Source: Elusimicrobiota bacterium (GTDB lineage Bacteria > Elusimicrobiota > Elusimicrobia > UBA1565). From it: a stretch of 41,961 nucleotides of DNA. Below the pieces are notes generated by a model, which had not been told where the DNA came from, ran no database searches, and saw only the letters and a list, made by a program, of their open reading frames with translations. Below, in pieces: positions 1 to 41,961 of this stretch. The translations under genes were made by a program, and so were the position numbers. Every line of letters starts with the position of its first letter. Position 1 is the first letter of the stretch. The stretch is taken from the NCBI GenBank assembly GCA_016212885.1, contig JACRDO010000060.1, positions 1 to 41,961 of the forward strand, written 5' to 3'.

Positions 1-1137
1 CCCGAGCAGGGCCGGGGCGCGGAAGAGGGCCGCGGCCAGGGACTCCAATGGGCTGCGCGCCAGCTGGGCTCCGGGCGGGAGGCCGGCGAAGACCGCGGGC
101 AGGGTGGCGAAGGCCTGGTCCAGGGCGTCGAAGAACGCCCGGCCGCCGCGGCGCTCCAGCCATGAGCGGATGACCGGGTTGCGCAGCTCCTCGCCGATGC
201 AGGCGAAGCCCAAAGTCAGGATGACCGCGCGAAGCCCCATCTGAACCCCGGATTCCCAGCGCGACAAGACCAGGCCGGCCAGGACCGATACCATGAGGAT
301 GCCGGACCATAAGCTGAACCGCTTCATGATGGACGCGGCGCGCGCATAGAGCGAGACGCAAGCAGCTGCGTAGACCCCTGCCGCGGCCGCGAAAGCCCAG
401 ATCGCGAGCCGGGCGCCCAGAGACATCGCGGCCGCGACGCAGAGGATGTGCAGGGCCAAGGCGGTCAGGGAATGGTCCCGGGGAGCCTGCGTCTCCTTCG
501 GCGGCCAGGGGGCCGCCGTCCTAGTAGCGCGCTGTTCTTCCTCTCGCGTAGAGGACGCGGATGTCTCGCCCTTCCGGCTCACGCGGAGCCCGGCGAGCGC
601 CGCCAGGGCTCCTCCCAGCAGGTGCGCGGCCCAGATCGCCAGCAGCGGGGTCCATGCGCTGCCGGAAGGGACTCCCAGCCAGGCGCGGACCTGCTCCAGA
701 CCCCGCACATAGACGGCCAGGGTCTCCGGGCCGTAATAGAGGAACACCCCGCCGAGCGTATGGAACAGAGGCCAGGACATGGCCAAGCCGCCGGCCAGGA
801 TATAGCCCGCGGGGTTGGCCCCTGCGAGGAACACCCCTGCTTCAAGGAGGATGCCCTCCATGGAGATGGCGACCATGGGGGAGAGGATGACCGCGCTCGG
901 AGAGACCGACTTCATGGCCGCGCACACGAGCCCCGCGCGCCAGAGGAGTCCCCTCTCAGGCCAGAGCTTGTGGCCTGCCGTGAGGATGGCGATGCCGATG
1001 CCCGTGAGAATGTGCCCGGTCAGCGGGACGCGCGCGTTGTGCAGGAAGCTGCCGAGCACGATCTCGGAGGCGGCCCAGAGGCTGCCCAGCACAGCTGCTT
1101 TGCGCCAGAGCGCGCCTTCGCCGGGACATGAGCTCAT
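1..1137 (-). CDS. Multi-pass membrane protein, 3' end cut by window edge
   Basis: Reading the minus strand from an ATG at 1137 gives an uninterrupted frame of 379 codons that runs off the left edge without a stop. The first two thirds is a chain of hydrophobic helices (for example around LTGIGIAILTAGHKLW and GYILAGGLAMSWPLFH), then a charged linker of about 40 residues rich in R, K, E and T, then further hydrophobic helices. I count roughly eight to ten membrane segments. The start codon overlaps the stop of the upstream DUF364 gene in an ATGA arrangement, so the two are translated together. I do not recognise the family. The helix layout and the DUF364 partner would fit the membrane part of a metal or cofactor uptake system, but that is inference. 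Plus-strand frames here give arginine-rich proteins typical of shadows. Confidence 0.75.
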   Translation of the reverse strand, partial: MSSCPGEGALWRKAAVLGSLWAASEIVLGSFLHNARVPLTGHILTGIGIAILTAGHKLWPERGLLWRAGLVCAAMKSVSPSAVILSPMVAISMEGILLEAGVFLAGANPAGYILAGGLAMSWPLFHTLGGVFLYYGPETLAVYVRGLEQVRAWLGVPSGSAWTPLLAIWAAHLLGGALAALAGLRVSRKGETSASSTREEEQRATRTAAPWPPKETQAPRDHSLTALALHILCVAAAMSLGARLAIWAFAAAAGVYAAACVSLYARAASIMKRFSLWSGILMVSVLAGLVLSRWESGVQMGLRAVILTLGFACIGEELRNPVIRSWLERRGGRAFFDALDQAFATLPAVFAGLPPGAQLARSPLESLAAALFRAPALLG

Positions 1138-1940
1138 GGGAGGGTGAGGTTGAGCTTGCGGCCGCACCGGCCGTAGAGATGCCTCGCGCAGGCGCCCTGG
1201 GAGAGGAGGTCTAAGGCCAGGTCCGGATCGCTCAGCACGCAGCCGCTCGCCATGCGCACGTTCCTGCGGAAGAGCGCGTCCGGCACGATGCTCCCGGAAG
1301 GCCCGACCACGGCGACCTCCGCGCCAGGCCGGGCCAGGCGCAGGAGGTCTTCCAGGGTCCTGTTCGCGATGGTCAGGCCCGTGACGATGAGGGCGTCCGA
1401 GCCTGGGACGATCTCTTGCGCGCGCTCAGCCGGGACGTAGAAGGGCAGGTCCTCCTCGTGCATCGCGGATTCCCGGAGCTCCAGCACCTTCAGCCTGAGG
1501 CCCTCCACCTTCCTCAAGCGCTCGATGTAGGAGTGGAAAGCGCCGACGATCGTGACGGCCATGCCGGGCCGGATGGCGATGAGGTCCAGCGCGTCCTTGT
1601 CGTAGACGGCGCGGTACTTATCGCTCTCAAGCCATGGAGCGGAGAGCGCGCCCAAGGCCGCCACCGCGAGCGAGAGGAGGAAGGGGTCCTCGGGCAGGGG
1701 CTCCAGGAGCGAGAGCACGCTCAGGCCTTTGAGCGCGCCGGGAGGAGGCTTCTCCCTGTCCTTGTGCGGGTGGTGGGTCTCCGAGCGGGGGGTCCCCGCC
1801 ATGGCGCCGCGGCCGTCCGAGAGCTTCACCCCGGAGAAGACGACCCCGACCACGGCCCGCTCGATGCGCAGGCGTGAAAGGGCTTCGCCGTGCAGGCTTT
1901 TCAGCTGGTCAAGGGTTTCGGCGAGGATGCTTTCGGTCAT
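1134..1940 (-). CDS. DUF4213/DUF364 family protein (putative heavy-metal chelation)
   Basis: This 268-residue protein has an N-terminal part with the DUF4213 look (residues about 1-110, including the segment VVGVVFSGVKLSDGRG) and a C-terminal Rossmann-like DUF364 domain. The domain shows the usual run of strand-turn segments: GMAVTIVGAFHSYIERLR, then SDALIVTGLTIANRTLEDLL, then AEVAVVGPSGSIVPDALF. DUF364 proteins have been linked to metal chelation and are often encoded beside transport genes; the true substrate is unknown. The stop overlaps the start of the downstream membrane protein by four bases. The next gene upstream ends 11 bases before this start, so all three minus-strand genes could share one transcript. 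Family call is firm; function is not. Confidence 0.8.
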   Translation of the reverse strand: MTESILAETLDQLKSLHGEALSRLRIERAVVGVVFSGVKLSDGRGAMAGTPRSETHHPHKDREKPPPGALKGLSVLSLLEPLPEDPFLLSLAVAALGALSAPWLESDKYRAVYDKDALDLIAIRPGMAVTIVGAFHSYIERLRKVEGLRLKVLELRESAMHEEDLPFYVPAERAQEIVPGSDALIVTGLTIANRTLEDLLRLARPGAEVAVVGPSGSIVPDALFRRNVRMASGCVLSDPDLALDLLSQGACARHLYGRCGRKLNLTLP

Positions 1941-1951
1941 TTCCGCTCTTC

Positions 1952-3193
1952 TCAGAGAAAACCGAGCAGGAACATCGGCCTTTGGTCTCCATCAATCGAG
2001 TCCGATGAGGTCAGCCTCAGTTTTCTTTCAGCCCGGTATCCCTTGAATTGGGTTATTCCCTTTCCGCCGACTTCCACGACGACCTCCCCGCCGGCCTCCT
2101 TGACCAGGAAATCAGGGGTCTTCCCTCCCTGCTTATCTTTCAGATAATGGAACTCCAGGCCGGCCATCCTGAGCGATTGAGCGGCGAAATCCTCCCGGAG
2201 CCCGCCCTCTCCGGCTTCCCAGAGCGCCTGCGAGGACTGGCGAGCGGAGAACGGCCAGCGCCCGCCCTCCGCCTCGCGGGCGTCCATGTAGAGGGTCCTG
2301 AACGGGAGGAACATCAGCACCTTCGGCTCCCGAAGGACATTTGTCCCGGCCGGCATGACAGGGTTGAGCACATAGGCTTTTTCGAGCAGGCGGATGTACT
2401 GCTCGGCTTTGTATTTGGTGATTCCCAGATTGCGCGAGATGGAGCTGTAGCTTATGCCTTCGCAGGCGGACCGCCCGATGAACCGGACCGCCTTCTCGAT
2501 CAGGCCGACCTCATCGAGGCGCAGACCCGCCACCGAGGGGATGTCCCGCCGGATGATCTTTTCCAGAATACTTTCAAGGACCGGCCTCGCCTGCGGCTCC
2601 TCCGCCGCAAAAGGAAACAGCCCCCCCTTCATGTAATCATCGAGCAGGTAGCCTTGGCGCAGGTGCTCGGGCTCCCAGCGCCTCTCCAATATGTCCGCCA
2701 GGGTCAACGCCGGCAGGGTCCTAGCGTGCGCGAACTGCAGGTACTCGCCGAAGGGAAAGGGCCACATGCGGCGGAGCACGGCGCGGCGGGAGAGATCATG
2801 CGCGGATTCGGCCAGCGAAAGCGCGACCGAGCTTGTGAAAACGACTCGCAGATCCAGGAAATCGTAGATCTTCTTCAGGGAGGCGGCATAATCCGGCGCT
2901 TGATGTATCTCGTCCAGCAGGAGCAGGCGGATCCCGTATCGCTGCGTCAACGTCTTCGCCGTCTCGAACAACTCCGCTTCCCCAAGAGTATCCGCCGAGA
3001 GATAGAAAGATTCTTTGACGTCCCCGGCGATCTGCCTGAGCAGGACCGTCTTGCCGACCCCTCGCGGCCCCGTGATTCCGATGAATGCCTTCCCTTCAGC
3101 GGAAACAATGTCCTGGTAGATGCGGCGTTTCTTGGGATACTTTGCGGCCTTGCTCTTGGCGAGCTCATTCAACTCCAACAGCTTATTTATCAT
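1952..3193 (-). CDS. AAA ATPase with DUF4143-type C-terminus
   Basis: This 413-residue protein has a Walker A motif GPRGVGKT near residue 42, a Walker B motif LLLLDEIHQ near residue 91 and a sensor-like FTSS segment. This is followed by the winged-helix region and the C-terminal DUF4143-like domain (TPDFLVKEAGGEVVVEVGGK), which resembles a degenerate restriction-type nuclease fold. Proteins of this kind are common in bacteria and archaea, often in accessory regions, and have no settled function. The ATG at 3193 is chosen because it lies about 17 bases after a likely transcription start from a good promoter (separate entry). Plus-strand ORF space here is a shadow. Confidence 0.85.
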   Translation of the reverse strand: MINKLLELNELAKSKAAKYPKKRRIYQDIVSAEGKAFIGITGPRGVGKTVLLRQIAGDVKESFYLSADTLGEAELFETAKTLTQRYGIRLLLLDEIHQAPDYAASLKKIYDFLDLRVVFTSSVALSLAESAHDLSRRAVLRRMWPFPFGEYLQFAHARTLPALTLADILERRWEPEHLRQGYLLDDYMKGGLFPFAAEEPQARPVLESILEKIIRRDIPSVAGLRLDEVGLIEKAVRFIGRSACEGISYSSISRNLGITKYKAEQYIRLLEKAYVLNPVMPAGTNVLREPKVLMFLPFRTLYMDAREAEGGRWPFSARQSSQALWEAGEGGLREDFAAQSLRMAGLEFHYLKDKQGGKTPDFLVKEAGGEVVVEVGGKGITQFKGYRAERKLRLTSSDSIDGDQRPMFLLGFL

Positions 3194-3209
3194 GATAACA
3201 TTGATTTCG

Positions 3210-3257
3210 TCAAGGTATTAAACATAACAATACCTTTCTTGTCAAATGATTTGACAA
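3210..3257 (-). promoter_or_regulatory. Promoter with two palindromes for the AAA ATPase gene
   Basis: On the minus strand TTGACA (3245-3240) and TTTAAT (3222-3217) are 17 bases apart, which is close to the sigma-70 consensus. A perfect 8-bp palindrome with a 3-base centre, TTGTCAAA-TGA-TTTGACAA (3239-3257), covers the -35 box. A second one, AAGGTATT-9-AATACCTT (3212-3236), covers the spacer and -10 box. Two operators over one promoter suggest tight repression, perhaps by the product itself or its neighbours. No regulator can be assigned from the sequence. Confidence 0.6.
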
Positions 3258-3342
3258 AATAGGGTTATTATCCGGCTGAGGGCTATGCACTTGAGTCAGG
3301 ACCAACTTCTGAAGCGCAACCTACTCCTGCCGTTGAGTCCCA

Positions 3343-3378
3343 TTGACAACGCTGCCGAGGCGATGTATACTATACATT
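3343..3378 (+). promoter_or_regulatory. Consensus promoter and operator of the vapBC-like pair
   Basis: TTGACA at 3343-3348 and TATACT at 3366-3371 have the ideal 17-base spacing. The start codon follows only seven bases after the -10 box, at 3379, so transcription would begin at or next to the ATG and the mRNA would be leaderless. A perfect palindrome ATGTATA-C-TATACAT at 3363-3377 covers the -10 box and transcription start. This is where a ribbon-helix-helix antitoxin would be expected to bind for autorepression. Confidence 0.75.
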
Positions 3379-3654
3379 ATGGCGATGAAACGCTCCCAAA
3401 TCTACCTGCCTGTCGAGCAGTGGCGGCTGTTGAGCATGTTGAGCCACCAGGCTCATGAGTCCATCTCGGAGCTGATTCGCCGGGCGCTCGAACGAGTCTA
3501 TCAGCGCGGGAAACAGCCCGGTTTCGGCCAAGCCCTGGGCCGCATAGCGGGCTTGTGGAAGGACCGCAGGGACTTGCCTCCGACGTCCGCCTATGTGCGG
3601 GAGCTTCGCCGGGATTCCCGGCTCTCCGGGCGCCGAGCCCGCCCGAATGCCTGA
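3379..3654 (+). CDS. Ribbon-helix-helix antitoxin (VapB/CopG type)
   Basis: This protein has 91 residues, starting MAMKRSQIYLPVEQW. The N-terminal strand (KRSQIYLP) followed by two helices (EQWRLLSMLSHQAH and SISELIRRALERVY) is the ribbon-helix-helix DNA-binding pattern. The rest is a basic tail that would wrap the toxin. The frame is open further upstream to 3343, but that would put the start inside the -35 box, so the ATG at 3379 is preferred. The stop overlaps the toxin start by eight bases. Role: neutralise the downstream PIN toxin and repress its own promoter through the palindrome at 3363-3377. Confidence 0.82.
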   Translation: MAMKRSQIYLPVEQWRLLSMLSHQAHESISELIRRALERVYQRGKQPGFGQALGRIAGLWKDRRDLPPTSAYVRELRRDSRLSGRRARPNA

Positions 3655-4039
3655 GCTGCTGCTGGATTCCGACGTCATCATCGAAGCGCTCCGGGGCAGC
3701 CCCGACACCCTCGCCGAATTGGCCGAAGTCGAAGCCGCCGGCTGGCTCATTTCGTATACGCCCATCGCCAAGGCCGAAATCTACCACGGATTGAGACGCG
3801 GCGAGGAGAAGGCCACGGAGGGATTTTTCGCCGCCTGCCGGTGCCTGACCATCACCGGGGATGTCGGCGAGAAGGCCGGACGCTATCTTGCTGCCTACCA
3901 CGCAGGCCATGGGACAGAGATAGCCGATGCCCTGGTAGCTGCGTCCGCTTTTGTCCATAAAGCCGCCTTGTTTACTCTCAACCGCCGCCATTATCCGATG
4001 ACCGACATCGCCTTTCATAAGCGCCGAAGCGTTCCGTAG
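3647..4039 (+). CDS. vapC: PIN-domain toxin (VapC type ribonuclease)
   Basis: A 130-residue PIN domain protein starting MPELLLDSDVIIEAL. Candidate metal-binding acids are D7 or D9 in the first strand, E44 in AKAEIYHG and D94 in EIADALVAAS, followed by the usual TLNRRHYPM end. VapC toxins cleave RNA, often tRNA, when the labile antitoxin is lost. The ORF could be extended upstream to 3593, but the start at 3647 matches the family length and gives the typical short overlap with the antitoxin. The gene ends four bases before the stop of the convergent large gene. Confidence 0.87.
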   Translation: MPELLLDSDVIIEALRGSPDTLAELAEVEAAGWLISYTPIAKAEIYHGLRRGEEKATEGFFAACRCLTITGDVGEKAGRYLAAYHAGHGTEIADALVAASAFVHKAALFTLNRRHYPMTDIAFHKRRSVP

Positions 4040-4043
4040 GCGG

Positions 4044-7000
4044 TCATGGCGCCGGGGGCGCGCCCAGGAGCTTCGCGGCTTCCTCAAGGGAGCGCACTCC
4101 CTTGGCCATGAAACGGGCCATGACGTGGCCGGCCAGGCGGCGCTCGACCGACATCGCCGTCGTTTCGTCCAGCTCCGACTCAAGATCCTCATCGTCAGGC
4201 GTGGGATTTTCGCCGGCCTCCAAGGCGTTGCATTGCTCGAAGTCGACGAGGTCCATGGCATCGGCCACGAGCTCCGCGCCTCGCTTCGCGTACAGCTCAA
4301 TGAAGCTTGCGATCAAGCGGCGTTTCTCAGCCAACCGCCGCGAGCAGGTGGGCAGGCCCCAGAAGTCCTTTTCCACCTCATCGCAGCAGGAACATCGCGC
4401 TGGCTTCTCGTCCGCCTCTTCCCGCCGCCTATCCGCATTCTGGGCCTCCAAGATGGCGGAGAGCTCGCGCTTGACCCCCGGCGGCAACAATGCGGGGTGT
4501 TTTCCCATCTTGGCGAGCCACGCGGGGTTGTCGCGCGCTTGCCGCACGAGGATGGCGGCGACCAAATCCCGTCCCGGAACGGGGATGTTGCCCAGGCCCG
4601 GGCGCGGACGGTAGCGCAAGCGCCAATCCTTGTCTTGCTCATCGGTCTTGTTAGGATAGGCCAGCATCCCGATGGCCTCCTCCAACTCCTGCAAGGCATG
4701 CCTGTGAGCGGGGCGCCAGTCCTTGTAGGCGGCGTATATCTCGGGGATGGCCTCGGGGTTTCCTAGATCGGCCAGGGCGTAGGCCACCGCGTCCTTGATG
4801 TCAGGCTCAGCGCTCAAGGCGTCAATGAGAAAGGGATACGCTTGGCTGTGCCCGCAGCGGCCCAGCGCGCCGTAAAGCAGATAGCGCCTCGCTGCGTCGT
4901 GCATAGCCTTGAGCATGCCGGAAAAATGCGAAAATGACTCCGGGCCGATGCGGACCATGGCGTCGCAAGCCACTGCGGCCAGAGGCAGACTCTCCGCCCG
5001 GCAGACCTCCCCCAGCGGGACCAGGGCCTTGGCCTGCCGCAGCTCTCCCATGAGCACCAAAAGCGGGAGCATGTTCGGAGACTTCTCCGCCAGCCGGGCC
5101 GCGACAGCGTCATAGGCGGCGGGGCCGGCCACCAGAAGCTCCTCCATTTCCGCAACGGGCCAGCCAAAGCCCCGGCTGTCGATGAGCTCAGCCAAGCGCT
5201 GGGATTTTTCGACCGGACTCAAGCGCGCCTTCGCCAAGGCCTTCCTGCGGTTAAATCCGCCCATGAGCTTGCCCCACCGGATCCAGCCGGCCTGCGAATA
5301 GTCGTCGAGACGGGCGAGATTGTGCTTGGCGAAGGCATACTTCCGGTCCAGCCCCAACGCCTTCTCAAGCTCCCGTTGGGCCCGCCTCTTGTCGCCTATA
5401 TAGAGGCAACACATGCCGAGGTTTCCGTGGAGCTTGTGCTGATGCGTGTTGGACGTCCGCCGCAACGTTTTGTAAATCTCGATGGCGCGGGGGTAATAGC
5501 CCTCCTTCTGAAGACGCAGCGCCCGGCGGTAGCGGATATCCGGCGTCTGGAAGTCCGACATCTGGGTTTTCTGCAATGTCAGAGCGACCTCGCGCTCCGG
5601 GTTGCCGAGGGAGCGCCGCTCCTCCAGGATGACCTGCTCCGGTGTCCGCCCTTCCAGTTCCTTCTGGGGCGTCGCAAACCAACGCTTGGCATAGTCCGGG
5701 TCCTCTTCGGGATCGATATCGGCGCGCCCGACCTCCGCCATCAGCATCTCGAAGATGATCGTCTCCCGCGGGCCGCGTGGATGCTCTGCCAGCGCCTGCC
5801 GCGGGGTCTTTCCCTGTAGCGAGGCTTTCGGCAGATGATAGATCATGGCCTGCAAGACGCGCACGAGCGGCTCGACCGGCGCTATTCCGCCATCCGGCGG
5901 CTGGTCGCAGTCGACCATAATGTCGGCGAGCAGCTCCGCCATGCCTTCGCCGAAGTCCTGGAGGGCCGCCAGCCTCTCTTTGACCGCGCTCACGCTCAGC
6001 CAGCGCGCGCCCCAGCCCTTGAGCATCTCCGCGAGCCTGCGCTCAAGCGCGTCGAGGTCATCGCCCTCGGCGCCGGACGCCTCCTCATCCCCGCTCTTTG
6101 CGCCCGCCACCCAGATGAACGCGTCCTCCGGCCGCAGGGGCGCGCGCATGTGCTGGAGGAGCCTTTCCGCGGCATAGCGGGCCGTTTCCACCAGGAAGGT
6201 CGCCGAACCGCTGAAGATGTGCCGCTCGCCGAGCGGCAGGACCCGTGTCATGAGCGCTGTGCCGGGAACCAGCTGCATGCTGCCCAGCCGCTCGCTCACG
6301 TCGTAGCGTTTCTTGGTTTGGATATCCTCCACGACGACTCCCTGGCCGATCCGGCGCTCGAGGACCTTGAATATCCCGAAACGCCGGCGGTCGCGCCAGA
6401 GCTCGAATAGGCGGCGCAGCGCCGCGTCGAGCGCGGCCTGCTCTACGAAAACCTCCAACGGGGTCTTACCCGGATAGGACTTGCAGGGGCGGTCGAAGAT
6501 GAACCATTCGGTGACGAACGCATAGCGAGGATCGTCCTCGCTCTCCAAGACGATGACCTTGGTCTTGGGATCGCCCATTTTCTCGCAGAGGAACCGGACC
6601 AGCTCGGCGCCAAGCCGGGCATGGCCCTGGACCCAGGAGAAAAGCTTGGACAGCGGCTCGCTGGTCAGGCCCGCCCGCTGCGGGCCTTGCTGGTGCGCGG
6701 CCAGCAGGCTTGTCTTGATGCAGAGGGCGCGCAGAAGGGGATGCCGCGCCTGAAGCTCCGGCGTGAGGCTTAAGGCGCAATCCCGGGCAATGGCCGCCAG
6801 CTCCTCCTTCCCCTGAAGGAAGGCGATCAGGCTGTAATCTTTTAGCCGCTGCCGCCAGGCCTCAAGAGCAGCGCGGGGCAGGAACTCAGGGATGAATTCG
6901 GCGGGGGCCGTTGGCGCGCTTTCGCCGCTGCGGCGGGCTTTCTTCTGGGCCTTGCGCATCGTATGGCGCAGCGGCCCTTCAAGATCGGGATCATACAAAT

Positions 7001-8243
7001 CCCAGGCTCCGGCGCAAGGGCAGCGCAGCAACCGTTCCACCTGCTCGGCGGAAGGAAGCGGCCGCGTCCAAACGGAAAGCGGAGGCGGCACTTCCGCGCC
7101 GTATGGCGCGGTCGCCGGCGGCGCCGAGCCCCAGAAGGCGTCGAAACGCATTTCGGCTTCAGCGCGGGCGGGCTCGCTGTCGCCTTCGCAGAAGAAAGCC
7201 TCTTTGTTGGCCAGATACGTCTCGGGAAACGCCCCGCCCCGGCGAAACTCCCGCCGTTCGGCATCGCGCATGAGCTGGGCCGCGAGGCCGCGGCTGACTT
7301 CCGTCATCAGTCCCTCGCTCTCCCGCCGCCGCTCATCCACGCCGGCCGCGAAGCGCTCCAGACTCCAGGTCCCTCCGGAAGCGTCCTCGAGACTCAAAGA
7401 GCCTCTCAGCGCCAAGCGAATGCTCATGATATCCCCGGAAGCCAGCCGTTGTGAAAAGATGAGGCAGCGGCAGGCCTTCGCGTCCGGGGCCGAGAGGTAG
7501 GCCTTATAGAACCGGCCGGGCGCAAGGCCCGCAACGCCGGGGGCGCCGGCGGCGGCCGTCAAAGGCTCGACGCCGAGGCGACGGCCTACGACGCTATAGC
7601 CTTTGGATGCCTCCAGCTCCGAAAGCCACCAACGCAGGCGGGGCGAGACCGTAGAGCGCGCCAGCTCGGCGAACTCGGAGGCGAATTGCTTTTCGTGGAC
7701 GTAGAGCAGCGGCGCCCAGAGCCGAACGCTGCGCGGGTCGTCGCGGAACTCGAGCAAATTTCTGAGAGTTTCGGCGCGCAAGTCGCGCGGCGTGCTCCGA
7801 AACTGGCTCAGGAAGACCGCCCGGCTCTCGGGATCGTGCGCCAGCGCCACCATGCGCTTGAGGAGGATCGGCGCCACCGACCGTGGATCTCGCAGGTTTG
7901 AAAAGAGGGCGGCGGGATCGATGGGCAGCCCCAGGATCATCGCCTCGGCGGCCAGGAGCACCTTGCGCTCATCGGCCACGTTTTCATCCCGCAGCCAACG
8001 CTCCCAGAGCCGCTGGAGATCCGGGTGCTGAAGCTCCCGCAAAGCGGCGATGGCGAATGCCGCTTTGTCGTCCCCCTCTTGAGCCGCCCACTCCACCACG
8101 AGTTCCAGGCCCTGTCGTCCGTGCTTGCGGTAGGACTCCAGGCCCTCTTCCAGCTCGCGGCGAGGGGCATCTCTTTGCCACAAGCGCCAGAGAACGTTCA
8201 GGTCTTCCTGCGGGCCGCGCCGGAGAAACGAAGGCCAGCTCAT
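4044..8243 (-). CDS. Giant helical-repeat protein (TPR and HEAT-like), unknown function
   Basis: This is a protein of about 1399 residues with the start placed at MSWPSFLRR (8243). The 88 codons upstream read as arginine-rich noise and would overlap the promoter. The first 300 residues are leucine-rich helical repeats. A TPR-like region (about 900-985) contains HGNLGMCCLYIGDKRRA. HEAT-like repeats follow (about 1020-1180, with CDAMVRIGPE and AYALADLGNPEAIPEI). Three spaced copies of a G-(K/R)-T-P motif occur near residues 593, 810 and 865. A cysteine cluster RCSCCDE...PTC near 1284 and RCPCAG near 408 could bind metal. No signal peptide or membrane segment is visible, so it is probably a cytoplasmic scaffold. 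I do not recognise a named family and see no catalytic motif. It is transcribed alone. Confidence 0.8.
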   Translation of the reverse strand: MSWPSFLRRGPQEDLNVLWRLWQRDAPRRELEEGLESYRKHGRQGLELVVEWAAQEGDDKAAFAIAALRELQHPDLQRLWERWLRDENVADERKVLLAAEAMILGLPIDPAALFSNLRDPRSVAPILLKRMVALAHDPESRAVFLSQFRSTPRDLRAETLRNLLEFRDDPRSVRLWAPLLYVHEKQFASEFAELARSTVSPRLRWWLSELEASKGYSVVGRRLGVEPLTAAAGAPGVAGLAPGRFYKAYLSAPDAKACRCLIFSQRLASGDIMSIRLALRGSLSLEDASGGTWSLERFAAGVDERRRESEGLMTEVSRGLAAQLMRDAERREFRRGGAFPETYLANKEAFFCEGDSEPARAEAEMRFDAFWGSAPPATAPYGAEVPPPLSVWTRPLPSAEQVERLLRCPCAGAWDLYDPDLEGPLRHTMRKAQKKARRSGESAPTAPAEFIPEFLPRAALEAWRQRLKDYSLIAFLQGKEELAAIARDCALSLTPELQARHPLLRALCIKTSLLAAHQQGPQRAGLTSEPLSKLFSWVQGHARLGAELVRFLCEKMGDPKTKVIVLESEDDPRYAFVTEWFIFDRPCKSYPGKTPLEVFVEQAALDAALRRLFELWRDRRRFGIFKVLERRIGQGVVVEDIQTKKRYDVSERLGSMQLVPGTALMTRVLPLGERHIFSGSATFLVETARYAAERLLQHMRAPLRPEDAFIWVAGAKSGDEEASGAEGDDLDALERRLAEMLKGWGARWLSVSAVKERLAALQDFGEGMAELLADIMVDCDQPPDGGIAPVEPLVRVLQAMIYHLPKASLQGKTPRQALAEHPRGPRETIIFEMLMAEVGRADIDPEEDPDYAKRWFATPQKELEGRTPEQVILEERRSLGNPEREVALTLQKTQMSDFQTPDIRYRRALRLQKEGYYPRAIEIYKTLRRTSNTHQHKLHGNLGMCCLYIGDKRRAQRELEKALGLDRKYAFAKHNLARLDDYSQAGWIRWGKLMGGFNRRKALAKARLSPVEKSQRLAELIDSRGFGWPVAEMEELLVAGPAAYDAVAARLAEKSPNMLPLLVLMGELRQAKALVPLGEVCRAESLPLAAVACDAMVRIGPESFSHFSGMLKAMHDAARRYLLYGALGRCGHSQAYPFLIDALSAEPDIKDAVAYALADLGNPEAIPEIYAAYKDWRPAHRHALQELEEAIGMLAYPNKTDEQDKDWRLRYRPRPGLGNIPVPGRDLVAAILVRQARDNPAWLAKMGKHPALLPPGVKRELSAILEAQNADRRREEADEKPARCSCCDEVEKDFWGLPTCSRRLAEKRRLIASFIELYAKRGAELVADAMDLVDFEQCNALEAGENPTPDDEDLESELDETTAMSVERRLAGHVMARFMAKGVRSLEEAAKLLGAPPAP

Positions 8244-8364
8244 GATTTTGGGGCGACCCTCCGATTGCAACAGTCGATAGCCGCCACGACCGGAATCACG
8301 ACCGCCCTCATGCCCGGCAACCGCAGATTCATGAGCGCCCCTCCCCGCGTCGAGCTTGCCCCGA

Positions 8365-8393
8365 AGTATAACTCTCGCCAGGGATTGCGTCAA
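8365..8393 (-). promoter_or_regulatory. Sigma-70 type promoter for the giant repeat protein
   Basis: On the minus strand TTGACG (8393-8388) and TATACT (8370-8365) are separated by exactly 17 bases. Transcription would start near 8358, giving a leader of roughly 115 bases before the ATG at 8243. A GGAGG lies about 13 bases upstream of that ATG. The rest of the gene-free stretch 8244-8572 holds no RNA gene or coding frame that I can support; its right end contains the AG-rich ribosome binding site of the next gene. Confidence 0.65.
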
Positions 8394-8572
8394 TGGCTTG
8401 GCTCGGCCCGGGATGAATGTCCTGGTCGAAGTTCTTCGTCGTCGAGAAAATGGACAGGAAGCCGACGGTTGAGTACAATAACACGGTTTCGTCTCAGCCG
8501 CTTTCAACTACGAGCGGGACATTCTCGTTTATAGAAGCGATATTTAGATAGTCGCGCGGAGAAGGATATTTT

Positions 8573-8959
8573 ATGGGACGAATTGTTTCAAACGTAAGAA
8601 TTACAAATTTACTTGAACAAGAATCTGTAATTAATTGTGATGCTCTTGTTGATACCGGCGCGGCGTATATGGTTTTGCCAAAAGCATGGAAAGAGAGAAT
8701 AGGGAAAATTAAGACCGTGAGAGAAATCGATTGCGAAACTGTCACTCAAGAGATAGTAAAAGGTGAAGTTTGCGGACCAGTGGAAATTAAAATTGGGGGG
8801 TTCGAACCTGTTTATAGCGAGGTGCTGTTTTTAGAGATGAAGCCGGTTGATGGGGTATATGAACCATTGATTGGATATATAATTTTAGAACAATCTCAAG
8901 CGGCTGTAGATATGCTCGGACATAGACTCGTACATATTAAAAAAACAGATTTAAAATAA
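8573..8959 (+). CDS. Retropepsin-like (clan AA) aspartic protease
   Basis: A 128-residue protein with the catalytic signature ALVDTGAAYMVLP (D27-T28-G29) and a downstream LIGYIILEQSQAAVDM segment that fits the second half of a single-lobe retropepsin fold. Such enzymes act as homodimers. A strong ribosome binding site (GGAGAAGGA) precedes the ATG. The gene is strikingly AT-rich compared with both neighbours, with many AAA, ATT and GAA codons, which suggests recent transfer. No obvious substrate or partner is encoded beside it. It lies between the giant repeat gene and the end of the defence operon. Confidence 0.78.
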   Translation: MGRIVSNVRITNLLEQESVINCDALVDTGAAYMVLPKAWKERIGKIKTVREIDCETVTQEIVKGEVCGPVEIKIGGFEPVYSEVLFLEMKPVDGVYEPLIGYIILEQSQAAVDMLGHRLVHIKKTDLK

Positions 8960-8973
8960 CCGGCTATACCGCG
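8960..8973 (+). repeat. 14-bp direct repeat, left flank of the defence operon
   Basis: CCGGCTATACCGCG is found here and again, in the same orientation, at 20332-20345. The two copies bracket the six-gene defence operon plus short flanks. A 14-base match can occur by chance in a window of this size, so the case rests on position alone. Confidence 0.4.
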
Positions 8974-9032
8974 TCCCGAAGTATGCACTTCAGTCCAGTT
9001 CCGCTATCCGGTGGGGGGCTGAATGCGCGACC

Positions 9033-12434
<3,402 letters not shown>

Positions 12435-12447
12435 TAATCAGCCTCGA

Positions 12448-14820
12448 TTAGGTAAAGAGATCGTCTTGTTTGGGTTTTCTGTCATGCGGCTGCGCCTGCG
12501 CCAACCGAGTCAACTCCGGCCAGCCCATCACCAGCGCATTGTAGCTTTGAGCGTCTTTGTTCCATTGATTCTTCTCGCAGACAGTGAAAAGTTTGTACGC
12601 CAGGTCCCGAGCCACGTCCGCTTTGCCGCCTAGCTTGCGCAAGAGCGCCGCCGTAGCAGCATCGCCCCTTTTCTCGGATACATACACACGCAGCAGATGG
12701 TGGGTCATTTCCCACACCGTCAAGCGTTTGTCCGTTGCGGGATCCCAGTTGGCCGGCAACTCCTCAGGGCGAAACAGACGAACTTGGTCGCCCTTGACCT
12801 CCACGATGCCAGCGGCAACGAGGCCGTTCACGGCAGTGGCCTGCGCATTGGCCAGCAAGTTTGCCTGCCCGGCCTCGCCCCATTCAAATCCCGTGCTGGC
12901 AAACCAAGTCACCGCCCAGCGCGTGTCCTTGTCGAGCTCCTCGACGGCCTCACCGAGCAATTCATCCTTCATGCCGTTGATGAGGGCCAGAGCGGTGCGA
13001 ACGGTCATCGGCTTACCGTTACTCTCCAATACGGCAGCGTAGCGGGAGAAGACCGCCATGCCGGGACCGATGGCCGCCTGGGCAAAGTCCACCGGGGCCA
13101 CGTTGCCCTGCTGAAGATGGTGCAGCGCTGGCGGCAGTTCGCGTTTTAATTCTGCCACGAAGGCATTCCGGCCCACGCGTAGCGCGTCCGCCGGGCGTTG
13201 TCGGCAAGCGAGGACGATGTAGGAGGCGAGTGCGTTCGTGCCCATAGCCACCATGCGCCACTTTTGTGAGGCGCGCACAGGCCAAGTGGCCGTTATCTGG
13301 AAGCCGCTTCCGAGGAGAGCTTCCAAGAGCGTTTCCCAGCCGGTGGTCAGGTCCACGACATTAGCTTTTTCAACCAGCTCTCCTTCCTCTGCGTCCGCTG
13401 CTTCCTCGTCTTCTTGCTTGAATGCGTAGTAGACCGTCAGGGGCAAGCGAGCATCCATCTTTTCGCGCAGGGAAGTGAACGCTTTGCGAAAGCCAGTCTC
13501 AAAATGAGCCTTGGCCTTCTCCTTGTCTCCGTCGAATCTTTCGGGGGCAGCAGTTAGCTCAGGGCATTTCGGTACGACGATGGTCTTGAATAAGTCGGGA
13601 TATGCTGCTCCGACGGTGCGTCGCAGCCAGACATAAAAGAAATCGCTCAGGGCCGCGTAGCCGATGTTATCGTAGTAGGGCGGATCGGTGCTCACCAGCA
13701 GGCCGCGCACATCGTTCCAGGCGCTGGCGGCATCGATCTGACGACCCTTCCCTACCTTGTCTGCGGATACCCCCAGTACCTGGATGCAATTAGCGACATA
13801 CTCGCTGCATGTGCTCCACGCCCCCACAGAGTCGCCAACGGCGAGGGGTATCTCCTCAATGCCGTGCTTAACCGCGATGTCGCGAAGCTCAGGTTTTTTC
13901 ACAAAACGGTCGCAGAATAGACATCGCGCGCCCTTCTTGCTGGTGGTCTCTTTTTCGGGTTGTCCTACATGGTCAATCTCGAATCGAACATCTTTTTTGT
14001 GGCGATCAAGAACTGGTCGAGCAAACACTAGATGTGGTTCCTTCTTTGCCAGCCAGAAGGACCTAACAAGAGGCATCCTCGCCCCGCAAGCAGGATTCGA
14101 ACACTTAACTGTCCGTGCCCAAAGCCATGCCACGACATTTGCCTCGCCGCCACCATGTTCCTTCGGCAGACGCACTTTCGGATAGAGATGCCCGATCTTC
14201 ACTTCTGCACGCTTGCGGATAAGACGGCCATAATAACGCACGTCCGCTGCCAACCCATGGGTGCCGCGCCAACTCTGCGCGCCACCGATACGCTGTCTAT
14301 CCTCCGGGTTGACAGGTGAATAATTGGCCCAGCGCGGTGCAAGCTCAAGATTGCACTTGTTCAACAGCACGGCAACGGGATTTAGGTCGGCGGCATGGGC
14401 TTCGAAGCCAAGTCGTGCCGCCTCCAGCGGAATGGAGCCGCCGCCGGCAAAAGGGTCGAGCACGGGCGGGAGCTTTCCGTCGCAGTGTTTGAGCATCTCC
14501 GCCTGCGCCTCGGCATAGGTCTCTGGATATTCATGGAGTTTCTTGCCCATAAGCCGCCGGATAATGCCGAACAGCCGCTCCCGCTCAGCATCTTGCTGGT
14601 ACTCTCTCTTGTCCGCCCATGCCGGATCGTCCGAAGGATCGGTCACGACCGAAGCGAACAGCACCGCCCGTGCGGTCGGAAGCGGCAACCGCGCCCACCA
14701 ATGGTGGATGCCCTTCGGATGCGGCCCGATCCCAGGCATCTTGTCGTAGGACGACGCATCGTTGATCTCCGGTAATGGGAGTGCGACCTCTATGAGCTTT
14801 TTGGGGTGGGTGCCACTCAT
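12448..14820 (-). CDS. DUF1156 adenine-specific DNA methyltransferase with Zn ribbon
   Basis: A 790-residue methylase of the COG1743 type. The N-terminal DUF1156 region has PKGIHHWWARLPLPTARA. The AdoMet-binding motif is VLDPFAGGGSIPLEAA near residue 121 and the catalytic motif is TDPPYYDN near residue 378. Between them are two CxxC-like pairs (CSNPACG and CLFC) that would form a zinc ribbon. The product should modify adenine at N6 and mark self DNA, by analogy with BREX and restriction-type systems. The start overlaps the PIN gene stop by four bases (ATGA), so the two are coupled. No matching standalone restriction enzyme lies beside it; destruction may rely on other operon members. Confidence 0.9.
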   Translation of the reverse strand: MSGTHPKKLIEVALPLPEINDASSYDKMPGIGPHPKGIHHWWARLPLPTARAVLFASVVTDPSDDPAWADKREYQQDAERERLFGIIRRLMGKKLHEYPETYAEAQAEMLKHCDGKLPPVLDPFAGGGSIPLEAARLGFEAHAADLNPVAVLLNKCNLELAPRWANYSPVNPEDRQRIGGAQSWRGTHGLAADVRYYGRLIRKRAEVKIGHLYPKVRLPKEHGGGEANVVAWLWARTVKCSNPACGARMPLVRSFWLAKKEPHLVFARPVLDRHKKDVRFEIDHVGQPEKETTSKKGARCLFCDRFVKKPELRDIAVKHGIEEIPLAVGDSVGAWSTCSEYVANCIQVLGVSADKVGKGRQIDAASAWNDVRGLLVSTDPPYYDNIGYAALSDFFYVWLRRTVGAAYPDLFKTIVVPKCPELTAAPERFDGDKEKAKAHFETGFRKAFTSLREKMDARLPLTVYYAFKQEDEEAADAEEGELVEKANVVDLTTGWETLLEALLGSGFQITATWPVRASQKWRMVAMGTNALASYIVLACRQRPADALRVGRNAFVAELKRELPPALHHLQQGNVAPVDFAQAAIGPGMAVFSRYAAVLESNGKPMTVRTALALINGMKDELLGEAVEELDKDTRWAVTWFASTGFEWGEAGQANLLANAQATAVNGLVAAGIVEVKGDQVRLFRPEELPANWDPATDKRLTVWEMTHHLLRVYVSEKRGDAATAALLRKLGGKADVARDLAYKLFTVCEKNQWNKDAQSYNALVMGWPELTRLAQAQPHDRKPKQDDLFT

Positions 14821-15377
14821 GGACAGGAGGCCAGCAGCTTTGGATTTATCGTTAAAACGGTGATTCCTCCGGACACAAAATCCTTATCATTGGTCAGAAG
14901 GAATGCGCCTTCCTTCTGACAAAGATGAACGAGGCATTGGTCGTTGATGTCATGTTGGGCAGTGGCATAGTCGTTGAGCAGGTCGTTCAGGGGCCAACGT
15001 GAGAAAGCATGGTCCACGGCCACAGCTAATGACGCGATTTGCTGAGCGGCACGAGAAATCGCCTGGGCTACTGGCACAAAAGCGGGCGATTGGCGATAAT
15101 CCTTGAAACGTATTCGCCCAGGAGTAGGCGGATGAGCGAGGTCATATTCCCTCCGCGCGCAAACATTAACGAACTCGCTCAAGACCAACACATCGAGTAG
15201 CACGGTCGCACGGCTGTTGTGGATCAACTTAAGCGCAGCCGAGTAATTCCGGACAATGACGGAGCCGGGCGGTTCCAGGGCCGAAAATAGTGAAACGAGG
15301 ATATTGGCGTCGAAAACGATACGATCGCTTGATGTGTAGGCGCGGCGAAGCGCATGGACTGCTTTATTCCTCGTCAT
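14817..15377 (-). CDS. PIN-domain nuclease inside the defence operon
   Basis: A 186-residue protein starting MTRNKAVHALRRAY. All four expected acids can be seen: D23 in VFDANILVS, E68 in LVLSEFVN, D143 or D146 in HDINDQ, and D164/D166 in LLTNDKDF. This suggests an active metal-dependent RNase. The frame is open upstream to 15476, but those codons lie inside the DUF4325 gene, so the ATG at 15377 (14-base overlap) is preferred. It sits between the STAS-like gene and the methylase, overlapping both. It resembles VapC-like proteins but has no small antitoxin of the usual kind; the DUF4325 partner or the methylase complex could control it. Confidence 0.82.
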   Translation of the reverse strand: MTRNKAVHALRRAYTSSDRIVFDANILVSLFSALEPPGSVIVRNYSAALKLIHNSRATVLLDVLVLSEFVNVCARREYDLAHPPTPGRIRFKDYRQSPAFVPVAQAISRAAQQIASLAVAVDHAFSRWPLNDLLNDYATAQHDINDQCLVHLCQKEGAFLLTNDKDFVSGGITVLTINPKLLASCP

Positions 15378-15720
15378 CACCTGTCTCCTCAATGGCCTTC
15401 TTGAACCGTTCTGGATCCCGGAAGTAAACCTTAGCATTCTCGACCACGCGCTTGAGTACCGGCAGGTCCGCATCATCCATATCGCGGACCGAAAGTAGTT
15501 CCCTAATTCGGTCTTCTGGAAACTTGCCGTAGAGCTGCCCTATCGCAGCGTTGAGGAAAGACGAGATCATCGTCTCCACCTGTTCAAATGACAGGGAAAC
15601 CATTTTCCCCTCGTCCAGTAGGGGAGCGATCTTGTCGTAAACGCGCTGGCCGTCATCGGCAGAAACGCCCAATGGGCCACCGATGATATCGTATACGCGA
15701 ACCACAATTAGCTCACTCAT
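15364..15720 (-). CDS. DUF4325 STAS-like protein
   Basis: A 118-residue acidic protein. The segment VSLSFEQVETMISSFLNAAIGQLYG (about 41-65, quoted in part) is the DUF4325 hallmark, with S53 and S54 where STAS-type antagonists carry their phosphorylated serine. It follows the GHKL gene by 18 bases and overlaps the PIN gene by 14. STAS-like and GHKL proteins encoded side by side recall anti-anti-sigma and kinase pairs, so a partner switch is a reasonable model. The family assignment is good; phosphorylation is inference. Confidence 0.8.
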   Translation of the reverse strand: MSELIVVRVYDIIGGPLGVSADDGQRVYDKIAPLLDEGKMVSLSFEQVETMISSFLNAAIGQLYGKFPEDRIRELLSVRDMDDADLPVLKRVVENAKVYFRDPERFKKAIEETGDDEE

Positions 15721-15738
15721 AATTCCACTCCATCCTGT

Positions 15739-16608
15739 TTAGAAAATGCTCTCTGGCTGTATCTCCGACGTTAGAACATACGAAGTTGTGTCGGCAGTAT
15801 TGATCTCGATGGTCACGGCCGTTCCGGGGAAATCCGCAGCCATTTTCGTGAAGGACTCCTGGCTATTGCCGAACTCGTAAAATCCGAATCGGGAGGCGAT
15901 CTGAATTCGGCCCTTGTTCAGCCGGACGAATTCTTGAAGAAACTTCAGGCCCAATCCGCCGGGTTGAGGCCCTCTCTTCGTGGTATGGCCCTCCTGCAAT
16001 GCCCAGCGAATTGCATCAATAGAAGATATTTTCTTGCCGAGAAAACGACGCACGCTTTCTCGAATGCCGATTCCCGCGTCCACAATTGTCAGATCAAGTC
16101 GTTGTTTCTGCGGAAAGAACTGTCCGCAGACGAAGATGCCGAGTTCGGACTCGGAATGGATCACGGCATTCTGGAAGACCTCAAAAATCTTCTTCTTAAA
16201 AACTTTGCCGAGTCCTTCAGACATGCGAGGAATGCCCTTGCCTCTCAGATGTCGCTCCACGTAGTCGGCAAAGAGCCCTTCGTCCGAACGCTGGAGGCGC
16301 CGAAACGGAATGGTGGTTCGGTTTACGTCGTCCATCGCCGGGTACCGGTATTGCGTCAGGAAACTGTTCTTCCGCAGGATGTGCTCCACCATCTCCGGAA
16401 CATTGACCACTTCGATGGCATTGAACCGATCGGCCACTCGCGCCAACACCGCCCCGAGGGGGGCGGCCATGTTGGCAGCGAAAAAACCGACCCGAGAAAA
16501 ATCGAGCTCCAAACGGCTGGCCGAAAGGGAGGATGTTTCTCGGGCCAGTTCCGCCAGCCGCTCGTATCCGTCCTGACGGCTATGGACTGTTTGCAAGCGG
16601 TAGATCAT
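15739..16608 (-). CDS. STAS-like plus GHKL ATPase fusion protein
   Basis: A 289-residue protein. Residues 1-90 have a STAS-like pattern (LELDFSRVGFFAANMAAPLG). Residues about 125-250 form a GHKL ATPase with N box FEVFQNAVIHS (142-152), G1 box DAGIGI (177-182) and G2 box GGLGLKFL (217-224). There is no histidine phosphoacceptor domain and no membrane segment, so it looks like an RsbW-like serine kinase or a switch ATPase rather than a sensor kinase. Its ATG overlaps the helicase stop by four bases. Together with the following DUF4325 gene it forms a likely regulatory pair within the defence operon. Confidence 0.82.
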   Translation of the reverse strand: MIYRLQTVHSRQDGYERLAELARETSSLSASRLELDFSRVGFFAANMAAPLGAVLARVADRFNAIEVVNVPEMVEHILRKNSFLTQYRYPAMDDVNRTTIPFRRLQRSDEGLFADYVERHLRGKGIPRMSEGLGKVFKKKIFEVFQNAVIHSESELGIFVCGQFFPQKQRLDLTIVDAGIGIRESVRRFLGKKISSIDAIRWALQEGHTTKRGPQPGGLGLKFLQEFVRLNKGRIQIASRFGFYEFGNSQESFTKMAADFPGTAVTIEINTADTTSYVLTSEIQPESIF

Positions 16609-19600
16609 GACGGCGCCTCGGCTCGGGCGAGCAGATCCGCGAAATTATAATTCACGCTGGTCACGCCGAAGTCCGGTTCGCGCCGGAAAGGGCGGCGAAC
16701 GTAGTAAACCCGCTCATTCTCACCGTCAAATTCGACTATGGCAAGGATGAAATCATCCGGCTTGTTGAGCGAGTACAGGATTTCATTCTTGGTGACGGTG
16801 ATCGTGGCAGCGCCCGTAACGCGTCCTTTCACTTCGATGAAACGCAACCGCCCGGTGCCCGGGATGCGGCTTTCAATGTCGTAACCAATTTTCTCGGTCT
16901 CACGATCGGTCGGGACGAAGCCTAGATCGCGCTCGACCCTCATCACTACTTCGCGCGCTCGCGCCGCTGCGGCCAGGGTGTCAACTGCTGCGCCTGCAAT
17001 TGCGACGGGACGACCGGTCATTGTAGCAAGCAGGCCGGCAGGTATCACAACAAGTCCGCCCAGAACGACAGGCGGCAACGGGACGATCTGTCGTTCGAGT
17101 TTGAGTTCCTCCATCCGTTTCTGCAACCGTCCCTGAAGGGCATCTGCGCGTTTCCGGGCTTCATCCGAGTTAAGTCGCGCGTTAGGCCTGCCCGCTTGTT
17201 CCTGAAGCTTAAGCTCTTCGGCGCGGTGGTCCCAGTAGCTGATCTCCTTCGTCAACCGATCCTGCACCGCCGTCTCGATCTTAGCTATGAGATCGAGTTT
17301 GTGCGAACGAACATCATTGAGGTGTTCGGGCACGACATTCGAGACGGCATACCCCTGGGCCTTCTGTTCCAACTCCCGATTGATCCAAGCGCATTCTGGT
17401 CGGGCCAATATCGCGTCCACTGCCGGTTCGCCAGCCGCCAAGGGACGATAATCCAGGTATGGCGCATAGTGCGGATGTCGAGCATTGCCATCAGCGTCAA
17501 GCTCAACATAGAGCATCCGCTTGGATACGACGCGGCGCTCCCCGGTGCGGGTTAGGCTTGCATCCTGAATGGCATGCTCCAGGTAGAAGAGCACACGAGG
17601 ACGTGTTCCGCTCTCACGCTCATCCACCAGCACCGTGCCGCGACGGAGCAAGTCGCGGTAGCGTTCGAGGGCAAGGTCGATGGTGACATCTAGCAGCGGG
17701 TGCCCCGGGCACAGAAACGCGGCAAGGGGCTGCCCTTGTGGCGCGACAAGGGATTTCTCGAAGGCAATGCGCTCGTAGCGCGGCAGCAGCGGCTCGGCGA
17801 TTCCAATCAGCCGATCCCGGTTACGCAAAGGAGCCGGGACATGCGTGATCTCGTAGCGGCGCGGCTCGCGTTGCTTGGCAGATCCGCCTAGACGTTGGAA
17901 AGCGTCGAGGAAGAATGACTCGATGTAATGAGGCTGCAACCGACGCGCCTCAGCCCTCTCCATTTCCTCTCGAATGCGGTACACGCGGGTTGCGTCCATC
18001 GCGTCGTGCGCGAGCGCCCGTTCTTCAAGCAGATTTCGCAGTTGGCTGGGGTCGAAAGTCTTGGCCACAACCTGCGTCAACCTATCGCGAACCTCGGGGC
18101 GTTCCCCGTAGCGGATCGCCTCGATCAGAAGATCTCGCAGAGGTTTGCCCTCGAATTGGAGTTTCCCCAGCACGTCGAAGACTTGACCGCCGAGCGCCTG
18201 GCGCGCCTGTTCCAGTTTTTCCAGAAGGGTTCGATATACGTCACCCTCCCGGGTTTCCTCGGCAACCAAATTCCATAGGTGGCAAACTTCGGTCTGGCCA
18301 ATACGGTGAATTCGGCCGAATCGCTGTTCGATGCGGTTCGGATTCCAAGGGAGATCGTAGTTCACCATCAGGTGCGCGCGCTGGAGGTTGATTCCTTCAC
18401 CCGCCGCGTCGGTCGCCAGAAGGACTTGCACCTGGGGATCGTGTTTGAATGCCTCTTGCGCTTTTGTTCGCTCTTCGCGGCCCATGCCGCCGTGGATCAT
18501 CACCACGGCGTCCTTTCGTCCCAGGAGCGTTGTGACGCGATTCTCCAAGTAATTGAGGGTATCTCGGTGCTCGGTGAAGAGGACCAATTTCTGGTGAGGC
18601 GACGGCGTGGGAGGCGGAATTGCGGCCGATCCGTAGGGTCTGGGCCGATCAGCTACTTGGGAGACAGCGACCTCTGGCGTGAAGATTTCGTTGAGTAGTT
18701 GGGAAAGTTCGCACCACTTCTTGTCTTCGCCGCTCCGGCGAAGCGTGAGGGCCAGAGCCTCCAGCCGCTTCAATGTGGCGATTTCAGCCTTGAGTTCTGC
18801 AATTGTTCGTGCCGCGGTTGCCTGGTCGAGTATCTCCTCTTCGGTCGTCTCGACCTCGTTGTCGGGCGCATCCTCCAGATCTTCGACATCCTCGTTCTCC
18901 AACACCGGTATTCCGGCCGCGATGGCAGCGGCGGCATCACTTCCGCGCTGGAGTAATTTCAGCTCTCGCAACTTGCTTTCCAGCCGTTCGCGACGGCGAT
19001 GCAGGGACTGATAGATGGCTTCGGGCGAGGAGGCTAAGCGGCGCTGCAAAATGGTGAGCGCGAAGCCGACCGTGCCGGCCCGCTTGTCGTTTTGAAGCGC
19101 TTCCGCCCGGTTAAACTCGTCGCGCACGTAGTCGGTTACTTCCTTGTAGAGTTGCGCCTCTGCGTCAGAAAGCTTGTATGGAACAGTGTAGGCTATCCGC
19201 TCTGGAAACGGCGGAGTCGCATCGAACTTGAGGAGGCCCTCCTTGACCATGCGACGCATAAGATCAGAGGCGTCGGAGGCGTGAACGCCGTCACGGAAGC
19301 GCCCCTCGAATCGATCTCCATCAAGCAGGGCCATGAAAAGCTGGAAATCCTCTTCCTTGCCATTGTGCGGCGTCGCCGTCATCAGCAAGAAGTGCCGGGT
19401 CATGGTTGAGAGGAGTTGGCCGAGCTTGTAGCGCTTCGTATACTTGACTTCGCCGTTGAAGATGCTGGCGGACATCTTGTGCGCCTCGTCGCATACGACG
19501 AGGTCCCATCGGCAGTCGGGGGCCTTCAGCTTGTCTTGGACATCCTCGTTACGCGAGAGCTTGTCGAGGCGGGCGATAACCAGGTTCGCCTCAAGAAACC

Positions 19601-20183
19601 AGTTGCCGGTGCGAGCAGCTTCCAACTTGTCATTGGTCAGAATTTCGAAGGGCAGGTGGAACCGCCGGTAAAGTTCATCTTGCCATTGCTCGGCGAGACT
19701 GCCGGGACAGACCACCAGACAACGATGCAGGTCGCCCCGGGCGAGCAACTCCTTCATGAGGAGCCCCGCCATGATCGTCTTGCCTGCGCCGGGGTCGTCG
19801 GCCAACAAAAAGCGCAGGGGTTGACGAGGGAGCATCGCGTCGTAGACCGCCGTGATCTGGTGCGGCAGCGGCTCAACTACCGAGGTATGGACAGCCAGTA
19901 CCGGGTCGAAGAGATGGGCCAATCGTATACGGTGAGCCTCGGAGACCAGGCGGAACAGGCCGCCATCCCCGTCGAAACTCCATGGCCGTCCTTGAAGGAC
20001 CACCTCGACACGCGCCTCGTCCTGACGATACAGGAGTTCGTTGGAAACCTTGCCGGCTGGGTCCTTGTAGGTAAGTTCAAGAGCGTCCGAGCCGAACCAT
20101 TGAACATTGACGACAGCGACAAGGCATTCCGGTAAAATGCCTCTTACTGAAGCGTTCGGTTTGAGTTCCTCTAGCTTGCTCAT
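16605..20183 (-). CDS. SNF2-type DEAD/DEAH helicase with C-terminal DUF3883
   Basis: A 1192-residue first gene of the defence operon. The helicase N-lobe has Walker A ADDPGAGKT (129-136 region), DEAH at 232-235 and motif III TATPHNGKEED. An acidic insert (NEDVEDLEDAPDNEVETTEE) follows. The C-lobe has TDAAGEGINLQ and RFGRIHRIGQ, the arginine-finger motif VI. The last 120 residues match DUF3883, where GYDIES followed by FIEVKGR looks like a PD-(D/E)XK nuclease core. Helicases of this build accompany DUF1156 methylases and DUF499 ATPases in the published Hma layout. It may translocate on foreign DNA and, if the DUF3883 core is active, cut it. Confidence 0.9.
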   Translation of the reverse strand: MSKLEELKPNASVRGILPECLVAVVNVQWFGSDALELTYKDPAGKVSNELLYRQDEARVEVVLQGRPWSFDGDGGLFRLVSEAHRIRLAHLFDPVLAVHTSVVEPLPHQITAVYDAMLPRQPLRFLLADDPGAGKTIMAGLLMKELLARGDLHRCLVVCPGSLAEQWQDELYRRFHLPFEILTNDKLEAARTGNWFLEANLVIARLDKLSRNEDVQDKLKAPDCRWDLVVCDEAHKMSASIFNGEVKYTKRYKLGQLLSTMTRHFLLMTATPHNGKEEDFQLFMALLDGDRFEGRFRDGVHASDASDLMRRMVKEGLLKFDATPPFPERIAYTVPYKLSDAEAQLYKEVTDYVRDEFNRAEALQNDKRAGTVGFALTILQRRLASSPEAIYQSLHRRRERLESKLRELKLLQRGSDAAAAIAAGIPVLENEDVEDLEDAPDNEVETTEEEILDQATAARTIAELKAEIATLKRLEALALTLRRSGEDKKWCELSQLLNEIFTPEVAVSQVADRPRPYGSAAIPPPTPSPHQKLVLFTEHRDTLNYLENRVTTLLGRKDAVVMIHGGMGREERTKAQEAFKHDPQVQVLLATDAAGEGINLQRAHLMVNYDLPWNPNRIEQRFGRIHRIGQTEVCHLWNLVAEETREGDVYRTLLEKLEQARQALGGQVFDVLGKLQFEGKPLRDLLIEAIRYGERPEVRDRLTQVVAKTFDPSQLRNLLEERALAHDAMDATRVYRIREEMERAEARRLQPHYIESFFLDAFQRLGGSAKQREPRRYEITHVPAPLRNRDRLIGIAEPLLPRYERIAFEKSLVAPQGQPLAAFLCPGHPLLDVTIDLALERYRDLLRRGTVLVDERESGTRPRVLFYLEHAIQDASLTRTGERRVVSKRMLYVELDADGNARHPHYAPYLDYRPLAAGEPAVDAILARPECAWINRELEQKAQGYAVSNVVPEHLNDVRSHKLDLIAKIETAVQDRLTKEISYWDHRAEELKLQEQAGRPNARLNSDEARKRADALQGRLQKRMEELKLERQIVPLPPVVLGGLVVIPAGLLATMTGRPVAIAGAAVDTLAAAARAREVVMRVERDLGFVPTDRETEKIGYDIESRIPGTGRLRFIEVKGRVTGAATITVTKNEILYSLNKPDDFILAIVEFDGENERVYYVRRPFRREPDFGVTSVNYNFADLLARAEAPS

Positions 20184-20287
20184 TCGGAAAGACGCATCCC
20201 CGCAGCCCTTCGCCCGGGAGAAAATGATTCTACAAAACCAGCACTAGGCAAAACTGGGCGCAGGGGAAGCATTCAGCCGGGTACGAG

Positions 20288-20296
20288 ATTTTAGCA
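20288..20296 (-). promoter_or_regulatory. Possible extended -10 of the defence operon promoter
   Basis: On the minus strand TGCTAAAAT is an extended -10 element about 105 bases upstream of the helicase ATG. I see no convincing -35 box at 16-18 bases. The short gap 20184-20335 has no other feature I can name apart from the repeat copy at its right end. Confidence 0.3.
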
Positions 20297-20331
20297 TGAT
20301 TGGAACATCGGGGTGGTGGCACAGGTGACGT

Positions 20332-20345
20332 CCGGCTATACCGCG
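20332..20345 (+). repeat. 14-bp direct repeat, overlapping the end of the CoA-transferase B gene
   Basis: This is the second copy of CCGGCTATACCGCG (first at 8960-8973). It covers the stop codon and last codons of the CoA-transferase subunit B gene, a position integrating elements often use because the gene end is restored. No integrase is encoded between the copies. Confidence 0.4.
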
Positions 20346-20998
20346 ATCTCTTTTAGCCCGGGCGACACGATCAGCTTGGGCTCGGTGACCTTCTGAATCT
20401 CTTCAGCGGTGAAGCCCGGCGCCGCTTCCTCCAGGACCAGACCTTGGCCCGTCACCCGGATCACGGCCAGGTCCGTCACGATCAGGCTGACGCACCTTCG
20501 CCCGGTGAGGGGGTAGGAGCACTCCTTGACGATCTTGGGCGAGCCGTCCTTGTCCGCGTGCGTCATCGCGACCACCACGGCCTTGGCCCCCACGGCGAGG
20601 TCCATGGCTCCGCCCACGCCGGGGATGTTGTCCTCGCCCGGAACCTTCCAGTTGGCGAGGTCCCCATTCTCGGAGACCTGGAAAGCGCCGAGGAAGGTCA
20701 TGTCGAGGTGGCCCCCGCGGATGATCATGAAGGAATCGGACTGGGAGACGATCGCCCCGCCCGGGGCTATGGTTACGAGCTGCTTGGTGGCGTTGATGAC
20801 GTCTGGGTCCTCCTCGCCTTGCTTCGCCAGGGGCCCCATGCCGATGAGCCCGTTCTCGGAGTGGAGGACCACGTCCCTGCCCGCGAGGTATTCCGCAACC
20901 AGGCTCGGGATGCCGAACCCGAGGTTGACGTACATCCCGTCTTGGACCTCGCGGGCCGCGCGGGCCGCGATAGCCTCCTTGCTAAGCCCTTTTTTCAT
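20336..20998 (-). CDS. 3-oxoacid CoA-transferase subunit B
   Basis: A 220-residue beta subunit of the SCOT family (ScoB/AtoA type). It contains the catalytic glutamate motif SENGLIGMGP, the glycine-rich GMYVNLGFGIPSLVAEYL and the typical GGHLDMTFLGAFQVSENGDL segment. With subunit A it moves CoA between acyl groups through a glutamyl-CoA intermediate. The start overlaps subunit A by 17 bases. As last gene in the pyrimidine operon its likely acceptor is the acid made by the upstream oxidoreductase, for example malonate, though the family also uses acetoacetate and succinate. The stop lies in a 14-bp repeat. Confidence 0.9.
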   Translation of the reverse strand: MKKGLSKEAIAARAAREVQDGMYVNLGFGIPSLVAEYLAGRDVVLHSENGLIGMGPLAKQGEEDPDVINATKQLVTIAPGGAIVSQSDSFMIIRGGHLDMTFLGAFQVSENGDLANWKVPGEDNIPGVGGAMDLAVGAKAVVVAMTHADKDGSPKIVKECSYPLTGRRCVSLIVTDLAVIRVTGQGLVLEEAAPGFTAEEIQKVTEPKLIVSPGLKEIAV

Positions 20999-21680
20999 AC
21001 GTTTCGCCCTTCACGATCCTGGAGACGAATATGCCCGGCGTGTGCACGCTGTCCGGGTCCAAGGCGCCGACCTCGCAGAGCTCCTCGACCTCCGCGATCG
21101 CGACCTTCGCGGCCGGCGCCATCACGGGGTTGTAGTTCCGGGCCGAATAGCGGTAGACGAGGTTCCCGGCGCGGTCCCCCTTGTGCGCCTTGATGAGCGC
21201 GAAATCCGCGGCCAGAGGGAGCTCCAGGATGTATTCGCGGCCGTCGATGAGCCGCTTCTCCTTGCCTTCCTCGATGGGCGTGCCCACGCCGGTGGGAGTG
21301 TAGAAGCCGCCCAGCCCGGCCCCGGCGCAGCGGATTCTCTCGTTGAGGGTACCCTGCGGGATGATCTCGAGTTCGATCTTCTTGGACCGGTAGAGCTCCT
21401 TGAACCAGGGGAGCTTCGCGATCGGCCCTGGGAAAGAGCCGATGAACTTCTTGATCTGGCCGTTCTTGGCCAAGAGCCCCGCGCCGTAGATCTGGCCGTC
21501 CTTGGAGTCCGTGGACCCCAGGTTGTTGCAGATGATGGTGAGGTCCTTTGACCCCTTGCGCACCAGCGCGCGGATGAGGTTCTCCGGGATTCCGCAGAGG
21601 CCGAACCCCGCGGACAGGATGATCGCGCCGTCGTTGATGTCGCGCACCGCCTCGTCCGAACTTTTGACCGTTTTGTCCAT
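20982..21680 (-). CDS. 3-oxoacid CoA-transferase subunit A
   Basis: A 232-residue alpha subunit of the SCOT family (ScoA/AtoD type). Hallmarks are SAGFGLCGIPENLIRAL near the N-terminus and PQGTLNERIRCAGAG with FYTPTGVGT in the middle. It begins five bases after the MoaD-like gene stop and overlaps subunit B by 17 bases, so the two subunits should be made together. Its place directly after an aldehyde oxidoreductase suggests that the acid product is activated to its CoA ester by this enzyme; the exact donor and acceptor cannot be read from the sequence. Confidence 0.9.
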   Translation of the reverse strand: MDKTVKSSDEAVRDINDGAIILSAGFGLCGIPENLIRALVRKGSKDLTIICNNLGSTDSKDGQIYGAGLLAKNGQIKKFIGSFPGPIAKLPWFKELYRSKKIELEIIPQGTLNERIRCAGAGLGGFYTPTGVGTPIEEGKEKRLIDGREYILELPLAADFALIKAHKGDRAGNLVYRYSARNYNPVMAPAAKVAIAEVEELCEVGALDPDSVHTPGIFVSRIVKGETYEKRA

Positions 21681-21685
21681 GCCCC

Positions 21686-21925
21686 TCAGCCGCCCGACAG
21701 CACCGGGAACAGCTCGACCTCGCAGCCCTCCTCGATGACGCTTTCGAGCTTCACGGCCTCGCCGCGGACCGCCACCATCATCACTTCGCCTTCCGGGATC
21801 TTGAGCTCTTCGAGCAGCTCCCGCGCCTTGAGGGGCCGCGGAGCGTCGATCCGGGCCTCCCCCTTCGCGCCCGGAAGGTAGTGCCTCAGGTTCGCGTGCG
21901 CGCGCACCCGGTATTCGATGGCCAT
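21686..21925 (-). CDS. MoaD/ThiS-like ubiquitin-fold protein
   Basis: A 79-residue beta-grasp protein ending in the diagnostic SGG, where the terminal glycine would be thiocarboxylated. MoaD-like proteins carry the sulfur used to make the dithiolene of molybdopterin or tungstopterin. The ATG at 21925 shares one base with the stop of the upstream oxidoreductase gene (TGATG); the frame also opens one codon earlier with TTG. The position next to a tungsten-type aldehyde oxidoreductase suggests a dedicated cofactor sulfur carrier, a pairing known from archaeal and bacterial AOR loci. Confidence 0.85.
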   Translation of the reverse strand: MAIEYRVRAHANLRHYLPGAKGEARIDAPRPLKARELLEELKIPEGEVMMVAVRGEAVKLESVIEEGCEVELFPVLSGG

Positions 21926-23772
21926 CAATCGATGCCGAGCGCGGCGAGCTTCTCTTTCGTCGGGATGCCGTCTTTGCTCCAGTTCCTGAGCTGGTAATAC
22001 CTGTAAAGCATGTTCCCCATGTCCGGCAGCACGTCCTTGGCCGAGCCGTCGGGCTTGGCTTCGGCGAAGAGCCTCGGCGGCAGGACGTCGTCCTTCCTGC
22101 TCACGCCGAGCTTGACGTTGTACATCCTTTTCAGGTTGAAGAGGCGCTCTCCCGTCAGGAGGACCTCGTCCATCGTCTCATCCCAGCCGCACACCAGGCT
22201 CAGCCACTCGGCGATCTTCTTCGGCCCCACCCTCCCGATGAACAGGAACTTGCATAGGCCCAGCGGGTTGAAGACGGACATGTAGTTCTGCATGTTGACG
22301 ACGATGGGCGGCTTGTCCGAGGAGAGGTGCGGGTTCGCAGGCGTCGTGTACCCGAAGTCGGGCGCCGGGATGCCCCGGTCGAGGAAGTAGGTGAGTCCCT
22401 CGAGGTGGCAGGCCCCGCGCACCGCGGTGGCGTAGTTGAGCGCCATGCTCACGTGCCCCCTCGGGTCGTGCGCCGGGTACTCGAGCCCCTTGGTGTGCAC
22501 CGCGAGCTCGGAGGCGTTATGGCCGAGCTTCTCGGCCGCCTTCTTCACGCCGAGCCCGAGGGTCCTGCCCACGTCTTCCTGGCGGCCGATCTTGTGGGTG
22601 AGCGCGACGACGCTCCCGCCGTTCCAGCCCAGCTCGAGCCCGCCCGTGTCCTTCTTGTCGAGGATGCCCCGCTCAAAGGCTTCGATCGCGAAGGCGATGG
22701 CCGCGCCGGTCGAGATGGTGTCCATGCCGTAGCGGTTGCACCATTCGTTGCTCTGGGCGATCGCTTCCGGGTCCTCGTTGAGGCAGTTCGAGCCGAGCAT
22801 CCCTATCGTCTCGTACTCCGGGCCGTGGCCGTAGAGGCCCAGCTTCTCGTTCTTGTAGATCTTGCCGCACCGGACCGGGCAGGCGTAGCAGGTGTAGTGC
22901 TTCTCCAGCATCAGCGGCTGCATGGCCTGGCCGCAGACCTTCTTCGCTCCCGCCTCCCAGCTGCCCAGCTGCCAGTTCTTGATCGGCAGGTCCCCGTACT
23001 TCTCCACCGCCTCGACCCCGCCGGAGGTGCCGAAGTTGGTCAGCCCGACGGTGTTCTTGCGGATCTCCTCGATGTCCGTCTTGAGCCGGGCCTTCAGCTC
23101 CTCCGGCCGCGCGATGGGCGTCTGGATGGAGGGCTCGCCGGAAACCACGATCGCCTTGAGCCCCTTCGCGCCCATGACCGCGCCGATGCCCCCGCGCGCC
23201 GCGACCCGCGAGTTCGGCGGGTCGAACACGATCGAGGAGATGGGCACCCCTTTCTCCCCGACCGGGCCGATCACGGCGATCTTCGCCCTGTCCGCGAAGC
23301 GCCCCTTGAGCAGCTCTGCGGATTCGTAGGTGTCCTTGCCGGCCAAATCCGCCGCGGGCTTGAACTCCACCCCGTCCTTGGTGACGCGGAGGAGCGTGAG
23401 CTCCCGGCGCTTGCCCGTCAGGATCATGCCGTCGAAGCCGGTCTTGCGGAACTCGGCCGGCCAGTGCCCGCCCACCGTGGCCTCGTTCCAGATGCCGGTC
23501 AGGGGCGATTTCGCGCATACGCTGAGCTTCGAGGTGCCGGGCAGGGCCCCGCCGGTGAACAGGCCCGAGATGAAGAGGAGCGGCGCGCTCTCGTCGAGCG
23601 GATCCATGGCGTTCGGGAAGTCGCAGGTCAGTATCTTCGCCGCGAGGCCCGAGCCGAGGAAGTATTTGCGCGCGTCCTCGGCCCCGAACTCCACGACCTC
23701 GGATGTCCCGGCCGTGAGGTCGATCTTAAGGAGCCGGCCGTGGAACCCGAACCTGCCGCTCTCGCCGCTCAT
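21925..23772 (-). CDS. aor: Aldehyde ferredoxin oxidoreductase (tungstopterin enzyme)
   Basis: A 615-residue protein of normal AOR length. The N-terminal domain has FHGRLLKIDLT and KYFLGSGLAAK. The 4Fe-4S ligands are C295, C298 and C302 in YTCYACPVRC, plus a fourth cysteine in NPLGLCKF near residue 508. The family oxidises an aldehyde to the acid and reduces ferredoxin, using a tungsten bis-pterin. Here it lies between an aminotransferase that would release a semialdehyde and a CoA-transferase, so malonate semialdehyde (or its methyl form) is the most likely substrate. The start is four bases after the aminotransferase stop. Oxygen sensitivity of the family implies anaerobic use. Confidence 0.92.
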   Translation of the reverse strand: MSGESGRFGFHGRLLKIDLTAGTSEVVEFGAEDARKYFLGSGLAAKILTCDFPNAMDPLDESAPLLFISGLFTGGALPGTSKLSVCAKSPLTGIWNEATVGGHWPAEFRKTGFDGMILTGKRRELTLLRVTKDGVEFKPAADLAGKDTYESAELLKGRFADRAKIAVIGPVGEKGVPISSIVFDPPNSRVAARGGIGAVMGAKGLKAIVVSGEPSIQTPIARPEELKARLKTDIEEIRKNTVGLTNFGTSGGVEAVEKYGDLPIKNWQLGSWEAGAKKVCGQAMQPLMLEKHYTCYACPVRCGKIYKNEKLGLYGHGPEYETIGMLGSNCLNEDPEAIAQSNEWCNRYGMDTISTGAAIAFAIEAFERGILDKKDTGGLELGWNGGSVVALTHKIGRQEDVGRTLGLGVKKAAEKLGHNASELAVHTKGLEYPAHDPRGHVSMALNYATAVRGACHLEGLTYFLDRGIPAPDFGYTTPANPHLSSDKPPIVVNMQNYMSVFNPLGLCKFLFIGRVGPKKIAEWLSLVCGWDETMDEVLLTGERLFNLKRMYNVKLGVSRKDDVLPPRLFAEAKPDGSAKDVLPDMGNMLYRYYQLRNWSKDGIPTKEKLAALGID

Positions 23773-23776
23773 CCGC

Positions 23777-25087
23777 CTAGATGCGCTCGAACGCCTTCCT
23801 CAGCCTCTTGATCGCGTCGTCCACCTCGGCCTTGCCGATGTTCATGGGCGGGCTGAGCCGGAGCACGTTGCCGTAGAGGCCGCCCTTGCCGATGAGGAGC
23901 TTCTCCTTCTTGGTCTCCTCGAAGAGCCTCGCGACCGTCTTCGGGTCCGGGGCCCGAGTCTTGCGGTCTAAGACGAGCTCGACCCCGCACATCAGGCCCA
24001 TGCCGCGGACGTCGCCGATGCAGGGGAACTGCTCCTGCAAGGCTCGGAGGTTCTGGCGCAGGTAGGTCCCGATCCTCTCGGCGTTATTGAGCAGGCCCTC
24101 CTCCTCGATGGCGTCGATGACGGCGTGCGCCGCGACGCAGGAGACCGGGTTCCCGCCGAAGGTTGAGATACTCAGGCCCCTGAGGCTCTCGGCGATCTTG
24201 TCGGTGGTGGCGGTCCAGCCGATGGGGATGCCGTTGGCCATGCCCTTGGCCGAGGTTAGGATGTCCGGGACCACGCCAAAGTGCTCGATCCCGAACCACT
24301 TGCCGCCGGTGCGGCCCCAGCCGGTCTGGACCTCGTCGGCGATGAAGAGGCCGCCGTACTTATGCACGATGTCCACGGCCACCTTGAAGTAGTCCATGGG
24401 CGGGACCACGAAGCCGCCCACGCCCAGGATGGGCTCGGCGAGGAACGCGGCGACCTTGCCGCTGGTCTCGGTCAAGATGAGCTCCTCGATGTCCCTGGCG
24501 CAGGCGAGGTCGCAGCCCGGGTACTCCAGCTTGAAGGGACAGCGGTAGCAGTAGGGCGCGTGCGCGTGCTTGATCCCCGGCATCAGGGTCCTGGAGATCC
24601 TCCAGGGCGCGTGGGCCGTGAGGCTCATGGCCATGGCCGAGCGGCCGCTGTAGGAGTGCCTCAGGGCGATGATCTCCTGGCTGCCCGTGCAGTGCTGGGC
24701 CGTGAGCACCGCCGTCTCGTCCGCCTCGGTCCCGCTGTTCGTGAAGAAGCTCCGCTTGATCCCGCGGGGGCAGATGCCGGAGAGCCTCTCCGCGAGGTCC
24801 GCGGCGGGCTGGGTGGGATAGAGGGTGGAGACGTGCTGGAGCTTCTTGAGCTGCTCGATGATCCGGGCGTTGACCTTGTCGTGGCAGTGCCCGATGGACA
24901 CGGTGAGGATCCCCCCGAAGAAGTCGAGGTACTTGTTCCCCTCCGCGTCGAACACGTGGCAGCCCTTGCCCGAGACGAGCGGGAGGCTCTCCTGGTAGTA
25001 GGTGATGACCGAGGGGTACAGGAACTCCTTGTACTTCTTCGTGACGTCCGAGTTCTTCAGGGTCTCGACTTTCATGTTCAGCGCCAC
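23777..25087 (-). CDS. Class III aminotransferase, probably beta-alanine specific
   Basis: A 436-residue PLP enzyme of the AGXT2-like class III group. Features are TNSGTEADETA (cofactor phosphate loop), IADEVQTGWGRTG (aspartate that binds the pyridine nitrogen) and TSAKGMANGIPIG, with the lysine that holds PLP. A cysteine-rich insert, YCYRCPFKLEYPGCDLACA, is typical of this subgroup. It overlaps the dihydropyrimidinase gene by ten bases. Next to ureide-hydrolysing enzymes it most likely transfers the amino group of beta-alanine or beta-aminoisobutyrate to pyruvate or 2-oxoglutarate, giving malonate semialdehyde or its methyl form. Other omega-amino acids are possible. Confidence 0.88.
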   Translation of the reverse strand: MALNMKVETLKNSDVTKKYKEFLYPSVITYYQESLPLVSGKGCHVFDAEGNKYLDFFGGILTVSIGHCHDKVNARIIEQLKKLQHVSTLYPTQPAADLAERLSGICPRGIKRSFFTNSGTEADETAVLTAQHCTGSQEIIALRHSYSGRSAMAMSLTAHAPWRISRTLMPGIKHAHAPYCYRCPFKLEYPGCDLACARDIEELILTETSGKVAAFLAEPILGVGGFVVPPMDYFKVAVDIVHKYGGLFIADEVQTGWGRTGGKWFGIEHFGVVPDILTSAKGMANGIPIGWTATTDKIAESLRGLSISTFGGNPVSCVAAHAVIDAIEEEGLLNNAERIGTYLRQNLRALQEQFPCIGDVRGMGLMCGVELVLDRKTRAPDPKTVARLFEETKKEKLLIGKGGLYGNVLRLSPPMNIGKAEVDDAIKRLRKAFERI

Positions 25088-26526
25088 CCTCCCTCGTCGA
25101 ATTGGCTCCTCTTGATGTACTTGCCCCGGCCTTTTTGGCCCACGAACTCGTCGTCCTTGGCCACGACCTTCCCGCGAGACATCACCAGGGTCGGGAGCCC
25201 CTCGAGCTCGAAGCCCTCGAAGGCGGAGTAGTCCACGCGGTGATGCGTGTTCTCCTTGGAGATCCGCCCCTTCTTCCCGGGATCGAACAGCACGAGGTCC
25301 GCGTCGGAGCCCACGGCGATGGTCCCCTTCTGTGGGTAGAGGCCGAAGATCTTGGCCGGGTTCGTCGCCGTGACGGCCGCGAACTGGCTGCGGCTGAGCC
25401 GCTTCTTCCTGACGCCGTAGGTGTAGAGCAGGTTCACCCGGTCACCGACCGCGGGGATGCCGTTGGGGATCTTGGTGAAGGCTTCCTTTCCCATGTCCTT
25501 CTGGCCCTTGAACCTGAATGAGCAGTGGTCGGTCGCCACGCTCTGCAGGAAGCCGTCGCGCAGGCCCTCCCAGAGCTTCTCCATGCCGGACTTGTCCCTG
25601 AGCGGCGGAGACATCACCCACTTGGCGGCCTCGAAGCCGTTCTTGCGGTAGAGGGAGTCGTCCAAGAGCAGGTACTGCGGGCAGGTCTCGGCCAGCACGA
25701 GCTGGCCGCGGCAGCGGGCGGCCTTGACCTCCTTGAGCGACTCCTGGCAGCTCAAGTGCACGATGAAGAGCGTGGCCCCGGCCATCTTGGCGAGAGCGAT
25801 GGCCCGGTGCGCGGACTCGCCCTCGGCTACGGCCGGATGGGCCGCGGGGTGGAACTCGGGGCCGGTCTTCCCCTCTTCGAGGAGGTGCTTCATGAGGTAG
25901 GAGAGCATGTCCCCGTTCTCCGCGTGGACCGAGAGCAGGCCGCCGTGCTTCTTCGTCACGCTCAGGACCTCGAGGAGCTGGGCGTCGTCCACCATGAGGG
26001 CGCCCTTGTAGGCCATGAAGCACTTGAAGCTGGGAATCCCGTCCCGGATGACCTTCACCATATCCGAGGCGATCTGGTCGTTGAAATCCACCAGGGCCAT
26101 GTGGAAGCCGTAGTCGATGACGGCCTTGCCAGCCGCCTTCTTGTGCCAGGCCTCGAGCGCTTCCAGGATGCTGCCGCCTTTTGAGGGGATCACGAAGTCG
26201 ATGAGCGTGGTGGTGCCGCCGCAGGCGGCCGCGATCGTCCCGCTCTCGAAATCGTCGGCCGAGACCGTGCCCATGAAGGGGAGCTCGAAGTGGGTGTGCG
26301 CGTCCACCCCGCCCGGATAGACCTCGAGGCCCTTGGCGTCCACGACGCGGGCGGCGGGGGCGGGCTCGATGCGCTCGCCGAGCTCCACGATCTTCTCGCC
26401 CCGGATCAGGAGGTCCGCTTTGAAGGAATCGGAGGCCGTGAAGACGGTCCCGCCCTTGATGAGCGTCTCAACGCCTTCGCCCTTGCGGACTTGCGCGTTC
26501 GCCGAGGCTTTGGTTTCGGTCTTCAT
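25078..26526 (-). CDS. hydA: Dihydropyrimidinase (D-hydantoinase family)
   Basis: A 482-residue cyclic amidohydrolase. Metal ligands can be placed at H77 and H79 in GGVDAHTHF, carboxylated K168 in FKCFMAYKG, H201 in SVHAEN, a histidine in FIVHLS and the aspartate in ATDHCSF. It opens the ring of dihydrouracil or dihydrothymine to N-carbamoyl-beta-amino acids. Hydantoins are alternative substrates. It starts 13 bases after the beta-ureidopropionase stop and overlaps the aminotransferase start by ten bases. No dihydropyrimidine dehydrogenase is encoded in the window, so the reduced pyrimidine must come from an enzyme elsewhere or from outside. Confidence 0.93.
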   Translation of the reverse strand: MKTETKASANAQVRKGEGVETLIKGGTVFTASDSFKADLLIRGEKIVELGERIEPAPAARVVDAKGLEVYPGGVDAHTHFELPFMGTVSADDFESGTIAAACGGTTTLIDFVIPSKGGSILEALEAWHKKAAGKAVIDYGFHMALVDFNDQIASDMVKVIRDGIPSFKCFMAYKGALMVDDAQLLEVLSVTKKHGGLLSVHAENGDMLSYLMKHLLEEGKTGPEFHPAAHPAVAEGESAHRAIALAKMAGATLFIVHLSCQESLKEVKAARCRGQLVLAETCPQYLLLDDSLYRKNGFEAAKWVMSPPLRDKSGMEKLWEGLRDGFLQSVATDHCSFRFKGQKDMGKEAFTKIPNGIPAVGDRVNLLYTYGVRKKRLSRSQFAAVTATNPAKIFGLYPQKGTIAVGSDADLVLFDPGKKGRISKENTHHRVDYSAFEGFELEGLPTLVMSRGKVVAKDDEFVGQKGRGKYIKRSQFDEGGWR

Positions 26527-26539
26527 GTTCTTCTCTCCC

Positions 26540-27412
26540 TTACGGCAGAAGCTTGACCAACTCGTCGTACGTCTCCGGCCGGCGGTCCCGGTAGAACTGC
26601 CAGACGTTGCGGACCTCGGTGATCTTGTCGAAGTCGATGTCAGCTGTCACGATCTCGTCCTTCTCCCCGCCGCCCTCGGCCAGGATCTCGCCCCTGGGGT
26701 TGACGAAGTAGCTGTGCCCGTAGAACTTCCCGAGCTTCCAGGGCCTCTCCACGCCCACGCGGTTGATGCAGCCCATGAAGTAGCCGTTCGCCACCGCGTG
26801 CGCGGGCTGCTCGAGCTTCCAGATGTGGTCCGAGAGGCCCGCGACCGTGGCCGAGGGGTTGAACACGATCTCGGCCCCGCGCAGGCCGAAGAGCCGAGCA
26901 CCCTCCGGGAAGTGGCGGTCGTAGCAGATGTAGACCGCGACCTTGGCGTAGCGGGTCTCGAAGACGGGGTAGCCGAGGTTGCCGGGCTTGAAGAAGAACT
27001 TCTCCCAGAAGCCCGCGACCTGCGGGATGTGGATCTTGCGGAACTTGCCGAGGACCTTGCCGTCCGCGTCGATGACCGCGGCGGTGTTGTAGTACACCCC
27101 GGCCATGGCGCGCTCGTAGAGGGGAGCGACGATGACCATGCGGTATTTCTTCGCGTACCTGGAAAGCAGCTTCGTCGTGGGGCCGGGGACCGGCTCGGCC
27201 GCCGCGTACCACTTGCCGTCCTGCGAGGGGCAGAAGTACGGGGTGGTGAAGATCTCCTGCAGGCCCAGGATCTGCACTCCTTTCTTGCCCGCCTGGTCGA
27301 TGAGGCCGAGGTGCTTCTTGAGCATGGCGTCCTTGATCCGCTGGACGCTTGCCTCTCCCTCATGGAGCGGCAGGCTGCACTGGATGAGGCCGCACTTGAC
27401 GATTCTGGACAT
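26540..27412 (-). CDS. Beta-ureidopropionase (N-carbamoyl-beta-alanine amidohydrolase)
   Basis: A 290-residue nitrilase-superfamily enzyme. The catalytic triad is E53 in LGLQEIF, K126 in GKFRKIHIP and C163 in VYICYDRHFPE. The sequence with FFKPGNLGYPVFETR is close to beta-ureidopropionases. It releases ammonia and CO2 from N-carbamoyl-beta-alanine. The frame is open to 27559, but MSRIVKCGLIQCS at 27412 is preferred since GGAGAGG lies just upstream and the extra codons would run through a strong hairpin. This is the first gene of the seven-gene operon and follows a structured leader. Confidence 0.92.
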   Translation of the reverse strand: MSRIVKCGLIQCSLPLHEGEASVQRIKDAMLKKHLGLIDQAGKKGVQILGLQEIFTTPYFCPSQDGKWYAAAEPVPGPTTKLLSRYAKKYRMVIVAPLYERAMAGVYYNTAAVIDADGKVLGKFRKIHIPQVAGFWEKFFFKPGNLGYPVFETRYAKVAVYICYDRHFPEGARLFGLRGAEIVFNPSATVAGLSDHIWKLEQPAHAVANGYFMGCINRVGVERPWKLGKFYGHSYFVNPRGEILAEGGGEKDEIVTADIDFDKITEVRNVWQFYRDRRPETYDELVKLLP

Positions 27413-27455
27413 GGTTCCTCTCCGATTACACAACAGCTCCTTATACCCCCGAAAA

Positions 27456-27501
27456 CCCCCGCAGCGCCGAGCGGAATAGTTCGGCGCTTGTCGTGCGGGG
27501 G
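27456..27501 (-). promoter_or_regulatory. Bipartite hairpin in the leader of the pyrimidine operon
   Basis: Outer arms CCCCCGCA (27456-27463) and TGCGGGGG (27494-27501) pair over 8 bp. Inner arms GCGCCGA (27464-27470) and TCGGCGC (27481-27487) pair over 7 bp, with a 10-base loop and a 6-base bulge. In the minus-strand transcript the structure is followed by TTTTCGGGGG and then the start codon 43 bases later. It could be a transcription attenuator or a protein-binding leader. Just upstream are two more short inverted repeats: CTCCTT/AAGGAG (27503-27518) and GCGATAT/ATATCGC (27520-27538). I see no consensus promoter that I trust between 27413 and 27652. Confidence 0.5.
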
Positions 27502-27652
27502 CCTCCTTTTTGAAGGAGCGCGATATGAATAATATCGCTGGAAATCCATAAAAGCACATTTTGGGAAGCCGGGCAATATAGGCCGAGAAGGCCCGGCTGC
27601 GCTGGCCGTTGGGACCTTGTTCCTCATGCGCGTTTCAAGCTACAACAAGCGT

Positions 27653-28946
27653 ATGCTGAAGCTTCTCCGGCTTCCGGCCGGAGTCCTGGCTTGCCTGCTC
27701 GCCGTTCCGGCTTTCGCCGCGCCGGGAGACGACGCTTTCACGCTCAGCTTGGGCGAGATCCAAAAAACGGTCGCTTCCATGACCGGGCCGGGCGGCTTCA
27801 AGGCAACCCCCCCCTCCGGCAAAACCGGCCGCCTCCGCCGCCGGGCTCCAGCTTTCCCTTCCGGTGCCCGTGAGCCTCATCGACAAGTTCCTCAAGGACT
27901 CCGTGGCTTCGCACCCGGCCCTCGCGGTGGCGGACAGCCGCAGGCCGGTCCTCCGCGCTGAGGGCAACGAGCTCGTGGTCTCGAACATCCTCCTTCCCCG
28001 GCCCACCCTGCCCTCCGGGAGCGTGGAGCTCGGCCGCCCCACGCTCCACGTCCGGCCTTATTCCGCGGGCTTGAACCGGATCGCTTTCCACATCCGGAGG
28101 ATCGAATTCGACGACCGCAGCCTCCTGGGAGCGGCCCAGACCGCGGGCTGGGTGAGCGAGGAGCGGATATTCGCCCAACTGGTCGAAGGCCTTAAGGCGG
28201 GGCTGCGCCAGGGGGAGTCCATCCGGCTCTCCCACGACCTGCGCAAACGCCTCGTCTACGCCTCATTCTCGCCCGAGTTCATCCTCCCGGCAGGGCCCTC
28301 GGTGCGCTTCGATAAAGTGGAGCTGGAGGGAGAGAATCTCGTCTTCAGCCTGGGCTTCTCCCGGGCCCAGGCAGGAGCAAGCAAGGACCTGGAGTACATG
28401 CTTGGGGAGGGGGTCATCAACGACGTCCTGAAGGTCCTCTCAGACGACAAGCTCAGCTTCCGGCATTACTACAGCCGCGCAAGCGGCGTGTTCCTGGGGG
28501 TCCCGCGGCCGGGCTGCATGGAGATATCCGCGTTCGTGAACACCGGGGTCCGCCTGCCTTTTCCCTACGCGGGCCGGGACCTCCACGCGATATTCGCCTC
28601 GGTCATAAGGCCCTCGGTGAGCCGGGAGAACACCCTGCGGCTCGAGCTCGAGCGCATCGACATCCTTTGGCTCGGCGCCGGGCCCGAGAACTCCATCCCG
28701 AACGTGCCCGCCTTCATCCAGAGGCACCCCGGCATCCAGCGCCTGATCACGGACAAGACCGCCGAAGCCCTGGCGAAGAACGCCGAACTGGCCCGGTACG
28801 CCGACGTGAGGAAGGCCGGCCCTTCCGCGATCGAGCTCCGGCTCAAGGAGGGCGCCATCCTGCCGGCGCTCTTCCGCTACTTTTCCATCCGCGGACTGCG
28901 CGTCGAGGAAGGACGCCTGTTCCTGCGCTGCGGCCTGAATCTCTAG
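27653..28946 (+). pseudogene. Secreted protein with a frameshift at a C8 run (unknown family)
   Basis: From ATG 27653 the first frame encodes a clear signal peptide, MLKLLRLPAGVLACLLAVPA, cut after AFA, and about 35 mature residues. It then reads into arginine-rich noise after eight consecutive C at 27807-27814. The other frame continues without a break from that point (AASAAGLQLSLPVPVSLIDK and onward) to the stop at 28946. So one gene of about 430 codons appears split by a one-base change, either real or a sequencing error. The main part (27864-28946) alternates strands and amphipathic helices like a lipid-binding or outer-membrane-associated protein, but I do not recognise it. It ends four bases from the convergent CvpA gene. 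Confidence 0.65.
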
Positions 28947-28950
28947 TTTT

Positions 28951-29661
28951 CTACTGCTCCGCGATCCTCGAGTCTTTAAGGAGCGCGGCGATGCGCGGGT
29001 TGTTGAGCAGAGCGGATATATCCCCGGAACGAAGCGCCTTGGCCACGGATTCGTCCTGAAGGACCTCTTTGAGCTTGGGGTCGTTGAGCAGCTCCTTGAG
29101 CTTGGGGTCGCTCATCAATTCCTGGGCCGCCTTCGGATCCTTCGCCGCGTTCATCAATCTCTGGATCTTGTCCAGGGCCGGGAAGGGTATGGCGTCGAAA
29201 AGGTTGTGCCGGCGCACGAGAGCGATGATGTTGGACTGCTCGATCTTCTCAGGGGTCTTGCCCAAGGCTTGGACCAGCGGCTTTTCGAAGAAGAGGACGG
29301 CGGAAAGCATGACGAAGACCACGACGCCCGCCTTCCCGGCGCCCAGCACGAACCCAGCCGCGCGGTCTAGGCGGCTCTTCTCTCGGTCCCCGGCCAGCTT
29401 CCTGAGCGCGCAAAGAGCCGCGAAGGTCCCGACTCCGTAGAGGACCGAGAAGCAGGCCACGGACAAGCCCACCTTCACGGCAGCTGGCGGATAGCCGAGC
29501 TTCTGGGCCAGCATCGGCGTCAGGGCCGCGGCGAGCGGCAGAGCCGCGAGGTAGGCGAAGGCCATCCCGATCAGGTGCGCGGCCTGCTTGATCGCGCCCG
29601 AGGCCAGCCCCAGGAGGCCGGAGAGGAGCACGAGGGAGAGGATGGCGAGGTCGATGGTCAT
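28951..29661 (-). CDS. CvpA-family membrane protein with C-terminal DP-type repeats
   Basis: A 236-residue protein. Residues 1-130 hold four hydrophobic helices in the CvpA arrangement (IDLAILSLVLLSGLLGLASG first, then three more), with the charged loop REKSRLDRAAGFVLGAGKAG before the last helix. After residue 165 comes a run of short repeats built on a D-P-K-L-K-E-L-L core (SDPKLKELLNDPKLKEVLQ and looser copies), which recalls the DP/STI1-like helical repeats of co-chaperones. CvpA proteins are linked to colicin V production and envelope functions; the exact role is unclear. The repeat tail is longer than in simple CvpA proteins. Confidence 0.8.
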   Translation of the reverse strand: MTIDLAILSLVLLSGLLGLASGAIKQAAHLIGMAFAYLAALPLAAALTPMLAQKLGYPPAAVKVGLSVACFSVLYGVGTFAALCALRKLAGDREKSRLDRAAGFVLGAGKAGVVVFVMLSAVLFFEKPLVQALGKTPEKIEQSNIIALVRRHNLFDAIPFPALDKIQRLMNAAKDPKAAQELMSDPKLKELLNDPKLKEVLQDESVAKALRSGDISALLNNPRIAALLKDSRIAEQ

Positions 29662-29863
29662 GCGAGCCCGGATAGCGGCAGCAGCGGGCTATCTAGGAGG
29701 CGCGTCTATGACCCCGCCCTTTGGGAGCCATTCCGGACGCCGTCTCGGCAGGCCGCAGCTTCAATCCGTATTTCTTCTTGATTTGCTCCACATCCTCGTG
29801 AATCTTTTACAGCCGATAAGAATCCCAAAGCTTGCCATCGGATGATGGATTCCTATGAACGAA

Positions 29864-29885
29864 AGGCCCCGGTTCCCCGGGGCCT
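29864..29885. terminator. Strong GC hairpin, possible terminator
   Basis: AGGCCCCGG and CCGGGGCCT form a perfect 9-bp stem around a TTCC loop. Read on the minus strand it is followed by TTTCGTT, a weak U tract; on the plus strand there is none. It is the clearest structure in the gene-free stretch 29662-29969. I find no supported gene there. Confidence 0.45.
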
Positions 29886-29969
29886 CGGTCGTCTATCAGC
29901 TGACCTTCGATATCGGAAGTATATCAGAAAATCGAGGTGTTCGGCCGGCTGCTATACCACCTCTCTGCT

Positions 29970-30011
29970 CCGTGTAGCATTGATATCATATATTATGTCA
30001 TTGCTACACGG
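29970..30011. promoter_or_regulatory. Distal palindrome upstream of the Xre regulator
   Basis: Perfect 10-bp arms CCGTGTAGCA (29970-29979) and TGCTACACGG (30002-30011) enclose a 22-base AT-rich centre with GATATCATATATTATG. It starts with the same CCGTG-type ends as the second palindrome next to the regulator gene, about 110 bases downstream, so both may bind the same protein. Confidence 0.5.
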
Positions 30012-30081
30012 CGTAGAAGATGACTGCCATCCCCTGCCCCGCACCGGCACCCTTCGCCTGCTCCGCCGCAACCGCGCTCCC

Positions 30082-30123
30082 CCGTGCATTATTAATATAA
30101 TATGTTATGTTATAATTGCACGG
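30082..30123 (+). promoter_or_regulatory. Palindromic promoter at the Xre start codon
   Basis: Arms CCGTGCA (30082-30088) and TGCACGG (30117-30123) enclose a 28-base AT-only-like centre. The centre ends with TGTTATAAT, an extended -10 element whose TATAAT (30111-30116) is a perfect consensus. The ATG follows seven bases later at 30124, as in the vapBC promoter, so the transcript should be leaderless. The whole -10 region lies inside the palindrome, which would allow the Xre product to shut off its own gene. Confidence 0.6.
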
Positions 30124-30474
30124 ATGCCGAAACAGACCCGCGTCCCCCTCCCTCACCGCCGCGCCCTCGCCCGCCTCCTGACCCCGGCGTGCAGGCCCCA
30201 TCCAGCCCTGCGCCTCGAGCCCGACCAATGGGTGCGCACGGTGCGCGCCGCCCTCCACATGTCGCAAGCGCAGCTGGCCAAGCGCGCGGAAATCTCGCAG
30301 GCGCACGTCGCGCTCATTGAACGGGGGCGCGTGGATCCGCGGGTGGGCACTCTGCGCCGGATATTCGCCGCGCTCTTCTGCGATTTCATCGTTTTGCCGG
30401 TCCCTCTGCGGCGCCCCGGGGATATCGTCGCCGAACGGACCATGGACATCCCGACCCCCCGAATCTGGGACTAA
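30124..30474 (+). CDS. Xre-family helix-turn-helix regulator
   Basis: A 116-residue protein starting MPKQTRVPLPHRRALARL. The HTH is QWVRTVRAALHMSQAQLAKRAEISQAHVALIERGRVDPRVG (given in outline), with MSQAQLAKRAEISQAHVALI as the helix-turn-helix core, followed by LRRIFAALFCDFIVLPVPLRR. The layout resembles the small regulators called mobile mystery protein A, but the match is loose. The frame is open to 29842, yet those codons would cross both palindromes, and the ATG at 30124 fits the -10 box. It stops 23 bases before the PhnD-like gene and may control it. Confidence 0.78.
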   Translation: MPKQTRVPLPHRRALARLLTPACRPHPALRLEPDQWVRTVRAALHMSQAQLAKRAEISQAHVALIERGRVDPRVGTLRRIFAALFCDFIVLPVPLRRPGDIVAERTMDIPTPRIWD

Positions 30475-30482
30475 TCTCGATT

Positions 30483-30491
30483 TGGTATCAT
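30483..30491 (+). promoter_or_regulatory. Possible extended -10 before the PhnD-like gene
   Basis: TGGTATCAT is an extended -10 element ending six bases before the ATG at 30498. If used, this transcript too would be leaderless. No good -35 box is visible, and read-through from the Xre gene is also possible. Confidence 0.3.
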
Positions 30492-30497
30492 ACCCCG

Positions 30498-31355
30498 ATG
30501 CGGCATGCGGCCCTCTGCCTCGCCCTCTTCGCCTTGTTTTCAGCTCAGGCCGCGGAGCCCCGGCCCCGCTTAGACCTCCGCTTCGGCCGAATCCCCTTCA
30601 TCAACGCCCGCGACATGATCTCCAGCCACGAGAACCTCATGCGCTACCTCACAAAAAAGCTCGGCCTGGAGGTCCGGCTCGTCCTGACCCCGGACTACGA
30701 CGCGCTGACCCGCTACATGAAGGAAGGCAAGATCGACGTGGGCTGGTTCGGCACCCTCAACTACCCCAAGGCCCGCGAGGAAACCGGCTGCACGGCGATC
30801 CTGAAGACCCGGCGCTTCGGCGCCGCCTCCTACCGCGGCATGATCATCACCCGCGCGGACAGCGGCATCAAGACCTTGAAGGGCCTCAAGGGCCATTCCT
30901 TCGCCTTCACCGAGCCGAGCTCCGCTTCCGGGTATTTCTACCCCCGCATGACGCTCCTATCGGCGGGCATCGACCCGGACAAGGACCTCAAAGCCCAGTG
31001 CATCAAGGGCCACGACAAGGTCGTCTACAACGTCTTCCTCGGGAAATACGACGCCGGCGCGGTCTACGACGACGCGCGGGAGAAGCTCTCCTCCCCCCGG
31101 CAGCGCAAGAGCGTCGTGGTCCTGGCCAGGACCAAGGAGATCGTGAGCGAACCCATCGCTGTCCGCAAGGGCCTGGATGGGCGCCTGGTGCGCAAGCTCA
31201 AGGCCGCGCTCCTCGCCTTGGACGTGAAGCGGCCGCAGGACAAGGACATCATCGGCCCGACCGGCAACGTCCAGCGCTTCGTCGAGGCCGCTGACGCGGA
31301 CTATGACTCTGTCCGCGAGGACCTCCGGCTCTACGAGAGCCTCTTGAAGCGCTGA
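30498..31355 (+). CDS. PhnD-like periplasmic phosphate/phosphonate-type binding protein
   Basis: A 285-residue exported protein with a short signal peptide (MRHAALCLALFALFSAQAAE). The body matches the PhnD/TauT periplasmic binding fold: LRFGRIPFINARD, then LTRYMKEGKIDVGWFGTLNYPKAR, then the domain-crossing TFAFTEPSSASGYFYP-like segment with the S-S-A-S anion-binding run. It ends GAVYDDAREK. There is no ABC permease or ATPase nearby. Instead the stop shares one base with the start of a membrane diguanylate cyclase, so it probably serves as the ligand sensor of that cyclase and not in transport. The ligand is unknown. Confidence 0.85.
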   Translation: MRHAALCLALFALFSAQAAEPRPRLDLRFGRIPFINARDMISSHENLMRYLTKKLGLEVRLVLTPDYDALTRYMKEGKIDVGWFGTLNYPKAREETGCTAILKTRRFGAASYRGMIITRADSGIKTLKGLKGHSFAFTEPSSASGYFYPRMTLLSAGIDPDKDLKAQCIKGHDKVVYNVFLGKYDAGAVYDDAREKLSSPRQRKSVVVLARTKEIVSEPIAVRKGLDGRLVRKLKAALLALDVKRPQDKDIIGPTGNVQRFVEAADADYDSVREDLRLYESLLKR

Positions 31356-33088
31356 TGGCAGGCTGGAGCCTGAAGTGGAAGTTCATGTTCGCGGTCTCCG
31401 CCATGATCGTGCTCGTCATGGCCGGGGTCGGCGGCGTGATCCTGAGCCGCGAGCGGCGCATGATTGCGCAATCCCTGGAGCAGAAGGGCTTCCTCGTCGC
31501 CGGCGAGCTCGCCATCGCTTCCGCGGATAAGGTCGCCACCAACGACTTCAGCGAGCTCTCCCACTACGTCAACGAGGTCCGCAAGGACCGCGAGATCGCC
31601 TACGTCTACATCTTCGAGGACTTGAACAAGACCTGCGTCGCCGCCGCAGACGAGGGCGGCAGCCACGAGGCCCAGGGCTGGCCCTACACGCGCTTCAAGG
31701 ACCAGGCCTCGCTCGCCGCGTTCAAAGCCGAAGGCCCCAGCCACCTCCATTTCTCCGTAGGCCGGCGAAAGTACATCGACATCACGGTCCCTATCATGAT
31801 GGGGAAGGACAGCCGCTACGGCCTGGTCCGCGTGGGCCTCACCCTCGACCACATGAACGCGGAGCTCCGGCGCACCCGCGACACCGTGCTCGCCATCTTC
31901 GCGGCAGCTGTCCTGCTCGGCGTGCTCGTCTCCGGCTTCCTGGAGAGCATCATCCTCGGCCCGGTCGGCGCCCTGGTCAAGGGCGTGGACGCGGTCTCGG
32001 TCGGCGACTTCTCCCACCGCATCGAGGTCCCCACCGGCGACGAGCTCGGCCAGCTCGCCGACGCCTTCAACCGCATGACCCACAACATCTCGGTCCTCTA
32101 CAACGTCTCCAACGCGATGAACTTCATCGCGGACACGGACAAGCTCCTCAACCTGATCCTCGATAAGGCCCTGGAGGCCCTGCGGGCCGAGCGAGGGTCC
32201 ATCATGCTCTTAGACGACGCGGGCGACCACCTCCAGGTCAAGGTCGTGCGCGGCTTGAGCGCGCCCAGCTACCGGTTCGTCAAGATCCCGCTCGGCTCGG
32301 GCGTCGCGGGGCAGGTGGCCAAGACCGGCAAACACCTCATCGTCAACTCCGGAAGCCAGGACCCGCGATTCAAGAGCTTCCAACAGAGCCAGGAGAGCGA
32401 GCGCAAGGTCCGCTCGCTTTTGTGCGTCCCCCTGCAGATGGAGGAGAAGACGCTGGGCTGCATCAACGTCGTCAATAAGTCGAGCGGCGGGGACTTCAAC
32501 GAGGACGACGCCAAGCTCCTCACCGTTCTGGCGAGCCAGGCGGCCGTGACCCTCAACAAGGCCCGGCTCTACGAGGAATCGATCACGGATGGGCTCACCA
32601 AGCTCTTCATCCACCGCTATTTCCAGGTCCGGCTCGACGAGGAGCTCAAGCGCGCCCGCCGCTACGCGGCGAAGGTTTCGCTCGTCATGCTCGACATCGA
32701 CCATTTCAAGGCGCTCAACGACTCCCACGGCCACCAGCAGGGCGACATCGTCCTGCGCCAAACGGCCCAGCTCGTGCGGGAATCCATCCGCGAGAACCTC
32801 GACATCGCCTGCCGCTACGGGGGCGAGGAGTTCACCATCATCATGCCCGAAACCGAGCGCGGCGGCGCCTTTACGGTCGCGGAGAGGCTCCGCAAGAAGG
32901 TCGAAGCCACGGATTTCCCAGGCCAGGGCGAGCCGGTCAAAGTCACCATCAGCCTCGGCGTGGCGCAGTTCCCCGACGACTCCCCGGACAAGAACTCCCT
33001 CATCAGGCGCGCCGACATCGCCCTCTACCACTCCAAGGAGAACGGCCGCAACCGCACCTCGGTCTACGAGGGCGCCATGGAGGATTAG
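31355..33088 (+). CDS. Membrane sensor diguanylate cyclase (HAMP-GAF-GGDEF)
   Basis: A 577-residue protein. TM1 spans about residues 10-30, a periplasmic domain of about 140 residues follows, TM2 is near 170-195 (LAIFAAAVLLGVLVSGFL), HAMP near 195-250 (VSVGDFSHRIEVPTGDELGQ), GAF near 255-405 and GGDEF in the last 165 residues. The active-site loop reads GGEEF, which is catalytic in type. The residues that would form the RxxD inhibitory site read ENLD, so product inhibition is probably absent. It should make cyclic di-GMP in response to a periplasmic cue, presumably presented by the PhnD-like protein encoded just before it. The two genes overlap by one base (TGATG). Confidence 0.92.
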   Translation: MAGWSLKWKFMFAVSAMIVLVMAGVGGVILSRERRMIAQSLEQKGFLVAGELAIASADKVATNDFSELSHYVNEVRKDREIAYVYIFEDLNKTCVAAADEGGSHEAQGWPYTRFKDQASLAAFKAEGPSHLHFSVGRRKYIDITVPIMMGKDSRYGLVRVGLTLDHMNAELRRTRDTVLAIFAAAVLLGVLVSGFLESIILGPVGALVKGVDAVSVGDFSHRIEVPTGDELGQLADAFNRMTHNISVLYNVSNAMNFIADTDKLLNLILDKALEALRAERGSIMLLDDAGDHLQVKVVRGLSAPSYRFVKIPLGSGVAGQVAKTGKHLIVNSGSQDPRFKSFQQSQESERKVRSLLCVPLQMEEKTLGCINVVNKSSGGDFNEDDAKLLTVLASQAAVTLNKARLYEESITDGLTKLFIHRYFQVRLDEELKRARRYAAKVSLVMLDIDHFKALNDSHGHQQGDIVLRQTAQLVRESIRENLDIACRYGGEEFTIIMPETERGGAFTVAERLRKKVEATDFPGQGEPVKVTISLGVAQFPDDSPDKNSLIRRADIALYHSKENGRNRTSVYEGAMED

Positions 33089-33094
33089 CGCTGG

Positions 33095-34918
33095 ATGCCC
33101 GAAGCCCCGCAGGCGGAACACTTCCCCGGCAGCTCCGCCTACGCGGTCCCCAGCCTGGTCAAGGACCTCGTGGACCAGTTCGACCGGCCCCTCGACTTCC
33201 TGCGCGAGCTCGCCCAGAACTCCATCGACGCGGGCTCCAACCGCATCGACGTGAGCCTGGAATACGTCCAGGACCCGGCCGCGGCCCGCGCCTTAGACCT
33301 GCCGCCTCCCGCGCCCGGCGGCGGCTACGCCGTCATCCGCGTGGAGGACGACGGCGAGGGCATGGACGAGCGCACCATCGACGACTACCTCCTGGTCCTC
33401 TTCCGCTCCACCAAGGAGGAGGACTTCACGAAGATCGGCAAGTTCGGCATCGGCTTCGTCTCCGTCTTAGCGCTCCGGCCCGAGCGCGTGCGCGTCCATA
33501 CCTGCCGCAGCGGGGAGAGCTGGCGCCTGGACTTCCCTGACTACAAGAGCTACGAGAAGTTCCTGGTCCCCGAGCTGAGGGAGGGCACCTTGGTCGAACT
33601 GGTCAAGGTCCTGCCCCGCGAGTCCTACGCGGAGCTGGCCGCCCAGGCCCGGGCGGCCCTCGTGTTCTGGTGCAAGCACTCCGAGGCGCGCATCTACTTC
33701 CGCGACCGCTCCTCGGGCGAGCCGGCCTCCTGCGTTACCGAGCCCTTCGACTTGCCGGGCGGAGCCTCGCTCCGCTACGAAGAAGAAGGGACAGAGATCC
33801 TGTTCGGCTTCACTGCCGAGGAGAAGCCCTTCTGCGGGTTCTACAACCGCGGGCTGACCCTCAAGGAAGCCCGGCAGGTCCTTATCCCGGGCGTCGAGCT
33901 CAAGGTCAAGTCCCGCTACATCGAGCATACCTTGACGCGGGACAACGTGCTGGAGGACGCCAACTACGGCAAGCTGATGAAGCGGCTCAAGCGCGCGGCC
34001 CGCAGCGAGCTCTCGGATAAGCTGCGCAAAGACCTTGAGGACATCGCCCTGCGCCTTTCGCGCCTCAACGGGGCTCCCTCGAAGGAGACCCAGGCCCTCG
34101 AAGAGGCCTGGCGCAGGCGCCTGCCTTTCCTGCGCTGGCTCTTCGCCGGGTACTTCTCCCGGTGGAAGCGCTCCGATTGGGCCATCTTCCCCGGCCTCTG
34201 CGGCCGCGTCTACTCCCTGAAGGCGGTCCGGAAGGCCGCCGGGGACGCGGGCCGGAGGGTCTTCTTCGACTCGGCCCCCAACAACGTGACCAAGGGCCTC
34301 CAATCGCTCGGGGTCCCGGTCTTGATCCCGGGGCAATGGGTCGAGCTGGCGGCCGCTTGGGCCTCGGCTCGAGCGGAGCCCGCCTCGCAGGCGTTCATCC
34401 TTCCGCGGGTGCTCCCGGAGGAAGGCCTTCCCGGCGCGCACCGGGAGTTCCTTCAGGCCCTGCGCCGGCTCGACGCCGACTCCGGCGCGAAATACAGGGG
34501 CATCCTGGCGGCCGACTTCAACACCCCCGGCTCCAGCATCCAAGGCAGGCTCTTCACGGTCCAAGAAAAGCCCGGCTCGCTCAGCGCAGCTGACCAGGCG
34601 CCGGTCTCCTCCCTGTTCCTGCTCCCGCGCGCGCGGCGCTGGGCCCTGCTCCACGCCGGCCATCCGGCCTTCACGCGCCTCTGCCGCCTGCACGCCGCTG
34701 AGCCGGGCCTGGCGGCCTACCTGTGCCTGAAGATCATGCGCCTGCACGACGGCGAGGTCCCCCACGGCAAGATGAGCCGCTACTGCAACCTGGCCGAGAA
34801 GGCGGAGCTGCGCCTGCTGCAGGCGGCGCTGCGCGCCGCCCCATCGGCGGGCCATAGCGCCGATGGGACGGCGCGAGCGGAGCACGACTTGCGCGCCGGG
34901 CCCGGAGGGCGAAGATGA
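33095..34918 (+). CDS. HSP90-like GHKL ATPase, large protein
   Basis: A 607-residue protein. The N-terminal GHKL ATPase is complete: N box ELAQNSIDAGSN (near 38-49), G1 EDDGEGMDE (near 88) and G2 KFGIGFVSVLAL (near 116), followed by HSP90-like strands. The layout is like HtpG or MutL N-domains, not histidine kinases, since there is no phosphoacceptor histidine and the ATP lid segment is TKEEDFTK. The middle and C-terminal parts are not a family I know. The start is six bases after the cyclase stop and the stop overlaps the next gene by four bases (ATGA). It probably works as a complex with the next protein. Confidence 0.82.
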   Translation: MPEAPQAEHFPGSSAYAVPSLVKDLVDQFDRPLDFLRELAQNSIDAGSNRIDVSLEYVQDPAAARALDLPPPAPGGGYAVIRVEDDGEGMDERTIDDYLLVLFRSTKEEDFTKIGKFGIGFVSVLALRPERVRVHTCRSGESWRLDFPDYKSYEKFLVPELREGTLVELVKVLPRESYAELAAQARAALVFWCKHSEARIYFRDRSSGEPASCVTEPFDLPGGASLRYEEEGTEILFGFTAEEKPFCGFYNRGLTLKEARQVLIPGVELKVKSRYIEHTLTRDNVLEDANYGKLMKRLKRAARSELSDKLRKDLEDIALRLSRLNGAPSKETQALEEAWRRRLPFLRWLFAGYFSRWKRSDWAIFPGLCGRVYSLKAVRKAAGDAGRRVFFDSAPNNVTKGLQSLGVPVLIPGQWVELAAAWASARAEPASQAFILPRVLPEEGLPGAHREFLQALRRLDADSGAKYRGILAADFNTPGSSIQGRLFTVQEKPGSLSAADQAPVSSLFLLPRARRWALLHAGHPAFTRLCRLHAAEPGLAAYLCLKIMRLHDGEVPHGKMSRYCNLAEKAELRLLQAALRAAPSAGHSADGTARAEHDLRAGPGGRR

Positions 34919-37464
34919 GCATGGGCGAGGTGCGCGTTGGCTCGGGCTCCTTTAAAGTGGACCGCTCGCGCGCTCTGGATAAGCTCATGCGCTTCCAGCT
35001 GCCGGATGCCCGCATGTTCCTCGTTCCGTGGGTCCAGGCAGCTGTGGCGAGCGGAGCTTCCCGCATCCGCATCCTGCCCCAGCTCGGCGGCATCGAGATG
35101 AACTTCGACGGGGACCCTTGGACCGTGGGCGAGCTCCAGGACCCTTATCGCTTCCTCTTCGAGGATGACCCGGACGGCATCCGCGCCCGCAACCGGGAGC
35201 TCGCCGTCGGGATACTCTCGGCCCTGCGCCTTAAGCCCGCGCACATCTCCCTCACCTTCGATGACCGGGTCGAGCGGGTCCTCCACATCAAGAGCCTCAC
35301 CGAGGACTTCCTGGAGTCGGATACCGCGGCGCCCCAGAGCAAATACGCCAGGAAGCGGGACAGCGAAACCCGGCTCATGCTCTGGGTCAGCCTCCAGCCG
35401 CCTTTCGACGACGCGCTCGCCTACGTCCAGACCCTCTGCCGCCATTGCCCGATCCCCATCCAGCTCCGGCGCGACGTGATCAATGCGAGCGCGGACCCCC
35501 GGGAGGACCCCCTGCGGGTCTTTTTCAAAGAGCAGGGCATCCGCGGGGAGCTGGCGCTCTCGCCTGGGGCCCTTGCTTTCTCAGGCATCGACCTCGTCAC
35601 CCACGGCGCGACCATAGCCGTCGAGCAGGCGCGGCTCTCCGGGGCGCAGGGCCGCGGCTTCGTGTGCAACGACGGCTTCCGCAAGAGCCTCTCGCAGGCC
35701 GGCGTGATCAAGGACGAGCGCTATGAAGCCTCCCTGGCTCTCGTGCAGAGAAGCTCCGAACAACTCCTCGAGCGCGCCATGAACTTCGTCCGCGGCCATG
35801 GGGCCAAGGCCGGGAAGCTGCTCCTGGCCCCCCAGCTGAGACGGCACTGGATGGATTGGGAGGCCCAAAGCCTGGCTGAGATGATCCTCCAGCGGTTCAG
35901 CCGGGTTGACCCCAGCGGGAAGGAAGCGGACATCCTTCGCCGGATGTCCTTGGCCGTCGCGGCTCTTCGCTCAGCCTCTTCGGCGCGCATGAAGGAATTC
36001 AAGCAGGGCAGGCTCTCTCCCTTATGGGAGGCTCCAGCCCTCTTCGACACCCAGGGCGCGCCATTGTCCCTGCGGGAGCTCGATGATCAGCGCCTTTGGC
36101 TCGGCTACGTGCCCATGGCAGAGGACCCTCTGGCCGGCGGAGCAGAGGGCTTCCGGATCGCATGGATCTTCAAGGACTGCGAGCGGCGCTTCATCCAGGA
36201 CTTCTTTCCGAATGCGAAGTTCGTGCAGAGCTCGGACTTCTCCGGGGCCAGGCCCGCGCTCAACGAGCCCAACCTGCTCGCGGCCGTCCCCTTCCGATTC
36301 GGCAAAGCCGTCGGGGAGATCGGCCTCTCTTTGACGCCGCACACCCGCAGCTCGCGCATCCGCTGGCTCAGGGACGGCCGGCCCATCTCGGTCTCCTTCC
36401 AGCAGCTCAAGGGGCTCAGGATCGAGGCCGCTGTGGAGAACCCCGCGCTGGGCAGGGCGCGGACCGTGAAGGAGGAGACGCAGTCCGCGGCCGAGTGCCT
36501 CAACGCGATAGCTGAAGCCGCGCTGGGAGCCTACCGGAAGATCGCCGCGGAGTACGACCCCTCCCAAGCCGTTCCCCGCCAGGCCGTCATCCGCGAGCAT
36601 CTCCTGGACCTGGCAACGATGTCCTGGGACCCCGAGCGCGGAGCTTGGAAGGCCCACGCCTGGCTGGAGGAGCTCGCCTTGTTCCGCGATGCCCGCGGCT
36701 CGATGCTTTCCATGCGCGAGCTCCGCGAGGCCGCCGCGGCGGGAAAGGCCCGCCGCCTCTCCGCCTCGCCGCATCCAGAGTCGCTGAGGGAGATCACCTA
36801 CGGCTACCCGGACCACATCCAAGCCCTGTTCGGCTCCTCCAAGCTGGTCACAGGCATCGAGCCTATCCAGCAGGCGAAAGCACCCGCGGCGCCGCCCCCT
36901 TCGGCGAGCGGAGAACGGCCTCGCCTTTCGGGGACGGCGTTCCCAAAACCGCCGCCCCCACCCAAGGCCAGGCGGAAGCTTCCCGCAGCCTCTGCCCCCG
37001 CCACTTCAGTCAAGCCGGCGGCTCAAGAGCTCCCTCGGACGGAACCTCAGCCGCAAAGCCGGGCTGAGCCGGCGTCGGCGGAGGACCTCGTCCTCACTCC
37101 GCAGGGCGAGTTCCGCCGTTGGCTCAAGGACCTCTTCCTCGGAAACGCCTCTCCCCTGCAGCCTGAGCAGATCGCCGCGGTGCGTCTCGAGCCCCTGCAA
37201 TGGGAGGGGTTGATCGTGAGCGCCTCCTCCAAGGAAGTGACGCTGAACACGGCACACCCGCTCATCCGCAGCCTGGATGCAGCGGGCCCCCTGGAGCGCC
37301 GGCTCCCATATCTCGTCTCGATTTTCTACACTGCGCTCAACCGGGCCGCGCCGGAGATCACGGACGAGGCGGACATCCAAGCCCAGCTGGCCCTGGTGGA
37401 CTATTTGTTGGAGCCCGAAGCCCGGAGCAAACCTGTGGAACCTTCGAGCGATCGCGGGGTCTAA
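34915..37464 (+). CDS. Degenerate GHKL-like partner protein
   Basis: An 849-residue protein. Its N-terminal region looks like a distant, inactive relative of the preceding GHKL protein: VQAAVASGASRIRILPQLGG sits where the N box and following strand would be, and FDGDPWTVGEL where the G1 box would be, but the catalytic asparagine and glycine-rich boxes are missing. Residues about 655-715 are a proline- and alanine-rich linker (KAPAAPPPSASG, PKPPPPPKARRK), followed by a C-terminal helical domain of about 120 residues. It is translationally coupled to the upstream gene and lies 18 bases before the VIT/VWA gene. I infer an active plus inactive ATPase pair; the function is unknown. Confidence 0.72.
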   Translation: MSMGEVRVGSGSFKVDRSRALDKLMRFQLPDARMFLVPWVQAAVASGASRIRILPQLGGIEMNFDGDPWTVGELQDPYRFLFEDDPDGIRARNRELAVGILSALRLKPAHISLTFDDRVERVLHIKSLTEDFLESDTAAPQSKYARKRDSETRLMLWVSLQPPFDDALAYVQTLCRHCPIPIQLRRDVINASADPREDPLRVFFKEQGIRGELALSPGALAFSGIDLVTHGATIAVEQARLSGAQGRGFVCNDGFRKSLSQAGVIKDERYEASLALVQRSSEQLLERAMNFVRGHGAKAGKLLLAPQLRRHWMDWEAQSLAEMILQRFSRVDPSGKEADILRRMSLAVAALRSASSARMKEFKQGRLSPLWEAPALFDTQGAPLSLRELDDQRLWLGYVPMAEDPLAGGAEGFRIAWIFKDCERRFIQDFFPNAKFVQSSDFSGARPALNEPNLLAAVPFRFGKAVGEIGLSLTPHTRSSRIRWLRDGRPISVSFQQLKGLRIEAAVENPALGRARTVKEETQSAAECLNAIAEAALGAYRKIAAEYDPSQAVPRQAVIREHLLDLATMSWDPERGAWKAHAWLEELALFRDARGSMLSMRELREAAAAGKARRLSASPHPESLREITYGYPDHIQALFGSSKLVTGIEPIQQAKAPAAPPPSASGERPRLSGTAFPKPPPPPKARRKLPAASAPATSVKPAAQELPRTEPQPQSRAEPASAEDLVLTPQGEFRRWLKDLFLGNASPLQPEQIAAVRLEPLQWEGLIVSASSKEVTLNTAHPLIRSLDAAGPLERRLPYLVSIFYTALNRAAPEITDEADIQAQLALVDYLLEPEARSKPVEPSSDRGV

Positions 37465-37482
37465 GAAGCCGGAGGACGAACG

Positions 37483-39828
37483 ATGAACCCATTCCAGAAA
37501 AGGACGCGCATCAGGAATTTGCTCATTCTGGCCGCGGCCTTTGCCGCGGCTCCGGCCCAGGCCCAGCACCTGATCGCCTGGCCCATCGGACGGCCCGCGC
37601 CCATCCTGGTCCCTCCGTGGCCAAGGCCTCCGCGGCCCATGCCCATGCCGGAGCCCCGGCCGGACGTGATCGGCCTCCCGCTCGGAGGCCAGCACCTCGA
37701 GGGCAATGTCCGCGGCCAGGTGGCCCAGCTCTGGCTGGAAACCGTGTTCAGCAACGACACCCCCCAGAGGCTCGAGGGCGAGCTGTTCCTCCCCATCCCG
37801 GCCGACGTGGTCATCGACAAGATGGAGATGCGCCTGGGCGAGAAGGTGATGAAGGCTGAGCTGCTGGACGCCAACCAGGCTCGGACCACCTATGAGAACA
37901 TCGTCCGCCAGATGCGCGACCCGGCCCTGCTGGAGCTGCAGTCCGAGAGGCTCTTGCGCGCCCGCGTCTACCCCATCGAGCCGCACTCCTCCGTCACGCT
38001 CCGCTTCAGCTACACGCAGGTCCTCCCCCTGGCCGGAGGCCTCTACACCCTGCGGCTGCCCCTCGCCAACGTCGATCGGAAGGAGACGGCTCAATCGGTG
38101 AAGGTCAACCTCCAATCCGAGACCCCGATCCGCCTGCTCTACTCCCCCACCCACGCCGTGACCATCCACAAGGAAGGCGACAAGAAGGCCAGCGTCGAGT
38201 ACAAGGCCGCGGGGACCGGCGGAGAGATGGTGGTCCTCTACTCCCTGGCCGAGGGACGGCTGGCGTCCTCCCTGCTGAGCTACCGCGAAGAAGGAGAGGA
38301 CGGCTATTTCATGCTGAGCCTCTCCCCGAGGGTGCGGGCCAGCGCCGAGTCCGGGCCCAAGGACATCATCTTCCTCGTGGACCGCTCGGGGAGCATGGAA
38401 GACGACGGCAAGATCCTCCAGGCCCGCAAGGCGCTCAAGTCCAGCATCAACCACCTCTCCCCCAATGACCGGTTCGGGATCATCGACTTCGCCACCGGGG
38501 TCGAGGCTTTCTCCGGCGCCCTGGTCAGCGCGGACCCCGGCAACAGGCAGCGAGCCCAGAGCTACGTGGACAAGATTGAGGCCTCAGGCGGGACCAACCT
38601 GCAGGGGGCCCTGGAAGAGGCGATCCGGATGCTTGAGGCGGGGAAGTCCCCGGAGCGCATCCCCATGCTGCTCCTGGTGACGGACGGGCTTCCCACGGTC
38701 GGCGAGACCCAGACCGACGGCCTGCTCAGGCTGGTGCAAAGCCGCAACGCCGCCCTCAAGACCCGGTTCTTCTGCCTCGGCGTGGGCAAGGACGTCAACA
38801 GCCTGTTCCTGGACAAGCTGGCCGAGGGCCAGCACGGCAGCCGGGACTACGTCCTGCCGGGCGAGGATATCGAGGTGAAGCTCGGCCAGATGGTGGACCG
38901 CATCGCCAAGCCCGCCTTCAGCAACGTCCAACTGCAATGGAGCGGCGTCGAGGCTTCCCAGCTCTACCCGCGCGACATCACGGACATCTACTACGGGGAC
39001 CCCGTGGTGCTCTTCGGCCGCTACCCGAAGGAGGGGCAGGGCCAGCTGATCCTCTCAGGCAGGTCCGCAGGCAAGGCGGCACGGGTGGAGATACCGGTCG
39101 ATTTCCCCAAGACAAGGACCCAGGAGAATTACCTGCCCAGGCTCTGGGCCTATAAGAAGATCGCCCATCTGCTCGACGAGGTCCGCCTCGCAGGGGGCAA
39201 CTCCGAGATCATCGACGAGATCAAGAAGCTGGCCAGGCGCTACGGCATCGTCACCCCCTACACCTCGCTCCTGATCGCGGAAGACAGCGACATGGCCCAG
39301 TTCCGGCGGCCGCAGCCCTCAGGCGGGGGCGACTTCGCCATGGAGCAGATGCGGGAGGACGCCGGCGGAGCCTCCCCGGCGTCCGCGGTCCGAGGGCAGG
39401 CGTTCAGCCGGGCCCTCACGAAAGCGAAGTCCGGGTCACTCAGTTCCCTGATTGGCGCGGCGCAGTCCAGCGCAATCGGCCCCATGGCGTCGGCGGACTC
39501 GGCGGGGGGAAAGGCCGCGGCGCAATCACCCGCGGAAGCCGCTGAAGCCAAGGCCTTCGCTAAATCGGAAAGAAGCCTCCCGCAGAGGCCGCAGGCCTCC
39601 GAGATGCGGCAGATCGGCTCGAAGACCTTCTACAAGCGCGGCGACGCGTGGGTGGACGGCGCCTTCGAGGCCGAGAAAGGGCTGGCGGTGGAGGAGATCG
39701 AGTTCCTCAGCCCCAGGTATTTCGACCTGCTCAAAGACCACCCCGAGGTCCGCGGCTGGCTGTCGCTCGGCAAGAACGTGACCTTCGTGCTGGGACGCAA
39801 GGCGTACCGAATATCCGGAAAGCCTTGA
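37483..39828 (+). CDS. Secreted VIT and VWA domain protein
   Basis: A 781-residue protein with signal peptide ending APAQAQ (residues 1-28). A VIT domain spans about 60-190 (QLWLETVFSNDTPQRLEGEL, NVDRKE). The VWA domain begins near residue 295 with the metal site DRSGSMEDD (D-x-S-x-S) and has the later threonine and aspartate in GGTNLQGAL and LLVTDGLPT. The C-terminal 200 residues are alanine-rich and low complexity, ending with a small folded piece. Proteins with this pair resemble inter-alpha-trypsin inhibitor heavy chains and act in adhesion or protein binding at the cell surface. GGAGG lies seven bases before the ATG. It is last in the apparent operon. Confidence 0.88.
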   Translation: MNPFQKRTRIRNLLILAAAFAAAPAQAQHLIAWPIGRPAPILVPPWPRPPRPMPMPEPRPDVIGLPLGGQHLEGNVRGQVAQLWLETVFSNDTPQRLEGELFLPIPADVVIDKMEMRLGEKVMKAELLDANQARTTYENIVRQMRDPALLELQSERLLRARVYPIEPHSSVTLRFSYTQVLPLAGGLYTLRLPLANVDRKETAQSVKVNLQSETPIRLLYSPTHAVTIHKEGDKKASVEYKAAGTGGEMVVLYSLAEGRLASSLLSYREEGEDGYFMLSLSPRVRASAESGPKDIIFLVDRSGSMEDDGKILQARKALKSSINHLSPNDRFGIIDFATGVEAFSGALVSADPGNRQRAQSYVDKIEASGGTNLQGALEEAIRMLEAGKSPERIPMLLLVTDGLPTVGETQTDGLLRLVQSRNAALKTRFFCLGVGKDVNSLFLDKLAEGQHGSRDYVLPGEDIEVKLGQMVDRIAKPAFSNVQLQWSGVEASQLYPRDITDIYYGDPVVLFGRYPKEGQGQLILSGRSAGKAARVEIPVDFPKTRTQENYLPRLWAYKKIAHLLDEVRLAGGNSEIIDEIKKLARRYGIVTPYTSLLIAEDSDMAQFRRPQPSGGGDFAMEQMREDAGGASPASAVRGQAFSRALTKAKSGSLSSLIGAAQSSAIGPMASADSAGGKAAAQSPAEAAEAKAFAKSERSLPQRPQASEMRQIGSKTFYKRGDAWVDGAFEAEKGLAVEEIEFLSPRYFDLLKDHPEVRGWLSLGKNVTFVLGRKAYRISGKP

Positions 39829-40036
39829 TTCTCAATTCTTTTGGATGCTTTCCAGCTCTCGAACGTATTTCAAGCACAACCAGAACGGAACAAAACCGCC
39901 TATCCCGAAAGAGCAGTCGATAAGCCGCCAGAAGAACGGAATATGAACTACTCAAAGAGGCAGAGGCGGCAACCGGCGCTGCCCGCCGTCAGCCGAGCCG
40001 GCGCCGGGGCCCCATGCCAAGAAACCCCGTCCGCCG

Positions 40037-40361
40037 GGACACGGCCGCAACGGCGCGGCCGACTACCGCCAAGCCGAAATCGTGGCAGTGCCGCACGGCA
40101 AGCTCCAGCCGGGGGACACTGTTCCGGCTGCCGCAAGGGGAAGGTCTACGAACAAGGCGATCCGGGGGTCTTGGTGCGGATGACGGGGCACAAGCGCCGG
40201 TGGACGCCACGATCTACCAGCTCGAGAAGCTCCGCTGCAACCTATGCGGGGAGATCTTCACGGCGCAGCCGCCCAAGGAAGTCGGCGCCAAGAAATATGA
40301 CGAGCGCGCGGGCAGCATGGTCGCGCTGCTCAAATACGGCAGCGGTTTTCCCTTCCATTAG
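40037..40361 (+). pseudogene. IS66 transposase fragment, frameshifted
   Basis: Reading across frames gives the IS66 TnpC zinc-binding part: GHGRNGAADYRQAEIVAVPH in one frame, CSGCRKGKVYEQGDPGVLVR in the next after a shift near 40125, and QAPVDATIYQLEKLRCNLCG with EIFTAQPPKEVGAKKYDERA in a third frame after a shift near 40186. It stops at 40361 right after GSGFPFH, where a full enzyme would continue for several hundred residues. With two frameshifts and no catalytic domain it is a dead remnant. No terminal inverted repeats are visible. Nothing else is recognised between 39829 and 40036. Confidence 0.8.
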
Positions 40362-40371
40362 GGGTAGGGAG

Positions 40372-40405
40372 TCCAAGAACAAGAATCCATAAACTCCGAC
40401 AGCGG
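40372..40405 (-). repeat. Remnant of a third copy of the small paralogous gene
   Basis: These 34 bases match 41044-41077 at 31 positions. The matched part lies in the signal-anchor region of the gene at 40756-41112. Translated on the minus strand, this copy reads RCRSLWILVLG against RFRSLWIPVLG. The remainder of the third copy is gone; the sequence passes into the IS66 fragment. Confidence 0.7.
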
Positions 40406-40421
40406 CAATCCTCTAGTAGAA

Positions 40422-40841
40422 TTACATTCGCGGCATTGGCTTGGCTTCACAGGTAGTGCGATCAATTTCGACTGCTAACCCATCACTTAAATCCAGTTCA
40501 GCGTATAATCCATCGGCCGACACTTTTCGTTGCTTTACAACATAAAAAACATACCAGTAATCGTTTTTTTCGAAAATATTAGAGATTTTCAATGAATTAA
40601 CGTCGCGCACTTGAGCTGCGCAATGGTTGGCAATTGCAATAATAGCGGGATCGGTCTTCTTCAGCTTGCGACAGCCAGTTATTTTAGGATAGACGTACCA
40701 GATGAGACCCACCAAGCCTATCACAAGCGCTATGCATAAGCTGACTGCCCGCCATCTATAGCCCTTCGATGTGGAATTCAGCTTTACAAGTACACCGATC
40801 AATTTCGACAATCCAACGCCCCCCCTGATACCGCATTCCAC
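40422..40841 (-). CDS. Small membrane-anchored protein, paralogue A (putative immunity)
   Basis: A protein of at most 139 residues. A hydrophobic helix (VSLCIALVIGLVGLIWYVYP) is followed by GCRKLKKTDPAIIAIANHCA, then a WYVFY segment and VEIDRTTCEAKP at the end. It shares GCRKLKKTDPAI, the spaced cysteines, WYV and VEIDR-TC with the gene just upstream, so the two arose by duplication. The ATG at 40841 overlaps that gene by 86 bases and the true start is uncertain. Both lie downstream of a putative secreted metalloprotease gene on the same strand, the place of immunity genes in toxin loci. Composition is AT-richer than the window norm. Confidence 0.6.
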   Translation of the reverse strand: MECGIRGGVGLSKLIGVLVKLNSTSKGYRWRAVSLCIALVIGLVGLIWYVYPKITGCRKLKKTDPAIIAIANHCAAQVRDVNSLKISNIFEKNDYWYVFYVVKQRKVSADGLYAELDLSDGLAVEIDRTTCEAKPMPRM

Positions 40842-41112
40842 CTTTTAGACTATAGCCGACGTACCAATGCTTAGCATCTCCTGATATGGCATCAATTTCA
40901 ACCGAACTCGCTTTTGTTCCATTGGGCAAACTTGCTTTTGCGATACAACTATTTGCAAGGAGGCGAATTGCGGGATCAGTCTTCTTCAACTTGCGGCACC
41001 CGTTGGAGTTTTGAAACATGCAGCCGCATAGGCCCATCGCAAGCCCAAGAACAGGAATCCATAAACTCCGAAAGCGGAGCTTACTGAAGATACATGAGTA
41101 ACGGATATCCAT
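40756..41112 (-). CDS. Small lipoprotein-like protein, paralogue B (putative immunity)
   Basis: A protein of 118 residues if started at MDIRYSCIFSKLRF (41112). The frame is also open to 41187, inside the upstream gene. A hydrophobic segment RSLWIPVLGLAMGLCGC ends in a lipobox-like LCGC, so the mature protein may be lipid-anchored. The body has GCRKLKKTDPAIRLLANSC, WYVGYSLKGG and VEIDRCTCKAEF, matching its tandem paralogue. It overlaps the end of the HExxH protein gene by 32 bases. No known family is recognised. The conserved cysteines suggest disulfides outside the cytoplasm. Confidence 0.62.
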   Translation of the reverse strand: MDIRYSCIFSKLRFRSLWIPVLGLAMGLCGCMFQNSNGCRKLKKTDPAIRLLANSCIAKASLPNGTKASSVEIDAISGDAKHWYVGYSLKGGMRYQGGRWIVEIDRCTCKAEFHIEGL

Positions 41113-41961
41113 ATTTTGAAGGATCATAACCATATTGGTAACAGTCACGCCCCTTAGGGGGGTCATCAAAGGCCATATTGATGGCACGTTGCCGCCACTT
41201 CTTCAAGAAATTCGTGCATGCAGTACTCGCAGTTTGAGATATTGTAGTGGCCAAACAGGGCACCATAACATCTAGATAAGCGCGACAGTCTGATTGGCCA
41301 ACAAATTCCCCTGGGAATTTGGGGGGCTGCCCCTCTGTCAGATGCAGCAGGGTGCATTGATTTGGATAAAATTTATTGTCATCGGCAATATGGGAATACT
41401 CGTGGGCGCGAGAACACTCCATCAAGCCACAAGGTGCGTCGACCAATAGTCCCAGATCGGGCCGGAAACCGCCCTTGTTATCGCATACCACTTGGCCTGT
41501 CGCCTTATCGCCATTATTAGTCTTGATATTCCATGCCTGTATCGCCGCTGTATCCTTTTTATCCTGTAATGCCTCCTTACTACACCGAAATTCCCACCAA
41601 CTCGGCGCTTCCCCTTGATGGAAATTCCCGAGCTTATCGCAGCAGTCCTTGTCCGGGTCATACGGCTTGCCTCCGCAGCCCGGACTGCACTTCCCTTTCC
41701 CATTCGAGACTTGCCCTGGATGCAGATTCCAGCCCGCATCGCAGCAGTCCTTCTTCGGGTCGTATGCCGTGCCTCCGCAACCAGGCATGCATGTCTCTGA
41801 GCCAAGAATATTCCACCAGGGTGGTTTCACCGGAACCTGGCCTTTCGGGCAAACGCACATCCCGGCGGAGTTCAGAATCAGACCATGAGTACCGCAGCCG
41901 CACTTCCCGTCTTTCCCCTTGATCTGGTTCCCTGGGCACTCGCAGCGATCATTTTTTAGAA
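41081..41961 (-). CDS. Cysteine-rich protein with HExxH motif, 5' end beyond the window
   Basis: The frame is open to the right edge, so the N-terminus is missing; a start at 41860 is possible but the upstream codons continue the same cysteine-rich pattern (CECPGNQIKGKDGKCGCG). Two close repeats, PGCGGTAYDPKKDCCDAG and PGCGGKPYDPDKDCCDKL, precede a C-terminal domain with SRAHEYSHIADDN. The HEYSH (41390-41404) is an HExxH zinc metallopeptidase signature, surrounded by paired cysteines. Repeats of the CGG-x2-YDP-x-DCC kind are found near the ends of some Rhs-like and other surface proteins. I infer a secreted peptidase effector; the two small genes downstream may protect the producer. Confidence 0.7.
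   Translation of the reverse strand, partial: LKNDRCECPGNQIKGKDGKCGCGTHGLILNSAGMCVCPKGQVPVKPPWWNILGSETCMPGCGGTAYDPKKDCCDAGWNLHPGQVSNGKGKCSPGCGGKPYDPDKDCCDKLGNFHQGEAPSWWEFRCSKEALQDKKDTAAIQAWNIKTNNGDKATGQVVCDNKGGFRPDLGLLVDAPCGLMECSRAHEYSHIADDNKFYPNQCTLLHLTEGQPPKFPGEFVGQSDCRAYLDVMVPCLATTISQTASTACTNFLKKWRQRAINMAFDDPPKGRDCYQYGYDPSKYGYPLLMYLQ

Follow-up and report, generated by a model that had tools for sequence, protein, structure and literature searches.

A conserved 42-bp palindrome before xre genes in one order of Elusimicrobiota: a probable autoregulatory operator of exceptional length

Gene control in the phylum Elusimicrobiota is, to our knowledge, little studied. The stretch of Elusimicrobiota DNA analysed here (41,961 nucleotides, henceforth the window) contains a gene for a small Xre protein preceded by two palindromes, and the question is what these palindromes do. 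The initial annotation described them as related and as carrying CCGTG-type ends, and both points were borne out. The distal (P1) and the proximal (P2) palindrome (Table 1) were detected mechanically as inverted repeats of 42 bp each, are identical in 31 of 42 letters, and both fit exactly the outline CCGTG-N32-CACGG, which occurs twice in the window against 0.04 times expected, a count reached in none of 100 shuffles. P2 adjoins the start codon at 30124, with 0 bases between. This is the start on which the annotation relied, and it agrees with the aligned N-termini of the relatives of the protein.

Table 1. Features of the window that are discussed in the text
Feature	Coordinates	Strand	Remarks
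P1, distal 42-bp palindrome	29970..30011	.	18/21 pairs
P2, proximal 42-bp palindrome	30082..30123	.	proposed operator, overlaps promoter
Extended -10, TGTTATAAT	30108..30116	+	inside P2, 7 bases before ATG
xre gene	30124..30474	+	116 aa, HTH_3 at residues 38-88; start fits relatives
Near-leaderless promoter candidate	30486..30497	+	TATCAT-N6-ATG / TGGTATCAT-N6-ATG (30483-30500); by eye, before PhnD-like gene
PhnD-like substrate-binding protein gene	30498..31355	+	23 bp downstream of xre
TTGACA-N17-TATACT-N7-ATG	3343-3381		before vapB-like gene at 3379 (gene named by eye)

We propose that P2 is the operator of the adjoining xre gene and P1 a second copy of it, and that Xre probably binds the 42-bp dyad over the -10 element and thereby represses its own leaderless promoter. 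Xre would occupy the P2 dyad, cover the -10 and shut off transcription of its own gene; when Xre is scarce, RNA polymerase would start at or close to the first base of the ATG, yielding a leaderless mRNA. P2 overlaps the predicted promoter-like element of the gene as well as adjoining its ATG, and the PhnD-like gene downstream may be read through together with xre. Occlusion of a promoter is a poorer fit for one subgroup of relatives, which have a GGAACTTTT...CGTATG motif beside the start and the palindrome further upstream.

The proposal draws on the conservation of the site before relatives of the gene, which were found at E <= 1e-15 in 29 of the 235 genomes of the class. We examined 41 loci, three of which had too little upstream DNA, and used the remaining 38; these comprise 23 of clade A, with short proteins like that of the window, and 15 of an outgroup, a division made on protein length and C-terminus and not on a tree. 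A site was considered significant when a 42-bp window held at least 14 of 21 pairs with a shuffle p <= 0.02. Such a palindrome stands upstream of 19 of the 23 clade-A xre genes, and this link to the xre family supports, as the best reading of the sequences, the suggestion that the palindromes are Xre operators. Among the outgroup relatives it was found in 2 of 15, neither of them with CC...GG ends. The last letter of the palindrome is position -1 of the start codon in the window gene and in three relatives (L021, L022 and L030). No upstream site was found for four of the 23 clade-A genes (L025, L026, L031 and L057), and three of these have a weaker dyad 3' of the gene (L031, E 0.001; L026, E 0.012; L057, E 0.044). 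The arms are retained in L028, where the site measures 70 bp instead of 42.

Eighteen sites from 17 genes could be aligned without gaps, and 88.6% of their pairs are kept, a figure to be read knowing that the sites were chosen for symmetry; shifting the pairing by 1-3 bases lowers it to 31-45%. Changes in both arms number 107 against a shuffle mean of 36.8, and were equalled in none of 500 shuffles. The operator letters vary between genomes, but the two arms change jointly. Left out of the alignment were L050 and L053 (upstream DNA absent), G212:C94 (not fetched), the four clade-A genes lacking a clear site upstream, and L028 and L029, whose dyads are weaker or differently framed. Each arm contains two conserved blocks, CC[CG]TGT at positions 1-6 and T[GA]A[TC] at positions 12-15, about 10 bp apart and with variable letters between them; position 4 is T without exception across the 37 compared sites (74 arms). 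No clear inner dyad or direct repeat was found within the half-site. Because the site is four turns long and has two conserved blocks about one turn apart in each 21-bp arm, two Xre dimers are likely to sit side by side on it, perhaps as a tetramer occupying the 42-bp site, by analogy with controller (C) proteins. Having 37 equally long sites for comparison, of which 19 are xre-linked, would render both the recognition code of Xre and the function of such a four-turn dyad directly testable.

The HTH_3 domain of the Xre protein scores 41.9 bits, above the Pfam gathering cutoff of 23, and the fold of the protein was predicted with a mean pLDDT of 80.6. The fold matches C.AhdI (Z 11.7, rmsd 1.7, 60 aligned), C.Esp1396I taken from the tetramer-35-bp complex 3clc (Z 10.8, rmsd 1.6, 60 aligned) and 434 Cro, 2cro (Z 10.9, rmsd 1.4, 59 aligned), and the clade profile scores 34.8 bits against 1zug. 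DdrO, SinR, 434 Cro and many further HTH_3 proteins tied with the C-protein matches, so that the fold gives no choice among them.

The HTH fold of Xre is common to 434 Cro and the phage repressors; their operators are of about 14 bp, unlike the 42-bp site. The C proteins C.AhdI, C.Esp1396I and C.Csp231I are, like Xre, small HTH_3 proteins, and they have a long operator at their own promoter, as proposed here for Xre. The tetramer of C.Esp1396I has been solved on its natural 35-bp operator (3clc); for C.Csp231I, PMC4321490 describes a pair of dimer sites ahead of the protein's own gene and a structure on a 21-bp recognition duplex. C proteins sit by restriction-modification genes, whereas none was recognised beside xre, whose two neighbours were searched for domains and are CvpA-like and PhnD-like. 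Also unlike the operators of C proteins, the 42-bp site forms a single uninterrupted dyad whose length hardly varies. P2, which spans the -10, carries two conserved blocks per arm that may correspond to two dimer sites, and no clear inner dyad was seen within an arm. No C-protein model appears among the 14 NCBIfam matches of Xre. On our best reading, the locus encodes an Xre that regulates itself through an operator resembling those of C proteins; the literature that we searched, judged by its listings, gave no description of a 42-bp Xre operator.

The best NCBIfam match of Xre is mobile mystery protein A (TIGR02612; residues 27-107), at 43.9 bits, which is far below the cutoff of 122.6, and we rejected this assignment. 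Mobile mystery protein B (Fic) is absent after xre, where the next gene is PhnD-like, and four plasmid mob_myst_A loci gave no match to the site model.

The annotation had also pointed to a perfect extended -10 exactly seven bases before the ATG, and this holds. No sigma-70 two-hexamer promoter, -35 or terminator was found by a consensus scan of 29700-30560; extended -10 promoters usually lack a -35. The further claim of a spacing shared with the vapBC promoter proved right for the N7 distance, although the hexamer there, TATACT, has one mismatch. A more general design, TATAAT-N7-ATG, did not emerge: the distances from -10 to ATG are spread broadly in the window genome, and the extended -10 at N7 is present in three of 13 palindrome-bearing xre genes examined, namely that of the window and the two relatives closest to it, in which the hexamers TAATCT and TATAAA both follow a TG at a distance of one base. 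In that genome, TATAAT-N(3-30)-ATG occurs at 270 places against 80 for the reversed control pattern, with spacings, among the 100 matches listed, crowding at 6-14 and no peak at 7 (N7 is represented by six), and TGNTATAAT-N7-ATG occurs three times. It is thus the palindrome, and not the spacing of the -10, that constitutes the shared design. The broad pile-up of short distances suggests that leaderless or near-leaderless starts are common in this genome, and that promoters with a very short distance between -10 and ATG are seemingly common there as well; the vapB-like gene at 3379 would be a further near-leaderless case. The available part of PMC10783764 holds nothing on leaderless genes in Elusimicrobiota.

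Further copies of the palindrome, a check named in the initial annotation, were sought by the ends of the site and with a covariance model of the 42-bp site, built from the same 18 aligned sites. By its ends, the loose CCGTG-N32-CACGG pattern occurs at 18 places in the whole window genome (3.83 Mb, 91.6% complete), and only P1 and P2 are AT-rich dyads, as judged by eye from the listing. The model found at least three sites there, since the search can miss some, each before an xre gene: P1, P2 and C5:24885-24926, the last before a paralogue of xre on contig 5 (L017) that is 55% identical. Order-wide, sites at E <= 0.01 were found in at least 19 of 56 genomes; at E <= 0.001 they were found in at least 18 of the 235 genomes of the class, all 18 being among the 56 of the order, and in none of the 179 outside it. 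With laxer filters, 40 genomes from outside the order gave nothing at E <= 0.1, an empty result that, with no positive to accompany it, shows little. Likewise, 16 outgroup xre loci, one with hardly any upstream DNA, gave no model match at E <= 0.01, and by our own grouping every relative that the class search found outside the order is of the outgroup type.

The reach of these searches is illustrated by one genome of the order (G189), in which the standard searches found no site and laxer filters found five places at E <= 1. One of its six xre copies (L119), a more distant relative that did not contribute to the model, carries, one base before the ATG, a 42-bp site that scores 40 bits when searched alone, and this site was missed every time; all the genome-search counts are therefore lower bounds. 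The other five copies have no model match; by eye, their dyads are shorter or in another frame, or no clear dyad is visible, and one of them (L123) has a similar dyad at its gene start.

Sites also occur away from xre. The 43 distinct places found across the order, counted by hand from the listing, comprise 18 linked to xre, one beside a decayed xre (L095), six of a separate type in G191, and 18 solo sites, the G191-type sites being excluded from the solo counts. Half of the solo sites (9 of 18) lie in genomes that also have a clade-A xre site, and in eight of these nine the site of the genome itself is the best match; for the ninth, a site from the same genus outranks it, and label shuffles matched the overall result in 0 of 5000 trials. 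The other nine are distributed over six genomes without a detected clade-A xre. With laxer filters, four solo sites of G189 (E <= 0.01) match the upstream DNA of L123 at 31-35 of 42 letters and a fifth (E 0.16) at 25 of 42, and a solo site of G203 (E 0.03) agrees in 19 of 20 letters per outer arm with its own 70-bp xre-linked dyad (L028). No xre-like frame at E <= 0.01 was found in five laxer-filter loci of G189 and G203, and among 25 loci with sites away from xre a remnant of the gene was seen in one (L095).

With gene positions picked crudely by frame composition and not by annotation, the solo sites appear mostly intergenic and not regularly at gene starts; one (L080) lies a few bases ahead of what may be the start codon for a secreted-looking protein. 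No coherent set of controlled genes is evident around them. In two pairs of solo sites, the flank on one side is alike as well, at 95% over 65 bases (L069 and L087, G226) and at 90% over 41 bases (L185 and L187, G189), which indicates that longer stretches were copied along with the palindromes. In some relatives the sites are dispersed between genes in the manner of REP and MITE palindromes; unlike these, they were found in few copies per genome, and their letters follow those of the xre operator in the same genome wherever a comparison could be made.

The G191-type element is a separate dispersed palindrome, of 60 bp and nearly perfect, with GGTGTCAGA...TCTGACACC ends and six copies (L072, L088, L089, L090, L092 and L093).

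The solo sites bear on a second reading, to which we give a minor share of belief: palindrome and xre would form a small portable unit, the solo palindromes being copies or remnants of gene loss, and the palindrome may serve movement and not regulation. The decayed xre L095, in G213, and L017 of the window genome come from genomes of different families and yet are alike at 93% over 87 bases and at 89% over 95 bases, a likeness that begins near the palindrome and ends near the stop codon; the flanks compared gave no match. Conserved neighbours were not found between genera at 25 loci, one generic match aside. Together with the solo palindromes and the shared flanks of the two pairs, these sequence comparisons support horizontal transfer of the gene with its operator, at least once, and some copying of solo sites. 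Against a portable unit, the case of L095 is the single clear transfer, and the model search found three sites in the window genome, a lower bound; inspection by eye showed no target duplications beside the solo sites, no recombinase was recognised alongside, and the placement of the site next to the ATG, as many relatives have it, fits regulation better. The two readings can both be true. Combined, they would give a broader picture to which we assign a low probability, that of an order of Elusimicrobiota whose lone self-regulating Xre genes move between genomes together with their palindrome, in units of about 0.4 kb. Each lineage would have operator letters of its own, kept symmetric at close to 42 bp, and the genomes a small number of solo sites to match; regulator and operator would be a pair that diversifies fast and resembles a selfish cassette. 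A search of viral contigs with the clade alignment gave seven matches, mostly to the HTH part (best E 2e-8), and a search of genome contigs with the single Xre protein gave none.

Returning to regulation by Xre at P2, the annotation had envisaged that two sites may allow looping, with Xre acting on P1 and P2 jointly. The presence of two sites alike in most of their letters would suit this, but they lie 112 bp apart from start to start, which at 10.5 bp per turn is 10.67 turns, short and out of phase, and L029 is the single other relative in which inspection by eye revealed a second site upstream. We consequently do not favour looping and regard it as improbable.

Still less probable, in our view, is control at the level of translation, in which the palindrome would fold into an RNA hairpin just ahead of the start codon in a transcript arriving from upstream. 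Inverted repeats do adjoin or nearly adjoin the ATG in several relatives. However, mismatches of the G-T kind are not in excess of A-C mismatches, either in the 19 xre-linked sites (14 against 22) or over all 37 sites (29 against 35), which indicates that the symmetry is kept in duplex DNA and not in an RNA hairpin; moreover, the dyads lack a loop, the -10 sits inside P2, and sites are also found away from gene starts. Finally, AT-rich islands in a GC-rich genome favour short palindromes, but an origin by chance is refuted by the conserved length and the paired changes, and has next to no probability given the expectation for the window, the 19 clade-A genes, the shuffles of the alignment and the model searches of the window genome and of the class.

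Two other promoter arrangements were seen before xre relatives. In one genus (G209 and G195; for example, at L029), a GGAACTT-N15-CGTATG-like motif lies upstream of xre and occurs at 10 and 13 places, respectively, against 1 and 0 for its reversed control; the motif itself occurs twice in the window genome and not at all in G190, G212 and G214. It resembles what we take to be the promoter set of an ECF sigma factor, with an xre gene among its members. In the outgroup (L018, L035, L036, L037, L045-L047, L125 and L126), xre is often preceded, as judged by eye, by TTGACA and a -10 that overlap short palindromes such as AATATGTTTAAACATATT, a layout that corresponds to a plainer Xre operator design.

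Follow-up and report, generated by a model that had tools for sequence, protein, structure and literature searches.

A probable composite operon in an Elusimicrobiota genome containing an Hsp90-like ATPase and its degenerate relative

Organization of the locus

The window analyzed here, 41,961 nucleotides in length, corresponds to one whole contig (G000:C174) from a metagenome-assembled Elusimicrobiota genome of 3.83 Mb that comprises 174 contigs and is 91.6% complete. Within it lies a run of five plus-strand genes encoding a PhnD-family binding protein, a membrane diguanylate cyclase, an Hsp90-like ATPase designated GHKL1, a relative of that ATPase designated P4, and a VIT/VWA protein (Table 1). 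The spacings claimed in the original prediction, a reading of the sequence that preceded this analysis, agree with the open reading frame listing (-1, +6, -4, and +18), and a Shine-Dalgarno-like GGAGG is found ahead of both GHKL1 and the VWA gene. That reading did not list a sixth gene, located 23 bp upstream of the PhnD gene and encoding an XRE-family regulator. Further upstream are two palindromes with a common outer frame (CCGTG..GCATT / AATTGC..CACGG). Judging from the sequence of this region, it is plausible that the palindromes and the XRE gene constitute an autoregulated promoter, with the XRE protein serving as a repressor, likely self-regulating, that would control the composite operon. 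The tight spacing implies that the genes are co-transcribed in this genome; five codirectional, closely spaced genes are an ordinary bacterial operon, and such an arrangement alone is no evidence of joint function. Elsewhere in the window, the minus strand at 21925-27559 carries an aldehyde ferredoxin oxidoreductase (Pfam), and the next three open reading frames resemble, from their translations only, an aminotransferase, a dihydropyrimidinase, and a nitrilase-type amidohydrolase, possibly reflecting reductive pyrimidine degradation.

Table 1. Features of the operon and its upstream region (positions in the window).
Feature	Position	Strand	Characteristics
Long palindrome	29964..30017		54 bp; 27-nt arms, 81% complementary; candidate operator of the XRE regulator
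Second palindrome	30082..30123		42 bp; 19-nt arms; ends at the XRE regulator start codon; putative regulatory site
XRE-family HTH regulator, 116 aa	30124..30474	+	HTH_3 40 bits; mobile mystery protein A-like 43.9 bits, under the cut-off of 122.6
PhnD-family periplasmic binding protein, 285 aa	30498..31355	+	Phosphonate-bd 220 bits; N-terminal signal-like sequence
Membrane diguanylate cyclase	31355..33088	+	TM, sCache_3_2, TM, HAMP, GAF, GGDEF (Pfam); 1-bp overlap with the PhnD gene
GHKL1, Hsp90-like ATPase, 607 aa	33095..34918	+	HATPase_c_3 42 bits; 6-bp gap after the cyclase
P4, putative pseudo-ATPase relative of GHKL1, 849 aa	34915..37464	+	No Pfam family; 4-bp overlap with GHKL1
VIT/VWA protein, 781 aa	37483..39828	+	VIT and VWA (Pfam); hydrophobic N-terminus; 18-bp gap after P4

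Modular composition of the operon

The original prediction read the five genes as a single system that may couple an external signal, through c-di-GMP, to assembly or export of the VWA surface protein by the GHKL pair, and it named dispersal of the genes in close relatives as the observation that would speak against this proposal. Searches with GHKL1, PhnD, and VWA (57 related genomes each), with P4 (248 genomes of the phylum), and with the cyclase (11 pair-bearing genomes), after which gene neighborhoods were read, revealed exactly such dispersal: the complete run was seen in the window only, and wherever relatives carry the modules, these are placed on separate contigs. Specifically, the same-genus genome G229 carries the PhnD and cyclase genes on C11, GHKL pairs on C25 and C83, and its best VWA relative (29% identity) on C31, while the corresponding genes of G251 are found on C96, C61, and C206, and the GHKL pair and VWA orthologue (64%) of G260 on C17 and C24, respectively. 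The implied co-transcription and the Shine-Dalgarno sites between the genes speak for a single system; against it stand the separate contigs, the absence of any c-di-GMP receptor domain recognized by Pfam in the last three proteins, and the origin of the nearest VWA orthologues (62-64%) in another family of the order. Because the modules are dispersed, the five-gene signaling-to-surface system was rejected and is considered highly improbable, and the dispersal likewise leaves the supposed link between an external signal and surface-complex assembly unsupported. Taken as a whole, the best explanation, which is held to be probable, is that the run, a composite operon specific to this lineage, joins three independent modules, namely an oxyanion sensor, an Hsp90-like machine with one live and one dead member, and a separate VWA protein. 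Co-expression of the GHKL pair with the oxyanion/c-di-GMP sensor would then stem from recent recruitment or from an accident of the genome, and the comparison of relatives lends no support to a functional link, which may nonetheless exist.

The first module, proposed earlier to be a sensor pair composed of a binding protein without a transporter and a GGDEF cyclase, withstood comparison with other genomes. The unit is kept alone in two relatives, G229 (77/72% identity, 4-bp overlap) and G251 (66/72%, 1-bp overlap), and in neither is a GHKL gene close by; PhnD orthologues of 66-77% identity are present in loci L102 and L103, and cyclase orthologues of 72-73% in G229 and G251. No permease gene adjoins PhnD, and the best PhnE match in the whole assembly scores 23.1 bits against a cut-off of 216.7, a lack on which a transport role was rejected. 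The binding protein falls below the PhnD equivalog model TIGR03431 (158.2 vs. 261.1 bits), with no PhnE above cut-off in the genome, and above that of the broader subfamily TIGR01098 (175.8 vs. 112.05). Its nearest solved structures are PtxB, PhnD, HtxB, ArrX, and AioX, and by analogy with these its ligand is likely an oxyanion of the phosphite/phosphonate/arsenic group. AioX is marked by a pocket cysteine, Cys106, and the three PhnD orthologues conserve a cysteine, Cys98. The cyclase has a GGEEF active site and an inhibitory site that reads ExxD in place of RxxD, the arginine being absent from the two cyclase orthologues as well. In the working proposed here, the periplasmic PhnD-like protein would bind a phosphonate- or phosphite-type ligand and, once loaded, contact the sCache domain of the cyclase such that c-di-GMP output changes.

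Homologues of PhnD across the phylum mostly precede a membrane sensor of approximately 480 aa, usually with a 4-bp overlap. Four of these sensors were scanned, and each proved to be an sCache-HAMP-HisKA-HATPase histidine kinase; several can be aligned to the window cyclase over its sensor half. This arrangement matches that of AioX/AioS, a sensor of arsenic oxyanions (PMC5908839), with which the window shares a PhnD-fold binding protein, the absence of a transporter, and a gene position directly before a membrane sensor; the output of AioX/AioS is a histidine kinase, however, whereas the window, L102, and L103 have a GGDEF cyclase and so fall outside the AioXSR type. A comparable logic is found in NspS-MbaA, a polyamine/c-di-GMP receptor in which a periplasmic binding protein signals to a membrane c-di-GMP enzyme (PMC8967002), although that system combines a PotD-type protein with GGDEF-EAL, and the window a PhnD fold with an sCache sensor and GGDEF without EAL. 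The design of the PhnD-cyclase pair is a variation on a known one, with c-di-GMP as the output in the window, G229, and G251. Another PhnD-like protein of this genome, encoded at L043 (7976-11490; G000:C74), has a 1-bp overlap with a LuxC/AMP-binding fusion protein.

The VIT/VWA protein is an independent, ordinary module that has no tie to the other genes beyond this contig. Orthologues occur without any of the other four genes at 60-64% identity in G260 and G210 and at 43-47% in G257, G225, G250, G211, and G085. Its order of VIT followed by VWA and its secreted type are those of the marine sortase targets described by TIGR03788, to which it scores 288.5 bits, below the cut-off of 551.65. In the proposed scheme it would be a separate secreted protein forming the third module. 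The MoxR-vWA conflict systems described in 2020 were also considered and set aside; GHKL is absent from the text of that paper (PMC7159879), and the window run lacks MoxR.

Sequence and predicted structure of GHKL1 and P4

The noteworthy part of the locus is the middle pair rather than the five-gene run. The earlier reading of its members as an intact Hsp90-like ATPase and an inactive relative is borne out by both motifs and predicted fold. GHKL1 retains every motif of the Bergerat fold (N-box, G1, and G2) together with an Hsp90-like catalytic arginine, with E38, N42, D85, G87, G89, T112, K113, G115, G118, G120, and R282 invariant among 19 sequences from three phyla. R282 is located in a TRDNV motif of the middle domain, placed like the SRE motif of Hsp90, and its fold and position suggest that it is the counterpart of the Hsp90 catalytic arginine. 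A profile of 16 GHKL1 sequences matches HtpG, Hsp83, and MutL in the PDB, and a single-chain AlphaFold (AF2) model based on the window protein together with its relatives (pLDDT 86.7) finds TRAP1 as its best Foldseek match (E 5e-19), with a probability of 1.00 for Hsp90/TRAP1/HtpG.

P4 aligns with the GHKL1 profile and has lost the ATP-site motifs. When nine P4 sequences are combined into a profile, hhalign aligns it to the GHKL1 profile over 248 columns spanning the N-terminal and middle domains (probability 93.5, E 2.3e-7), and a P4 model produced in the same manner (pLDDT 80.4) again returns TRAP1 as the best match (E 9e-12) and a probability of 1.00 for Hsp90/TRAP1/HtpG, findings which rule out an unrelated protein. 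The GHKL1 and P4 models give moderate TM-scores (0.3-0.5), a level that multidomain chains with differing domain angles may be expected to show. In the hhalign alignment, window P4 has P38, A42, F64, G66, and P68 at the N-box and G1 equivalents, lacks two of the three second-loop glycines (G115 and G118), and carries glutamine in place of R282; the N-box Glu/Asn is missing from all 19 P4 sequences aligned. Because these positions are lost, P4 is, by sequence, a pseudo-ATPase. Beyond its degenerate GHKL and middle domains it contains further modules, a proline-rich linker (approximately 654-719), and a conserved C-terminal helical domain, and P4 variants range widely in length, from 522 to 1873 aa.

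Despite sharing with HtpG, Hsp90, and TRAP1 a GHKL N-domain, a middle domain with arginine at the catalytic position, and an overall fold found by Foldseek, GHKL1 is too distant in sequence for the PF00183 or HtpG models (15.7 bits vs. 371 with PRK05218), and differs further in having a dead paralogue encoded by a separate gene and, in many loci, AAA+, coiled-coil, and X330 neighbors. The GHKL1-P4 pair is Hsp90-like by fold and motifs and lies outside the PF00183/HtpG family as delimited by curated models. Among the best curated sequence matches of GHKL1 are those of sacsin, which fall under their cut-offs (SACS, 28.8 vs. 32.8; NF047352, 43.9 vs. 50 bits). A repeated Hsp90-like layout is known in sacsin (PMC3629688), from which the pair differs by its two-gene layout. 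Canonical HtpG (PF00183) is a separate gene that occurs in 4 of the 57 relatives and is absent from this entire genome. The notion that GHKL1 substitutes for missing HtpG is unsupported: most relatives lack HtpG whether or not they have the pair, which is also carried by three of the four HtpG-containing relatives.

Distribution and proposed function of the GHKL1-P4 pair

Three GHKL1-P4 pairs are present in this genome (the window, L026, and L027), and close GHKL1 homologues occur in 12 of the 57 relatives. A scan of one genome per species, covering 84,980 species, returned long GHKL1 matches from Elusimicrobiota. Three other MAGs, one of Myxococcaceae, one of Candidatus Eremiobacterota, and one more, matched over the N-domain at 41-45%, and the remaining matches are short and resemble generic GHKL proteins. 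Within the phyla of the Eremiobacterota and Myxococcota loci, homologues were found in 13/148 and 23/195 genomes, respectively. Among 43 GHKL1 loci, four had no readable downstream gene; a P4-like gene comes next on the same strand in 31 of the 39 remaining, from Elusimicrobiota, Myxococcota, and Eremiobacterota, at gaps of -17 to +43 (exactly -4 in 17). Part of the locus set was chosen through P4, which favors the pair; among loci found via GHKL1 alone, some 20-22 of roughly 27 readable have P4. Eight loci lack P4 as the next same-strand gene, two of which have it after a doubtful antisense ORF; the Eremiobacterota set includes L213, L214, L252, L254, and L255, where no P4 adjoins GHKL1. In L138 and L139 the P4 match is weak (E about 1e-5) and limited to the N-terminal part. 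Conversely, short P4-like proteins (406-467 aa) without an adjacent GHKL1 directly follow another protein in L032 (7053-12459), L036 (6709-10385), and L030 (7758-10573), so pairing is not obligatory. In L032 the P4-like gene follows a Reg_prop propeller protein, a homologue of which takes this place in L036, and directly precedes a dCache histidine kinase, with 4-bp overlaps.

In a tree of 41 GHKL1 proteins the window copy groups with L026 and L028 (99/95), and Elusimicrobiota are split from the rest at 100/100, indicating that the pair is old and largely vertical in descent. Distances among GHKL1 proteins correlate with those among P4 proteins (r 0.873 for 29 pairs; 0.791 for 16 Elusimicrobiota pairs), with none of 1000 permutations as high, and each P4 therefore travels with its own GHKL1. 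Linked genes can be co-inherited in this way without their products being in physical contact.

Many loci contain a longer operon, in which the order coiled coil (355 aa), X330, AAA+ (523 aa), and GHKL1 recurs in 12 loci from all three phyla, followed mostly by P4 and often by a 115-aa protein; L213 has a thioesterase-like gene in place of P4. The three upstream genes precede the pair in L027, L029, L033, L041, L105, L112, L133, L247, and L250. Their products yielded no informative Pfam identity beyond the AAA domain, and X330 and the 115-aa protein are uncharacterized proteins of these operons. The window pair belongs to a sub-branch without the AAA+ part.

GHKL1 and P4 most likely constitute a hetero-oligomeric Hsp90-like machine, for which partner binding and clients are presumed. 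GHKL1 would bind ATP and close its N-domain against P4, clamping as Hsp90 does, and P4, whose degenerate N-terminal and middle domains keep the Hsp90 fold, would serve as the permanently ATP-free, fixed half of a heteromeric clamp. The long C-terminal half of P4, with its proline-rich linker and helical domain, may offer a platform for a client or AAA+ partner, and in many relatives the AAA+ ATPase, coiled-coil protein, and X330 would join from upstream. We infer the physical complex and its remodeling activity, as we do the ligand of the sensor and any c-di-GMP link to the pair. A broader and more tentative proposal is that of an ancient bacterial Hsp90-like heteromer in Elusimicrobiota, Myxococcota, and Eremiobacterota, composed of an active ATPase and a dedicated pseudo-ATPase paralogue and often equipped with its own AAA+ protein and coiled-coil scaffold.

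Two other readings of the pair were weighed. Hsp90s are homodimers, and GHKL1 could likewise be an ordinary Hsp90-like homodimer, with P4 a co-chaperone or substrate adaptor that borrows the fold without forming half of the clamp; the great differences in P4 length and the five Eremiobacterota-set loci without an adjoining P4 agree with such an arrangement. P4 nonetheless retains the N-terminal domain of the fold as well as the middle one, and in most cases its reading frame overlaps GHKL1; the homodimer is regarded as unlikely. Less probable still, and quite unlikely, is that the pair is part of a defense or conflict system, for which its patchy distribution, its several copies per genome with changing neighbors, and the proximity of one copy to Cas genes in this genome might be taken to argue. 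The pair satisfied no PADLOC system model, the sole cross-match being a weak one of GHKL1 to TmtA (19 bits) with none for P4, and no effector domain was recognized; in addition, other copies adjoin metabolic genes such as mtnA, the tree is mostly vertical, and a plasmid search with GHKL1 gave no match. The defense assignment was rejected on the lack of a PADLOC match to P4.

No description of the GHKL1-P4 pair was found in the literature searched, a search thin in subscription papers, and the pair, recurring in three distant bacterial phyla, appears to be undescribed. The two ATP sites of Hsp90 homodimers are hard to separate. If the heteromeric machine is real, a natural pair of live and dead proteins would provide a ready test case for the role of the second ATP site, and would add to bacteria a protein-remodeling machine, often with an AAA+ partner, that is kept across phyla.

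Several neighbors of individual copies may be recorded. On contig G000:C128, at 5694-9782 of L026, two Cas genes lie beside the GHKL1-P4 pair and converge on it, one encoding part of a Cas12b truncated where the contig ends (419.8 bits) and the other a fusion of Cas4 and Cas1 (680 bits). In L031 (5486-9964) and L035 (5017-9574), both of one genus, the genes after the pair encode a further P4-like protein of greater length and a Ser/Thr kinase. Lastly, in the Eremiobacterota-type loci L139 (9503-9940) and L138 (9434-9850), the gene immediately ahead of GHKL1 encodes a cyclophilin peptidyl-prolyl isomerase, a neighbor that might suit an Hsp90-like protein.
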